A stretch of 64,000 nt of DNA from Chlorobiota bacterium (GTDB lineage: Bacteria; Bacteroidota; Bacteroidia; Bacteroidales; JAADJA01), in NCBI GenBank assembly GCA_013151015.1, contig JAADJA010000171.1, positions 1 to 64,000 on the forward strand, in the 5' to 3' direction. Shown here piece by piece: positions 1 to 64,000 of this stretch. The position numbers and the translations under genes were made by a program. Numbering within the stretch: position 1 is the stretch's first letter; every line of letters starts with the position of its first letter. The notes under the pieces are model-generated. The model was not told the origin of the DNA and searched no databases. It saw nothing but the letters and a program-made list of their open reading frames with translations.

Positions 1-196
1 TGTTTTCAGAATCTTTACTTCGTATCATTTAAGAAGGTTCTGTTTTGTTTGATGTAAGAAAATGTGAAGATTATAACCTGAGTTCAATATAATTGTTCAA
101 AATTACAGGTTCTTGTGCGGTTTTCAAAATTATTATCGTGATAATTGCCCGGACGTATTGCTGAATAATTGGAATTTAGGACTTTCATATTGAGTA

Positions 197-1483
197 TCAA
201 CGAATCATTAGGTCTTCAATTTCCTCAATTTCCCTCGGAATATCCTGCATCAGGTCAAACGGGGTATCATCTACCACAATATCGTTTTCGATGCGGATTC
301 CAATTCCCTCTTCATTTATGTATAGACCCGGTTCACATGTCAACACCATCCCTTTCTTCAACTTCTCATATTTGCTTCCCACATCGTGTACATCTAAGCC
401 GATAAAGTGGGCAATTCCATGCATAAGGTATTTTGTGTAGAGTGGTTGGTCCTCATTCTGGGATTTAACGTCTTTTTTCGTAAACAGGCCCAATCCTATC
501 ATTTCTTCTTCCATCATTTTCCAGGTGGCCTTGTTTATTTTGTCAATGGTATTTCCCGGGGTATAAAGTTTAATGGATTTCTTCTGAACCCTAAGAACGG
601 CTTCGTAACATTGCTTTTGCCTGTTGGTGAACTTTCCGTTTACCGGGATTGTCCGGGTGCAATCGGCAGCGTAGTTTCCATATTCGGCCCCAAAATCCAT
701 GAGGAGGAGCTCATTGTTTCCGCATTTATTCGAATTCTCAATGTAGTGTAGGATTAAGGCATTTTTCCCGGACCCCACAATGGGTTGGTACGCATGTCCC
801 CTGGCACCGTTCCTTAAAAACTCGTGGGTGATTTCCGCTTCCACTTCATACTCCATGATCCCTGCTTTTGCGAATTTCAAAACCCTTTGAAAAGCCTGGT
901 TTGTGATGGAACAGGCTGCTTTAAGAAGTTCGATTTCCTCTTTTCGTTTCACAAGGCGTAGTTTGGTAATTATGGGTGCAAGCCTGTGGAATTGGTGGGC
1001 GGGATATTGTCCTTTTAATTTCTGGGCAAGGCGGTTTTCAATATAAGCGACATCGGATTGGTATTTCGAATACTCATTGAGGTTTATATAAATGTTTTCG
1101 GAGCTGAGTACCAGGTCGCGCATTGTCATTTCAAAATCATCCAGCCATTTTACGCTTGCAATCCCGGAAACCTTTTGGATTTCTTCCTTTGTGAATTTAT
1201 GACCAGTCCATGTTTCCTGTTTTTCGTTGGGCTTTACCGTAAAAAGGACTTCGCGCAGGTTCTTGTCGGGATGCGAAGGGCAAAGTGTCAAAATGCACTT
1301 TTCCTGGTTCAAGCCAGTAAGGTAGAACAGGTCAGAACTTTGCCTGAACGGAAAATCCTGGTCGCCGTTCCTGTTCAGTTTGTCATTTGAAGAAACAATG
1401 GCAACGGAGTTGGGTTTTAATTCCCTTGAAATTTTTTGTCTGTTCCCCTTAAAGAAACTTTTTGGTAAATTTGCATTTTTCAT
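197..1483 (-). CDS. pepP: Xaa-Pro aminopeptidase (M24 family, PepP-like)
   Basis: M24 motifs (LLMDFGAEYGNYAADCTRTIPVNGKF, HGIAHFIGLDVHDVG, LTCEPGLYI). Likely start is MKNANLPKSFFKGNRQK; the first ~45 aa of the 1618-start ORF translate a palindromic intergenic sequence. Confidence 0.93.
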   Translation of the reverse strand: MKNANLPKSFFKGNRQKISRELKPNSVAIVSSNDKLNRNGDQDFPFRQSSDLFYLTGLNQEKCILTLCPSHPDKNLREVLFTVKPNEKQETWTGHKFTKEEIQKVSGIASVKWLDDFEMTMRDLVLSSENIYINLNEYSKYQSDVAYIENRLAQKLKGQYPAHQFHRLAPIITKLRLVKRKEEIELLKAACSITNQAFQRVLKFAKAGIMEYEVEAEITHEFLRNGARGHAYQPIVGSGKNALILHYIENSNKCGNNELLLMDFGAEYGNYAADCTRTIPVNGKFTNRQKQCYEAVLRVQKKSIKLYTPGNTIDKINKATWKMMEEEMIGLGLFTKKDVKSQNEDQPLYTKYLMHGIAHFIGLDVHDVGSKYEKLKKGMVLTCEPGLYINEEGIGIRIENDIVVDDTPFDLMQDIPREIEEIEDLMIR

Positions 1484-1823
1484 AATCCCTGTTTTGAATT
1501 TTGAAATTTCCCCATTGGAGTTTATCACCTGCCCTGCCCGTTCCGGCAGGCGGGCGGTAAGGACAGGTTTGTTTTTTTGTCCCGAAGCTTCGGGATTGGA
1601 TTTTGTGCTTTTGCCCAATAATACAATCCCTATGTTCAGGATTAGAAATAAGACATTAAAAAAATGGTTATTTATAATCTTTACAAATTAAATAAAAAAA
1701 CCTATTTAGACAGCTATAAAAAGAATAAAAAATTATTTTTGCCATTTCGATCATTTCTATTAAGCATTCCCGCATACCTGGGATTAGTTTTTGAAATATT
1801 TTTTTTTGACTAAATAAACAACC

Positions 1824-2492
1824 ATGGGCAATAAAAGATTTCAATCTTCTCTGACGAAGAAATTTGTAATGGCATTTATGGGATTGTTCCTGATTACATT
1901 CCTGTTCGTGCATTTGGGTATCAACCTTTTGGTATTGCTGCCCGATAAAGATTATTTTAATTTGGCGGCCCACTTTATGTCAACCAATCCGGTGATCAAG
2001 GTGTTTGAAGTAGTTCTGTTTGGTGGTTTCATCATCCATATAATATATGGGCTGATACTTCAAATCCAAAATTGGATGGCACGGCCCGACCGATATAAGA
2101 TAGAGGGTTGGTCGCACAAATCCCCTTTTTCGAAATTCATGATCCATACGGCTGCAATCATCTTTATCTTTCTTGCCATACACCTTGGCGATTTTTATTT
2201 TAGGGCAAAATTTGGTGCCATCGGCGATGTCCTTATCAATGGGGAGCATTATCATGATATGGCCGCACTCGTAATGGCAAAGTTCCTTTCTTTGGGGTAC
2301 GTGGTTGGGTACATTCTGGCATTTGTTATCCTTGGGTTCCATTTGCACCATGGGTTTCAATCGGCTTTCCAATCCATTGGCTTGAACAGCAAAACCTATA
2401 CACCGTTCATCAACGGCCTGAGCACAATTATTTCCATTATTCTCTCCTTGGGGTTCATCGTGATCCCATTGGTAATATATTTTGGCAGTTAA
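1824..2492 (+). CDS. sdhC: Succinate dehydrogenase cytochrome b subunit (b558 family)
   Basis: Multi-TM protein with conserved His residues ([17 protein letters not shown]), directly upstream of sdhA and sdhB. Confidence 0.93.
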
Positions 2493-2517
2493 TAACCCGG
2501 AAAAAACAAAACAATAT

Positions 2518-4467
2518 ATGGCTACTTTAAATTCAAAAATACCTGAAGGACCATTGGCGGAAAAATGGAAGAATTTCAACGCACACCAAAATCTGGTTAA
2601 CCCGGCAAATAAGCGCAAGCTTGATATTATTGTCGTGGGCACAGGGCTTGCAGGGGCCGCTGCCGCCGCAAGTCTCGGTGAACTTGGCTTTATTGTGAAA
2701 AACTTCTGTATTCAGGACAGTCCGCGACGTGCACATAGTATTGCCGCACAAGGCGGGATCAATGCCGCAAAAAATTACCCGAACGATGGCGACAGTGTCT
2801 ATCGCTTGTTTTATGATACAGTAAAAGGGGGCGATTACCGAGCACGCGAGGCCAATGTTTACCGCCTTGCCGAAGTCAGCAATTCCATTATTGACCAATG
2901 CGTTGCACAAGGTGTCCCGTTTGCAAGGGAATATGGAGGTTTGCTCGATAACAGGTCTTTTGGAGGTGCTTTGGTCTCCAGGACATTTTATGCCCGTGGC
3001 CAAACCGGCCAGCAACTTCTGCTTGGTGCGTACGGGGCCTTGAGCAAGGAAGTTCATAAAGGTTCCGTGAAAATGTACACCCGTCGTGAAATGCTGGATT
3101 TGGTAATCGTGGATGGCAGGGCCCGGGGGATTATTACACGGAATACGGTAACCGGTGAAATCGAACGCCATTCGGCCCATACAGTGGTCATAGCCACAGG
3201 TGGTTACGGAAATGTATTTTTCCTTTCTACCAATGCAATGAATTCAAACGGGAGTTCAGCATGGCAATGCTATAAAAAAGGGGCTGCTTTTGCAAATCCT
3301 TGCTTTGTGCAAATACATCCAACCTGTATCCCTGTCCATGGTGATTTCCAATCGAAGTTGACATTGATGAGCGAAAGCCTGAGGAACGATGGACGAATCT
3401 GGGTTCCAAAAAACAAGGAAGATGCCCGGAAAATCCAAAAAGGGGAATTGAAACCAACAGAAATAGCAGAGGAAAACCGCGATTATTACCTTGAAAGGAG
3501 ATATCCCGCATTTGGGAACCTGGTTCCCAGGGATGTTGCGTCAAGGGCTGCAAAAGAGCGTTGCGATGCTGGACATGGCGTAGGAAACACCGGACTTGCC
3601 GTTTACCTTGATTTTAAAGATGCCATCAACCGTTTGGGCAGGGATGTTATCGAAGCACGTTATGGAAACCTTTTCCAGATGTACGAAAAAATCGTGGATG
3701 ACAATCCTTATGAAACCCCGATGATGATTTATCCGGCCATCCATTATACCATGGGCGGGATTTGGGTCGATTATGAATTGGAAACAACCATCCCGGGATT
3801 GTTTGCAGGGGGAGAAGCCAACTTTAGCGATCACGGTGCAAACCGGCTTGGGGCTTCTGCCTTGATGCAGGGACTTGCCGATGGATATTTCGTATTGCCT
3901 TATACCGTTCAGAATTATTTGGCCGATCAAATCAATGTTCCCCGCTTTTCGACCGATCTTCCTGAATTTGAGGAAGCAGAAAAAGCGGTGAAGGACAAAC
4001 TTGACAAATTGATCAATAACAAAGGTTCAAAGAGCGTGGATTCATTCCACAAACGCCTTGGACATATCATGTGGGACAATGTGGGGATGGCGCGCAATAA
4101 AGAAGGTTTGGAAAAGGCAATTAAGGAAATCAAGGCTTTAAGGGAAGAATACTGGAAAGATGTGGATGTTCCCGGTTCGTTGGAAGGCGTCAACGTTGAA
4201 CTTGAAAAAGCAGTAAGGGTTGCCGATTTCCTTGAATTGGGCGAATTGATGGCTCGTGATGCCCTTCACCGCAAGGAATCCAGTGGTGGTCACTTCAGGG
4301 AAGAATACCAAACACCGGAAGGCGAGGCCCTAAGAAATGACAAGGACTTTATGTATGTGGCAGCCTGGGAGTACAATGGGGATGGCGAACCCATATTGAA
4401 TAAAGAACCCTTGAATTATGAAGATATAGAGGTGAAAACAAGGAATTACAAGGAAGCAAAAAGCTAA
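2518..4467 (+). CDS. sdhA: Succinate dehydrogenase/fumarate reductase flavoprotein subunit
   Basis: FAD-binding [41 protein letters not shown]; start taken at [11 protein letters not shown]. Confidence 0.96.
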
Positions 4468-4536
4468 TCAACCTGGTAGAAATCCCTTGAACGAATAGTT
4501 TAATTAATGAAGGTAAAAAATTAATATACAACAGAT

Positions 4537-5280
4537 ATGGACTTGACATTAAAGATATGGCGACAAGCAGGGCCCACGGTTAAGGGCAAGTTTGAACAAT
4601 ATTCTATTTCCGGCATTTCGACCGACAGTTCTTTTCTTGAAATGATGGATGTCCTCAATGAAGAATTGATTGGCAAGGGTGAAGAACCGGTTGCATTTGA
4701 CCATGATTGCCGCGAAGGTATTTGTGGGATGTGCAGTTTATATATCAATGGTCGTCCGCATGGCCCAGATGGTGGGATCACGACCTGTCAGTTGCACATG
4801 CGCAAGTTCAAAGATGGTGAAACAATCACGATTGAGCCCTGGCGCGCAAAGCCTTTCCCCGTTATCAAAGACCTCATCATTGACCGTTCAGCATTGGATG
4901 CCATTATCCAGTCGGGTGGGTATATTTCGGTAAATACCGGAGGTGTGCCTGATGCAAATGCAATCCCAATTGCCAGGGAAGATGCCGAGCTTGCCATGGA
5001 TGCAGCAGCTTGTATTGGTTGTGGCGCTTGTGTTGCAGCCTGTAAGAACGCTTCGGCCATGTTGTTTGTTTCGGCCAAGGTTTCACAGTTTGCTTTGTTG
5101 CCACAAGGAAAAACAGAAGCAAAGGACAGGGTCAGGACCATGGTCGCAAAAATGGACGAACTGGGGTTTGGCAATTGCACCAATACCTATGCTTGTGAAG
5201 TGGAATGCCCAAAAGAGATTAAAGTAACAAATATCGCCCGCATGAACCGCCATTTCCTTGGTGCAAAAGTGAGCGGTTAA
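4537..5280 (+). CDS. sdhB: Succinate dehydrogenase/fumarate reductase iron-sulfur subunit
   Basis: Fe-S motifs [15 protein letters not shown] and [24 protein letters not shown]. Confidence 0.96.
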
Positions 5281-5306
5281 AGCTTAAGTTATTTTCATGG
5301 AGTGTT

Positions 5307-5344
5307 AAAAAAGCTGTTTTCCTAATCGGATCGCAGCTTTTTTT
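5307..5344 (+). terminator. Rho-independent terminator after sdhCAB (possibly bidirectional with arfB)
   Basis: AAAAAAGCTG...CAGCTTTTTTT inverted repeat with T tract. Confidence 0.6.
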
Positions 5345-5353
5345 GTTCTGTCC

Positions 5354-5776
5354 TTATTCAACATCAGGGGGTTTTCTTCTTTCCTTTTTGTCCGATTGTT
5401 TCTTTTTATTTTCAAGTCTTTTCTTCTTTTTCGTTTCGCTCAATTTTATGGGGATCCGTTTTTTTGGTAGGGTAAGTGCGCTTTCCAGGATTTCAAAAAA
5501 CTTTTCGATCACCGATTCCTTGTTTCTTGATTGTGAACGGTATTTTTCCGAAACAAGCACCAATTCCCCTTGATTATTGATTTTATTTCCGGTTTTTTCA
5601 AAAAGCAAGGCTTTGTCATCATCCGATAAGAGGTTTGTTTCATTGATGTTAAAACGCAGTTCGACTTTTGTGTTCACTTTGTTCACATGTTGTCCTCCAG
5701 GGCCACTGCTTCTCGAAAAAGAAAAAACCATCTCTTCGATAAAACTTTTTTCCGGGTATTTTAAGGGGCTGTCCAT
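5354..5776 (-). CDS. arfB: Alternative ribosome-rescue factor, RF-1 domain peptidyl-tRNA hydrolase
   Basis: SSGPGGQHVNKVNTKVELRF (GGQ motif) and basic C-terminal tail KKRIPIKLSETKKKKRLENKKKQSDKKERR. Confidence 0.92.
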   Translation of the reverse strand: MDSPLKYPEKSFIEEMVFSFSRSSGPGGQHVNKVNTKVELRFNINETNLLSDDDKALLFEKTGNKINNQGELVLVSEKYRSQSRNKESVIEKFFEILESALTLPKKRIPIKLSETKKKKRLENKKKQSDKKERRKPPDVE

Positions 5777-5825
5777 TCCTTCAAGTTGAATTAAGAATTG
5801 CGTGACCAAAAATAATAAAAAAGAC

Positions 5826-5955
5826 TGACATTCCGAACTAATGCGCTGGCAAGTGTGGCAGGGTGAGGAATCCCCTTGCTATTACGGCTGCCACTATTGG
5901 CGTTTATTGCCTTGCGGTCTTTCATAGTGGGGGGATTCCTCCTTCCTACTGCCAG
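5826..5955. repeat. Dispersed nested inverted-repeat element, degenerate copy 1
   Basis: ACATTCCGAAC...GTGAGGAATCCCC...CATAGTGGGGGGATTCCTCCTTCCT aligns with the copy at 26304-26455. Confidence 0.65.
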
Positions 5956-6045
5956 GATTTGATTATCATTGTCAAAAGGAGCAAGTCTTAGGTGCCTTTT
6001 AAAATTTATTAACGATAAAACATTGATAAGCATTTTGGTTTTGCC

Positions 6046-6053
6046 TAATTTTG
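6046..6053 (+). promoter_or_regulatory. Bacteroidetes-type -7 box TAATTTTG upstream of the MORN-like gene
   Basis: TAnnTTTG match with a TTG about 20 nt upstream. Confidence 0.4.
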
Positions 6054-6080
6054 TCCGTCTAACTTAAAAATTCAAGTATT

Positions 6081-6812
6081 ATGAAAAGGATTAATGTTTT
6101 TGCAATCATCGCATTATTTTTTGTAACGGGCTTTTCAGCTTCTGCGCAGGAAGGGAAAAATGGTTTTTTCGAAGAGACCAAAGGGAGTTATGTTGACAAA
6201 GGCTATTATGTCGATGGCAAGAAAGACGGCGCATGGGTGACAGAGATGAAGAACGGGAATATTTTTAAGATCGAATCGTACCGGAATGGGATCAAAGAGG
6301 GTGTTTTCCTGAAATTCGATCAAAAGAAGGGCTTTGTTTCAAAACAGGCATATTATAGAAACGGAAAATTGAACGGACTGGAAGTTGAGTACTCCAAGGC
6401 CAACAAGCCCCACTCAAAAATCAATTACAAAGATGGCATTATCGATGGCAAGAAAACACTTTATTACGACAATGGTAAAATGCAGGAAGATTCACAGTAT
6501 AAAAACGGAAAAAAAACAGGATTGTCGAAATGGTTTGACCAAAACAATAAACTGATTGCCATTTATTCTTATAAGGACGGCAAGTTCAACGGCACCAACA
6601 AAACTTTTTACCCAAACGGGAATGTCCAGAAAGAAGAGACCTATAAGAACAATGTCCTCGATGGGCCTTACAAAGAATTCTTCCAGACCGGGAAAAAGAA
6701 AGTAACGGGCAGTTTTATAAATGGTTTTAAAGATGGCGAATGGATTACCTATGATGCGCACGGAAAGGTTACCGAGACGCTTACTTTTGAAAAAGGCGAA
6801 AGAAAACAATAA
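6081..6812 (+). CDS. Exported MORN-variant repeat protein (YwqK-like)
   Basis: Signal peptide plus repeated YKDGK.DG.....YYxNGKxxxExxYKNGKxxG units. Confidence 0.85.
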   Translation: MKRINVFAIIALFFVTGFSASAQEGKNGFFEETKGSYVDKGYYVDGKKDGAWVTEMKNGNIFKIESYRNGIKEGVFLKFDQKKGFVSKQAYYRNGKLNGLEVEYSKANKPHSKINYKDGIIDGKKTLYYDNGKMQEDSQYKNGKKTGLSKWFDQNNKLIAIYSYKDGKFNGTNKTFYPNGNVQKEETYKNNVLDGPYKEFFQTGKKKVTGSFINGFKDGEWITYDAHGKVTETLTFEKGERKQ

Positions 6813-6818
6813 AGATAT

Positions 6819-7322
6819 ATGTCAAAAAAAAACATGGATAAAAAACGTAAACTAACAAACCCTTATCTAAATACAGAGGGCTACAACTGTTTCGGCTGTT
6901 CGCCGGACAACAAACTTGGACTACAGATGGCATTTACCGAAGAGGGCGAACATATTGTTTGCCGATGGGTGCCGAAGAACCATTTTTCAGGCTATAAGAC
7001 CATGTTGCATGGTGGGGTACAGGCCACACTTATGGATGAAATCGCAAGTTGGATCGTACAAGTAAAGCTGGATACGTCAGGGGTTACTGCCAAAATGGAT
7101 ATCCGGTATATCAAGTCGGTTTCCGTTACGGAGAAAATGCTGACATTGAAGGCACATATCGAAAAACGCTTTCATAACCTGGCCTATATAGATGTGGAAC
7201 TCCTGAACGAAAACGATGAAATATGCAGCACGGCAAAGCTGATTTATTATCTTTACCCTGAGGATGTTGCGAAAAAGGATTTTTTTTATCCCGGTTCTGA
7301 AAGTTTTTTTGCAAAACCATAG
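6819..7322 (+). CDS. PaaI/hotdog-fold thioesterase
   Basis: NCFGCSPDNKLGLQM...GYKTMLHGGVQATLMDEIASW hotdog thioesterase signature. Confidence 0.85.
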   Translation: MSKKNMDKKRKLTNPYLNTEGYNCFGCSPDNKLGLQMAFTEEGEHIVCRWVPKNHFSGYKTMLHGGVQATLMDEIASWIVQVKLDTSGVTAKMDIRYIKSVSVTEKMLTLKAHIEKRFHNLAYIDVELLNENDEICSTAKLIYYLYPEDVAKKDFFYPGSESFFAKP

Positions 7323-8134
7323 ATGTCGAAACCCGGGGGTTCTTTGCCGATCCATAGGATAATCAAATTCCCGGGTTTTGAAAGGAAAAGAAAATCATTT
7401 CCATTTTTTATTAATAAACTATCTTGCATTCCGTTGAGAAGAAATCGTTGGGCCATTTTAACCCAATCCTTTGGAGGCAGTAAAAATCCACAACCTGTAT
7501 AAATCACCGAATCAGCTTGAAAACCATTCAGGGAAATTGGGTTTTCAATACCAGGAGCAAATCCGCTTAATTTATTTTGGTAATATTCGTTGATTTTTGT
7601 TCCGGTTGCCCTTTCTACAATCAGGCAACACAATTCCGTGATTACTTGAAATGTGTCATTTATGGGAGTTTTGATTTCCAAAAGGCCCTCAGGAATAGGT
7701 AAAGCTTTACTATCTGCCGAACCCAAATTCAAAAAACCCGCTAAGTTTACCAAAGAAAATCCTTTTTCGGGAAGTTCAGGCAAATACTTGCGTACAGGCT
7801 CATTTGTCGAATAAACATATCCTTCGTTAAGGGCAGTTTCAAGTAAACTAAGTGCTGTCAAACGGTCAATCAGGAGAGAAAAATGTTTTGTGGTTTCGCC
7901 GCTATCGGCAAAAAAGTGTTCTATTATCAAACTATCGGCCTGTATGATAACGATGGCTTTTGTATTTCCCTCATTAACGTAAGCTTCAACGATTGAATCT
8001 GAAATGCCAATATCTTTATTTAGAAATCGAATTTGACCCTGATTTGCATAGGCAGTACCAATCAGGATAAAACTGACAAATGCCATAATCACTAAGTTTT
8101 TGAAACAATTAAAACCTTTTTTGACTTTTGCCAT
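7286..8134 (-). CDS. Exported degenerate serine-hydrolase (class C beta-lactamase-like) protein
   Basis: Signal peptide; LNEGYVYSTNEPVRKYLPELPEKGFSLVNLAGFLN...IVERATGTKINEYYQNKLSGFAPGI...GCGFLLPPKDWVKMAQRFLLNG follow the layout of this family. Confidence 0.6.
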   Translation of the reverse strand: MAKVKKGFNCFKNLVIMAFVSFILIGTAYANQGQIRFLNKDIGISDSIVEAYVNEGNTKAIVIIQADSLIIEHFFADSGETTKHFSLLIDRLTALSLLETALNEGYVYSTNEPVRKYLPELPEKGFSLVNLAGFLNLGSADSKALPIPEGLLEIKTPINDTFQVITELCCLIVERATGTKINEYYQNKLSGFAPGIENPISLNGFQADSVIYTGCGFLLPPKDWVKMAQRFLLNGMQDSLLIKNGNDFLFLSKPGNLIILWIGKEPPGFDIYGFAKKLSEPG

Positions 8135-8211
8135 AATCCTATTTTGTTAATTCATTGTTGAAACAAAAGTAATTTAATTTGGACTTTTACTTCAATTAAT
8201 AATCTACATTT

Positions 8212-8415
8212 GCAACGCAATTATGGTGCACTTGCCTTGAAACCCAGGGCAAGTCTGAAAAGGGAATGCCGTGCTCCCGTCAATCTGGAAATTCGGCAAC
8301 AGTACCCGCTGCTGTGATCGTCATTGACTTTTTGAAATTCTTAGCCACTGTTCATTTGGATGGGAAGGCTTTCAAAAAAGGGCGTAAGTCAGAAGACCTG
8401 CCAGGTTGTCGAATT
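8212..8415 (+). promoter_or_regulatory. Cobalamin (AdoCbl/B12) riboswitch
   Basis: GGGAATGCCGTGCTCCC...CGGCAACAGTACCCGCTGCTGTGATC...GCCACTG...GGGAAGGC...AAGTCAGAAGACCTGCC (B12 box at ~8386-8403), upstream of B12-uptake-type genes. Confidence 0.95.
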
Positions 8416-8516
8416 ATTTCAAGCTTTCGGGATAAAAGCTATGGGTAAATGACCAAATCATCTATTCAAAGAATTTTCCTGTAAGTTTTTAGTGTTAAAC
8501 CTTTAAACTTTACAAA

Positions 8517-10223
8517 ATGAAGAAAAATTACATCTTACGGGCAATGACCTTATCCGTTGCAGTAGTGTTTGCATTAAACCTGAATGCACAGTTTTACACA
8601 AATCAATTAATAGTCGGGAACGGAGGGATTTATGGCGATCCTTCCGACCATGTCACGGTTTCGGCCTATAATCCCGATGGGCAAACAACAACTTCCTTTG
8701 GCGATATCCAACGTGAATCCATACAGGATTTGATTATCCATGGGAATTACGCATACGTTGCCGCCGAGGATTCCATCGTGAAATTCAATATTGACACATA
8801 TGAGAAAGTCGCTGCCGTTTACGAAAGCAATCTGAACCAACTGTTTTGTAAAAACGGATTGTTGTACGTTAGCAGGCGTTCCGACATAAACGGCCCTCCG
8901 GCAGATGGGGTTTATCTGAAGGTGTTCAATGCCGGGGACTTGGCCCTCGTTGGTTCCGTAAATGGAATTTCAGGCGATGCCAATGGGATCGTGGTGGAAT
9001 CGGATACGGTTTACTTGGCCGTTTCGGGAGACTGGCAGGCAACGGAAGGCAAATTTGCTGTGATCGACAACAGTTTCAACCTGGTTCGTGAAATGGATTT
9101 TGGTGCGGATGCAGTTGGGATATTTGATTTGTATTCCGATGGCAACAATATTTATTCGGTGAACCGCAGCCCTTATGGGAGTATGAGTGGGTCGGTTTCC
9201 ACTTATTCCATTTGGACAACTTTGTTCACCACAACCGTTTTTGACAATGTAGTAGGAAAGGGGGTTGCAAAATCCAATAACGCATTGTACTTGATGCTGG
9301 ACAATGGCATTGGTTCCTACGACCTTGGCACGAATGAAGTCCTCGAAACATCCATTGTGCCCGATCCGGGTTCCTCCGATTTCATTTACATTGCAGATGC
9401 TGCTTTTGATTACCTGAACCAATTGTTTTATGTTACGCTTACCGATTATTTTTCGATGGGAGAAGGAAAGATTTATGATATGGAGGGGACGGAAACCGGG
9501 ACATTTGATGCAGAAGTTTCTGCCGAGGCAGTTGCACTTGATTTCAGGATCAATGATTTTGCATGGGAAGATGTGGAATATTGGATTGGTGAAGGCGGAA
9601 ACAAAGCCCTTTTCGTGGTTGACTGGAACGATGGCACCGAACCCGAATCCATTGCCTGGGGTTTTCGTTTTGAAGGGGAAACCACAGGTGAAGAAATGCT
9701 TACGGCCATTGCTGAAGCTGATGACAGATTAACAATAAACATGGCAGGTGGGTTTTTGAACGATATTATTTATTCAAATGGATATGCCCATGAAGGTATC
9801 GGCGGGACAAACGGATTTTACTGGGCAACATATAGTGGCATAAATTCAGGGAATTGGTCAATGAACGCAGGCCTTTCAACATCTGTTTCCAATGGGGATT
9901 GGTTTGGGTGTTCGTTTACCGATTTTGACCCTGCGATTGTTCCCGGAGTTCCGGTTGCCGTTTCAAATCCTTTAGGTGTGCAAGTTTCGGAAGTTCCTGC
10001 CATCCATGTTTTCCCAAATCCGTTTAACGACAAAATCCAGATTGAAGCCCAAAACATTTCGGAAGTGAAAGTGTTAAACATGAATGGAAAACTACTTTAT
10101 CAAAACAAATTAAACGGATGGGGCAGTTCCCGCATTGATTTGTCGGGATTGCCAAAAGGGATGTATATTTTGCAGATGATTTCGGAAAAGGAAATGAAAG
10201 TGGAAAGGATTATTAAGCAATAA
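8517..10223 (+). CDS. Secreted T9SS-sorted protein with N-terminal beta-propeller-like region; riboswitch-controlled, putative surface cobalamin-binding component
   Basis: Signal peptide; propeller-like repeats; central YWIGEGGNKALFVVDWNDG...NGDWFGCSFTDFDP domain; C-terminal VFPNPFNDKIQIEA...GLPKGMYILQMISE T9SS type A CTD. Confidence 0.85.
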   Translation: MKKNYILRAMTLSVAVVFALNLNAQFYTNQLIVGNGGIYGDPSDHVTVSAYNPDGQTTTSFGDIQRESIQDLIIHGNYAYVAAEDSIVKFNIDTYEKVAAVYESNLNQLFCKNGLLYVSRRSDINGPPADGVYLKVFNAGDLALVGSVNGISGDANGIVVESDTVYLAVSGDWQATEGKFAVIDNSFNLVREMDFGADAVGIFDLYSDGNNIYSVNRSPYGSMSGSVSTYSIWTTLFTTTVFDNVVGKGVAKSNNALYLMLDNGIGSYDLGTNEVLETSIVPDPGSSDFIYIADAAFDYLNQLFYVTLTDYFSMGEGKIYDMEGTETGTFDAEVSAEAVALDFRINDFAWEDVEYWIGEGGNKALFVVDWNDGTEPESIAWGFRFEGETTGEEMLTAIAEADDRLTINMAGGFLNDIIYSNGYAHEGIGGTNGFYWATYSGINSGNWSMNAGLSTSVSNGDWFGCSFTDFDPAIVPGVPVAVSNPLGVQVSEVPAIHVFPNPFNDKIQIEAQNISEVKVLNMNGKLLYQNKLNGWGSSRIDLSGLPKGMYILQMISEKEMKVERIIKQ

Positions 10224-10237
10224 TAAATTAGTGCTGT

Positions 10238-10317
10238 TATCTTTGCAACTTAGAACTGGAATCCTTCAAAGAGGTTTAATTTTGAAACGGTCCTTTATAA
10301 TTAATTGTGTAATTTTG
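10238..10317 (+). promoter_or_regulatory. Candidate hicBA promoter region (two TAnnTTTG -7 boxes)
   Basis: TATCTTTG at 10238-10245 and TAATTTTG at 10310-10317 between the upstream stop and hicB. Confidence 0.4.
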
Positions 10318-10345
10318 TATATGTTCATTTATAAAAAACTTCATT

Positions 10346-10588
10346 ATGTTAATTGATTATATCCAAGCAGCCTTAAATCATGCCAAGTATGAGATACTGG
10401 AAGAAGACAAAGCGTTTTATGGGGAAATTCCTGAATGCAATGGAGTTTATGCACAATCGGATTCCTTAGAAGAATGCAGGGCAGAAATAGAAGAGGTTTT
10501 GGAAGAATGGGTGTTGTTCAGGATACATAAGAACCTTGATCTTCCGGTAATTGATGGTAAAGAAATTGTTATTAAAGAAACTGTCTGA
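10346..10588 (+). CDS. hicB: HicB family antitoxin
   Basis: YEILEEDKAFYGEIPECNGVYAQSDSLEECRAEIEEVLEEWVLFRI: canonical HicB partial RNase H fold; stop overlaps hicA ATG. Confidence 0.93.
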   Translation: MLIDYIQAALNHAKYEILEEDKAFYGEIPECNGVYAQSDSLEECRAEIEEVLEEWVLFRIHKNLDLPVIDGKEIVIKETV

Positions 10589-10785
10589 TGCCACCATTTG
10601 GTCCAATAAACAGAAAGGATTTGGTGAGATATTTGAAGAGGGCCGGGTTTGATGGACCCTATTCGGGGGGCAAGCACCAATTTGTGGTCAAAGGGCAAAT
10701 TACAATCAGAATCCCAAATCCGCATAAAGGGGACATCAGCAAATCCCTTCTTTCGAGAATTCTACGACAAGCAAAAATCAGTTAA
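10588..10785 (+). CDS. hicA: HicA family mRNA interferase toxin
   Basis: INRKDLVRYLKRAGFDGPYSGGKHQFVVKG...IPNPHKGDISKSLLSRILRQAKI: dsRBD-like HicA with catalytic His in GGKHQF. Confidence 0.94.
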   Translation: MPPFGPINRKDLVRYLKRAGFDGPYSGGKHQFVVKGQITIRIPNPHKGDISKSLLSRILRQAKIS

Positions 10786-10790
10786 CAAGA

Positions 10791-11762
10791 ATGGACAAAA
10801 TTATAAAACCTATTTTCGTTTTTTCTCTAATTATTTCCTCGATTTCCGGTTATCCTCAATTCCCACCCGCAGCAGGGCAGGAGGGAAGTACGGCCATCAG
10901 CAAGGACAGCAGTGTATTTATTGCATATGCCGTGATGTGCGAGGTGGAAAGGGGCTACAAAGACATTTCCATGCCCGATTCCGGTTATGTGGATTTTGGG
11001 GAAGAAGGCAATGCGCTCGGACAGGCCGACAACAACATCATCAGTCTTGGTGATGGAGGCATTGCAACCCTGGGTTTCCATGTCCCGATATACAATGGCG
11101 AGGGTTTCGATTTTTGTGTTTTTGAAAACGCATTGAACGATACTTTCCTTGAACTGGCTTTTGTGGAAGTGAGCTCCGACGGAGAGAATTTCTTTCGCTT
11201 TCCGGCAACCTCGCTTACACAAACGGAAACACAAACAGGGACTTTTGGTGCAACGATACCTGAAAAGATCAATAACCTTGCAGGGAAATACAGGTTGTTC
11301 TTTGGAACGCCTTTCGATTTGGAAGAGATGAATAACATCCCTGGCTTGAACGTGGACAGCATCACACAAATAAGGATCATAGATGTGGTCGGTAGTATTG
11401 ACGACAGCTTTGCAACTTTTGATTCCCAGGGAAATAAAATCAACGATCCCTGGCCCACCGCTTTTGCTACAGGTGGCTTCGACCTTGATGCCGTGGCCGT
11501 GATCCATAATTTGTTCAATCAGGATATTTCGGAAAACAGAGAACCGGATTTTCGTGTTTTCCCAAATCCCGTCCTTGATCATTTGAATTTTGAAAGTAGC
11601 CGGGAATATCATATCGAACTTTTGACCCTGGAAGGAAAAATCGTTTTTAAAGCGCATTCAAAAAGACTTGTGATAGGGATGGGGGATTTCCCGAAAGGGA
11701 TATACTTGTTGAAGGTTTCCAATGATAAAGGCTGTTCCATCAGGAAAATCATAAAAAAATGA
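10791..11762 (+). CDS. Secreted T9SS-sorted cell-surface protein of B12-uptake-locus type
   Basis: Signal peptide; GFDFCVFENALNDTFLELAFVEVSSDGENFFRFPATS...GGFDLDAVAVIH; C-terminal FRVFPNPVLDHLNFES...FPKGIYLLKVSNDKG CTD. Confidence 0.8.
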   Translation: MDKIIKPIFVFSLIISSISGYPQFPPAAGQEGSTAISKDSSVFIAYAVMCEVERGYKDISMPDSGYVDFGEEGNALGQADNNIISLGDGGIATLGFHVPIYNGEGFDFCVFENALNDTFLELAFVEVSSDGENFFRFPATSLTQTETQTGTFGATIPEKINNLAGKYRLFFGTPFDLEEMNNIPGLNVDSITQIRIIDVVGSIDDSFATFDSQGNKINDPWPTAFATGGFDLDAVAVIHNLFNQDISENREPDFRVFPNPVLDHLNFESSREYHIELLTLEGKIVFKAHSKRLVIGMGDFPKGIYLLKVSNDKGCSIRKIIKK

Positions 11763-13666
11763 GGACTCTTTCCCTGTTGTTTTTTGTCATGTTGGTCGGA
11801 AAAGCAGGTTTTCCACAGGAAGTGCTGAAGGATACGGTTTATGAACTGTCGCAGGTGCAGGTTTCTTCCGAACGAATCCACGATTTTTCCACCGGCCTGA
11901 AAATCCTTAAAATGGACAGCCTGACCCTTGACCTCAACCAGGACAAGGACCTGGGTGAATTGCTTTCCCGTCAAAGTCCTTTGTACATCAAATCATATGG
12001 CCAGGGAGGCCTTGCCACCATTTCCTTTCGTGGAACATCTTCAGCCCATACCGGAATTTACTGGAACGGCTTTTATTTGAACCTCCCCAACCTGGGTTCA
12101 TCCGATTTATCATTGATTCCTTCCTCTTTGTTCAATTCGGTGGAAGTGCTTTATGGGGCTTCCGGGCCATTGTTCGGGAGCGGGAATATCGGAGGCAATA
12201 TCCAACTGGACAACAAGCCCGTATTCATTAAAGGGATAGATGTCAACCTAAACCTTTCGGCTGGCAGTTTCAATACTTATGGGATTAATGGCTCCCTTCG
12301 ATTGTCAAATACCAAGTGGTGGGGCTCAACGGCATTTACCTATAAAAACGCAAAAAATGATTTCCCGTTCACAAACCTGAACGGCGGCAATGAAACAAGG
12401 GGGAATGCGGCTTTGTTGCAATACGGCCTGATGCAGGATGTTTACAGGAAGATCGGCGACAAACACCTGATCGGATTGTCGTTCTGGTACCAGTTTGCCG
12501 ATAGGGAAATCCCGAAAACACTGGTGACGAAACCCTCAACGGCATCCCAGGACGATGAGTCTATCCGGGTTTCGGGCAGTTGGAAATATTTTCTTGCCAA
12601 AGGGACACTCAACCTGAAATCGGCATTTCTGAGGGACGATGAAAATTATTCCGATCCTGAATCGGAAATCGAACAGAACAGGAATTCAAGAATACTGACA
12701 AAAACGTTTATCGCAGAAGCAAACTATAAGTTTAAAATCAATAGTCAATTTGATTTCAATGCAGGGGCCAACTTTACAAATTCCGTTGGTGAAGCCACTG
12801 CATATTCAGGCAATCCACAAAGAGCGCAGTTAGGGATATTCGGGTCGGCACTATATAGATTCCCTAAAATAAATTGGAAAATCAACCTCAATCTCCGTCA
12901 GGATTTTATCGGGGGATTTGATGTCCCTTTCACCCCTTCGCTTGGGCTTGAGGGGAAAATCTGGCATTTTGTTTATGGGAAGGCCAACTTCTCCAAAAAC
13001 TTCCGTGCCCCAACTTTCAACGACCTTTATTGGGAACCTTATGGGAATAAAGACCTCCAGCCCGAAACCTCTTATAACGGGGAATTGGGCTTGTTGCTGA
13101 TAAACAAAAACAAACAGGGAGCATTTTCGTCCCGGTTTTCGGGAACGGTTTACAGCTCCTTGATCGATAATTGGATATTGTGGATCCCCGTGAACAATAA
13201 TTGGTCGCCCGAAAATATCCAGAAGGTTTGGAGCCGGGGTTTGGAACTGGAAGAGAAGCTTGATTTTAAGATTGGGAAATCAAGACTTAAAACTGCACTT
13301 GGCTATGCCCTGGTCAAATCGACCAATCAGGAAAAAACCGGTGAAAACGATCAATCATTCGGGAAACAATTGATTTATGTCCCTGAACATTCCTTTTCGG
13401 GAAATGTTGATTACCTGTTCAGAAGTTTTGTATTCAGCTTCAATACCTCGTTTACGGGAAAACGGTTCGCAACCCGAGACAATGGCGAATATTTACCAGC
13501 GTTTGTAATTTCGGATTTGCAGATCGTAAAAAAGTTTTCGATAAAGAAAACCACGGTAAATATTGGTTTTGAAATAAACAACCTTTGGGGGTCGGAGTAC
13601 CGGGCAATTCAATATTATCCAATGCCCGGAAGAAATTATAAACTATCGATAAACTTTAAATTATGA
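11759..13666 (+). CDS. btuB: TonB-dependent outer-membrane receptor, BtuB-like (cobalamin)
   Basis: Plug domain (LGELLSRQSPLYIKSYGQGGLATISFRGTSSAHTGIYWNGFYLN), beta-barrel, terminal aromatic; downstream of B12 riboswitch; ATGA overlap with preceding gene. Confidence 0.88.
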   Translation: MRTLSLLFFVMLVGKAGFPQEVLKDTVYELSQVQVSSERIHDFSTGLKILKMDSLTLDLNQDKDLGELLSRQSPLYIKSYGQGGLATISFRGTSSAHTGIYWNGFYLNLPNLGSSDLSLIPSSLFNSVEVLYGASGPLFGSGNIGGNIQLDNKPVFIKGIDVNLNLSAGSFNTYGINGSLRLSNTKWWGSTAFTYKNAKNDFPFTNLNGGNETRGNAALLQYGLMQDVYRKIGDKHLIGLSFWYQFADREIPKTLVTKPSTASQDDESIRVSGSWKYFLAKGTLNLKSAFLRDDENYSDPESEIEQNRNSRILTKTFIAEANYKFKINSQFDFNAGANFTNSVGEATAYSGNPQRAQLGIFGSALYRFPKINWKINLNLRQDFIGGFDVPFTPSLGLEGKIWHFVYGKANFSKNFRAPTFNDLYWEPYGNKDLQPETSYNGELGLLLINKNKQGAFSSRFSGTVYSSLIDNWILWIPVNNNWSPENIQKVWSRGLELEEKLDFKIGKSRLKTALGYALVKSTNQEKTGENDQSFGKQLIYVPEHSFSGNVDYLFRSFVFSFNTSFTGKRFATRDNGEYLPAFVISDLQIVKKFSIKKTTVNIGFEINNLWGSEYRAIQYYPMPGRNYKLSINFKL

Positions 13667-13887
13667 TGGGGTTGATAATTTGGTAGGCTATGTGCTAACA
13701 GTTTAGATATGGTTAGTGAAATATTTGGTTTAAACAACAACAATACCATCGCACCTATGGCGCTTGATGCAATTAAGTTGACCTGTTTTACCATGATGCC
13801 TCCAATACTGTGCTTAGTATCGGTTGGCAGTTGATTTTTGCAAAATGTAAATATAACAAGAGCCCAGGAATTAAAAGAATAGGAAAT

Positions 13888-14958
13888 ATGCAAAAAATAA
13901 AACCCTGGATTTTTAGAATTCTATTTATAGTCCCGTTCATGTTTGTATCCTGCAATAAGGATGATAAAAAGGAAGACCCACCTCCATCGGGAAATTTTGA
14001 CAATGGTGTTTTTATCATAAACGAAGGACTGTTCAATACAGGTACTGGGACGATTTCGTTCGTGAAACGCGGCAGTACCGATGTGCAGCAAAAGGTTTAT
14101 CAGAAAGCAAACAATGAAATCCCCATTGGGAATATTGTGCAGTCGATGAACATAATTAATGGCAAGGCTTTCATTATGGTCAACAATGCAGATAAGGTAG
14201 AAGTTGCGAACTGGAATGATTTCAAAAAAATAAAAACCCTTGAAAACATCCCTTATCCGGCTTATATTATCCAGGTCGATAATAATAAAGCCTATATTTC
14301 ATGTTGGGACAACAAACTATTGATTGTTTCCCTTGAGAATCTTGAAATCACTGGGGAAATAATTACCGGTACCGGCCCAACGAAAATGTTGAAAACCGGG
14401 GAAAGCATATGGGTATTGAACCAGGGAGGTCTTGGCCTCGACAGTACCATTTCCATAATAGATAATTCAACCGATCAACTTGTGCACACCATCCCGGTTT
14501 TCCCCCGTCCGACAGGGATACAAAAAGACAAAAACGGCAATATCTGGGTGATGTGTTCCGGTCGGGGATCATGGCAGGGGGGCGATTCCAAGGGCCACTT
14601 GCTTTGCATCGACCCGGAGGATTATTCGATTATCAAGGATCTTAAATTTCCCGTTTCAACCAAACATCCCGAAAAATTGATAATTAATTCCGAAGGTGAT
14701 ATCTTGTTTTACAACTATCCCGATGGCATTTACAAATTTGATGTGTCCTCAGGCAATTTGGAAACTGAAGCCTTTATTGCCCATACAGGTTTTTTTTACG
14801 GATTGGCCTATGATGAAACCGACAATGTGATATACAGCTCCGATCCATTGGATTATGTGCAAAATGGTTTGGTTTATCGCTTTGATGCCATTTCGGGTGA
14901 ATTGATAAATTCGTTCAATGCAGGTGTGATACCCAGAGAATTTTATTTTTCTGATTAA
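13888..14958 (+). CDS. Surface lipoprotein with YncE/DUF5074-like beta-propeller, BtuG-like
   Basis: Lipobox LFIVPFMFVSC; GVFIINEGLFNTGTGTISFV..., YPAYIIQVDNNKAYISCWDNKLLIVSLENLEI, WVLNQGG...DSTISIIDNSTDQLV propeller repeats next to btuB. Confidence 0.82.
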   Translation: MQKIKPWIFRILFIVPFMFVSCNKDDKKEDPPPSGNFDNGVFIINEGLFNTGTGTISFVKRGSTDVQQKVYQKANNEIPIGNIVQSMNIINGKAFIMVNNADKVEVANWNDFKKIKTLENIPYPAYIIQVDNNKAYISCWDNKLLIVSLENLEITGEIITGTGPTKMLKTGESIWVLNQGGLGLDSTISIIDNSTDQLVHTIPVFPRPTGIQKDKNGNIWVMCSGRGSWQGGDSKGHLLCIDPEDYSIIKDLKFPVSTKHPEKLIINSEGDILFYNYPDGIYKFDVSSGNLETEAFIAHTGFFYGLAYDETDNVIYSSDPLDYVQNGLVYRFDAISGELINSFNAGVIPREFYFSD

Positions 14959-15129
14959 AACACGTATTTTTGCCCTCCCTTAAAAAGAGCTGTTTTTGGA
15001 CAGCTCCATAGGAGCGCCATTATGGTAGAATATTAGAATAAGTTCAGAGAGGTTTTGGCGGTATTTTTGCCTTTGCAAAAATAGTGACGAAACCAGTTTA
15101 ATTAAGAATTTAATGAAAAACAAAAAGAT

Positions 15130-15546
15130 ATGAAAAACAAAGTAGAAGTACGTTGGACAGAAGACATGGCCTTTGAGGCCGAAGTGAACAACCACAAAAT
15201 CATTATTGATGCCGGTGAGAAAGTCGGTGGACAGGATCGCGGGCCACGGCCCAAAGCACTTACCTTGGTTTCCCTTGGCGGTTGCACCGGAATGGACGTT
15301 ATTTCCATCCTGAAAAAGATGCGGGTCGAGCCCGATTATTTCAATGTGGAAGTGGAAGGGGAGCTCACTGAAGAGCACCCAAAATATTACCACACTATCA
15401 CCATTACCTACACGTTCAGGGGAAAAGACCTTCCCATGGCCAAACTTGAAAAAGCCGTTAAGCTTTCACAGGACAGGTATTGCGGCGTAACCGCCATGCT
15501 CGACAAAGCCGCAAAAATAGAGCATAAGATCGTGGTGGAAGGGTAA
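15130..15546 (+). CDS. OsmC family protein
   Basis: GGQDRGPRPKALTLVSLGGCTGMDVISILKKMR...SQDRYCGVTAMLDKAAKI conserved OsmC cysteines. Confidence 0.9.
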   Translation: MKNKVEVRWTEDMAFEAEVNNHKIIIDAGEKVGGQDRGPRPKALTLVSLGGCTGMDVISILKKMRVEPDYFNVEVEGELTEEHPKYYHTITITYTFRGKDLPMAKLEKAVKLSQDRYCGVTAMLDKAAKIEHKIVVEG

Positions 15547-15552
15547 GCATGC

Positions 15553-15574
15553 AAAAAGCGTCCACGCTTTTTCT
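15553..15574 (+). terminator. Putative terminator after osmC-like gene
   Basis: AAAAAGCGTCCACGCTTTTTC hairpin. Confidence 0.5.
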
Positions 15575-15679
15575 ATAATGAATATGATACAGCTACCCAT
15601 ACTTTAATTTGTTCGCAAAATAAGCGTGGACACTTATTTCATTGCCCTTGCTCCCTGTTAGTGTTGTTACTAACAAGCT

Positions 15680-17131
15680 TTATTCTTTCCCGATCACAAA
15701 CTTATCATAAAGCCTCAAACTTACCGAAGCGATTATCCCGATGGAGATAATGACGATCCAAATGGAAGAGGGATGGTAAGTGGTCCAAAGGTAATCGGTC
15801 AGTTCCCGTTGCCCCATGTTCATCATTTCGGCTGCTTTGGCAAAGATTTCATTGTGCGACAGGTTTCCATCCACGGACAAGCCCCTTTTCCCAAGCTCCT
15901 TCAGAAGCAGGTTGTGTTTGTCCGACATGGCCTGATATACATCCCCTGAAATAATCCCTGCAAAAATACTCCCGAGGAAAACCGGGATATAGGAATAGCC
16001 CATGTACAATGCTTTCTTGTTCTTTGGGGCAATATGGCCAATGTATTCCGTTATTTTTGGGGAACCCGCCATTTCACCAATGGCAAAAATGAAAAGGGCG
16101 GCAATTATGAACATCACATTTTGTGTCATCAACGTGAGCGCCATCCCGATTGAACTTACAAGAAAACCGGTGAACATGGCACTCAAGGGTTTCCATTTCA
16201 TCACGACGGACGAGACCAGTATCTGGAAGATTATGATGAACATTGCATCGAAATTGGTAATGAACTCCGCTTCCATTTGTCCGTCCCTGCTATAATTTTC
16301 TGCAATGAACGGCATATATTCACTGAAATACCTGTACATCGACGAAGTGTCCACCCATTGCTCGATAAAAACGGGAAGGGTGTAAAACAACTGGTTGTAC
16401 ATAGTCCAGAAACCGGCAACGATTATCAGGAAAAGCACGAATTTGAAATCTTTCAGGACTAGGCCGATATTTCCGAAAACATATTGCATCGACTTGGAAA
16501 AAGAATCTGTGGATTTCTGCCTGTCAGGTTCTTTGTAGAAAAACAACAGGATAAAATTCAAGGCGATAACGGCTGCCGATATATGGAACACAATATCATA
16601 AGATGATCCTTTATAGAGCAAGGTGAGCATGGGGCCAATAAACGCACCAAGGTTCACCATCATATAATAAACCCCGAACCCAATGGACGAATTTTCCTTG
16701 TTTGTGGTTTTGGCAACTGTGGCCGAAATTACCGGTTTGAAAAGTGCTGCACCGAGGGCAAGGTAAAGGTACATGGCAAACACGCCCGTAAAGGTGTCGA
16801 ACATCGGCAGTAAAATAAAGGCCGAAACATAGATGGAAAAAGCGATGATCAAAACTTTTTTATAGCCGTACTTATCGGCAATGGAACCCGTGATTACCGG
16901 GAGGAAATATAAAATCCCCGTGCCCACGCCCATGATCCAGCCTTTTTGCGACTGTGAGAACTCAAGCCCTCCCACATCCGAGGAGCTGGTTAAGTAATTG
17001 GCAAAAAGCATGAAGAAGCCATACCATGCCCAGCGCTCGAAGAGTTCAAAGGTATTGGCGACCCAAAAGGTACGAGGGAACGACCTGAATGTTTTTAGCA
17101 TCGACATATTGGAAGTTTTAATTTCGGGCAA
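15680..17131 (-). CDS. MFS transporter, POT/proton-dependent oligopeptide transporter-like
   Basis: FWVANTFELFERWAWYGFFMLFANYL (POT family NTR), GSIADKYGYKKVLI, multiple TM segments. Confidence 0.85.
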   Translation of the reverse strand: MPEIKTSNMSMLKTFRSFPRTFWVANTFELFERWAWYGFFMLFANYLTSSSDVGGLEFSQSQKGWIMGVGTGILYFLPVITGSIADKYGYKKVLIIAFSIYVSAFILLPMFDTFTGVFAMYLYLALGAALFKPVISATVAKTTNKENSSIGFGVYYMMVNLGAFIGPMLTLLYKGSSYDIVFHISAAVIALNFILLFFYKEPDRQKSTDSFSKSMQYVFGNIGLVLKDFKFVLFLIIVAGFWTMYNQLFYTLPVFIEQWVDTSSMYRYFSEYMPFIAENYSRDGQMEAEFITNFDAMFIIIFQILVSSVVMKWKPLSAMFTGFLVSSIGMALTLMTQNVMFIIAALFIFAIGEMAGSPKITEYIGHIAPKNKKALYMGYSYIPVFLGSIFAGIISGDVYQAMSDKHNLLLKELGKRGLSVDGNLSHNEIFAKAAEMMNMGQRELTDYLWTTYHPSSIWIVIISIGIIASVSLRLYDKFVIGKE

Positions 17132-17305
17132 AGATAGGGAATTGGAATTAATAGGTTTTTACCGAAACACCGGACAACCATTTTGAGTAAAAACCTGTCA
17201 TTTGTTTGCTTAAGGGCAAATTCCTGAAATGTAAATCAGGATTGCTTTTTTTGGAACAAAAAAACTAGTTGAAACAACAAATCACAAACAATAATCATCA
17301 ACATT

Positions 17306-19600
17306 ATGCGTACAAAATTATTTTTAGCCCCCGTGTTCATTTTGCTGTTCGGGCTCGTTGCACAATCCCAAAACAACAATAACCAACTTTTTAAGGAAAG
17401 GGGAGAGGTGTTTTTCAAGTTCAACATGGAAACGCCCAAGGATATTCATTTTCTGACCAACACAATTTCAATTGACGATGTGCAAGGAACATTGGTTTTT
17501 GCTTATGCCAATGAGAAAGGTTTTTCGGAATTCCTGGGAATGGGCATTGATTACACTATCCTGCCCCATCCCGGTGATATTGAAAACCCTAACATGAAAA
17601 GCAGTATTGACCTGAAAAACATTGACAGTTGGGATTTTTATCCAACATACGAAGCCTATGTGGATATGATGTACCAGTTCCAAACCGATTATCCCGGGCT
17701 TTGCCAGGTTTACAGCATTGGGCAATCGGTACAAAACCGCGAATTGCTCATGGCACGTATCTCCGATAATGTGGGCACGGACGAAGGCGAGGCGCAATTC
17801 CTTTATACCTCCACCATGCACGGTGACGAGACAACCGGTTTTCCGCTTATGCTCAGGTTTATCGACTACCTTCTCTCGAATTACGGTTCGGACGACCGGG
17901 TCACTGGGCTTGTGAACAACCTTGACATTTATATCAACCCGAACGCAAACCCTGATGGCACCTACCATGGAGGGAACAATACCGTAAACGGTGCACAGCG
18001 TTACAATGCAAACAATGTGGACCTGAACCGCAATTACCCTGACCCCCAGGATGGCCCGCATCCCGATGGGGAAGCATGGCAACCCGAAACCCTCGCTTTC
18101 ATGGCCTTTGCCGAAAGCCATCATATTGTATTGGCTTGCAATATGCACGGTGGCGCCGAGGTGTGCAATTATCCCTGGGACACATGGGCGCAATATCCTG
18201 CCGATACGGATTGGTGGCAATATGTGATGCACGAATATGCGGACACGGCACAACTGTTTTCACCCAATGGGTATATGTCAGGCTTTGATGATGGGATAAC
18301 GAATGGGTATGCCTGGTACGAAGTTAACGGTGGCCGGCAGGATTACATGAACTATTTTCAACAATGCCGTGAATTTACCATTGAACTTTCCGATCAAAAA
18401 CTATTGCCCCCAAGTCAGTTGCCTGCCCATTGGGATTACAACTACCGTTCGTTTTTGAATTATTTGGAACAAGTCCAATATGGTGTAAGCGGAACGATAA
18501 CCGATGCGGATACAGGGGATCCCCTGGTTGGTGAAGTTTATATCGAAAGCCATGAAGCCGACAGTTCCTGGGTTTATTCGGGTGTGCTTGGCGATTATCA
18601 CCGTCCGCTTTACCAAGGTACTTACGACATTACCTATTCGGCAATTGGATATATCCCACAAACGATAAACGTAACAGTTGCAAACAAGGAGACAAGCATT
18701 GTTGATGTGCAATTGGAATCCGGTGATTTGATCGCGGATTTTACAGCAAGCACCACCAATGTTTCCATTGGTGGAAGTGTGAACTTCACCGATCTTAGTT
18801 TTGGGAGTCCTGTAAGTTGGGAATGGACATTTGAAGAGGGGACACCCTCAACCTCCAATGAGCAAAACCCAACAGGGATCGTATATAGCAATGTCGGTTC
18901 TTTCGATGTAAGCCTTACGGTATCCGATGGGACCAATTCGCAAACCATCACCAAAAACGATTATATCCATGCCACGATCGATATCGTTATGGAGAATACA
19001 ACCATCACGACCTGTCTCGGTACATTTTACGATACGGGTGGATCGGCAAATAATTATGGCGATGACGAGGACATTACGATGATATTTTTACCGGGCACGG
19101 AAGGCGCCATGATTGAATGTGTATTTACGATGTTCAACGTGGAAGATGAATCCAGTTGTAATTACGACTGGTTGAAGATTTATGATGGCAATTCCACATC
19201 CGCAACCTTGATCGGGAAATATTGCGGGACAGATTCGCCGGGCACGATAACAGCCACGAATCAGGAAGGTGCCATTACCTTTCAATTTCATTCCGATGGC
19301 TCGGTAACCAAACCGGGCTGGGCGGCAAACATCAGTTGTGCAGGGATTACATTTGTGAACGAAGATGTGATGACGCAAATTAAGGTTTTTCCAAACCCGG
19401 CGAAAGACGTGATTTCCATTTCATCCCCTTTGAAAATCCAATCTATTGTGATCCTTGATATGATTGGGAAACAAATATTGGTAAAAGAGGTAAACCAAGA
19501 ATCCATTAATTTGAATATTTCCGGTTTGGATTCAGGTTTGTACTTTGTCAACTTAAAAACCGAAGAAGGAATTGTCACAAAGAAAATAAGGGTTTTGTAA
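17306..19600 (+). CDS. Secreted M14 zinc carboxypeptidase with PKD, CUB and T9SS sorting domains
   Basis: STMHGDETTGFPLMLRFIDYLL (HxxE), NPNANPDGTYHGGN, NNVDLNRNYPDPQDG; PKD SFGSPVSWEWTFEEGTPS; CUB TTCLGTFYDTGG...; VFPNPAKDVISIS CTD. Confidence 0.93.
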   Translation: MRTKLFLAPVFILLFGLVAQSQNNNNQLFKERGEVFFKFNMETPKDIHFLTNTISIDDVQGTLVFAYANEKGFSEFLGMGIDYTILPHPGDIENPNMKSSIDLKNIDSWDFYPTYEAYVDMMYQFQTDYPGLCQVYSIGQSVQNRELLMARISDNVGTDEGEAQFLYTSTMHGDETTGFPLMLRFIDYLLSNYGSDDRVTGLVNNLDIYINPNANPDGTYHGGNNTVNGAQRYNANNVDLNRNYPDPQDGPHPDGEAWQPETLAFMAFAESHHIVLACNMHGGAEVCNYPWDTWAQYPADTDWWQYVMHEYADTAQLFSPNGYMSGFDDGITNGYAWYEVNGGRQDYMNYFQQCREFTIELSDQKLLPPSQLPAHWDYNYRSFLNYLEQVQYGVSGTITDADTGDPLVGEVYIESHEADSSWVYSGVLGDYHRPLYQGTYDITYSAIGYIPQTINVTVANKETSIVDVQLESGDLIADFTASTTNVSIGGSVNFTDLSFGSPVSWEWTFEEGTPSTSNEQNPTGIVYSNVGSFDVSLTVSDGTNSQTITKNDYIHATIDIVMENTTITTCLGTFYDTGGSANNYGDDEDITMIFLPGTEGAMIECVFTMFNVEDESSCNYDWLKIYDGNSTSATLIGKYCGTDSPGTITATNQEGAITFQFHSDGSVTKPGWAANISCAGITFVNEDVMTQIKVFPNPAKDVISISSPLKIQSIVILDMIGKQILVKEVNQESINLNISGLDSGLYFVNLKTEEGIVTKKIRVL

Positions 19601-19704
19601 ATACCTGTTCTTACAGTAAGGGCGTGGTTTGCAAAATAGATAGTCAGCATAAATATTGCGACCGTTATATGCCAATAGACCGCACCCTGAATTTGGAAAC
19701 CGAT

Positions 19705-19740
19705 AAAAAAGCACCTGTATCAATTACAGGTGCTTTTTTT
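19705..19740 (-). terminator. Strong terminator hairpin, likely 3' of rnpB (could act bidirectionally)
   Basis: AAAAAAGCACCTGTATCAATTACAGGTGCTTTTTTT, ~10-15 nt beyond the rnpB P1 3' strand. Confidence 0.75.
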
Positions 19741-19749
19741 GATTTAAAA

Positions 19750-20282
19750 AGAAAAACCAACAGCTCCGTAAGCGGGATCCTGTTCTATCCTGTCATTTAT
19801 CTAGGAGCAGTGTCACCACTGCCCTCTAGCAGCCAACCCCCCGGGATCGGACGAGCAGCCCTTATATCCACATTGCGGATATCCCCGGTATATTTGGCCT
19901 TTCAACCCGTAAGGTTTACCCCATTGCCATGTCACCATAACAATGCGTGGGCTCTTACCCCACGTTTTCACCTTTACCCGCCGGAGCTTCAGCGTAGGCG
20001 GGTTTACCCACCCAATACTACTGGATTGGGTTTACCCACCTAATTCATCAGGATTGGTTTACCCACCTTTTAAAATTTGGGTAAAGCCAAATATGAAAAG
20101 GCCAGTGGACCCTTCCCGTAAAACCAAAACCCCGGCAGGAAGTCATTCTCTGTGGCACTTGCTGTATGCCAACGCACCTAAGTATCGTTGGCACCCTTCC
20201 TGTTAGGAAGTACGGCGCTCTGTGTTGTCCCGACTTTCCTCCCCGTATAAACGGGACGACAGGTCGAACTGCTGGTTTTCCG
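19750..20282 (-). ncRNA. rnpB: RNase P RNA (bacterial class A), enlarged
   Basis: Reverse complement reads GGGGAGGAAAGTCGGGACAACACAGAGCGCCG ... GCCACAGAGAA ... GGTAAAGGTGAAAACGTGGGGTAAGAGCCCACG ... AAGGCCAAATATACC ... GATCCCGGGGGGTTGGCTGCTAGAGGGCAG ... CCTAGATAAATGACAGGATAGAACAGGATCCCGCTTACGG. P1 closes by pairing of aaaaccagcag (5') with ctgttggtttt (3'). Confidence 0.95.
19977..20057 (-). repeat. Tandem hairpin array within rnpB (three stem-loops joined by TGGGTAAACC linkers)
   Basis: On the RNA strand: CCAATCCTGATGAATTAGG / CCCAATCCAGTAGTATTGGG / CCCGCCTACGCTGAAGCTCCGGCGGG separated by TGGGTAAA. Confidence 0.8.
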
Positions 20283-20457
20283 TTTGCGAAATTACGAAAA
20301 TTTAGGAATGAAATAAGAAAGGTGCGAACAGTAAGTCTTTTTTTAACCAGGGGAAACAGAGCAAAGCAAATAGGTTCATAAAAACTTGCAAATTCACTTT
20401 TACTAGTGAACTATTTGATTATCCCATATATTTTATTGAATCAATTATTTTTTCGGA

Positions 20458-20465
20458 TAACTTTG
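20458..20465 (+). promoter_or_regulatory. -7 box TAACTTTG upstream of amidohydrolase gene
   Basis: TAnnTTTG match 44 nt before the start codon. Confidence 0.45.
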
Positions 20466-20509
20466 CGTTTTGAAAACAGGTATTTCCTTGTCTGATAAAC
20501 TTTAAAAAT

Positions 20510-22150
20510 ATGAAAACCATTTTCACAATCCTTTTTGGCTTAATAATATCCCTTCAAATGATGGCACAAAAAAAGCAAGCGGACCTTATCATGTTCAATG
20601 CGGTGGTTTATACGGTAGATGAAAATTTTAGCACGCAAGAGGCTTTTGCGGTAAAAGATGGAAAGTTTATGGCAATTGGCAACAATAAGGATATCCTGAA
20701 AGCATATTCTTCGGAAGAAAAGATAGATGCAAAAGGGAAAGCTGTTTATCCCGGCCTTATCGATGCGCATTGCCATTTTTATGGTTATGGCCTGTCCCGT
20801 GTGGCACAAGCCAATCTGGTCGGGACAAAATCATTTGAAGAGGTTGTTGAAAAGTTGCGGGAATTTGCTAAAGAAAACCCATCTGATTTTATCCTTGGCC
20901 GTGGCTGGGACCAAAATGACTGGGAAGTTAAAAAGTTTCCCGAAAATAAATTATTGGATAAAGCTTTTCCCGAAACGCCCGTATTCATAAGACGGATTGA
21001 TGGCCATGCCGGCATTGCAAATTCCACAGCCCTAAAGCTTGCGGGGATTACCGAAAACTCGAAGGTAAACGGGGGAGAGGTGAAAATGAAAAACGGAAAG
21101 CTTACAGGTGTACTTGTGGACAATGCCATGGAATTGATGTCAGGGGTTATCCCTTTACCGGACGAAAGTGTAAGGCGAAATGCTTTGACAACAGCACAAT
21201 CCGATTGCTTTGCTGTTGGGCTGACTTCCGTGGTGGATGCCGGATTGGGGAACAATATCGTGAAACTTATTGACAAAATGCAAAAGGACGGTAAAATCAA
21301 AATGAGGGTGAATGCCATGTTGTCCCCAACGGAAAGGAACCTGAACCAATATGTGAAAAACGGCCCCTGGCAAACAGACAGGCTTACGGTGCGTTCCATC
21401 AAACTTTATGCTGACGGGGCACTGGGTTCTCGGGGCGCAAAACTCATCCTCCCTTATTCCGATGCCCCGGAAACAAGCGGCCTTCTCATCGAAACCCCTG
21501 ATTATTACCGTGAGATTTGCCAACTTGCTCTCGACAATGGCTACCAAGTAAACACCCATGCCATCGGCGATTCGGCCAACCGGATGATGTTGGATATTTA
21601 TGGGGGATTCCTGAAAGGCAAAAACGATTTGCGTTGGCGCATCGAACATGCACAGGTAATCAATAAAGACGATTTCCATTTGTTCACCAAATATTCCATC
21701 GTCCCTTCTGTTCAAACAACCCATTGTACTTCGGATATGTATTGGGCCGAAGACCGTTTGGGCCCGGATCGGGTCAAAGGGGCTTACGCATACAAAACCC
21801 TCTTAAAGGAAAATGGATGGTTGCCCCTTGGGACTGATTTCCCGGTTGAAAATATCAATCCGCTTTACACTTTCTATGCAGCCGTAGCCCGCAAAGACCG
21901 GGAAGGCTATCCTGAAAATGGCTTTCAGGTCAAAGATGCCCTGACACGGAAAGAGGCCCTTCAGGGAATGACCATTTGGGCGGCCAAAGGGAGTTTTGAA
22001 GAAAACATCAAAGGGAGTATTGAACCCGGCAAGGTTGCCGATTTTGTAATCCTACAAAAAGACATCATGCAAATAGGCATTGATGAAGTCCCGGATGTAA
22101 AGGTCGTTTCCACCTGGTCGGGCGGGGAGAGGGTTTATCCCCAAGAATAA
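20510..22150 (+). CDS. Exported amidohydrolase family 3 (YtcJ-like)
   Basis: Signal peptide; YPGLIDAHCHFYGYG, GRGWDQNDW, RRIDGHAGIANSTAL, LPLGTDFPVENINPLYTFYAAVAR. Confidence 0.92.
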   Translation: MKTIFTILFGLIISLQMMAQKKQADLIMFNAVVYTVDENFSTQEAFAVKDGKFMAIGNNKDILKAYSSEEKIDAKGKAVYPGLIDAHCHFYGYGLSRVAQANLVGTKSFEEVVEKLREFAKENPSDFILGRGWDQNDWEVKKFPENKLLDKAFPETPVFIRRIDGHAGIANSTALKLAGITENSKVNGGEVKMKNGKLTGVLVDNAMELMSGVIPLPDESVRRNALTTAQSDCFAVGLTSVVDAGLGNNIVKLIDKMQKDGKIKMRVNAMLSPTERNLNQYVKNGPWQTDRLTVRSIKLYADGALGSRGAKLILPYSDAPETSGLLIETPDYYREICQLALDNGYQVNTHAIGDSANRMMLDIYGGFLKGKNDLRWRIEHAQVINKDDFHLFTKYSIVPSVQTTHCTSDMYWAEDRLGPDRVKGAYAYKTLLKENGWLPLGTDFPVENINPLYTFYAAVARKDREGYPENGFQVKDALTRKEALQGMTIWAAKGSFEENIKGSIEPGKVADFVILQKDIMQIGIDEVPDVKVVSTWSGGERVYPQE

Positions 22151-22310
22151 TAAAACTTCTAAGCAATATTTAACAAAAGTATTGTCATTTAAAAAATCGT
22201 TGTCATTCCAACCCGTGGGGCAGGCAAGGGCATGAGGGGGAGCCTGCCTGCCTTGTTGGCAGATATTGTCTTCAACCAACGAATCAAATTCAGCACCCAT
22301 ACTCCCCTTC

Positions 22311-22412
22311 TGTGCGCAAGCCTGAGCACAAGCCGAGAGGGGGTGAGCAGGAAAAAGCGCAGGCGGGGTGTGTCCTTCCGAAGCTGTTTTACTTGCACGA
22401 GCGTGGACGCTC
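22311..22412. repeat. ~100 bp dispersed noncoding repeat, family B copy 1
   Basis: TGTGCGC...CGAGAGGGGGT...GGAAAAAGCGCAGGCGGGGTGTGTCC...GAAGCTGTTTTACTTGCACGAGCGTGGACG aligns with 26061-26152. Confidence 0.6.
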
Positions 22413-22494
22413 TGCCATTGTGAAAACGATGGCTAAAACCTTCAACCAGTCGGGACGTCACCGCACAGGCTTTCTTTGACCCAACTGGTTCGTT

Positions 22495-22626
22495 GTCATT
22501 CCGACCCATGGAGCAGGAAAGAGCTGGAGGGGGGAGGAATTCCATAACTATGAAACACGGTCGTAACCCGCCAGGGGATTCCTCACCCTTGCACACGAAA
22601 AACCAGCCCATTGGGTTCGGAATTAC
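22495..22626. repeat. Dispersed nested inverted-repeat element, copy 2
   Basis: Ends GTCATTCCGACCCATGG / CCATTGGGTTCGGAATTAC; internal GGGGAGGAATTCC / GGGGATTCCTC. Confidence 0.75.
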
Positions 22627-23214
22627 AGTCTTTTATAGGAAAGGGTTTGGTGGCTCTTACCTTCAACATAGCATTTTTGGATTTTGACACATGCCTGTGC
22701 ACAAGCCAATCCGAAATTGCAGATCACGTTTTTTTGTTTTTATTTCTTGGATTTTAACAATATCTTTGTCCAGTGGCATATTTGTGTTTTTTTGTTTGAC
22801 ATTAAAAACAAGAATGAGTATAAATGCCGCTTGCCTTTCGCCCGTAAATAATAGTGAAAATGAAAATTGTCATCTGTTTAAATATGCGGATACGTCTTTT
22901 TATGGAGCAATGTGGTATGTCTTATCGTAAAACCGATTTCACCTACCTGCCCCTACACCTGGACTATTATCTTTATTATTCTATTGAGGGATCATCCATT
23001 CCTTGGAATGAGGATATGCTATGTATCCCAAATGCGGATATGCATTATGTATTGTTTGCAATTTGAGGATATTAATGAACCTATAACAACAGGCGGACAT
23101 AAGTATTATCATAAGGGCATTTTTGAATATGGATTTGATATCGAGTACTCCCAGGGAAATTTGCCTACTGAAATTCAATAGTAATCTATTAAATAAAAAC
23201 GAAATAATAAGAAA

Positions 23215-24648
23215 ATGAAAATGCTTCTACTCTTAATATTGATTCCATTTATTGCATATTCTCAAAATAGTTTTGAATATATAGGTGATGATACATTGAG
23301 TACCTACTGTATATCAAGCTTTGTAGATAATCAAAACTATTACATTTCAGTTGGTTCAAAAAGGGATCCCAACAGTACGAATCACGGTGCGTATATTTTA
23401 CGATTTCAAAACATTGAAGACGTTGTTGAAAAAACCTTTATCAAAGAAGGTGTTCATTTCGGCCTTGCTTTTGGAACACAAAAAGAAAATAATCACTATT
23501 TTTTTATTGGGCATATATTTTCTCCAATACCCCAATTATATTTAATGGAACTGGACGAAGAATTAAACCTTGTTCAAGAGTTTTATTATGATGTACCCAA
23601 TATATACAATAGTTTATTGATCCAGGATGCTTTTTTCGATGCAAATGGTATTGTAATTCTCAGGGGAAATTTGGACGACCCGGCACCTGGTGACGAGAAT
23701 GATATTTATCTCGCTAAGATAAATACTAATGGTGAGCTATTGGATACAACAATTATCACTGACCTGAATAATGATTCAGGGGCAGAGATTTTAAAAAGGC
23801 AGGATGGTAGTGGTTATTATATACTGGGAACAGGGATACATAAAAAGATCGTTTTGGACAACGATCTTAATGTAATTGAATATCAGGATTTTCCAGCAGG
23901 AAGTGTATTTAGCTCACCATTGGCTTTGCGCTGGCTCCCTGATGGAAATATTATGGTCGCCAATATGGCTAACCAAAGTGTGCCCGGGGCATATTATGAC
24001 ATCCGCTTAAGGATAGTAGATGAAAGTTTTAACACAATAAAAGATACTACTTTCTTTGATGAAGGGAAAAACAGACTTGCCTATTATAGTAGCCTGGACT
24101 ATGTTGACCCCGATAATATATGGGTGGTTACTTACATAAATGGCTGGAAATCGTCAATAGATGAATGGGAGAGTGCAAGGGTGTATATTGTTGATTCGGA
24201 AATGAACCTGAAAGGGGCAAAATACTTTGCAGGTGATTTGGATGTATATTTATATTCCACTAAGGCACTGGAAGATGGTGGGTGCATTATTACCGGATTG
24301 GTTCCAAAAGATGGAAAGAATTATGATTGGAATGTTTATGTCCGTAAATTAATGCTTGACGATATATTTACAAACGCCGAAGAAACCCCTGCTCCTGACG
24401 ACAGCGATGTATTGCTGTTTCCCAATCCAGTGAAAGATGTTTTGCATATTGAGACTTATCGTAAGAATTTAAGTGTCAGCCTGTATGACGAAAGCGGGAA
24501 ATGTGTTACCGAGCGCAGGGAACTTCATATTCCCAAAACTCAATTTAATATCTCTCATTTGCCGGGTGGGATATATTTTTATTTGGTCTTTGACAAAGAA
24601 AAGGTCATCAAGACGGGAAAAATCATTAAACAAAATATTAATCAATAA
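23215..24648 (+). CDS. Secreted T9SS-sorted protein of unknown function
   Basis: Signal peptide LLLLILIPFIAYSQ; C-terminal VLLFPNPVKDVLHIETYRKNLSVSLYDESGK...LPGGIYFYLVFDKEKVIKTGKIIKQ. Confidence 0.85.
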   Translation: MKMLLLLILIPFIAYSQNSFEYIGDDTLSTYCISSFVDNQNYYISVGSKRDPNSTNHGAYILRFQNIEDVVEKTFIKEGVHFGLAFGTQKENNHYFFIGHIFSPIPQLYLMELDEELNLVQEFYYDVPNIYNSLLIQDAFFDANGIVILRGNLDDPAPGDENDIYLAKINTNGELLDTTIITDLNNDSGAEILKRQDGSGYYILGTGIHKKIVLDNDLNVIEYQDFPAGSVFSSPLALRWLPDGNIMVANMANQSVPGAYYDIRLRIVDESFNTIKDTTFFDEGKNRLAYYSSLDYVDPDNIWVVTYINGWKSSIDEWESARVYIVDSEMNLKGAKYFAGDLDVYLYSTKALEDGGCIITGLVPKDGKNYDWNVYVRKLMLDDIFTNAEETPAPDDSDVLLFPNPVKDVLHIETYRKNLSVSLYDESGKCVTERRELHIPKTQFNISHLPGGIYFYLVFDKEKVIKTGKIIKQNINQ

Positions 24649-24659
24649 AAATTAAAAAA

Positions 24660-25707
24660 ATGAAACATATAATAATAGCAATAGCAATATTTATGGTATT
24701 TACAGCAAATGCACAGGTTGATTATTATAACACTACTACCAACGGCACTAATGCAAGCGCCATAGGCTTGAACAATGAAGCGGACGGGGACAATGCCTTT
24801 GTGGGAGGGGGAAATTCAAAAGCACAAGGCCAAAACTCATTTGCTTTTGGTCTTTCAGCAGAAACCCATGCCACAAATGCTTTTGCATTGGGACTATCAA
24901 CAAAAAGTAACGGAGTAGCTTCGTTCACAATTGGAAAATATATAACCGCAAACGGAACAGATTCTTATGTAATCGGAAAAGGGATAACTTCAAGCTATCG
25001 TTTGGTAAACGATATTCCCAATTCACTGATGATAGGGATGAATTCCACCCAAGCCCACGTTTTTCGTAAGCCAGTCCTATGGGTTGGAAGGCACCGGCAA
25101 AATAGGTATAGGAAACGTCACCAACCCCTTGGCCAAACTCCACATCAAAGCGGACGATAACGAGGATGCAAGTTTATTGTTAGAAGCTGACAATAGCGAT
25201 TATGTTGCGTCTTTAAGCTTCAACAACACCAACACCCGGATTGAAGCCCAAAGTGGGGAAAGCATGCATTTTTATTCTGAAAACAACTATGTTTTTGCCG
25301 AAGGCGATATTTTTTTGGAAGATATCAATAGCGGTATTGTAATGAAGTCCCCTGACGGTCAATGTTGGCGGGGGCAGGTGGACAACTCGGGCAGCCTTCA
25401 ATTTTCACCTGTCGATTGTAGCACCATCACAGCAATGGCCCCCATTTCTGAACCCTTGCGCTCAACCATAAAGATTTTCCCCAATCCTGCATCCAATATT
25501 TTGCATTTCCATTCGGACACAAGCCTAAAAGACATTGCTATCGAAATATTCAACCTTAAAGGACAGGCTATTTTGACACACACTTGGTCAGGAAGGGAAA
25601 CAGATATCAATCTTGGCAATTTTCTGTCCGGTAATTACGTAATCAAAATCTTCGATGCAAACCATAAACTTGTTGAACAACAAAAAATCATTATTGTCCA
25701 AAGATAA
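24660..25707 (+). pseudogene. T9SS-sorted YadA-like head-repeat surface protein split by a frameshift
   Basis: Frame 1: NGTNASAIGLNNEADGDNAFVGGGNSKAQGQNSFAFGLSAETHATNAFALGLSTKSNGVASFTIG. After ~25053 reading continues in another frame: PTFFVSQSYGLEGTGKIGIGNVTNPLAKLHIKAD...IKIFPNPASNILHFHS (CTD). Confidence 0.8.
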
Positions 25708-25716
25708 TTGTTGTGT

Positions 25717-26034
25717 ATGAAAAGTAAGTTTATAGTAATCTTAATGTTGCTGCTTTCCAGTTAGCGTTTGCATTTGGGAATCGTTTTGTTGCCAAGTTCC
25801 AGGTAAATCCTTATAGCTGGTTTTTTATGGAAAGTTTATCAGGGAGTGGGATATAACAAATTTCGTTGATTTTCGTTTTGGAGTTGCATATAGATTCAAT
25901 CTAAAAGTGTCGGAGGCCGTTGGGTTTTTCATATACAGCTCCTCCATAGAGTTGCAAGCATACCTTGTCCCCTTAAGCAAAAAGCCGGCTTGGTATTTAA
26001 ACTCATCCGATGACTTGAAGTCATCGGATGAATG
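25717..26034 (+). pseudogene. Degenerate exported protein remnant (signal peptide plus possible beta-barrel fragment)
   Basis: MKSKFIVILMLLLSS* then, with stops/frame changes, AFAFGNRFVAKFQVNPYSWFFMES and TNFVDFRFGVAYRFNLKVSEAVGFFIYSS. Confidence 0.4.
26003..26031. repeat. Perfect 14-bp-arm palindrome
   Basis: TCATCCGATGACTT-G-AAGTCATCGGATGA. Confidence 0.85.
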
Positions 26035-26060
26035 AAGTTTTGCACATCATCGACTCCGCT

Positions 26061-26152
26061 CCGTGCGCTTAACGAGAGGGGATACTTCTGGAAAAGCGTT
26101 GCATGGGATGTATCCATCTGGAGCTTTTTGCCCTGCACGAGCGTGGACGATC
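26061..26152. repeat. ~100 bp dispersed noncoding repeat, family B copy 2
   Basis: CCGTGCGCTTAACGAGAGGGGAT...GGAAAAGCGTTGCATGGGATGTATCC...GAGCTTTTTGCCCTGCACGAGCGTGGACG. Confidence 0.6.
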
Positions 26153-26303
26153 ATCCATTCATAGCCCATCACAGTTTTAAATTGTGATGGATCAAGACAC
26201 ATTTGGTCTGAGACCAAAGCGGACTCACTGCTCATCCAATAATCCCACATCATCCGGTGACTCCAGACCAGTTGATGAATGCACCCCCGTTTATGCCTAT
26301 GTT

Positions 26304-26455
26304 GTCATTCCGACCCAAGGAAAAGCAATGTAGGCAAGGGGGAGGAATCCTCTCACGGTTGCGACTGCCAACAATTGATTAACATTCCTCCAGCCTGTCA
26401 TAGCATGGGGATTCCTCCTTCCTTCGTAATACCTTGCCCATATAGTCGGAATGAC
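26304..26455. repeat. Dispersed nested inverted-repeat element, intact copy 3
   Basis: Perfect termini GTCATTCCGAC / GTCGGAATGAC with internal GGAGGAATCC / GGGATTCCTCC. Confidence 0.85.
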
Positions 26456-26670
26456 CACCATGAGTTTCCATGGACTGAAGGCCATGGGTTCGTGTTGTCA
26501 AAAACCTTGCTTCCAGTAAGTGTTGTCCCCAACTAAAAATAAACCCACACATCCTGCAAAATAATTTCCCCTTCCCCCGTTATTATTTTATACTTTTATT
26601 TTTTCTTTGCTTCTGGCTGGTGTTGTCTCCAATCAGAAATAAATTTCACCTTTCCCAAAAACAAAATCGT

Positions 26671-29600
26671 ATGAACAGAATCAAGTCATTTCCCCTCACA
26701 TCGGCTCTCCTCGCCATTGTTTTCCTTTTCTCCTGCGGAACCCGCGATTCCAAAAAACCTAAAAAAATCAACCCCGAATTTCGGAATTATATCAAAGCCT
26801 TTACTTCCGGTGTGATTTCGGCAGAATCGGTTATCAAAATCAATTTGCGCAGCAAGGTTTCCAATGACCTCAAAGTGGGCGAACGGCTCGATATGGATTT
26901 ATTCAGCTTTTCGCCAAAAATAAATGGTGCCGCTTTTTTGGTAAACGAAAAAAGCATTGAGTTCAGACCGGAAGAACCTTTGGTTTCCGGGCAAACATAT
27001 AATGCTGAATTTAAGCTATTTAAGCTATTTGATGTAAATGATGACTTGAAGGTGTTTGAATTTCAGTTCCGCACAATAGACCGTTCATTTAATGTGGTGA
27101 AAGGGGAGTTTGGTCCCTACGATAACAAAAACCTGGCCCTGAACCAACTTTCCGGTTATGTCTCTTTAACGGATGTTATGGAACTCAAAGATGTGGAAAA
27201 AATCCTGATCGCAAAATACAATGGAAAGCAATTCCCCATAAACTGGCAGGATGATGGACATGTAAAAAGATTTCCTTTTACGGTTGACAGCATTCCCCGA
27301 ACGGATGAAAAAGGCCAACTCGTACTTGTTTGGGACGGAAAACCTTTGAAAATAGAATCCCGGGGTTCCGATACGACCTTTATCCCTTCCCTTGCCGATT
27401 TTACGGTTATGGACATCAGGGTGGTACAGCGACCCGAACAATATTTCTCCATACAATTTTCCGATCCGTTATTGCACGATCAAAACCTCGATGGGCTGGT
27501 TCATTTTGAAAAGGGAGGCAAATTAAAACTGGACATCGAAAATAACATTCTTAAGGCTTATCCCCCTGAGCGGTTAACGGGGGCAAAGACCGTTATTGTC
27601 GAAACCGGCATAAAAAACCTTTACGGTTATAAAATGAAGGACACATGGACGATGGAAATTTCTTTTGAGAAGATAAAACCCGCTGTTGAACTGATTGGAA
27701 AGGGGAACATTGTCCCCAATTCGGATGGATTGATTTTCCCTTTCAGGGCCGTGAACCTGAAAGCCGTGGATGTGAAAGTCATAAAAATATTTGAAGAAAA
27801 CATTATGCAGTTTTTCCAGGAAAACAATTTCAATGGAAACTCCGAAATAAAAAGGGTTGGCCGACCTGTCCATAAAGAAAAGATTTTGCTGACAACCAAC
27901 CCCGCCCTCGATTTGGGGAGCTGGAATGCTTTTTCCATCGATCTGACAAATATTATCAAAGACGATCCGGGTGCGATTTATCAGGTTGAGCTTTCGTTCC
28001 GTAAGGAATACTCCCTTTTCAATTGCAACGGGACAGAAGGGGAAGATAATTTGGGTTCCTTTGATGGCAATGTTGAATTGGATATGATCGAAAGTGAAAA
28101 GAATTATTGGGATGAACCTTATTATTACTGGTATTCCTTTTATCCCAAAGGGTTCAACTGGTCTGAAAAGGACGACCCTTGCACTGTCTCCTATTATTAT
28201 TCCGATCGTTGGGCAAAGGGAAATGTCCTTTCATCCAATCTTGGCATACTTGCCAAAGGCGGCGGTGACAATAAGATGCGGTTTGTCATTACGGATCTTC
28301 GTACAACGGAACCACTTGACAATGTTGTTATTGGGCTTTACAATTACCAGCAACAGAAGATAGGTGAGGTAAAAACCGATGCTGAAGGCATGGCAGAAAT
28401 CGATCTTCGCCAGAAGCCTTTTCTTTTGGTTGCAAAAAGAGGGGAAGACAAGGGATATCTCCGTTTGGACGATGGTTCATCACTTTCGGTGAGTATGTTC
28501 AACGTGAGCGGCAAAAGGGTGCAAAAAGGGATCAAAGGCTACATATATGGCGAACGTGGGGTTTGGCGGCCCGGCGATACCCTCTTCCTCACATTCATTA
28601 TGGAAGATAAAAACAAAACACTCCCTTCGGAACACCCGGTTTCATTTGAACTTAAAAACCCTGCCGGTCAATTAGTTTCACATAAAGTGAAAATGAAAGG
28701 GATGAATGGCTTTTATCAATTTACCGTAAAAACAGAACCCGATGCGCCCACAGGTAGCTGGATTGCAAAAGTGGATGTGGGCGGTGTGGTATTCACCAAA
28801 CGCATCCGTATCGAAACCGTAAAGCCAAATCGCTTAAAACTGAACCTGGATTTTGGAACAGAGAGGTTATCGGTTTCCGATAAAAAAAAATACGGTGATT
28901 TAACGGTGAAATGGCTGCATGGTGCAACTGCGAGGAATCTAAAAGCAAATGTGACCGTTACTTTGAAAAATGCCCGCACATCTTTTGAAAATTACAAAGG
29001 CTATCATTTTAGCGATCCCACAAAAAGTTTTTATGCAGATGAAGAGGTGATTTTTGATGGCAAAACAAATGAACTCGGTGAGGCAAAAGTGAAAGCCGAT
29101 CTCGGTGTTCATAAGAATGCCCCAGGAATGCTCAAAGCAGAATTTATGGTGAGGGCATTTGAAGAAGGTGGCGATTTCAGTACCGATTTTTTTTCGATAC
29201 CCTATGCGCCTTATAAGGTTTTTGTGGGGATAAAGATCCCCAAAGGGGATGATTACGGAACACTCACGACCGATTCAACTTATACCGCAGATGTAGTGAC
29301 CGTTGATGCGGATGGAAACCCCGTTTCGGTTTCAGGCCTGAAAGTTTTTATGAATAAAATAAGCTGGAGATGGTGGTGGGATATTTCCGATGAATATCTT
29401 GGAAATTATTCCGGGCGGTATTCAAGGGATATGATAATGACAAAAACAATTTCGACTAAAAATGGCAAGGGCAAATTATCATTTAAAGTGGATTATCCCG
29501 ATTGGGGAAGGTTCATGCTACGTGTGGAAGACCCGGTGGGAGGCCATGCAACGGGCGTACGTTTCTATGCGGACTGGCCCGATTGGGTGAGCCGTTCAAA

Positions 29601-32259
29601 CAGGACTTCTCCCGGCGGTGCGGCCATACTTGCTTTTTCCACCGACAAGGATAAATACCAGGTCGGCGACTTGGCCACCGTTACAATCCCGACTTCTGGA
29701 AAGGGAAGGGCTTTGGTAAGTATCGAAAGTGGGTCCAAAATAGTAGATGCCTATTGGGTACTTCCCGAAGAAGGGATAAAAGAGACACAGTTCAATTTCG
29801 CCATAACCGAGGAAATGTGCCCCAATGTTTATGTAAATGTTACTTACATCCAACCCCATGCGCAAACCACCAATGATTTGCCCATACGGCTTTATGGCAT
29901 TGTCCCCATTGAAGTGGAAGACCCGGGCACTATCCTTTCCCCACAAATAGAAATGCCCGATGAGTTGAAACCGGAGAAGGAATTTACGGTTCGGGTTTCC
30001 GAAAAAAACAATAAACCGATGACCTATACAGTTGCCGTTGTGGATGACGGGCTGTTGGACTTGACCCGCTTCAAAACACCGGATCCCTGGTCGGCCTTTT
30101 TTGCCCACGAAGCCTTGGGCGTGAAAACCTGGGACATATACGATTTTGTACTTGGTGCTTACGGTGGGAAAATGGAAAAGCTGTTCGCCATTGGTGGTGA
30201 TGAGGGTGCTTTGGAAAAAGGGAAACAAAAAGCAAATCGTTTCAAACCTGTTGTGATGTTCCTGCGGCCTTTTGAATTGAAAGGTGGCTCACAAAGCCAT
30301 ACTTTTAAAATGCCTCGCTATTCAGGTTCAGTACGAACCATGGTGATCGCCGGAAATGGGGAAGCTTACGGTTTTGCCGAAAAAACCACCCCTGTCAGGA
30401 ACCCATTGATGATTCTGGCAACCTTGCCACGGGTGTTAGGCCCCGGCGAAACCGTTAAATTACCGGTTACGGTTTTTGCCATGAAGGAAAATGTGAAGAA
30501 TGTGAAAATATCATTGCAAGCCAACGACATCTTTGAAATCCAGGGAGAAAACGAACAATCCATCTCCTTTGATAAAACAGGTGACAAGGTCATCAATTTT
30601 GACTTGAAAGTTGCCGAACGGATAGGGATTGGAAAAGTGACACTCGTTGCCACCAGCGGAAAAGAGAAAGCTACTTATGAAATTGAACTGGATGTTCGAA
30701 ACCCAAATCCACCGGTAGTGGACTATATTGAAGGCGTTGTGCGTCCCGGGGAAACCTGGGAGATGGATTATACACCTGTTGGAATTGAAGGGACGAATGA
30801 GGGATTAATTGAGATTTCCGGCATCCCGCCCATTGATTTTGGGAAACGATTGAAATACCTTGTTAAATATCCTTATGGATGTTCGGAACAAACAACCTCT
30901 GCTGCTTTTCCCCAATTGTATCTGGCGGATGTAATGGAGCTTGATAACCGGATGAAGGACTGGAACCAAAAGAACGTGAAATCTGCCATCAACGACCTCG
31001 GGTTTATGCAGCTTTCCAATGGAGGGTTCCGTTACTGGCCAAATGCTGGGCAAGCTAATGATTGGGTTTCGTCCTACATCGGGCATTTTATGTTGGAAGC
31101 CGAACGAAAGGGATATGTGCTTCCGTCCGGGTTTAAAAACAATTGGATAAGCTATCAAAAGAAAGCTGCCCTGAACTGGAAATATTACAGTCCAAAATAT
31201 CCAAGCTATTATCACGGATCACATCTTACACAGGCCTACAGGCTTTACACCCTTGCTTTGGCCGGTTCGCCTGAAATGGGCGCCATGAACAGGTTAAGGG
31301 AATATGAGCGTTTGTCTGTATCTGCCCGATGGCGTTTGGCGGCAGCTTATGCCCTGGCCGGACAACCCGAAGCAGCCCGAAGCCTCACCGCCAATCTCTC
31401 AACAGATGTGGAAGCTTATTCCAATATGAACAACCGGACTTGGGGATCACCCTTGCGCGATATGGCAATGATATTGGAAACCATGGTCGCCATGAAAGAA
31501 TACGATAAATCGGTACCCCTTGTGGTAAAGATTTCAAAACGCTTGAGCAGCAATTCGTGGTACAGTACGCAAACCACAGCATATTGCCTGATGGCCGTTT
31601 CAAAGTTTGCCGAAACCCAGAAGCTAACCGATGGCGAAATGCACTTTGTTTGCAAAATCAATGAACAGAAGGAAGTCGAAAAACACACGCAATTGCCGAT
31701 TTTCCAATTCGAAATCCCTATTGATGGTACATCAAAAGGAAAAGTAAAAATCGAAAATAAAGGAAAAGCTTTGCTTTACAGTAGGGTGATGCTGTGGGGA
31801 ACACCTTTGGCCGGGAAAGAAACCCATGCCGAAAGCCACATTAAACTACAGGTGGTTTATAAAGCGATGAACGGCGGCCTCATTGATGTTTCGAGACTTG
31901 AACAAGGGACTGATTTTATTGCCGAGGTGAAAGTGTTCAATGCGTCTTTGGAAAATGGCTATTCCGATTTGGCCCTGACACAGATATTCCCTTCCGGTTG
32001 GGAAATAATAAATACCCGGCTTGCAGGTTTCACCAATGTACATAAAAAGGATATGCCACGATACCGCGATATCCGTGACGACAGGGTTTATACACATTTC
32101 AATATCTGGAAAAAATCGAGGACATTTACTGTCACTCTAAATGCCTCTTACCGCGGACGTTTTTATCTACCGGCAGTAAGTTGTGAGGCTATGTACGACA
32201 ATTCGGTTTATGCCCGTGTTCCGGGCCAATGGGTGAAAGTTGTGAAACCGGGGGAATAA
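26671..32259 (+). CDS. Alpha-2-macroglobulin family lipoprotein with thioester motif
   Basis: Lipobox AIVFLFSCG; MG-domain layout (GYIYGERGVWRPGDTLFLTFIMEDK); thioester YPYGCSEQTTS; terpenoid-cyclase-like toroid region; C-terminal bacterial A2M domain. Confidence 0.95.
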   Translation: MNRIKSFPLTSALLAIVFLFSCGTRDSKKPKKINPEFRNYIKAFTSGVISAESVIKINLRSKVSNDLKVGERLDMDLFSFSPKINGAAFLVNEKSIEFRPEEPLVSGQTYNAEFKLFKLFDVNDDLKVFEFQFRTIDRSFNVVKGEFGPYDNKNLALNQLSGYVSLTDVMELKDVEKILIAKYNGKQFPINWQDDGHVKRFPFTVDSIPRTDEKGQLVLVWDGKPLKIESRGSDTTFIPSLADFTVMDIRVVQRPEQYFSIQFSDPLLHDQNLDGLVHFEKGGKLKLDIENNILKAYPPERLTGAKTVIVETGIKNLYGYKMKDTWTMEISFEKIKPAVELIGKGNIVPNSDGLIFPFRAVNLKAVDVKVIKIFEENIMQFFQENNFNGNSEIKRVGRPVHKEKILLTTNPALDLGSWNAFSIDLTNIIKDDPGAIYQVELSFRKEYSLFNCNGTEGEDNLGSFDGNVELDMIESEKNYWDEPYYYWYSFYPKGFNWSEKDDPCTVSYYYSDRWAKGNVLSSNLGILAKGGGDNKMRFVITDLRTTEPLDNVVIGLYNYQQQKIGEVKTDAEGMAEIDLRQKPFLLVAKRGEDKGYLRLDDGSSLSVSMFNVSGKRVQKGIKGYIYGERGVWRPGDTLFLTFIMEDKNKTLPSEHPVSFELKNPAGQLVSHKVKMKGMNGFYQFTVKTEPDAPTGSWIAKVDVGGVVFTKRIRIETVKPNRLKLNLDFGTERLSVSDKKKYGDLTVKWLHGATARNLKANVTVTLKNARTSFENYKGYHFSDPTKSFYADEEVIFDGKTNELGEAKVKADLGVHKNAPGMLKAEFMVRAFEEGGDFSTDFFSIPYAPYKVFVGIKIPKGDDYGTLTTDSTYTADVVTVDADGNPVSVSGLKVFMNKISWRWWWDISDEYLGNYSGRYSRDMIMTKTISTKNGKGKLSFKVDYPDWGRFMLRVEDPVGGHATGVRFYADWPDWVSRSNRTSPGGAAILAFSTDKDKYQVGDLATVTIPTSGKGRALVSIESGSKIVDAYWVLPEEGIKETQFNFAITEEMCPNVYVNVTYIQPHAQTTNDLPIRLYGIVPIEVEDPGTILSPQIEMPDELKPEKEFTVRVSEKNNKPMTYTVAVVDDGLLDLTRFKTPDPWSAFFAHEALGVKTWDIYDFVLGAYGGKMEKLFAIGGDEGALEKGKQKANRFKPVVMFLRPFELKGGSQSHTFKMPRYSGSVRTMVIAGNGEAYGFAEKTTPVRNPLMILATLPRVLGPGETVKLPVTVFAMKENVKNVKISLQANDIFEIQGENEQSISFDKTGDKVINFDLKVAERIGIGKVTLVATSGKEKATYEIELDVRNPNPPVVDYIEGVVRPGETWEMDYTPVGIEGTNEGLIEISGIPPIDFGKRLKYLVKYPYGCSEQTTSAAFPQLYLADVMELDNRMKDWNQKNVKSAINDLGFMQLSNGGFRYWPNAGQANDWVSSYIGHFMLEAERKGYVLPSGFKNNWISYQKKAALNWKYYSPKYPSYYHGSHLTQAYRLYTLALAGSPEMGAMNRLREYERLSVSARWRLAAAYALAGQPEAARSLTANLSTDVEAYSNMNNRTWGSPLRDMAMILETMVAMKEYDKSVPLVVKISKRLSSNSWYSTQTTAYCLMAVSKFAETQKLTDGEMHFVCKINEQKEVEKHTQLPIFQFEIPIDGTSKGKVKIENKGKALLYSRVMLWGTPLAGKETHAESHIKLQVVYKAMNGGLIDVSRLEQGTDFIAEVKVFNASLENGYSDLALTQIFPSGWEIINTRLAGFTNVHKKDMPRYRDIRDDRVYTHFNIWKKSRTFTVTLNASYRGRFYLPAVSCEAMYDNSVYARVPGQWVKVVKPGE

Positions 32260-32381
32260 TTGAAAATACAAATCAGGAGATTTGCACCTTACTGAGCGTA
32301 GTTAGAGACTTTTAGTGAAAAATAGGGATTTTATAATTAAAAAAACCCGGGATTTATTATCGGTTTATCAAAAACCTTTTA

Positions 32382-33617
32382 TTAAAACTTCTTCAAAATA
32401 TCTATTACCGCATCTTTGTGGATGGTAAAGCCCAACATTTTAAGTTTTACATAATCTTCATGGAAAAAATAATAGCCAAATTCAGGGGCATTTTCGTCAT
32501 TGTTCCTTGATCCCGAACTCGAATCCTTAATGAGGTACCAATCGGTCCCGTCTTTATCCAACCAGCCTATCAGGTGCATCCCATGGTCATCGGTGGAAGT
32601 TTTGTTGGAGAAACGGAATTGCCGTGCATTTTCGTCGATGTATTCCGATGGGATATCAAAAGTTGGGACCATGGCGCAATTGGTGGTCCGGAGGAAACCG
32701 GCCTCGGAAACATCCCCGCCAATTGACATGGTGTAACCATCACGGATCGCTTTTTTGATTATTGCCATGAAATCATCAAGCGGAACATTATAATAATCTT
32801 TGCTGTGCCACCAATTATCGGGCACTTTGTACTCAACCTGTTCCCAATAAGGTTCCTGCAAGAGCGAAAGGATTTCCACATAATCGTCCATGTCCAGTTT
32901 TGTCACATCGGTTAGGAACTCCTTTGGCGTATAGGTTTTGCCTTTATATTCAAAAGAGGCGGGAGGTTCTCCTATGTAATGGTTCATTATGTCTTTTATG
33001 GTGTTCAGGGCATATTCCATGTTCCATGAATTTTCCTTTTTCACGTTTTGAAGGAACGTGTTCATTTCTTTGAACATCGTTGCATGGGAATGGAACTTTC
33101 GCCCTTCTACCAAACCATTGTAAACGTCCCAGGGAACAATCCCATATTCCTTATAAATCCTTGCAACGGCATTGCCTTCGGAACCTTCATCGAAATTGGA
33201 ATCGCCCCGTTTCTCGACAAAACGCCTTGCCTTTTCAACGTATTCCCAATAAACCGTATAAATGTCCGAGAGCTTGATTTTTTGTCCCGTTATACGAAAA
33301 ATCTCGCTTTCGTAAAAAGAGGTGGTGGAGAAACTCCAGCAGGTACCGGCATTGCCTTGTGAAATGGTGGGCTCGTGCCAATATTGTTTATAAAGATCGA
33401 TTTTGTCCGGGAGGTCATAATTTGATTGGTCCATAAAAAAACGCTTGTCCATTTTCTTCTCTTTTTGCAAATTATCAAAATTTCGCACATCTTTGAGAAT
33501 GGAGTTTTGGTAATAACCGGGTTCGTACTCCTTAAAAACAGATTTGTCGTGTTGTACTTGAGCGTACAGGCTGCCCGACAAAACCAGGGCAAGCACAATG
33601 CTAAAAAGGGTTTTCAT
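32382..33617 (-). CDS. Exported C1 family (papain/bleomycin-hydrolase-like) cysteine peptidase
   Basis: Signal peptide; SQGNAGTCWSFSTTSFYESEI active-site Cys; DDHGMHLIGWLDKDGTDWYLIKDSSS His/Asn region. Confidence 0.92.
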   Translation of the reverse strand: MKTLFSIVLALVLSGSLYAQVQHDKSVFKEYEPGYYQNSILKDVRNFDNLQKEKKMDKRFFMDQSNYDLPDKIDLYKQYWHEPTISQGNAGTCWSFSTTSFYESEIFRITGQKIKLSDIYTVYWEYVEKARRFVEKRGDSNFDEGSEGNAVARIYKEYGIVPWDVYNGLVEGRKFHSHATMFKEMNTFLQNVKKENSWNMEYALNTIKDIMNHYIGEPPASFEYKGKTYTPKEFLTDVTKLDMDDYVEILSLLQEPYWEQVEYKVPDNWWHSKDYYNVPLDDFMAIIKKAIRDGYTMSIGGDVSEAGFLRTTNCAMVPTFDIPSEYIDENARQFRFSNKTSTDDHGMHLIGWLDKDGTDWYLIKDSSSGSRNNDENAPEFGYYFFHEDYVKLKMLGFTIHKDAVIDILKKF

Positions 33618-33720
33618 AATTTCGTGTTTTTTTTATTTGAAGGGGCAAAGGTAGGGATAAATTTATATTGTAAACCGGTATTAACCGAAGTAAATTCCTC
33701 CCCAGGGACACTTGGTGTAT

Positions 33721-34437
33721 CTACCCCAGCCTCTCCAACAACTCCTGAAAACCCTCTTTGTAATAATCCCCGACAGGGATCCATTTTTCACCAATGATGA
33801 TCCGGTTCCTTTCGATGGTGTCGATCTTGGAAACGGCAATGATATAGGAACGGTGGACCCGGATGAATTTATCTTTGGGCAGTTTTGCTTCCATGGCTTT
33901 CAAGGTCATCAATGTCAGGTGAAATTTGTCTTTGATAAAAACCTTTATGTAATCTTTCAAACCTTCAATGTACAGAATCTCATCCACGTTTATCCTCACA
34001 GTGCTTGTCCCTTCCTTGATAAACATAAAATCCTTGTTCGTGTCTTCGCTTATCTGCTTCAGTGAATCGGTTTTCGTATTGTTTATATGATAAATCCTGA
34101 ATGCCTTATTTGCTGCCTTTAGGAAACGTTCAAATGCAAAGGGCTTGACAAGGTAATCGGTGGCATCCAGTTCAAATCCTTCAACGGCATAATCATGATA
34201 GGCGGTCGTGAAAATCACCTGAGGCTTCTCGGATAAAGACTGAAACAATTGTATCCCTGACAAATCGGGCATTTGGATATCAAGAAAAAGGAGGTCGATC
34301 TTTTCTTTTTGAAGGGCTTCCATGGCCTCAAACCCACTTTTACATAAGGCCTTCAATTTCAGGAAAGGGGTTTTGGAAACGAAATCTTCCAGCAAATCGC
34401 GGGCAAGGGGTTCATCGTCAACAATTATGCAGTTCAT
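33721..34437 (-). CDS. LytTR-family response regulator
   Basis: Receiver DLLFLDIQMPDLSGIQLFQ...TAYHDYAVEGFELDATDYLVKP plus LytTR DNA-binding domain (FIRVHRSYIIAVSKID). Confidence 0.95.
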   Translation of the reverse strand: MNCIIVDDEPLARDLLEDFVSKTPFLKLKALCKSGFEAMEALQKEKIDLLFLDIQMPDLSGIQLFQSLSEKPQVIFTTAYHDYAVEGFELDATDYLVKPFAFERFLKAANKAFRIYHINNTKTDSLKQISEDTNKDFMFIKEGTSTVRINVDEILYIEGLKDYIKVFIKDKFHLTLMTLKAMEAKLPKDKFIRVHRSYIIAVSKIDTIERNRIIIGEKWIPVGDYYKEGFQELLERLG

Positions 34438-34509
34438 GGTTTGTTATGTGTTAAGGGTTAAAAGCTAAGTGTGGCATTAAATCATTCCATCCTTGAAGCA
34501 TTGTTGCAT

Positions 34510-35604
34510 CTAAAACAATAATCTCAAATCAACACTAAAAGTTTCTCCATTATCAGCAATCTCCAAGCGGTGTTTGTCAGGATAGCGGTTCTCCAATTGC
34601 TTTTTGATATTGACCAAACCGATCCCACTGCTTTCGTCTTTGCGCTGCGATTTGGAAATCCTGTTTACAACTTTCAAATTAAGTTCTTCATTTGTCACTT
34701 TTATGGAAACATCGATATTGGCTCCATCCGTACCCACTCCATGTTTAAAGGCATTCTCGATAAAAGGGATCATCAGCATGGGTTCGATTTTTTTCCCGAT
34801 CGTACCGCCCTCAACTGAAAAGGAAACATTGGAATCTTTTGACAATCTCAATTTTTGCAATCCGATATAATTCTCCAAATAGGCAATCTCCTTCTCCAGG
34901 TCCACTATTTCTTTTTCCGATTCGTACAACATATGCCGCATCAATTCCGATAGCTTCACGATTGCACCTCCGGTCTTGTCCGACTTCTGATTGGCCAATG
35001 AATAAATCCCGTTTAAAGTGTTGAACAAAAAATGTGGGTTTACCTGCGATTTCAGGAAAGACAATTCCGTGGCCAGCTTTTCCTTTTCCATCACCTGTTT
35101 TTCCTTCTCGTTCCGGTACCATTCCTGGGTCACTTTAATACTTGTACTTAGCAGAAGAGCAATAAATACGGCCGAAGTGAGGGCCTCCTTTTCATACCTT
35201 TCCCTCATGCTCCGCATCCGCATTTGCCGGGGCTGTTTTTTGCCCCATTGCCTCCCTTGCCCTCGGGAATTGCCATTTTGAAAATGTTGCTGCATTCCAT
35301 ATTGCATTCTATTTCCTGATGGCCTGTCAAAAACACGATTATAAATTATATTGGAGAAAAAAACCAACATAAGGCTTGCGGCAATGACCAATGAATATTT
35401 CAGGAATTTCCTTTTTGCAAGGAGCTGTGGAATAAAAATGAAATAGTTCAGGTAAAAAAAGAAAACCATCAGGAAAATGCTGAACACCCTTTTTCCCGGG
35501 AATGGATTTTCGCCAGGAACATCAAAAATAACAAAGGGGAGAAAAATAAAACCTGCCCAGGCAATGATATGTACCGATATAAAGAATATCTTTTTTTTGT
35601 CCAT
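34510..35604 (-). CDS. LytS-type sensor histidine kinase
   Basis: His_kinase QVNPHFLFNTLNGIYSLANQKSDK and SSGIGLVNIKKQLENRY; N-terminal TM helices. Confidence 0.94.
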   Translation of the reverse strand: MDKKKIFFISVHIIAWAGFIFLPFVIFDVPGENPFPGKRVFSIFLMVFFFYLNYFIFIPQLLAKRKFLKYSLVIAASLMLVFFSNIIYNRVFDRPSGNRMQYGMQQHFQNGNSRGQGRQWGKKQPRQMRMRSMRERYEKEALTSAVFIALLLSTSIKVTQEWYRNEKEKQVMEKEKLATELSFLKSQVNPHFLFNTLNGIYSLANQKSDKTGGAIVKLSELMRHMLYESEKEIVDLEKEIAYLENYIGLQKLRLSKDSNVSFSVEGGTIGKKIEPMLMIPFIENAFKHGVGTDGANIDVSIKVTNEELNLKVVNRISKSQRKDESSGIGLVNIKKQLENRYPDKHRLEIADNGETFSVDLRLLF

Positions 35605-35877
35605 CTGTCACTTTGGATTTGCGGCAAAACTACTGAAGAATTTTTAAATGAAATGACATTATCGACAGATGGTGGGTTTGAATCGATGAGTCAGGGCAAT
35701 TGTCTGTTTCTGCCAACTGAAACAATATAGCCTGAAATCTTTCTGTTTACAGAAACAATGGACAAATAATTTGAATATGCCAATATGTGTTGGTATTCCT
35801 TCATTACATTCTTCCTTCCCTTTAAAACCCTCATTCTCAATAAAAAAATAATACCCCAACATACCAATTAAATAGAT

Positions 35878-35885
35878 TACTTTTG
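35878..35885 (+). promoter_or_regulatory. -7 box TACTTTTG upstream of typA
   Basis: TAnnTTTG match 20 nt before the start codon. Confidence 0.4.
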
Positions 35886-35905
35886 CGCCCTCAAAATTTG
35901 AACAT

Positions 35906-37666
35906 ATGTTATCAGTAAGAAATATTGCTATTATTGCCCACGTTGACCACGGAAAAACCACACTCGTTGACAACTTCATACATCAGTGCATTGCACTTGA
36001 CAGCCGCAAGGAAAGCGGCGAACTTATCCTCGATCAAAACGACCTGGAACGTGAGCGGGGGATTACCATTCTTTCAAAAAATGTTTCCGTAACCTATAAA
36101 GGAGTCAAAATAAATATAATTGATACACCGGGTCACTCCGATTTTGGTGGAGAGGTGGAACGTGTCCTCAATATGGCCGATGGTGTTTTGTTGTTGGTTG
36201 ATGCTTTTGAAGGGCCCATGCCACAAACACGTTTCGTGCTTGGAAAGGCCATCGAACTGGGATTGAAACCCATCGTTGTCATCAATAAAGTGGACAAGCC
36301 CAATTGTCATCCCGACATCGTTCAGGAAGATGTTTTTGATTTGATGTTCAACCTGGACGCATCGGAAGACCAGTTGAATTTTGCGACTATTTATGGTTCG
36401 GCAAAATTTGGGTGGATGAGCACAGATTGGAACGACCCCAAAGAAGATATCATTGACCTTTTGGATACTATCCTCAAAGAAATCCCGGAAGCCCCGTATT
36501 ACGAAGGGACACCGCAAATGAAAATCACATCGCTCGACTATTCGCCTTATATCGGACGGATTGCCATTGGCAGGGTTTCGCGAGGTGACCTGGTTGTTGG
36601 TAAAGATTATACGCTCTGCAAAAGCGATGAAAACAAAAAAGCCAGGATTAAGGAGTTGTACCTTTTCAATGGATTGAACCGCGAAAAAGTGCAGAACGTA
36701 AGAAGTGGCGATATTTGCGCCGTTGTCGGGATCGAGGATTTTGAGATTGGGGATACCATTGCCGACCTGGAAAACCCGGAACCCCTGAAACGCATCAAGG
36801 TGGACGAGCCCACCATGAGCATGTTGTTCACCATCAACAATTCCCCGTTTTTCGGGAAAGAAGGGAAATATGTCACTTCACGGCATTTGCGCGACAGGCT
36901 TTTTAAGGAGACCGAAAAAAACCTCGCCCTACAGGTTAAATCCACGGGTTCCGAGGATAAATTCCTGGTTTATGGAAGGGGCATCCTTCACCTTTCTATT
37001 TTGATTGAAACCATGCGGCGCGAAAAATACGAGCTGCAAGTGGGCAAACCGCAAGTAATTATTAAAGATATTGATGGCGTGAAATCAGAACCCTATGAAA
37101 TCCTTGTTGTGGATGTGCCTGAGCAATATTCGGGAAAAGCCATCGAAATTATCACAAAACGAAAAGGTGATTTAATGGTAATGGAACCCAAAGGGGATTT
37201 GCAGCACCTCGAATTCGACATTCCTTCACGTGGCCTTATCGGCCTTAGGAACAGCATCCTGACCGCAACAGCAGGGGAAGCGGTCATAAACCATCGTTTG
37301 CGCGGTTTTGATGCCTTCAAAGGGGATATCCCCGGAAGGAACAAAGGCTCGCTGGTTTCCATGGAGACAGGTCAGGCCCTTGCCTATGCACTCGATCGCC
37401 TTCAGGACAGGGGCAGGTTCTTTATTGGCCCTGGCGACCGGATATACAAAGGACAGGTAATTGGGGAACACACCAGGGAGAAAGACCTGGACCTGAATGC
37501 CACTAAGGGGAAGAAGATGTCGAACATGCGGGCTTCTGGTTCCGACGATTCGGCAAAGATCGCCCCTAAAATCGTTTTTTCGCTCGAAGAGGCCATGGAA
37601 TACATTAAGGATGATGAATATGTGGAGTTGACACCGAAAAGCATCAGGATGAGGAAAATCAGTTGA
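35906..37666 (+). CDS. typA: Translational GTPase TypA/BipA
   Basis: [46 protein letters not shown]; BipA C-terminal SIRMRK. Confidence 0.97.
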
Positions 37667-37697
37667 CCGAAATTAAAATTCGATCAATATCTTATTT

Positions 37698-38970
37698 TCA
37701 AAAGGCATATCCCAATAGGAAATAATTCCGATGTGTTGCCGAAGAATGGTTTCCATATCCGATGAAACTTGAGCCCCATTCGTAGCGGTATTCAAAAGAT
37801 ATTCTTTTCCACTTTGTACCAAGGCCAAGATTGAACCCAAACTCCCAACCCTGTGTGTCGCCGAAAAGTTCCTCTGTTACTGTTCTCGCCGACGAATAGA
37901 GTTTTATTTCGGTCGTGACCTGATCGGTCCGGGCAAGGGTCATCCCATTGGTTATCCCGGCATTTACGAAAACAGAAAATTTACCGAGCGCATAAGTATA
38001 TCTCAGCATATTGCTCATTCGCAAATGCAAAAAGCCAACACTTGCTTTCGATTTGCTGTATTTGTTTTCGTCAATATAATCCTCAAAATAACCATTTACC
38101 GTGTAATTCGTAAAAAGGATTTCATTGTTGAACGACCAACGGTTAAAACCCCTTGGCAAAAAGGCTTCTATTTTCATCCCAAAGGTGAAATTCGTTGAAG
38201 TCGAAAAATCGGTTTTGTAAACGGCTTCGTCCGATTTGCTTTTGAAAACAACATTGGTAAGCGTAGCGCCGGCCAAAACACCAAACTCCAGGGGTTTTTT
38301 ATTGATGCCCTTAATAGAAGCATTGGTTTGTGACGTACACTTATAGTAATCCTTGAACAAGCTGGTCAAATATTCCGGATTGTATTCGGCCTTGCTGATC
38401 TTGTGGCTTATTTTCTGACAATCGTCCAGGTATTTTGCCAATTGGATAATATATCCGTTCACCGTAACCATATCCATCAACCCATCTTCATGCTTGTTCA
38501 GGTATTTCCTGAATTCGAGCCATGTGTAAGCTGTATCCGTTTTGACAAAGAACTTTTTTCTCTCGTTCTTATCGTTAAAATAAAACAGGCTTTTTTCACC
38601 TATTGCCAAAACGAGCAAAAACAATGTGTCGGATTGATAATTAAAAACAGAGTCGGTTGATAAAGTCTCAAGTTTTTGGGAAGAATCATCGTATCTCACA
38701 AAAGCACTTATATACTTCATCGCCTTCCACACCAAACATTTTTATCTCCCCCGGATTGTATATCACAGCTTCGCCATCGCGCTTTTCCCAAAATGATATT
38801 TGATCGGGGTTATATTCCCAATTCTTATATTTGATGTATCCCTTTACGGTGTCCCCATTCAGGGAAATGATGTATCCGGGAAAAAGGTTTTTCTGTGAAA
38901 ATGCTGAAATGGGAACAACGATCGTAAAAATCAAAAGCAGGGTATTGAGCGTAGTTTTTTTCATAAACAA
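37698..38970 (-). pseudogene. Exported outer-membrane beta-barrel-like protein of unknown function, split by a frameshift
   Basis: 38686-38970 encodes signal peptide + GYIISLNGDTVKGYIKYKNWEYNPDQISFWEKRDGEAVIYNPGEIKMFGVEGDEVY. 37698-38735 continues in another frame, ISAFVRYDDSSQKLETLS...FGMKIEAFLPRGFNRWSFNNEILFTNYTV. One TA unit restores the frame. Confidence 0.75.
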
Positions 38971-39133
38971 AGGTTTTGTCTTCAGGGGACTTCTATAAAA
39001 AGGCTATATATGTTTTTTTTTGACGAAGATAGAAAAGATGCAATGTTCAATCAAACTTTTTTTATTTGTTTTTATAATGACCGCAATATTCCTAATTTTG
39101 ACAAATATTGGGAAAACTTAAATATTCGACAAT

Positions 39134-39682
39134 TTGGATTTTTTGGGATTAGTAAATAAGCGTCAAAGCGTAAGGAAATATTCCTCACGGAAAATTGAAA
39201 AAGAGAAACTGGAACGTTGCCTCGAAGCGGCAAGGTTGGCACCATCGGCAAGTAATTCACAACCTTGGACAATGATCGTTGTGGATGACCCCAAATTGAA
39301 AGACAAAGTGGCAAGGGAGACATTCAGCAAGCTATTGTCGTTTAATAAATTTGTCCCTGAGGCTCCGGTGCTCGTGGTTTTTGTAATTGAAAAACCGAAA
39401 ATAATCACACAAATAGGAGAGAGGATAAAAAACAAAGAATACCCATTAATCGACATTGGTATCGTTTCCGAACATTTTTGCTTGCAGGCCACCGAAGAAG
39501 GCCTTGGGACATGTATGTTGGGCTGGTTCAACGAAAAACCGATTCAGGAACTCCTTCATATCCCTGAGAAAAAAACCATCGGCCTTATTGTTTCGGTTGG
39601 TTATGCCCCCAAAGATTACAAACAAAGGGAAAAAAACCGTAAAAAGTGGAAGGATGTTGTTAAATACAATTCGTACAAATAA
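39134..39682 (+). CDS. Nitroreductase family protein
   Basis: DFLGLVNKRQSVRKYSSRKIEKEKLERCLEAARLAPSASNSQPW...GLGTCMLGWF. Confidence 0.93.
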   Translation: MDFLGLVNKRQSVRKYSSRKIEKEKLERCLEAARLAPSASNSQPWTMIVVDDPKLKDKVARETFSKLLSFNKFVPEAPVLVVFVIEKPKIITQIGERIKNKEYPLIDIGIVSEHFCLQATEEGLGTCMLGWFNEKPIQELLHIPEKKTIGLIVSVGYAPKDYKQREKNRKKWKDVVKYNSYK

Positions 39683-39853
39683 TATTACCACCCATCCCGG
39701 CTTCTAAACATCGTGGTTCTGTATGGCCCGGTGCCGGATCGTAAACCCGTTGTTGATTAAGTCCGGGATTATAGATTCCGAAGAGCCCGGGCACAAAAAA
39801 ACCTTGCAAGGAATCCCCCAAGGGTTTAAGGGTTTTTCGATATAGCTCAAAAC

Positions 39854-40292
39854 TCAATATACATAAGGGATCAGTCGCCAGGATTTTTCAGAATAGGTTT
39901 TGTAAGCATCAAAAAACACCATCAACAGCTTTTCCTCATACAACATTTTTAAAATGAGGTTTACGAAGAAAACAAGGAAAACAATCCCTCCCCACAAATT
40001 GAAATTATAAAACAACATAGGGCCAAATACCAAAATCAAAGAAAGGTACATGGGGTGCCTTACCAATTTATAAGGCCCGGACCGAACAAGGCTTGCGCCC
40101 GAAAGTGGGGTAGGGGTGATGTTTAAACGGCTCTTGCTCATTTCGTAAATGGCCCAAAACCCGATAATAATCCCTACAACTTGAAAAGCAAGTAAAAACA
40201 AATTATCGGAAAACCACTTATTAAATGCCAATAACCAAATAAGGCTAACATATTGAACAAAGGTTAATATCTTGGGTTTTAAGTTATCCATA
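39854..40292 (-). CDS. Isoprenylcysteine carboxyl methyltransferase (ICMT)-like membrane protein
   Basis: LVRSGPYKLVRHPMYLSLILVFG...EEKLLMVFFDAYKTYSEKSWRLIPYVY; start taken at MDNLKPKIL. Confidence 0.85.
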
Positions 40293-40330
40293 TAAATAGA
40301 AATTAGAATTCTACAAAATATAAACAACAC

Positions 40331-40798
40331 ATGGAACTTAAAATTGTTGAAGCACCTTTTGGATTTCGCCCTCGCATTGTGATGCCAAGTCCCGAAATTT
40401 ATAAAAGAATAGGGGAGGAGGGGGTTCGGAAACTCATCCATGACCATTACGCACTGTTGCGAAAAAGCGAAATAAACCACTTGTTTCCCCAGGATGATAA
40501 AGCATTTGAGCAGGCCGAAAAGAATTCGGCTGATTTTTTTGTGCAAATGCTTGGAGGCCCACAACATTATTTCAAAAACCGTGGTAGGCCCATGATGGCA
40601 AAGCGTCATGCTGCCTTCAAAATACAGCCGGGTTCAAGGAGGATATGGCTGCGTTGCTATCAGGAAATCCTGCCAAAGCTTGATTTGCCGGAAGACATTG
40701 TCCTTTCATTTTGGGATTACCTGAACCTGTTTTCCCTCTGGATGGTGAACACACAGGAAAATAGCGGAAATGGAACCAGGGAAACAACCTTGGCCTAA
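40331..40798 (+). CDS. Globin (truncated-hemoglobin-like)
   Basis: INHLFPQDDKAFEQAEKNSADFFVQMLGGPQHYFKNRGRPMMAKRHAAFKI with predicted proximal His in KRH. Confidence 0.82.
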   Translation: MELKIVEAPFGFRPRIVMPSPEIYKRIGEEGVRKLIHDHYALLRKSEINHLFPQDDKAFEQAEKNSADFFVQMLGGPQHYFKNRGRPMMAKRHAAFKIQPGSRRIWLRCYQEILPKLDLPEDIVLSFWDYLNLFSLWMVNTQENSGNGTRETTLA

Positions 40799-40889
40799 GG
40801 GAAATATTTAAATGATGTGCAATTTGCCGCACACCTAATTAAGATGTAGATTATACTTACTTTTGGAACGTATTTCAATAAGTTGTCAG

Positions 40890-41747
40890 ATGAAAAAAAG
40901 AACGCTTAAAATTGCCATTGCTTACGATTTTGATGGCACATTGGTGCCTGGGAACATGCAGGAGCATTCCTTCATACCGCAGTTAGGGATCGATAAAGGG
41001 GAGTTTTGGAAAGAAGCCGATGAACGGGCCAAACAAAATGACATGGACCAGATACTGGCCTATATGCAGCTTATGTTGAAAAAAGCACGTGAAAAGGAAA
41101 TCCCCGTTACCCGAAAAGCTTTTCTTCACCATGGAAAAGGAATTGTGTTTTTCGAAGGAGTGGATACGTTTTTCGAAAGGGTTAACGAATTTGCAAAAGG
41201 GCAAGGCGTAATAATCGAGCACCATGTTATCTCGTCCGGTCTTCGCGATATCATCGAGGGGACGGGCATAGCCAAATATTTCAAGAATATTTTTGCCTCA
41301 GGCTTTGTTTTCAATACCAATGATGTGGCCGAATGGCCTGCCCTGGCAATTAATTACACGAATAAGACGCAATACCTTTTCAGGATAAACAAAGGGATCA
41401 ATAATTCCTACGATAATTCCACAATCAACAAATACGTGGACATGCACGAACGCCCGATACCCTTTTCAAGGATGATTTATCTCGGCGATGGGGAAACCGA
41501 TGTGCCTGCCATGAAAATGATCAAATACCAGGGAGGGACGGCCATTGCGGTCTATGATCCCAAAAAACGCAAGCGGAAAGACAAACCCTCGCCCAAGCAA
41601 ATTTGCGAAAAGCTGATCGAACAAAACCGGGCCGATTTCATCTCTGCCGCCGATTATTCCAAAGGTTCCAAACTGGAACAAATCATACAGGCACTTATTG
41701 TACGCATTGTTGCAGAAGAAAATGTGAACCACTTGAAACAGCAATAA
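40890..41747 (+). CDS. HAD-superfamily hydrolase
   Basis: IAYDFDGTLVPGNM (motif I), VISSGLRDIIEG, IYLGDGETDVPAMKM; start taken at MKKRTLKI. Confidence 0.9.
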   Translation: MKKRTLKIAIAYDFDGTLVPGNMQEHSFIPQLGIDKGEFWKEADERAKQNDMDQILAYMQLMLKKAREKEIPVTRKAFLHHGKGIVFFEGVDTFFERVNEFAKGQGVIIEHHVISSGLRDIIEGTGIAKYFKNIFASGFVFNTNDVAEWPALAINYTNKTQYLFRINKGINNSYDNSTINKYVDMHERPIPFSRMIYLGDGETDVPAMKMIKYQGGTAIAVYDPKKRKRKDKPSPKQICEKLIEQNRADFISAADYSKGSKLEQIIQALIVRIVAEENVNHLKQQ

Positions 41748-41798
41748 TCCGAAAAACACAAATAATTTATTAAATATTTGACTTGTAGGATTTTTTAG

Positions 41799-41806
41799 TA
41801 CATTTG
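41799..41806 (+). promoter_or_regulatory. Bacteroidetes-type promoter (-7 TACATTTG, upstream TTTG at 41777-41780) for csp
   Basis: Motif and spacing match upstream of the cold-shock gene. Confidence 0.5.
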
Positions 41807-41842
41807 CCGCAATTATTAAATTATAAATTACAATTACAAACA

Positions 41843-42034
41843 ATGAAAACAGGTAAAGTAAAATTTTTCAATGAGTCCAAAGGTTTTGGGTTTATTGTTG
41901 ACGATGAAACAGGACAGGATTATTTTGTACACGTTTCTGGATTAATCGATGAAATCAGAGATGAAGATGCGGTAACATATGACCTCAAAGAGGGCAAAAA
42001 AGGCTTAAACGCAGTTGATGTGAAATTGGCCTAA
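41843..42034 (+). CDS. Cold-shock domain protein
   Basis: MKTGKVKFFNESKGFGFIVDDETGQDYFVHVSGL. Confidence 0.96.
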   Translation: MKTGKVKFFNESKGFGFIVDDETGQDYFVHVSGLIDEIRDEDAVTYDLKEGKKGLNAVDVKLA

Positions 42035-42060
42035 GTTATTTTTATTAAAGATTTTTTGGG

Positions 42061-42087
42061 AGCCCCGCAGAAGCGGGGCTTTTTTTT
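42061..42087 (+). terminator. Rho-independent terminator after csp
   Basis: AGCCCCGCAGAAGCGGGGCTTTTTTTT. Confidence 0.92.
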
Positions 42088-42112
42088 GTTTTAAACAGAT
42101 TACATGGCTCCC

Positions 42113-42958
42113 TTACTTTCTGTTTCCCCCAATAAGCCTAATCCCTTCCTCGCTTATTTCCAAGCGTTTTTGCTTATATAAAGCGCCCACAGCTTTTTTG
42201 AAAACCTTTTTGCTCATTCCTAGTTTTTCGGAAATTGCTTCCGGGGAGCTCTTGTCGTTTAGGCCAAGGAAGCCTTCATTTGCTTTTAGGGCGGCCATGA
42301 GTTTTTCAACATTATCGTCAACTGCACGATATCCAAAACGGTTCAGGCTGACATCTACTTTATTGTCGGAGCGGATTTTCTTTACATATCCAACCAATTC
42401 ATCACCCACGTTTATCTCCTCGAAGATTTCATTTTTGAACAACATTCCCTGATATGTAAGGTTAATGATCACACTGATACCGATTTCCGTTTCTTCATAC
42501 GCAAGCAAATCAACTTTGTCACCAATTTTAAGGTCAACTTCATCCTTGATGAGGGTATTGCTGATTTTTGTGGTGCCAACAAGCCGTTGTGATTTTTCGT
42601 CCAAATACAAATAAACCATATGGAAATCACCTTTTCTGATGGGTTCGGATTGCTGTGCAAACGGGACCATCAGATCCTTTTCAAGCCCCCAGTCAAAAAA
42701 AGCCCCGTTATCGTTCACGTCAATGGCTTCAAGTGCCGCATACCCATTTAGCTTTATGTGCGGGGCCAGGGTAGTGGCCGTAATCCTGTCTTCAGAATCT
42801 TTAAAAAGGAACACTTCGATTGAATTATCGGTTTCAAAACCTTCCGGTATATATTTATTGGGCAACAACACCTCGTTCGATTCTTCATCAATCAGATAAA
42901 ATCCATTGTCGGTTTGCCTTAAGGCTGTTAATGTATTGAGTTCTCCTAATTTGAGCAT
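42113..42958 (-). CDS. CvfB/YitL-like S1 RNA-binding protein
   Basis: NGAFFDWGLEKDLMVPFAQQ, tandem S1-like domains, C-terminal winged-helix (SEKLGMSKKVFKKAVGALYKQKRLEISEEGIRL). Confidence 0.9.
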   Translation of the reverse strand: MLKLGELNTLTALRQTDNGFYLIDEESNEVLLPNKYIPEGFETDNSIEVFLFKDSEDRITATTLAPHIKLNGYAALEAIDVNDNGAFFDWGLEKDLMVPFAQQSEPIRKGDFHMVYLYLDEKSQRLVGTTKISNTLIKDEVDLKIGDKVDLLAYEETEIGISVIINLTYQGMLFKNEIFEEINVGDELVGYVKKIRSDNKVDVSLNRFGYRAVDDNVEKLMAALKANEGFLGLNDKSSPEAISEKLGMSKKVFKKAVGALYKQKRLEISEEGIRLIGGNRK

Positions 42959-43004
42959 GGGTAAGTGTTTTTTTGCAAAGCTAAGTTAATTACGGCAAAT
43001 ATAA

Positions 43005-43198
43005 TCACAAGGAGGGAAGAAACCGCTTCGACCCGAAGTTTGTTGAACACCGCTAAATTGATGGAAGACAACAGTATGTTGTTCAAATTGAAAGAGATGG
43101 AATATGTGGAAAAAATAGCTGACAAAATTGGAAAAATAACAGTATCGGGAAACGGACAGGTTATTGACCAGTTGAAAGATATTTTTTCAGGGAAATAG
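43005..43198 (+). pseudogene. C-terminal remnant of a slipin/SPFH (band 7) protein
   Basis: REETASTRSLLNTAKLMEDNSMLFKLKEMEYVEKIADKIGKITVSG resembles the slipin C-terminus; no SPFH domain upstream. Confidence 0.7.
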
Positions 43199-43220
43199 GC
43201 TGTGTTAATAGTTAATTAAG

Positions 43221-43248
43221 CAGATGGGAGTTAATCCCATCTGTTTTT
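43221..43248 (+). terminator. Rho-independent terminator after slipin remnant
   Basis: CAGATGGGAGTTAATCCCATCTGTTTTTCT. Confidence 0.75.
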
Positions 43249-43620
43249 CTATGCAATTATTTGCCCGTTTGAGGGGAAATTATCCATCACTTTAAAAATA
43301 AATTTGCATTTTTAAAATAATTCAAATTATCTTTGCCGCACAGTTCACGCCCTATGGCTATTGTTCAATTCTTAATAAAGGGCACAACTATGATGGAATT
43401 AAATATACATATCGTCCAGGAGTTTGGGAAAGCTTAAAACACTTTTCTATTAAAAAATAGATATTCCCAATCCAATGTGATCGGGATTTTTTCTGTCCCG
43501 CAGTTTTAATCACATTATTTCAATTAAATTTATTTACCGCTCTATTTTGAGCTTTCGTTATACCAAGTTTTGCTTTGTCAGGACACGAATAAATTCCACT
43601 TTTGGAAAACAACAAACAAA

Positions 43621-44133
43621 ATGAATAATTTAGCAACACAATATTATGTAAAGGCCAGGGACAATTATCCCTACAACCTTGAAGAAGTACTCGAGTCGTT
43701 GAACTATGCGTTAAGCTATGATGATGAATATGCTGCCGCACATTGTTTAATGGGAATGTTCTATGTTGAGCAAATCCGTGACTACGATAAGGCTTTTCAA
43801 TATTTTGAACAAGCATTGGTCTACGATTTGAACTACCTTGAAACCTATTACCACTATCCAAAAGCATTGATCAATTTCGGTGATTTAGTAAAAGCAAGGA
43901 AAATACTAACTTACGCACAAAGTATTAAGGGGATATGCCAAAGTTGTATCTTGCAATTGCAAGCCTTGGTTTTTGAGAAAAATGCAGATTTTAAAAAGGC
44001 AAAGAAACTTATTGAAAAGGCCTTGCTGATATCCATTGATAATGAAGAAATTAGCTTTCTCAACGATGAATTGAAAAGGATCAATAAGAAAATTAAGAAA
44101 AGAAAAACGTCTGTACGCAAAAAGACTGCGTAA
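43621..44133 (+). CDS. Tetratricopeptide repeat protein
   Basis: YAAAHCLMGMFYVEQIRDYDKAFQYFEQALVYDLNYLETYYHYPKALINFGDLVKARKIL TPR pattern; start taken at MNNLATQYY. Confidence 0.8.
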   Translation: MNNLATQYYVKARDNYPYNLEEVLESLNYALSYDDEYAAAHCLMGMFYVEQIRDYDKAFQYFEQALVYDLNYLETYYHYPKALINFGDLVKARKILTYAQSIKGICQSCILQLQALVFEKNADFKKAKKLIEKALLISIDNEEISFLNDELKRINKKIKKRKTSVRKKTA

Positions 44134-44171
44134 TAGTGTTTGATCTTTGCCAGCAATTTAAAATTAACAAC

Positions 44172-44554
44172 ATGAAACAAGTAATCACAACAGAACGGAT
44201 CCCTATCAAATTATGGTTGGACGACATGGAGCCGGGGGCAATTGCACAGGCAAAGAACCTTGCAAACCTGCCCTTTGATATATTGTAAAAGGATTGGGAA
44301 ACCCTGAAAGTTTCAAGTCATGTTCGCATGGTGCAGGCAGAAAAATGGGCAGGATACAAGCACGGAAAACCCTTGACTTCCACGCCGAAATTTCTGCAAT
44401 GAACAAGAAAGGGATTGTTCATGCAATCAGGAATTTAAGCGATCTGGACGAAGCGCCCGGTGCCTACAAGGATATCGACAGAGTGATGGAAAACCAAAAA
44501 GACCTGGCTGAAACTGTGGTGGAACTAACACCTTTGGCGGTAATTAAAGGCTAA
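44172..44554 (+). pseudogene. rtcB: rtcB (RNA ligase) remnant: N- and C-termini retained, centre deleted
   Basis: N-terminus MKQVITTERIPIKLWLDDMEPGAIAQAKNLANLPFDIL*; C-terminus in another frame SCSHGAGRKMGRIQARKTLDFHAEISAMNKKGIVHAIRNLSDLDEAPGAYKDIDRVMENQKDLAETVVELTPLAVIKG. Confidence 0.88.
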
Positions 44555-44753
44555 TGTCCCATTTTTGAGATCCGTTCATTCTTACTGTATCAATTCACAA
44601 ATAACTATTTGTAATTTGAAATCCCAGGGTAATTAAACAAAAGCCTATGCGTAGTTTACTGTTTTAATGATTATGGAATCAGAACAGGTTTCCTATTTGA
44701 TTTTTGATTTCAGCAGTTTTGTTTTTTGCAATTCAGGGTTATACTCTATTTCT

Positions 44754-44761
44754 TATCTTTG
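44754..44761 (+). promoter_or_regulatory. -7 box TATCTTTG upstream of DEAD-box gene
   Basis: TAnnTTTG match 17 nt before the start codon. Confidence 0.45.
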
Positions 44762-44778
44762 CATCATATCTGCGAAAA

Positions 44779-46062
44779 ATGAAATTTGAACAATACCGTA
44801 TTTCCGAAGGGATAAAAAAGAGTATTTCCAAACTTGGTTATAAAAAACCAACCGACATCCAGTTTAAATCCATTCCACCTATTTTAAAAGGAGAGGATGT
44901 TTTGGCCATTGCACAAACGGGCACAGGTAAAACTGCTGCTTTTGCCATTCCTGTTTTGGATATTCTAAATGAACGAAAAATCAAAGGAAGGAGGTCGGAT
45001 GGCGTAAAATGCCTGATAATGGAACCAACACATGAATTAGCCCTCCAAACAGAATCCGTTTTTAACACTTTGGGCAAACATACCCGCGTGAGCAGTTTTT
45101 GCATCCTCGGTGGTGTCGATCAGGAACCACAAATCAAACAGCTTTCAAAAGGGGTGGACATTTTGATTGCCACTCCCGGACGGATGTTCGATTTGGTGAG
45201 TCAGGGGGCACTTAGTTTGAAACGGGTTGAAATCCTGGTTTTGGATGAGGCCGACCATATGCTCGATTTGGGCTTTATCAAAGATATCCGCGATTTAATG
45301 CGCCATCTTCCCAGAAAACGGCAAACGCTTTTCTTCTCTGCAACCATTAACGAAAAGATCAAGAAACTTGCTTATTCCCTTGTCACCAACCCAATCCGTA
45401 TTCAAATCTCCCCAAAAGACCCGGTTGCAAAAAACATTGAACATGCCGTTGCATTTATTGAAATGGACGACAAGCGTTTTTTCCTTGAAAATATGGTACG
45501 GAATTTCCCAGAAGCAAAAATATTGGTTTTTGTTAGGACAAAAGTGCGTGCCGAACGGGTGAAAAAAGCAATGGAAAGGGTAAATATCCTGACAGAAACA
45601 ATTCACAGCAATGTCCTGCAGGAAGAAAGGGAACGGACAATGCGGAATTTCAGGAACGGTGATTTGAAAATCCTGATAGCCACGGATGTGAGCGCACGTG
45701 GAATCGACATTCCGAATGTGGAATATGTGGTGAACTACGATATGCCCGAAACATTGGAAAATTATGTTCACCGTGTGGGCCGTACTGGTCGGGCAAACCA
45801 AAAGGGCCAGGCGGTTTCGTTTTGCAGTTCCGAAGAAAAAGAAATTTTGGCCGGCATTGAAGAAAACCTCGGGAAAAATATCCAAAGACTGGAAATCTCT
45901 AAGAAGGATTATCAGAATGCCTTGGATTTCAAAGAGGAGGAGCCGGATGACTGGCGATCGTTGATGAAGAAAGCAGAAAAGGAAGGGCTTCAATTTCGCC
46001 ATGAATTCAAGGAACCCGTAAAGAAAAAGAAAAAACCGAAAAAAAACAGACTGGGCAAATGA
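44779..46062 (+). CDS. DEAD/DEAH-box RNA helicase
   Basis: AQTGTGKTAAF, VLDEADHMLDLGF, SATI, VHRVGRTGRANQKG; basic C-terminal tail. Confidence 0.96.
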   Translation: MKFEQYRISEGIKKSISKLGYKKPTDIQFKSIPPILKGEDVLAIAQTGTGKTAAFAIPVLDILNERKIKGRRSDGVKCLIMEPTHELALQTESVFNTLGKHTRVSSFCILGGVDQEPQIKQLSKGVDILIATPGRMFDLVSQGALSLKRVEILVLDEADHMLDLGFIKDIRDLMRHLPRKRQTLFFSATINEKIKKLAYSLVTNPIRIQISPKDPVAKNIEHAVAFIEMDDKRFFLENMVRNFPEAKILVFVRTKVRAERVKKAMERVNILTETIHSNVLQEERERTMRNFRNGDLKILIATDVSARGIDIPNVEYVVNYDMPETLENYVHRVGRTGRANQKGQAVSFCSSEEKEILAGIEENLGKNIQRLEISKKDYQNALDFKEEEPDDWRSLMKKAEKEGLQFRHEFKEPVKKKKKPKKNRLGK

Positions 46063-46763
46063 AGAAGCAAACCATCAATTTCAGCAACAGGACCTGGGTC
46101 GTCAGGGACAACGAGTATCATCCAACCGATACAAAAGAATGGTACGATGCCTCTGCGGTAAAAACCGATCCATCGGGAACCCTTGTCCTAAAAACCCATT
46201 ATAACCCCCGTGAATTCTATCCGGCAAATGAGAAACCGATTACAATAAACACAGGGTCTGGACGGATTTATTGTGAAGATAAATTCAGCTATGGGAAATT
46301 TGAGGCTTTGATCAAACTGCCCACGGGAAAAGAACTATGGCCTGCATTCTGGATGTGGGGATGGGATGCCTGGCCCCCCGAAATTGATATTCTTGAGGCC
46401 TATTCCAATAAGAAGGGCAATTATATGAAATTCAACTGGAGCCCCTTGTCAATCTGGAACGTGGAAACCAACGTCCATTATAAGGTAGGAGGGGAGAACC
46501 GCTCCATTGGCGGGAAGAGGCATTGGTTTGGCCTGAAAAACCCGGCCAATAATTTTCTCAAATACCGTCTTGAATGGAGTCCTGCCCTTATTAGGATATA
46601 TTATGACGGGATTTTTGTGAGGGGGATCAGGGATGCCAAAATACTTGAAAAAATCAACGGGCATAAAATGAGGGTGGTCTTGAACAATTCGGTTTTGAAT
46701 GGGATAAAACATTCTCCCGATTCCGAAATGTATGTTAAATATTTTAAATACGAGCCTTATTAA
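46059..46763 (+). CDS. Glycoside hydrolase family 16-like protein
   Basis: ELWPAFWMWGWDAWPPEIDILEAYSN (ExDxxE catalytic motif); no signal peptide; ATG overlaps helicase stop. Confidence 0.88.
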   Translation: MKKQTINFSNRTWVVRDNEYHPTDTKEWYDASAVKTDPSGTLVLKTHYNPREFYPANEKPITINTGSGRIYCEDKFSYGKFEALIKLPTGKELWPAFWMWGWDAWPPEIDILEAYSNKKGNYMKFNWSPLSIWNVETNVHYKVGGENRSIGGKRHWFGLKNPANNFLKYRLEWSPALIRIYYDGIFVRGIRDAKILEKINGHKMRVVLNNSVLNGIKHSPDSEMYVKYFKYEPY

Positions 46764-46863
46764 TGCGGGGCATGAGCCTGTTGTAATTTGGCATCTTGAC
46801 ATTTCCATTGCATTTCTGAAAAAATCTATCTTTGCTTTTATAGATTCTAAAACCCAATTCATT

Positions 46864-49261
46864 ATGAACAAATTCTCCTGCTTTGCGATCGTCTTTTTAC
46901 TCCTTCTCGTCAAATCCTATTCCCAGGAACCCGTATTTCCCGGAGCCAATGAGCAGACGCCTTCAAAAGCGCAGTATTTTTCTTGGATAAACAATACCAA
47001 TGAGGGGACAACGGAAAAACAAACCCAGATCAACCTCGATTTTTTCAAGTGGTTAAGGGAAGGATACGGGATGCAGTTGGATATTTATGCTTTTGATGCA
47101 GGGGCCATTGACGGAAAACGTTTTTATGGGAGCATGAAATCTGACCGTTTCAAAAAACAGTTTCCCTATGGATTTGATTCAATCTACCACAAAGCAAGCC
47201 AGCTTGGGATTCGGCTTGGGGTTTGGGGCGGTCCCGATGGATTTGGGGATACTGACGAAGAAGAAAAAGAAAGGACAGAACAGATGCTTGGATTGTGCCG
47301 TGATTATGATTTTGCACTTTTTAAATTTGATGCGGTTTGTGGCCCGTTAAGACCGGAAAAAGAAGATGCCTTTATCCATATGATGCAGGAATGCAGGAAA
47401 TACAGCCCTGATTTGATCTTGTTGAACCACCGCCTGGGACTTGAAAGAGCAAAAGCGTATGCAACCACTTTCCTCTGGGGCGGGGCTGAAACCTATATCG
47501 ATGTTTTTATGACCAATAACACCACAGCGCCCCATCATCGGGCGGCGGCAATATCAAGGGGTTTGGTTCCAGAACTTAAACGGCTTACAGAAGATCATGG
47601 GGTTTGTCTTTCTTCCTGTTTGGACAATTGGGACGACGATTTGATCCTTCAGGCTTTCAATCGAAGCCTGATCCTTGCGCCAGAGATATATGGAAACCCT
47701 TGGTTGTTGAGGGATGATGAATTCCCAAAGTTGGCACGCATTTTTAATTTGCACCGAAAATATGGGAAAATACTTGTAAAAGGGGAGGTGCTGCCCGAAG
47801 AAAAATACGGCCCGTACGCAGTTTCACGTGGAGATAACAACACAAGGATCATAAGCCTGCGCAACCTTTCCTGGATCCCTGTTGATTATGAAATCAATGC
47901 GGAAGAGATTGGGATTTCCAAGAATAAAAGGGTTGAAATAATCCAGCTCCATCCCCATGAAAATTTTATTGGAAGCTTTGAAAGCAATGAAACGCTAAGT
48001 GTTACAGTAGAACCATTCCGGTCGGCATTGTTCATCCTAACAGTAGAAACTTACGATGAACCCCTCATCAAAGGAAGTAAATTTGATGTTGTCAGAAATG
48101 TGGAGGGAAAATCCATCTTGATGGATTTAATTGGCAATCCGGGTACTGAAGTTTCAATCAAGCTTGACAGTTTTAAAAAATACAGATCCGTTAAGATCAA
48201 CGGGATTGAAGATAATGATTTGGTAAAAGGCAAAAGCCGGAATGTGATATTTAAAGGCGAAAAGTTAAGTTTACCTACTCATCGGAAAATCGCCAATCTA
48301 ACAGAAACCGAAATCCCGGATGATGCGGAAGCTTTGTATGAGGCCACGGTTTTTTCTGCTGATAACAATGCGTTGGAGGTTCGTTCCTTGTTCCGTTCGG
48401 GCAAAACGAATGTCCCTGAGGTGCAAAATGCCAGGAATGCTTTTTTCAATCAGAAAACATCAAGGAACATTTGTGGACAGGGGCGTTTGGGACAAAAACC
48501 TTTTTGATTCAGATATGGCGACCGGGTTTTGGCCTTCCACAAAATATGACATCGACATGCGGGTAAAAGGGGGTACATTAAGGTTGGATTTGGGCAAAAT
48601 AACCGATGTGGACAAATTAGTGGTTTATGTACCAGACAATTTCTCACTTCATCCTTTGCTGCCCGAGGAAGGCAATTATGTTGAAATATCATCTGACCTG
48701 AAAACCTGGGAAACCTTGACCTATCTTGCCGGGAAAACTATGACCATCGATATCCATAAGAAAACACGTTATCTCAGGTTCAAATCCCAGCCAAGGCAGA
48801 TTGTCGAAATCGAAGGGTATCTTGATGGGAAACCATTGGATCGTAGCAAATGGAAGGCTTCCAATTTATTTGCACATTCGGATAGGATGAAATGTGTTAA
48901 AAGTTGGAAAGCAAACTTTGTTTTGGATGAATTGGCCGAAAACAGTTATCTAAGCGTTGCAATTAACGGAAAACATGGTGTCGAAGGTGCTTATGTTGCC
49001 GCTAAAATTGACAGGCAACTTATCGGCGCTCCAGACAGGGCTGCTTCTTATCCATCTAATACGTGGGAATATGTAAATGCCCAAAGAGATTCAAACTATA
49101 CCTATTTTATTCCTTTGGATATATCCTGTATTGGAAAGGAAATCGAAGTTTATGTATTGGCCTATGATAAGGAAAATACGAATCTCAAACCTGAAGTTTG
49201 GATTTCTTCCCATTCGGGAGGTAAAGAAAAGATCAGGATTGAGTTGGAAATTAGGAATTGA
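46864..49261 (+). pseudogene. Exported alpha-galactosidase-like glycoside hydrolase (GH27/31/36 superfamily type) split by a T6 homopolymer frameshift
   Basis: MNKFSCFAIVFLLLLVKSYSQ signal; DYDFALFKFDAVCG, LSSCLDNWDDDLILQAFNRSLILAPEIYGNPWLLRDDEFP. The reading continues in another frame after T6 at 48441-48446: SIRKHQGTFVDRGVWDKNLFDSDMATGFWP... Confidence 0.8.
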
Positions 49262-49410
49262 TGAAACCCTCTATATTTTTGAAATACTTCAAAAGCAAGA
49301 TCTATTAGAAATGAAAACATATCCCATAAAGTCCAATAATTAATATTATGTTAAATAGCATGTTTAGAAAGAGAGGGAAACAACAATGGCTTCCCCCCCC
49401 TTTTTCTTAA

Positions 49411-50637
49411 TTAATGCTGGGCATCAATCAGCGTATTGATCTCTTTTGTTTTAACATCGTTTCCCAATCGTGCATAAATCTCTTTCAATGAATATAAGGT
49501 ACTCATGTCATCGGGTAAAATCTGATGGGCTTTCTCCAAATAGGGCAAGCAAGTTTCAAGATATTCATCGGCCTTTGCCTTCAATTCATCATATTTTGCT
49601 TGTTCTTCAAATGGAAGTTGATTTGCTTCATCAATTAAAATAGCAGCTTTATTAACATAAAGTGCACCCATATTATAATTGGGGTCAAAATAATCTGGTC
49701 TGATCTCAATTGCTTTATTATAAGCCTTTATAGTCCTGTTAAATGCTTCCTCTTTCATTTCTGGTGTACTAGTGGAATCATCAACGATTTGGTTATAGTT
49801 TGCACCAATTGCAAAAAAGATAGTAGCGTTGGTCGTGTCAAGTTTGGCTGCAAGTTCCAGATTACTTAGTGCTTTGTTCGTTTGCTTATTGGCCAGTAAA
49901 AAGTTGGTTTCGTTAAGGAGCAGGCTAAGGTTGTTGGGGTATTTCCCCCTTCCATCAGCATAAACGGCGGCAGCCTTTTCGGCATCTTTGTCCTGGTTGT
50001 AATAAATGCCGGCAAGTGAACTGTAAATACCCGGCTCGGGGTAATTCATGGCCACCAATGTTTCAAGAGACTTTTTTGCTTTGTCATAATCATGTCCCAA
50101 TTCGGCAGCAACAGCAATGTAATAGATGGTCAAGGAATCTTCGCTCCCGGCATCTTTATATATTTGATATGCATTCTCGAAAGCTTTAACAGATTTGCCA
50201 AATTCATAATTGGCCGTAACGGTATCCTTGGCATCCAGCGCAGTTTGTCCCTCATTATACAAATTGGCACCATAGTTGAAAAACGACTCCCCTACGATAG
50301 GCATCCGGGCAAGGATTTCTATGTAATACGTTTTCTTTGTATCCAATTCCAATGCCTTTTTGTAAGCTTCATAGGCTTTATTCAAAGCATCGGGGTCCAG
50401 TTTTTTATACTCTTCGTTCGTGCTGTTGTAAATGTCGATATAAATGTTGCCCCTGTAATACCATGTCTTGGCCATAGCAACGGTCTTGGGATGAACGCTT
50501 GCTTTATCAATGGCTTCCTTGGCTTTATCAAGTTTACCACTTTTATGATAGTTATATGCACTGACAACCATGTTTTTTTGTGAAAAACCAATTGCTGTGG
50601 TAAAAAACAGAAGAGTTACTAAAACGATTTTTTTCAT
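49411..50637 (-). CDS. Exported tetratricopeptide repeat protein
   Basis: Signal peptide VTLLFFTTAIGFSQK; multiple TPR units (YNMGALYVNKAAILIDEANQLP...ETCLPYLEKAHQILPDDMSTLYSLKEIYARLG). Confidence 0.88.
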   Translation of the reverse strand: MKKIVLVTLLFFTTAIGFSQKNMVVSAYNYHKSGKLDKAKEAIDKASVHPKTVAMAKTWYYRGNIYIDIYNSTNEEYKKLDPDALNKAYEAYKKALELDTKKTYYIEILARMPIVGESFFNYGANLYNEGQTALDAKDTVTANYEFGKSVKAFENAYQIYKDAGSEDSLTIYYIAVAAELGHDYDKAKKSLETLVAMNYPEPGIYSSLAGIYYNQDKDAEKAAAVYADGRGKYPNNLSLLLNETNFLLANKQTNKALSNLELAAKLDTTNATIFFAIGANYNQIVDDSTSTPEMKEEAFNRTIKAYNKAIEIRPDYFDPNYNMGALYVNKAAILIDEANQLPFEEQAKYDELKAKADEYLETCLPYLEKAHQILPDDMSTLYSLKEIYARLGNDVKTKEINTLIDAQH

Positions 50638-50764
50638 AATGTTAATTTCTTAATTGTTTCTAAATTTTGGCAAAAATAAAATTAATTGGCAAACCAATTC
50701 AAAAAGCACGCCAATTTGGAATCATTTTTAATAATTACAAACTATACTTAAATTACAACTTTCA

Positions 50765-53329
50765 TCAATCTTCATCTGGCTCTTGAGGTTCAGGTTGTTC
50801 TGATTCCCCTAAAGGCTCGATGGGATTTTCATCCGTTGGAATTAAATTACCTTCTTCATCGGTCAACAGCTCTTCAGCTTCATCTACTTCCACCCGGGCA
50901 ACGGCTGCAATGGCATCCCCTTCCCTGATATTTATCAACCTGACGCCTTGTGTGGCCCGGCCCATCACGCGCATTCCACTAACCGGCAGCCTTATAATAA
51001 TCCCAGACTTTGTTATAATCATCAAATCATCATTGTCGTAAACCGACTTAATGGCAATCAGGTTTCCGGTTTTCTCGGTGATATTGATGGTTTTCACACC
51101 TTTTCCACCCCTGTTCGTAATCCGGTAGTCTTCAACAGAGGAACGTTTCCCATAACCTTTTTGTGAAACGACAAGTACGTTGCTTTCTTCATCTTCAATA
51201 CAAATCATACCGATTACTTCGTCTTTTGGGCCAGCCAGTTTAATCCCCCTTACACCGGAAGCATTTCTGCCCATCGGCCTTACTTTGCTCTCGGGGAAAC
51301 GGATTGCCCTACCCGATTTAAGAGCCATTATAATCTCACTATTCCCGCTCGTAAGCCTTGCTTCCAACAGAATATCATCTTCTTTGATATTGATGGCAAT
51401 TATCCCGTTCACCCTCGGCCTTGAATACGATTCCAGGCTTGTCTTCTTTATTGTCCCTTTTTTGGTACAGAGCGTAATGAAATTACTATTGATGTAATCC
51501 TCCTCCGAAAGGTTCTTGATATTGATAATGGCCCGCACTTTATCGTCCATTGCTATGTTTATCAAATTCTGGATAGCCCGTCCTTTGGATGTTTTGGAAC
51601 CTTCAGGGATTTCAAATACCCTCAACCAATATACCTGCCCTTTTTCGGTAAAGAAAAGCATATAATTATGGTTAGTGGCAATGTAAAGGTGCTCGAGGAA
51701 ATCTTCGCCGCGGGTACTGCTTCCGCGTGCCCCGGTCCCTCCCCTGTTCTGGCGGCGGTATTCGCTCAAAGCAGTCCGTTTCACATAGCCAAGATGCGAA
51801 ATAGTAATCACCACTTCTTCATCTGGGATAGTATCTTCAATATTAAAATCCTTGGCAGTATATTCTATTTTTGAACGTCTTTCGTCACCATATTTCTCTT
51901 TGATTTCCATCAGCTCATCCTTGATAATGTTCATCCGGAGTTCTTCATTGGCAAGGATTTCTTCCAAATGCTCAATCAACTTCATGATCTCTTCATACTC
52001 TGCTTTCAGCTTATCCTGTTCCAATCCCGTAAGTTTCTGCAAACGCATATCAAGGATAGCCCGGGCCTGTATTTCGGAAAGCTTAAACTGTTCCATCAGG
52101 CCATTGCGTGCTTCCTCGGGTGTGCGCGATGCGCGAATCAACGCAATAACCGCATCAATATGGTCAAGGGCAATAATAAGCCCTTCAAGGATATGGGCCT
52201 TTTTCCTGGCTTCCCTCAGTTCGTATTCTGTTTTCCTGATCAGGACTTCATGGCGATGTTCCACAAAGTATTGGATCATGTCCTTCAGGTTGAGCATCTG
52301 CGGACGCCCTTTGACAAGGGCAATATTATTGACGCTGAATGAAGTTTGTAGGGCTGTGTATTGGTAGAGTTTGTTAAGGATGACATTGGGAACGGCATCC
52401 CTTTTCATTTCATAAACCACACGAAGGCCATTTCTGTCCGATTCATCCCGGATATCCGAAATACCTTCAATTTTTTTGTCATTCACAAGGTCCGCTGTCT
52501 TTTTTATCATTTCGGCCTTGTTCACCTGATAAGGTACCGAAGACACAATAATCCTCGACCTTCCGCTCTCCGTCTCTTCAATCACTGCTTCACCCCGCAT
52601 CATTACACGCCCCCTGCCCGTTTCAAAAGCACTGCGAACCCCTTCGTAACCATAGATTATACCACCGGTAGGGAAATCCGGGGCCTTGATGTATTGCATC
52701 AAATCCGATATGGTGATTTCACTATCATCAATATAGGCAATGGTACCGTCAATTACCTCGGCAAGATTGTGGGGCGGCATATTAGTGGCCATCCCAACGG
52801 CAATGCCCGAAGCCCCATTAATAAGCAGATTGGGCACCTTAGCCGGTAAAACAGTCGGCTCTTTTAAGGAATCATCAAAGTTCAATTGCATATCCACGGT
52901 ATCTTTATTGATATCCGCAAGCAATTCCTCAGAAATCTTACGAAGACGGGCTTCTGTATATCGCATGGCTGCTGGCCTGTCACCATCCATGGAACCAAAG
53001 TTCCCTTGTCCGTCAACCAAGGGGTAGCGCAACGACCAATCCTGGGCCATCCGCACCATTGCATCATAAACCGATGTATCACCATGGGGATGGAATTTCC
53101 CAAGGACCTCCCCTACTATCCTTGCCGATTTTTTATAAGGTCTGTTGGACATCACGCCCAACTCAAGCATTCCAAACAATACTCTCCTGTGAACAGGTTT
53201 CAACCCATCACGGACATCAGGCAAAGCTCTTGACACGATAACCGACATTGAATAATCAATATAAGCCGATTTCATTTGATTTTCGATGTTCACCTTATGA
53301 ATCCGTTCTCCATTTTGCAAATTTTCCAT
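50765..53329 (-). CDS. gyrA: DNA gyrase subunit A
   Basis: [46 protein letters not shown], GyrA box [11 protein letters not shown]. Confidence 0.97.
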
Positions 53330-53669
53330 ATATTATTCCTTCAATTACAGTTGATTACATTTTTTAAATAAAGTTTACGAATGTAGCAATAATTGATAAA
53401 CCACGGGCGTTTTTTAGCCCATTTTATTACTAACATGGTGATGTTAATAAAAAAGGACACATTGGCCGATTTTCCGTACTTTTGTATCTACATTTGAGAA
53501 AAAAGACATTGTGTCATTAGCATTTAGTTAACAATGACTTAGGCTGGATTTTTGTTAAGTGGGAACAAAATAAATTCCACCAAAAGACAAACTAATAGGA
53601 TTTTGAACCGTTATATTCAAAATAAACAAATTTTGATGGAAAGTCATCAACAATTCATTTGATTTTTTT

Positions 53670-56237
53670 ATGGAAGCGAAATTTTCACAACGCGTCAAGG
53701 ATGTGCTCTCTTACAGTAGGGAAGAAGCCATTCGGCTTGGAAACGATTATATAGGACTTGAACACCTCATCCTTGGAATAATACGTGAAGGCGAAGGAAT
53801 GGCTATTCAAATACTTTCGTATTTTAATCTTGATTTAGGCAATCTGAGAAAAGAAATAGAAGTGGCCATTGCAGAACCCGAAAAGAAAAAAGTAAAATCA
53901 TTGGACAATATCCCCTTGATAAAACAAGCGGAAAGAGCCCTTAAGATCACCTATCTCGAAGCAAAACTATTCAATAGCGACCTAATTGGAACCGAACATT
54001 TGCTACTTGCCATCCTTAAAGACAATGACAATATTGTCACAAAAAATTTCGGAAGACATGGCATTGATTATGAAGCCGTGAAGGATGAACTGAAAGCCAT
54101 TATCTCAAATAGCGATACAAGCGGGATTGGTTTTGACCCGAAAGACGAATTGCCCGGCGGAACTGCTTCCGATGAAGAACCCGAAGGGGGAAAAGGAAAA
54201 GGCTTTGGTGGTAATATCAAGAAGATTGCGGATTCAAAATCAAAAACCCCGGTACTGGATAATTTCGGGCGGGACATGACGAAAGCCGCCGAAGAAGGCC
54301 GCCTCGACCCCATCGTTGGACGCGACAGGGAACTGGAACGGATTGCCCAGGTTTTAAGCCGAAGGAAAAAGAACAATCCTATTTTAATAGGTGAGCCCGG
54401 TGTTGGCAAATCGGCAATTGCAGAAGGTCTGGCACTGCGAATAGTTGACCGGAAAGTTTCACGGGCATTGTTCAATAAACGTATTGTGACGCTTGACCTC
54501 GCTTCCCTTGTTGCCGGGACAAAATACCGCGGACAGTTTGAAGAGCGGATGAAGGCAGTTTTAAATGAACTGGAGAAAAACCCGCAGATCATTCTTTTTA
54601 TTGATGAAATCCACACAATAGTCGGGGCCGGGAATGCCTCGGGTTCACTGGATGCTTCCAATATGTTCAAACCGGCACTTGCCCGTGGCGATCTGCAATG
54701 TATAGGTGCAACCACACTGGACGAATACCGCCAGTACATTGAAAAGGATGGAGCTCTTGAAAGGCGTTTCCAAAAGGTTTTGGTCGATCCAACAACCCCG
54801 GAGGAGACCGTTGAGATTTTGAACAACATCAAAGAGAAATATGAAGACCACCACATGGTAACTTATTCCGATGAGGCGATCAAAGCCTGTGTTGGCCTTA
54901 CAACCCGCTATATAACCGACAGGTATTTACCGGACAAGGCAATTGACGCATTGGACGAAGCAGGTTCGCGCGTACATATCACCAATATCCATGTTCCCGT
55001 GGAAATAATCGATATCGAAAACAGGATTGAAGAAACACGGAAAAACAAAACCGGCGCAATCAATAATCAAAAATTTGAAGAAGCGGCCAAGTTCCGGGAT
55101 ATTGAAAGAAAATTACAGGAAGACCTCGATAGGGAGAAAAAACGCTGGGAAGAAGAATCAAAGATAAACAGGGAAAGCGTTTCGGAAGAAAATGTTGCCG
55201 AAGTCATTGCCATGATGACGGGCGTTCCGGTTCAACGGATTGCACAAAACGAGAGCGACCGCCTTGTGAGCATGGAAGATGACATGGCCGAATCTGTTAT
55301 AGGACAGGCCGATGCAATTAAAAAAGTAGTAAAGGCTATCCGTCGAAACCGGGCAGGGTTGAAAGACCCGAACAAACCCATTGGCACCTTTATTTTCCTT
55401 GGGCCAACGGGTGTGGGGAAAACCCATCTTGCAAAAGTTTTATCAAAATATCTTTTTGACACCGAGGAAAACCTTATCCGTGTTGACATGAGCGAATACA
55501 TGGAGAAGTTTGCTGTTTCAAGATTGGTCGGGGCGCCTCCGGGATATGTGGGGTATGAAGAAGGCGGGCAATTGACCGAAAAAGTAAGAAGGAAGCCCTA
55601 CTCCATCGTTCTCCTGGACGAAATTGAAAAAGCACATCCCGATGTGTTCCATTTGATGTTGCAGGTTTTGGATGATGGACAACTGACCGATAGTTTAGGG
55701 AGGAAAGTTGATTTTAAGAATACGATCATTATAATGACATCCAACATCGGTTCGAGGCAATTGAAAGATTTTGGACAAGGCGTTGGTTTTAATACATTGG
55801 CAAAAGCTGCCGGAAAGTCTTCACATACAAGGGGCGTTATCGAAAATGCACTGAAAAAGGCCTTTGCACCCGAGTTCCTGAACCGGATCGACGATGTGGT
55901 AATTTTTGATTCCCTCGAAAGGGAAGCAATCCATAAGATTATCGATATTGAATTGAAGCACCTTTTTAAACGTGTTATCGAGTTGGGTTATAAAATCGAA
56001 GTTACGGAAGATGCCAAGGACTTTATCGTTGAAAAAGGCTGGGACGAACAATATGGCGCCCGTCCTTTAAAGAGGGCGATCCAGAAATATATCGAAGATA
56101 ACCTGGCTGAAGAAATCATCCGTTCAAACCTGAGCGATGGCTCTGAAATAATTGTTGACTATGAAGAAGGCGGGGAAGAATTAAAGATTACCATTGTCCC
56201 TGCGACGAAATTGTTGGAGAATAAGGACAGTAAGTAA
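53670..56237 (+). CDS. clpC: ATP-dependent Clp protease ATP-binding subunit ClpC
   Basis: Clp_N repeats, Walker A GEPGVGKSAIAEGL and GPTGVGKTHLAKVL, UVR motif NNQKFEEAAKFRDIERKL. Confidence 0.96.
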   Translation: MEAKFSQRVKDVLSYSREEAIRLGNDYIGLEHLILGIIREGEGMAIQILSYFNLDLGNLRKEIEVAIAEPEKKKVKSLDNIPLIKQAERALKITYLEAKLFNSDLIGTEHLLLAILKDNDNIVTKNFGRHGIDYEAVKDELKAIISNSDTSGIGFDPKDELPGGTASDEEPEGGKGKGFGGNIKKIADSKSKTPVLDNFGRDMTKAAEEGRLDPIVGRDRELERIAQVLSRRKKNNPILIGEPGVGKSAIAEGLALRIVDRKVSRALFNKRIVTLDLASLVAGTKYRGQFEERMKAVLNELEKNPQIILFIDEIHTIVGAGNASGSLDASNMFKPALARGDLQCIGATTLDEYRQYIEKDGALERRFQKVLVDPTTPEETVEILNNIKEKYEDHHMVTYSDEAIKACVGLTTRYITDRYLPDKAIDALDEAGSRVHITNIHVPVEIIDIENRIEETRKNKTGAINNQKFEEAAKFRDIERKLQEDLDREKKRWEEESKINRESVSEENVAEVIAMMTGVPVQRIAQNESDRLVSMEDDMAESVIGQADAIKKVVKAIRRNRAGLKDPNKPIGTFIFLGPTGVGKTHLAKVLSKYLFDTEENLIRVDMSEYMEKFAVSRLVGAPPGYVGYEEGGQLTEKVRRKPYSIVLLDEIEKAHPDVFHLMLQVLDDGQLTDSLGRKVDFKNTIIIMTSNIGSRQLKDFGQGVGFNTLAKAAGKSSHTRGVIENALKKAFAPEFLNRIDDVVIFDSLEREAIHKIIDIELKHLFKRVIELGYKIEVTEDAKDFIVEKGWDEQYGARPLKRAIQKYIEDNLAEEIIRSNLSDGSEIIVDYEEGGEELKITIVPATKLLENKDSK

Positions 56238-56268
56238 CTCCCAACATATTTAACTTGATATTGATAAT

Positions 56269-56309
56269 GCCCTCCTGTTGATAATTTTACCGACAGGAGG
56301 GCGTTTTGT
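56269..56309 (+). terminator. Rho-independent terminator after clpC
   Basis: CCCTCCTGT...ACAGGAGGGCGTTTTGTTTTTG. Confidence 0.8.
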
Positions 56310-56424
56310 TTTTGTTCAACACAAGAATTGCAGCTTTCCAATTACAAGTAAGCTCTCTTCTATACAGAATTATTTTTGTTAAAATATTTTATAATTTAGC
56401 CGCAATTTTAAAACGAAAAAGAAT

Positions 56425-58209
56425 ATGGACAAATCGAAGATTGTAAAAGGAGGTGAATTCCTCATTAAAGAAACGAAAGCCGAAGATATTTTCATTCCTG
56501 AGGAGCTGGACGAAGAACAAATGATGATAGCCCAGACCTGTGTGGATTTCCTGGAAACTGAAGTGTATCCGATCCTTGACAGGATTGATAGTCAGGAAAA
56601 AGGATTGATGAGGAGTTTGATACAGAAATCAGGTGAACTTGGATTACTTGGGATTTCGGTGCCGGAGGAATATGAAGGCTTTGAACAAAGTTTTGTAACG
56701 TCCATGTTGGCAAGTGCTGCCATGGGGGCCGGCTATTCTTTTTCGGTTGCCTATTCGGCACACACGGGAATTGGTACATTGCCCATTGTTTATTATGGAA
56801 ACGATGAACAAAAAGCAAAATATCTGCCACAGCTTGCAACCGGTGAATGGGTAGCTGCTTATTGCCTGACCGAGCCCAATGCCGGATCGGATGCAAATTC
56901 AGGTTCCACAAAAGCTGTTCTGTCAGAAGATGGGAAACACTATATTTTGAACGGACAGAAAATGTGGATTACCAATGGCGGTTTTGCCGATGTTTTTACC
57001 GTATTTGCCAAAATTGACAACGACCGTGTCCTGAGTGCCTTTATCGTTGAAAGCAAATCGGAAGGAGTTGTCATAAACCCGGAGGAAAAAAAGATGGGGA
57101 TCAAAGGTTCTTCCACCGTTCAGCTTTTCTTCAACGATGTAAAAGTCCCGGTCGAAAACCTTTTGGGCCGCCGAGGCCAAGGGTTCAGGATTGCACTGAA
57201 CATCCTCCACATGGGCCGGATCAAACTTGGCGGAACTGTTCTGGGTGCTGCGCAAAGGGCAATTACACAATCTGTGAACTATGCAAACGAAAGAAAGCAA
57301 TTTGGCCAGACAATCGGGAATTTTGGAGCCATAAAATACAAACTTGCCGAACAGGTCATCAGGACATGGGTGACCGAGTCAGCGGTTTTCAGGATCAGCA
57401 AGAACATTGATGAAATGATCGAAATGCTGTTGGAGGAAGGAAAAGGGAAACAGGCGGCTACCATTGATGGTATCGCAGAGTATTCCATCGAAGCAGCTGC
57501 CATGAAAGTATTTGGGTCCGAAGCACTCAACTATGTGGTTGACGAAGCTGTTCAGATATTTGGCGGTATGGGTTTTTCGGCAGAAACCGATGTGGACAGG
57601 GCTTACCGCGATTCACGGATAAACCGGATTTTTGAAGGGACCAACGAAATCAACCGTTTACTTGTTTCCGATACAACCATTAAAAAGGCCTTGAAAACAG
57701 GTTTTGATATGGTCCGTTATGCCAATTCAATCATTAAAAACCTGGACAATGAAGCTGATTCGCCCATTCCCGAAAATGACTATTTTGCCGAGAAGAAATA
57801 CTATGTTTCCAATTTCAAAAAGGTGGCCATTTTGTTAATGGGGACTTTGTCGGATAAAATGGACAGGAAATTTATTTCGGAACAGGAAATCCTTTCGGAT
57901 ATCTCAGATGTGATTATGATGGCCTATGGATCGGAATCAGCAGAATTACGTGTGGAAAAACTCCACGGGATGAAAGGTGAAGAGGCTGTGAAACTGTACA
58001 AAGATATGTTGGATGTTTATATTTACGATTCCGCATGTAATATCAACAAAGCGGCCAAAGATGCCATCAATTCCTTTGTGGAAGGTGAAGAGCAAAAAAT
58101 CATGCTCGACCGTATCGATCATTTCACAAACGTAAAACCAATGAACACAAAAAGGGCAAGGCGCAATATCGCCGAAAAGCTTCTGGACGAAAACAAGTAT
58201 TGCTTTTAA
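56425..58209 (+). CDS. Acyl-CoA dehydrogenase (long ~590 aa form)
   Basis: AAYCLTEPNAGSDANS, YILNGQKMWITNGGFADVF, ANERKQFGQTIGNFGAIKYKLAE, AVQIFGGMGFSAETDVDRAYRDSRINRIFEGTNEINR. Confidence 0.95.
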   Translation: MDKSKIVKGGEFLIKETKAEDIFIPEELDEEQMMIAQTCVDFLETEVYPILDRIDSQEKGLMRSLIQKSGELGLLGISVPEEYEGFEQSFVTSMLASAAMGAGYSFSVAYSAHTGIGTLPIVYYGNDEQKAKYLPQLATGEWVAAYCLTEPNAGSDANSGSTKAVLSEDGKHYILNGQKMWITNGGFADVFTVFAKIDNDRVLSAFIVESKSEGVVINPEEKKMGIKGSSTVQLFFNDVKVPVENLLGRRGQGFRIALNILHMGRIKLGGTVLGAAQRAITQSVNYANERKQFGQTIGNFGAIKYKLAEQVIRTWVTESAVFRISKNIDEMIEMLLEEGKGKQAATIDGIAEYSIEAAAMKVFGSEALNYVVDEAVQIFGGMGFSAETDVDRAYRDSRINRIFEGTNEINRLLVSDTTIKKALKTGFDMVRYANSIIKNLDNEADSPIPENDYFAEKKYYVSNFKKVAILLMGTLSDKMDRKFISEQEILSDISDVIMMAYGSESAELRVEKLHGMKGEEAVKLYKDMLDVYIYDSACNINKAAKDAINSFVEGEEQKIMLDRIDHFTNVKPMNTKRARRNIAEKLLDENKYCF

Positions 58210-58477
58210 TTGAACTTCATTCAAATCACAAGGGCGAAAAAAAAGAGGTTTTCATACGAAAGTCTCTTTTTTTTGTGCAAGGAAAAGACAGTAAGCAAAG
58301 GATAAAAATAAATAAATCCCAAAGTCGGCATTTATCCCAAACCATTGTACTCGTAAGGTTCAATCTTTTCAAGATTATCAGATAGTATTGCCCATCAATT
58401 GTTCAATTCCTGCATTATGAGAAATTCAATCTTGTTTTTGTCATTGCTCATTTATTCCAACCAAATGATTCCCATTA

Positions 58478-60109
<1,632 letters not shown>

Positions 60110-60269
60110 TCAAGTTGGTGACAACACCAACCTGGCGCAACTAATAACCCCCAATTGGATAGTGTTTTTTATTGGGCGGCAAAAGTAGCATTATTTCAAT
60201 ACAAATTTACAAAGAGGTGCGAATTTGGAAATTGCTGGCTTGGTTCACTTTAATTTGGATTTGTTTCAT

Positions 60270-60277
60270 TATCTTTG
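60270..60277 (+). promoter_or_regulatory. -7 box TATCTTTG upstream of coiled-coil nuclease-like gene
   Basis: TAnnTTTG match 19 nt before the start codon. Confidence 0.45.
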
Positions 60278-60295
60278 CATTTAAACAAAACAATA

Positions 60296-60868
60296 ATGGA
60301 AGACAATACGGTTAATGAACCTTTAGGGCAATACGGCAGACCTGTTGGTTTTGATCAGGTGTGGCAAATGTTTCAGGAAACGGACAAGAAATTCAAAGAA
60401 ACCGACAAGCAATTCAAAGAAACGGACAAGAAAATTAAAGAACTGTCAGCCCTTTTTACATCACAATGGGGGAAATTAGTTGAATCCCTGGTTGAAGGGG
60501 ATCTTGTTAACATATTGAACCATCGGGGAATTCAAGTTGAAAAAACCATTCAACGTGTAAAAGGAAACCATAAGGGGCAAAATTTCGAATTCGACATCAT
60601 AGCCATTAACGGGAAAGAAATAGTAATTGTTGAAGTTAAAACAACATTACGGGTACAGGATGTGAACCATTTTCATGAAAAATTGTGGAAAGCAAAACAA
60701 TTCATGCCCGAATACAATGACAAACATATCTACGGTGCAATGGCTTTCATTATTGCCGAAGGGGCAAGTGAACGGATGGCAGAAAACCAGGGCTTTTTTG
60801 TTATCAGGGCAACGGGCAATAGTTCATCGATCGTCAATAAAAACAGTTTTAAACCAAAAGCTTTCTAA
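60296..60868 (+). CDS. Coiled-coil protein with predicted PD-(D/E)XK nuclease-like domain (DUF3782-like)
   Basis: ETDKKFKETDKQFKETDKKIKEL heptads followed by FEFDIIAINGKEIVIVEVKTTLR (D...ExK). Confidence 0.75.
   Translation: MEDNTVNEPLGQYGRPVGFDQVWQMFQETDKKFKETDKQFKETDKKIKELSALFTSQWGKLVESLVEGDLVNILNHRGIQVEKTIQRVKGNHKGQNFEFDIIAINGKEIVIVEVKTTLRVQDVNHFHEKLWKAKQFMPEYNDKHIYGAMAFIIAEGASERMAENQGFFVIRATGNSSSIVNKNSFKPKAF
60377..60439 (+). repeat. Three in-frame 21-bp tandem repeats
   Basis: GAAACGGACAAGAAATTCAAA / GAAACCGACAAGCAATTCAAA / GAAACGGACAAGAAAATTAAA. Confidence 0.9.
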
Positions 60869-60886
60869 ACCATGATGCCATAAAAC

Positions 60887-60921
60887 AAAAAAACCGTAAT
60901 CATAATGATTACGGTTTTTTT
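60887..60921. terminator. Bidirectional terminator between convergent genes
   Basis: AAAAAAACCGTAATCATAATGATTACGGTTTTTTT. Confidence 0.88.
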
Positions 60922-60945
60922 GTTCTTCATGATAAAAATCAAAAC

Positions 60946-62091
60946 TTATTCTTTCAAAATACCTTTTGAGATTACCAATCTTTGGATTTGGTTGGTCCCT
61001 TCATAAATCTGGCAAAGTTTTGCATCGCGCATCCTTTTTTCCACGCCAAATTCCCATGTGTAACCATCGCCGCCCATGGCCTGAACCGCATCGGTGGTAA
61101 CTTCCATCCCAATATCGGAAGCATAAAGTTTCGACATGGCCGAAAGCTTGTTCAATTTCTTTTTGTCATGGTCGTAAGCCCAGGCAGCGTACCAGGTAAT
61201 CATACGGGCTGTTTCCACTTTTGTGGCCATATCGGCAAGCATAAACCCAATTGCCTGGTTGGAAGCGATCGGCCTTCCAAACTGCTTCCTGTTCTTTGTC
61301 CAGTTCTTTGCTGTTTCGTAAGCTGCCCGCGCATTTCCAATGCTTAATGCAGCAACACCGGTACGTGTTCGATCGAAGGTCTTCATGGCAAAAATAAACC
61401 CATATCCCTCCTCACCTATCCTATTGGCAACAGGCACTTCCACATCGGTAAATACAATCTCATTTTGAACAGATGCCTTTTGCCCCATCTTGTTCAAATG
61501 TGGTTTAAACTCAATTCCAGGGCTATCGGAAGAGACCAGAAAAGCTGTAAGGCTACGTGAACCTTTCTCGGGATCGGTAATGGCAAAAACCGTCATGAAC
61601 GTTGACACTTCCGCATTTGTGATAAAACGCTTTTCCCCATTTATAATATATTTGTCACCTTTCCTGATGGCCGTGGTTTTAATGCCCTGCACATCGGAAC
61701 CGGCATTGGGCTCGGTAAGGCAATAAGCGGCAACCCCTTTCACTTCGTTTATCAGGCCAAAGAATTTCTTCTTTTGTTCCTCGTTTGCACCAATGTAAAG
61801 TGGGGTCAGGGCCAACGTATTGGCATCAATACAGATTCCGATACCCACACAACCCGCGCCCAATTCTTCGGATGCAAGTGCCCCATCCAGGAGACTGTGT
61901 TCGTGTCCGCCATAAATCTTTGACATGGGCCCGTTCATTATACCCTCATCGTATGCAGCTTTTACCACATCCCAGGGAAATTCGGCCAGCTCATCATACT
62001 TCAAACTGTTTGGCAACATGTAACGGTCAGAAAAATCTTTGTATTTTTCAATTATCCCTAATTGTTCATTCGTTAAACTAAAATCAATCAT
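60946..62091 (-). CDS. Acyl-CoA dehydrogenase (short ~380 aa form)
   Basis: GVAAYCLTEPNAGSDVQGIKT, QFGRPIASNQAIGFMLADMATKVETARMITWYAAW, AVQAMGGDGYTWEFGVEKRMRDAKLCQIYEGTNQIQRLVI. Confidence 0.96.
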   Translation of the reverse strand: MIDFSLTNEQLGIIEKYKDFSDRYMLPNSLKYDELAEFPWDVVKAAYDEGIMNGPMSKIYGGHEHSLLDGALASEELGAGCVGIGICIDANTLALTPLYIGANEEQKKKFFGLINEVKGVAAYCLTEPNAGSDVQGIKTTAIRKGDKYIINGEKRFITNAEVSTFMTVFAITDPEKGSRSLTAFLVSSDSPGIEFKPHLNKMGQKASVQNEIVFTDVEVPVANRIGEEGYGFIFAMKTFDRTRTGVAALSIGNARAAYETAKNWTKNRKQFGRPIASNQAIGFMLADMATKVETARMITWYAAWAYDHDKKKLNKLSAMSKLYASDIGMEVTTDAVQAMGGDGYTWEFGVEKRMRDAKLCQIYEGTNQIQRLVISKGILKE

Positions 62092-62131
62092 AATCGAGTT
62101 TTATTTTTATAATTTATATTTGATTTATTTC

Positions 62132-62971
62132 CTATTCTATTTCAATTGGGTTGTCAAGGCTTTTGTTATACTGCTTCATGGCACGCATACTCATGCCCAT
62201 ACTGGAAAAACCACCATCATGGAAGATATTCTGCATAGTGATCTTCTTCGTTAAATCCGAAAACATCGCGATGGTGAAATTGGCACATTCTTCTGCCGAA
62301 GCGTTCCCGAGGGGCGACATACGATCGGTAAAATCCATTAGGCCATCCATCCCTTTTACTCCCTTTCCGGCCGTTGTCCTTGTTGGCGATTGCGAAATCG
62401 TGTTCACCCTGATTTTCTTTTCGCGCCCATAAATATAACCAAAACTCCTGGCAATGGATTCCAGCAAGGCTTTGGCATCCGCCATATCGTTGTATCCATA
62501 AAGCACACGTTGGGCAGCAATGTACGACAAAGCGACCACACTCCCCCATTCGTTAATGGCATCGTGCCTATAACTGATTTGCATAAGTTTGTGAAAGGAA
62601 ATTGCTGAAATATCCAGGGTCTTATGAAAGAAATCATAATTCAGTTCATTGTAAACTTTTTTCTTCCGCACGTTTATCGACATCCCAATGGAATGAAGGA
62701 TAAAGTCCAGTTTCCCGCCCATGATTTCCATGGATTTTTCAATCAGGTTTTCCAAATCAGCCTCACTCGTTGCATCGGCCGGGATTATCGTTGCATTGCA
62801 TTTTTTGGCAAGTTCATCTATTTCGCCAAAACGCATGGCAGTTGGCGTATTTGTCAATACAAACCTTGCCCCTTCTTCATAAGCTTTTTCGGCTACTTTC
62901 CAGGCAATTGAATGATGGTCCAAGGCTCCGAAAATAATCCCTTTTTTCCCTTTTAATAAGTTATAAGCCAT
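62132..62971 (-). CDS. fabI: Enoyl-[acyl-carrier-protein] reductase (NADH)
   Basis: KGIIFGALDHHSIAWKVAEKAYEEGA, LDFILHSIGMS, SPTRTTAGKGVKGMDGLMDF. Confidence 0.94.
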   Translation of the reverse strand: MAYNLLKGKKGIIFGALDHHSIAWKVAEKAYEEGARFVLTNTPTAMRFGEIDELAKKCNATIIPADATSEADLENLIEKSMEIMGGKLDFILHSIGMSINVRKKKVYNELNYDFFHKTLDISAISFHKLMQISYRHDAINEWGSVVALSYIAAQRVLYGYNDMADAKALLESIARSFGYIYGREKKIRVNTISQSPTRTTAGKGVKGMDGLMDFTDRMSPLGNASAEECANFTIAMFSDLTKKITMQNIFHDGGFSSMGMSMRAMKQYNKSLDNPIEIE

Positions 62972-63167
62972 ATAGTTTTGTTTTTATTTTCAAATTAATC
63001 CAGTATTTGAAGAAAATTCCAAAAATCAAAAAACCAAATACAAATAAATCCCAAATCGTAAAATCCCAAACTTTCAAGCTTTTGTCCCAAAATTTCGAAA
63101 TTGTTTAATCATACCTTGATTATTATTTGCTTTTTGAACATTGTTTTCTGTAATTTTCTATCCAATT

Positions 63168-64000
63168 CTAATTATTCAACAATTGCCGGGCTGCCTCAAC
63201 AGAAGATGAGGTCACATCCTGACCACTTATCATTTTGGCAATTTCAAAAATGCGTTCATCGGGCGACATCTTTTTTATGTGCGATGTAGTGGTTTCCCCG
63301 TCTGTTTCTTTATAAACAAGATAATGTGCATTTCCTTTGCCCGCTATCTGTGGCAAATGGGTAATTGCTATTACCTGCATTACAACTCCGAGTTCCGAAA
63401 GAATTGTACCCGTTTTGTCGGCAATGTTGCCCGATATCCCACTGTCTATTTCATCAAACAATATAGTGGGCAATAAGTTTTTTTGCGAAATTAAGGATTT
63501 TATTGCTAACATCAATCTTGATATTTCCCCTCCCGAGGCCACCTTCGACAATTCGCTCAACTCCCCTCCCCTATTTGCGTTGAACAAGAACCTGATCTCA
63601 TCCATACCGGTTTTGTCAGGCTCATCAATTGTTTTATGTGCGATGGCAAAGCGGGCATCCGACAACCCAAGGAAAGAAATAACGCGAATCACCTCCTTTT
63701 CAATTTCTTTGAAAACCGCTTTTCTTTTTGTCGAAATCCCTGCCGCAAGACGATGAATACCCTCATTTGATTTTACGAGCTGTTTATTGGTTTTTTCAAT
63801 TTCAGAATCAATGGAAACAATATATTTCATCTTTTGCCCGAGTTCCTCCATTATTTCAAGGAGTCCTTCAGTCGTATTTACATTGTGCTTTTGCTGGAGT
63901 GAATAAATCTTGTCCAAACGGCTGCTTATTTGGTCGATATGGGCCGGGTCATAACCAGACTCTTCTTCCATTTGGGAAATATCCGTTGAAATATCCCGCA
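63168..64000 (-). CDS. recN: DNA repair protein RecN, C-terminal part (5' end outside window)
   Basis: LSKVASGGEISRLMLAIKSLI, TILFDEIDSGISGNIADKTG, VIAITHLPQIAGKGNAHYLVYKE; ORF open to the window edge. Confidence 0.93.
   Translation of the reverse strand, partial: RDISTDISQMEEESGYDPAHIDQISSRLDKIYSLQQKHNVNTTEGLLEIMEELGQKMKYIVSIDSEIEKTNKQLVKSNEGIHRLAAGISTKRKAVFKEIEKEVIRVISFLGLSDARFAIAHKTIDEPDKTGMDEIRFLFNANRGGELSELSKVASGGEISRLMLAIKSLISQKNLLPTILFDEIDSGISGNIADKTGTILSELGVVMQVIAITHLPQIAGKGNAHYLVYKETDGETTTSHIKKMSPDERIFEIAKMISGQDVTSSSVEAARQLLNN

Follow-up and report, generated by a model that had tools for sequence, protein, structure and literature searches.

A class A RNase P RNA gene with a tandem repeat array in an enlarged helix P12

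The window, a 64,000-nt stretch of a Chlorobiota bacterium genome (G000), encodes on its reverse strand what is very probably a working class A RNase P RNA in which helix P12 was lengthened by a palindrome and then by tandem 27-nt units, a growth that the molecule would have tolerated. It is an ordinary bacterial RNase P RNA gene, present once in the genome, and no new kind of molecule. An Rfam search matched RF00010, the class A family, at 20275-19753 on the minus strand with 222.7 bits (E 5.6e-71; gathering score 100 bits), the match covers all 367 model positions (1-367), and it is the only one in the 4.32-Mb assembly, a draft of many contigs. An RNase P RNA gene on this strand was what the original prediction had proposed, naming a covariance-model search with Rfam class A as a check; the full-length, significant minus-strand match bears it out, and every conserved block that the prediction quoted is present in the sequence.

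The gene, its extent and its flanks

The Rfam alignment and the sequence contain the class A helices P4, P16-P17, P13/P14, P18 and P1 together with all conserved regions, and rnpA, which encodes the protein subunit, is found in the genome (TIGR00188, 42.7 bits). In its conserved regions and helices, its single copy and the presence of rnpA the gene agrees with bacterial class A RNase P RNA; it differs from the usual class A form in a P12 of ~170 nt that carries a tandem array and in a total length of ~527 nt. The catalytic core and the tRNA-binding regions are canonical, and P12, which belongs to the specificity domain, is the main departure (Table 1).

The length follows from the P1 inverted repeat, in which 20266-20279 pairs with 19753-19766, so that the arms end at 20279 and 19753 and delimit an RNA of ~527 nt; the ~533 nt first estimated from the P1 termini had the ends approximately right. 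Since most RNase P RNAs measure 250-550 nt (PMC2996960), the window RNA lies at the upper end of the usual range and within it, and the 580-nt RNA of the nearest relative, G010, lies outside. Plus-strand ORFs overlie the RNA, and a Pfam search of them gave no match, in keeping with the earlier view that they are spurious.

On one side of the gene a stem and T-run probably form a terminator. On the other side a box, TAATTTCG in the window and TAATTTTG in G010, sits 8 nt before the P1 arm; it resembles the TAnnTTTG-type Bacteroidota promoter element and may serve as the promoter. A simple consensus scan listed neither the terminator (19740-19702) nor the promoter box (20294-20287). The flanking genes, at 17306-19600 and 20510-22150, encode respectively an M14 carboxypeptidase bearing a Por secretion tail and an amidohydrolase. 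Elsewhere in the window we observed a Cobalamin riboswitch aptamer at 8207-8419 on the plus strand (RF00174, 94.5 bits, E 3.1e-22) and a 21-bp tandem repeat, GAAACGGACAAGAAATTCAAA, at 60377-60442 (3.1 copies, TRF score 104).

Table 1. Features of the rnpB locus in the window
Feature	Position	Strand	Basis
Class A RNase P RNA gene (rnpB), ~527 nt, P1 arm to P1 arm	19753..20279	-	RF00010 match and P1 inverted repeat
Enlarged helix P12, 5' strand after CR-II to 3' strand before CR-III	19971..20142	-	Rfam insertion point; fold z
Tandem array at the P12 tip, ~27-28-nt unit in two clear copies and a weak third	20000..20082	-	Repeat search, TRF
Imperfect palindrome CCCGCCTACGCTGAAGCTCCGGCGGG, whose 3' half supplies the 3' strand of P12	19977..20002	-	Also in seven relatives' P12
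P12 apical hairpin, CCTTTTC...AAAAGG, in the opposite orientation to that of G010	20066..20101	-	Mismatch counts
P9 hairpin, one copy, unlike the array	20167..20193	-	Inverted repeat, Rfam alignment
Small additional hairpin, P16/P17 region	19863..19884	-	Inverted repeat; insertion in Rfam alignment
Probable intrinsic terminator	19702..19740	-	GC-rich stem then T-run; stem conserved in G010
Possible Bacteroidota promoter -7 box, TAATTTCG	20287..20294	-	Conservation with G010 (TAATTTTG)

The tandem array and its distribution among relatives

The large insertion in the Rfam alignment falls at the P12 tip, between CR-II (CACAGAGAA) and CR-III (GGGTAAAGGTGAAA). A repeat search resolved it into copies at 20000-20027, 20028-20055 (82% alike) and 20055-20082 (64%), and TRF run on the window reports 20000-20068 with period 28, 2.5 copies and score 96. 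A tandem duplication of hairpins together with their linkers had been predicted; linkers of the TGGGTAAACC type do occur in the array and TRF confirms the repeat, which is located inside P12. The proposed source of the array, a tandemly duplicated P9 stem-loop, was wrong, because CR-II and CR-III flank the array and P9 is present once (20193-20167) with an unrelated sequence; the probability of this origin is negligible.

The 27-nt unit, allowing up to three mismatches, was found nowhere outside the rnpB of G000 and G010 in the eight genomes searched. To assess dispersal, pattern searches were combined with a 259-kb sample, and with the unit confined to rnpB a dispersed repeat was ruled out. 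A scan of genome contigs for tandem TGGGTAAACC pairs gave 56 stretches, of which, judged by a simple core-motif check, only L101 has the pair in rnpB. JAJRTT010000252.1, from a 'Bacteroidetes bacterium' MAG, bears the array pattern. Repeated blocks of another kind, CCCCGTCATTGCGAGCCGAAAGGC and GAAGCAATCTG, occur in several copies on one contig of G000 (L124, G000:C1, ~2547-5525).

The family sample consisted of 17 genomes, all of one genus, and 12 of the 17 have rnpB in the assembly. Ten of these genes are 350-449 nt long, the window match is 523 nt and that of G010 580 nt, so the RNA is unusually large, as first claimed, and ~160 nt longer than in short-armed relatives. In the short same-genus relatives the P12 region measures 32-41 nt and contains a CCCGCC/GGCGGG hairpin. 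RF00010 matches were obtained in 234 of 247 genomes of the order, and none of the other matches with listed coordinates exceeds 498 nt (G237 is unlisted, G036 and G179 are split). One of 498 nt (L153, G260:C13; 116 bits) has a layout unusual for the order and belongs either to a divergent lineage or to a foreign contig.

Comparison with the nearest relative rests on one genome, G010. Pairwise alignment shows the core, the 3' flank and the terminator stem to be nearly identical, with compensatory changes in P9 and in P16/17, where they fall in the arms of the additional hairpin at 19863-19884. Alignment with close relatives had been suggested as a check, and it places the extra sequence inside P12, in G010 as well, where the Rfam alignment likewise puts a large insertion at the P12 tip between CR-II and CR-III. 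The main difference between the two P12 arms is a 54-nt block, two 27-nt units, that is extra in G010; TRF gives 4.4 copies at 92% there and 2.5 in the window, exact values that are to be taken with care as they come from draft assemblies. A unit found only in two rnpB genes that differ by two units indicates, at the level of sequence, that the array is private to the branch of the window and G010 and is changing in copy number. That both genomes are many-contig drafts might suggest that the array is an assembly artefact, yet two separate assemblies have it in the same place with different copy numbers and diverged copies, which makes an artefact very improbable.

Folding of the enlarged P12

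Folded alone, the P12 region (19960-20145) has z = -6.95, and the whole RNA z = -8.29. The best predicted fold is one long branched P12, in which the 5' strand pairs with the 3' strand and closes on CCUGCCGG/CCGGCGGG; this closing helix has a predicted probability of ~1.0 and is paired in the Rfam alignment too. Array units are predicted to pair among themselves, given the near self-complementarity of GGGTAAACCC, and the same pairing of 5' with 3' strand is predicted for eight P12s of the palindrome-bearing type.

The alternative is that the array forms a row of short, independent hairpins with single-stranded TGGGTAAA linkers between them, the last hairpin (ACCCGCC/GGCGGGT) replacing the P12 closing helix. 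The P12 of short relatives is just such a CCCGCC/GGCGGG hairpin, and the ACCCGCC/GGCGGGT pairing survives unbroken in seven related P12s, where two positions show double changes. However, this covariation could reflect DNA-level symmetry of the palindrome, the competing closing helix is the one predicted at near certainty and paired by Rfam, and enforcing three separate hairpins yields -60.2 kcal/mol as against -85.8 for the long P12. The three linker-joined stem-loops of the original prediction are thus a possible fold, at a cost of 25.6 kcal/mol, and we regard separate hairpins as improbable, though a reading to be taken seriously. In the closing helix L151 shows the one double change and L010 the one break, and a strand-swap test of P12 pairing was not significant (470/5040 permutations); the RNAalifold input was eight P12 ends with 5' strands placed ungapped rather than properly aligned, so its output does not bear on the long helix. 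Covariation decides for neither fold, and the long P12 is favoured by the models on energy and Rfam consensus.

Ribosomal RNAs are known to be fragmented at extra helices, and this general precedent, together with the prediction that P12 is long and largely paired, raises the idea that the array acts as an intervening sequence, the long P12 being cut by RNase III or an enzyme like it to leave an RNA that works in two pieces. No sign of this was seen in the sequence, and the P12 helix is interrupted by internal loops and branches, so we consider it quite unlikely.

Palindromes, loop inversions and the growth of P12

A palindrome of ~26 nt of the CCCGCCTACGCTGAAGCTCCGGCGGG type is present in the P12 of four other genomes of the genus (G009, G010, G011 and G015) and of G217, G068 and G173, from three other families of the order; it occurs in 2 places in G000, one of them beyond rnpB, and in 19 in G217, counts to compare with the many copies per genome that mark REP-like dispersed palindromes. 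Another palindrome, TCCCGATAGCTATCGGGA, is found in up to 54 places per sister genome (reversed control, 0) and in zero copies in G000 and G010. As the source of the window's insert both TCCCGATAGCTATCGGGA and TTCCGTCAGCTGACGGAA were ruled out, being absent from G000. TCCCGATAGCTATCGGGA is dispersed, with symmetric variants, in G001, G002, G004 and G015 (L057, L058). Within rnpB, a TCCCGATAGCTATCGGGA-type palindrome serves as P9 in G006, and in G004 and G015 it supplies an additional hairpin immediately ahead of ACAGAATCCCGC, the P19 site. TTCCGTCARCTGACGGAA makes up P9 in G003 (L002), and in G006 (L005) and G005 (L006) it is the hairpin of P16/17; all three genomes have hardly any further copies of it. 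These distributions suggest that variable arms of the RNase P RNA may repeatedly have captured genomic palindromes in this group.

Two hairpins appear flipped between the window and G010. The 36-nt apical P12 hairpin has 7 mismatches when compared directly and 3 after reverse complementing, and the loop of the terminator hairpin (19702-19740) has 6 directly and 1 inverted; random substitutions reproduced neither inversion in 200,000 trials each, and P14, P16/17 and P18, also checked against G010, showed none. Loop inversion is known as a trace that template switching leaves in replication (PMC8794818), and hairpin-driven switching is thus a plausible source of change in the P12 arm, judged from two genomes. 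As in the published cases, the hairpin interior is reverse-complemented and the stem kept; those lie in rRNA and microRNA genes, whereas here they lie in the P12 and the terminator of rnpB.

Taken together, the sequences point most probably to an RNase P RNA that is functional and whose P12 has expanded non-adaptively. A palindromic sequence would have lengthened P12 in ancestors of the group, and a 27-nt segment of hairpin and linker at the P12 tip would afterwards have been duplicated in tandem in the branch of the window and G010, with a copy number that may still be changing. Because the units are complementary to themselves and their neighbours, added units would fold back into P12 and spare the core, so that growth could be tolerated. 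We infer this order of events, the stability and activity of the whole RNA, and an array with no essential function of its own. We tentatively entertain a broader reading, that in this order genomic palindromes have landed again and again in P12, and in sister species also in P9, P16/17 and the P19 site, and were then amplified in tandem and flipped by template switching.

Tandem repeats have reportedly been described inside cyanobacterial rnpB (by Vioque, in 1997, as cited in PMC2858038). The cyanobacterial repeats also lie in the P12 arm, and they are STRRs, short repeats spread over the genome. They are the nearest precedent for the window array, with which they share a tandem repeat within rnpB. 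The window array differs from STRRs in its phylum, its unit of ~27 nt and its restriction to rnpB (G000 and G010).

Published work supports tolerance of P12 growth. P12 is peripheral and dispensable in some bacteria including cyanobacteria (PMC2858038). An RNase P RNA examined in solution, one that is not class A because it has P10.1 and a P12 tetraloop-receptor contact, counts P12 among its most mobile elements (PMC11779636). The P12 tip is also a common expansion site in archaea and eukaryotes, where growth there (ES5.1 and ES5.2) binds RNase P proteins (PMC12974513). This gives some weight to the possibility that selection maintains the array as a binding platform for a protein or a second RNA. 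The window shares growth at the P12 tip with ES5.1 and ES5.2, but its growth is a recent bacterial tandem repeat with a partner that is hypothetical; the array is private to two genomes with an unstable copy number, it is missing from close relatives, and its apical hairpin is inverted between the window and G010. A platform is accordingly unlikely, if slightly less so than an intervening sequence, and tolerated expansion is the reading that we retain.

For annotators, the locus shows that rnpB can pass 500 nt and lie under spurious ORFs. The genus offers a natural series in which the P12 region runs from 32 to 235 nt and the RNA from 350 to 580 nt, and in which a peripheral ribozyme arm appears to grow as units duplicate in tandem, palindromes are captured and loops invert, with the core staying fixed. 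If P12 and its fellow arms are indeed landing places for palindromes, the arms of an essential ribozyme would have been built repeatedly from repeat DNA.
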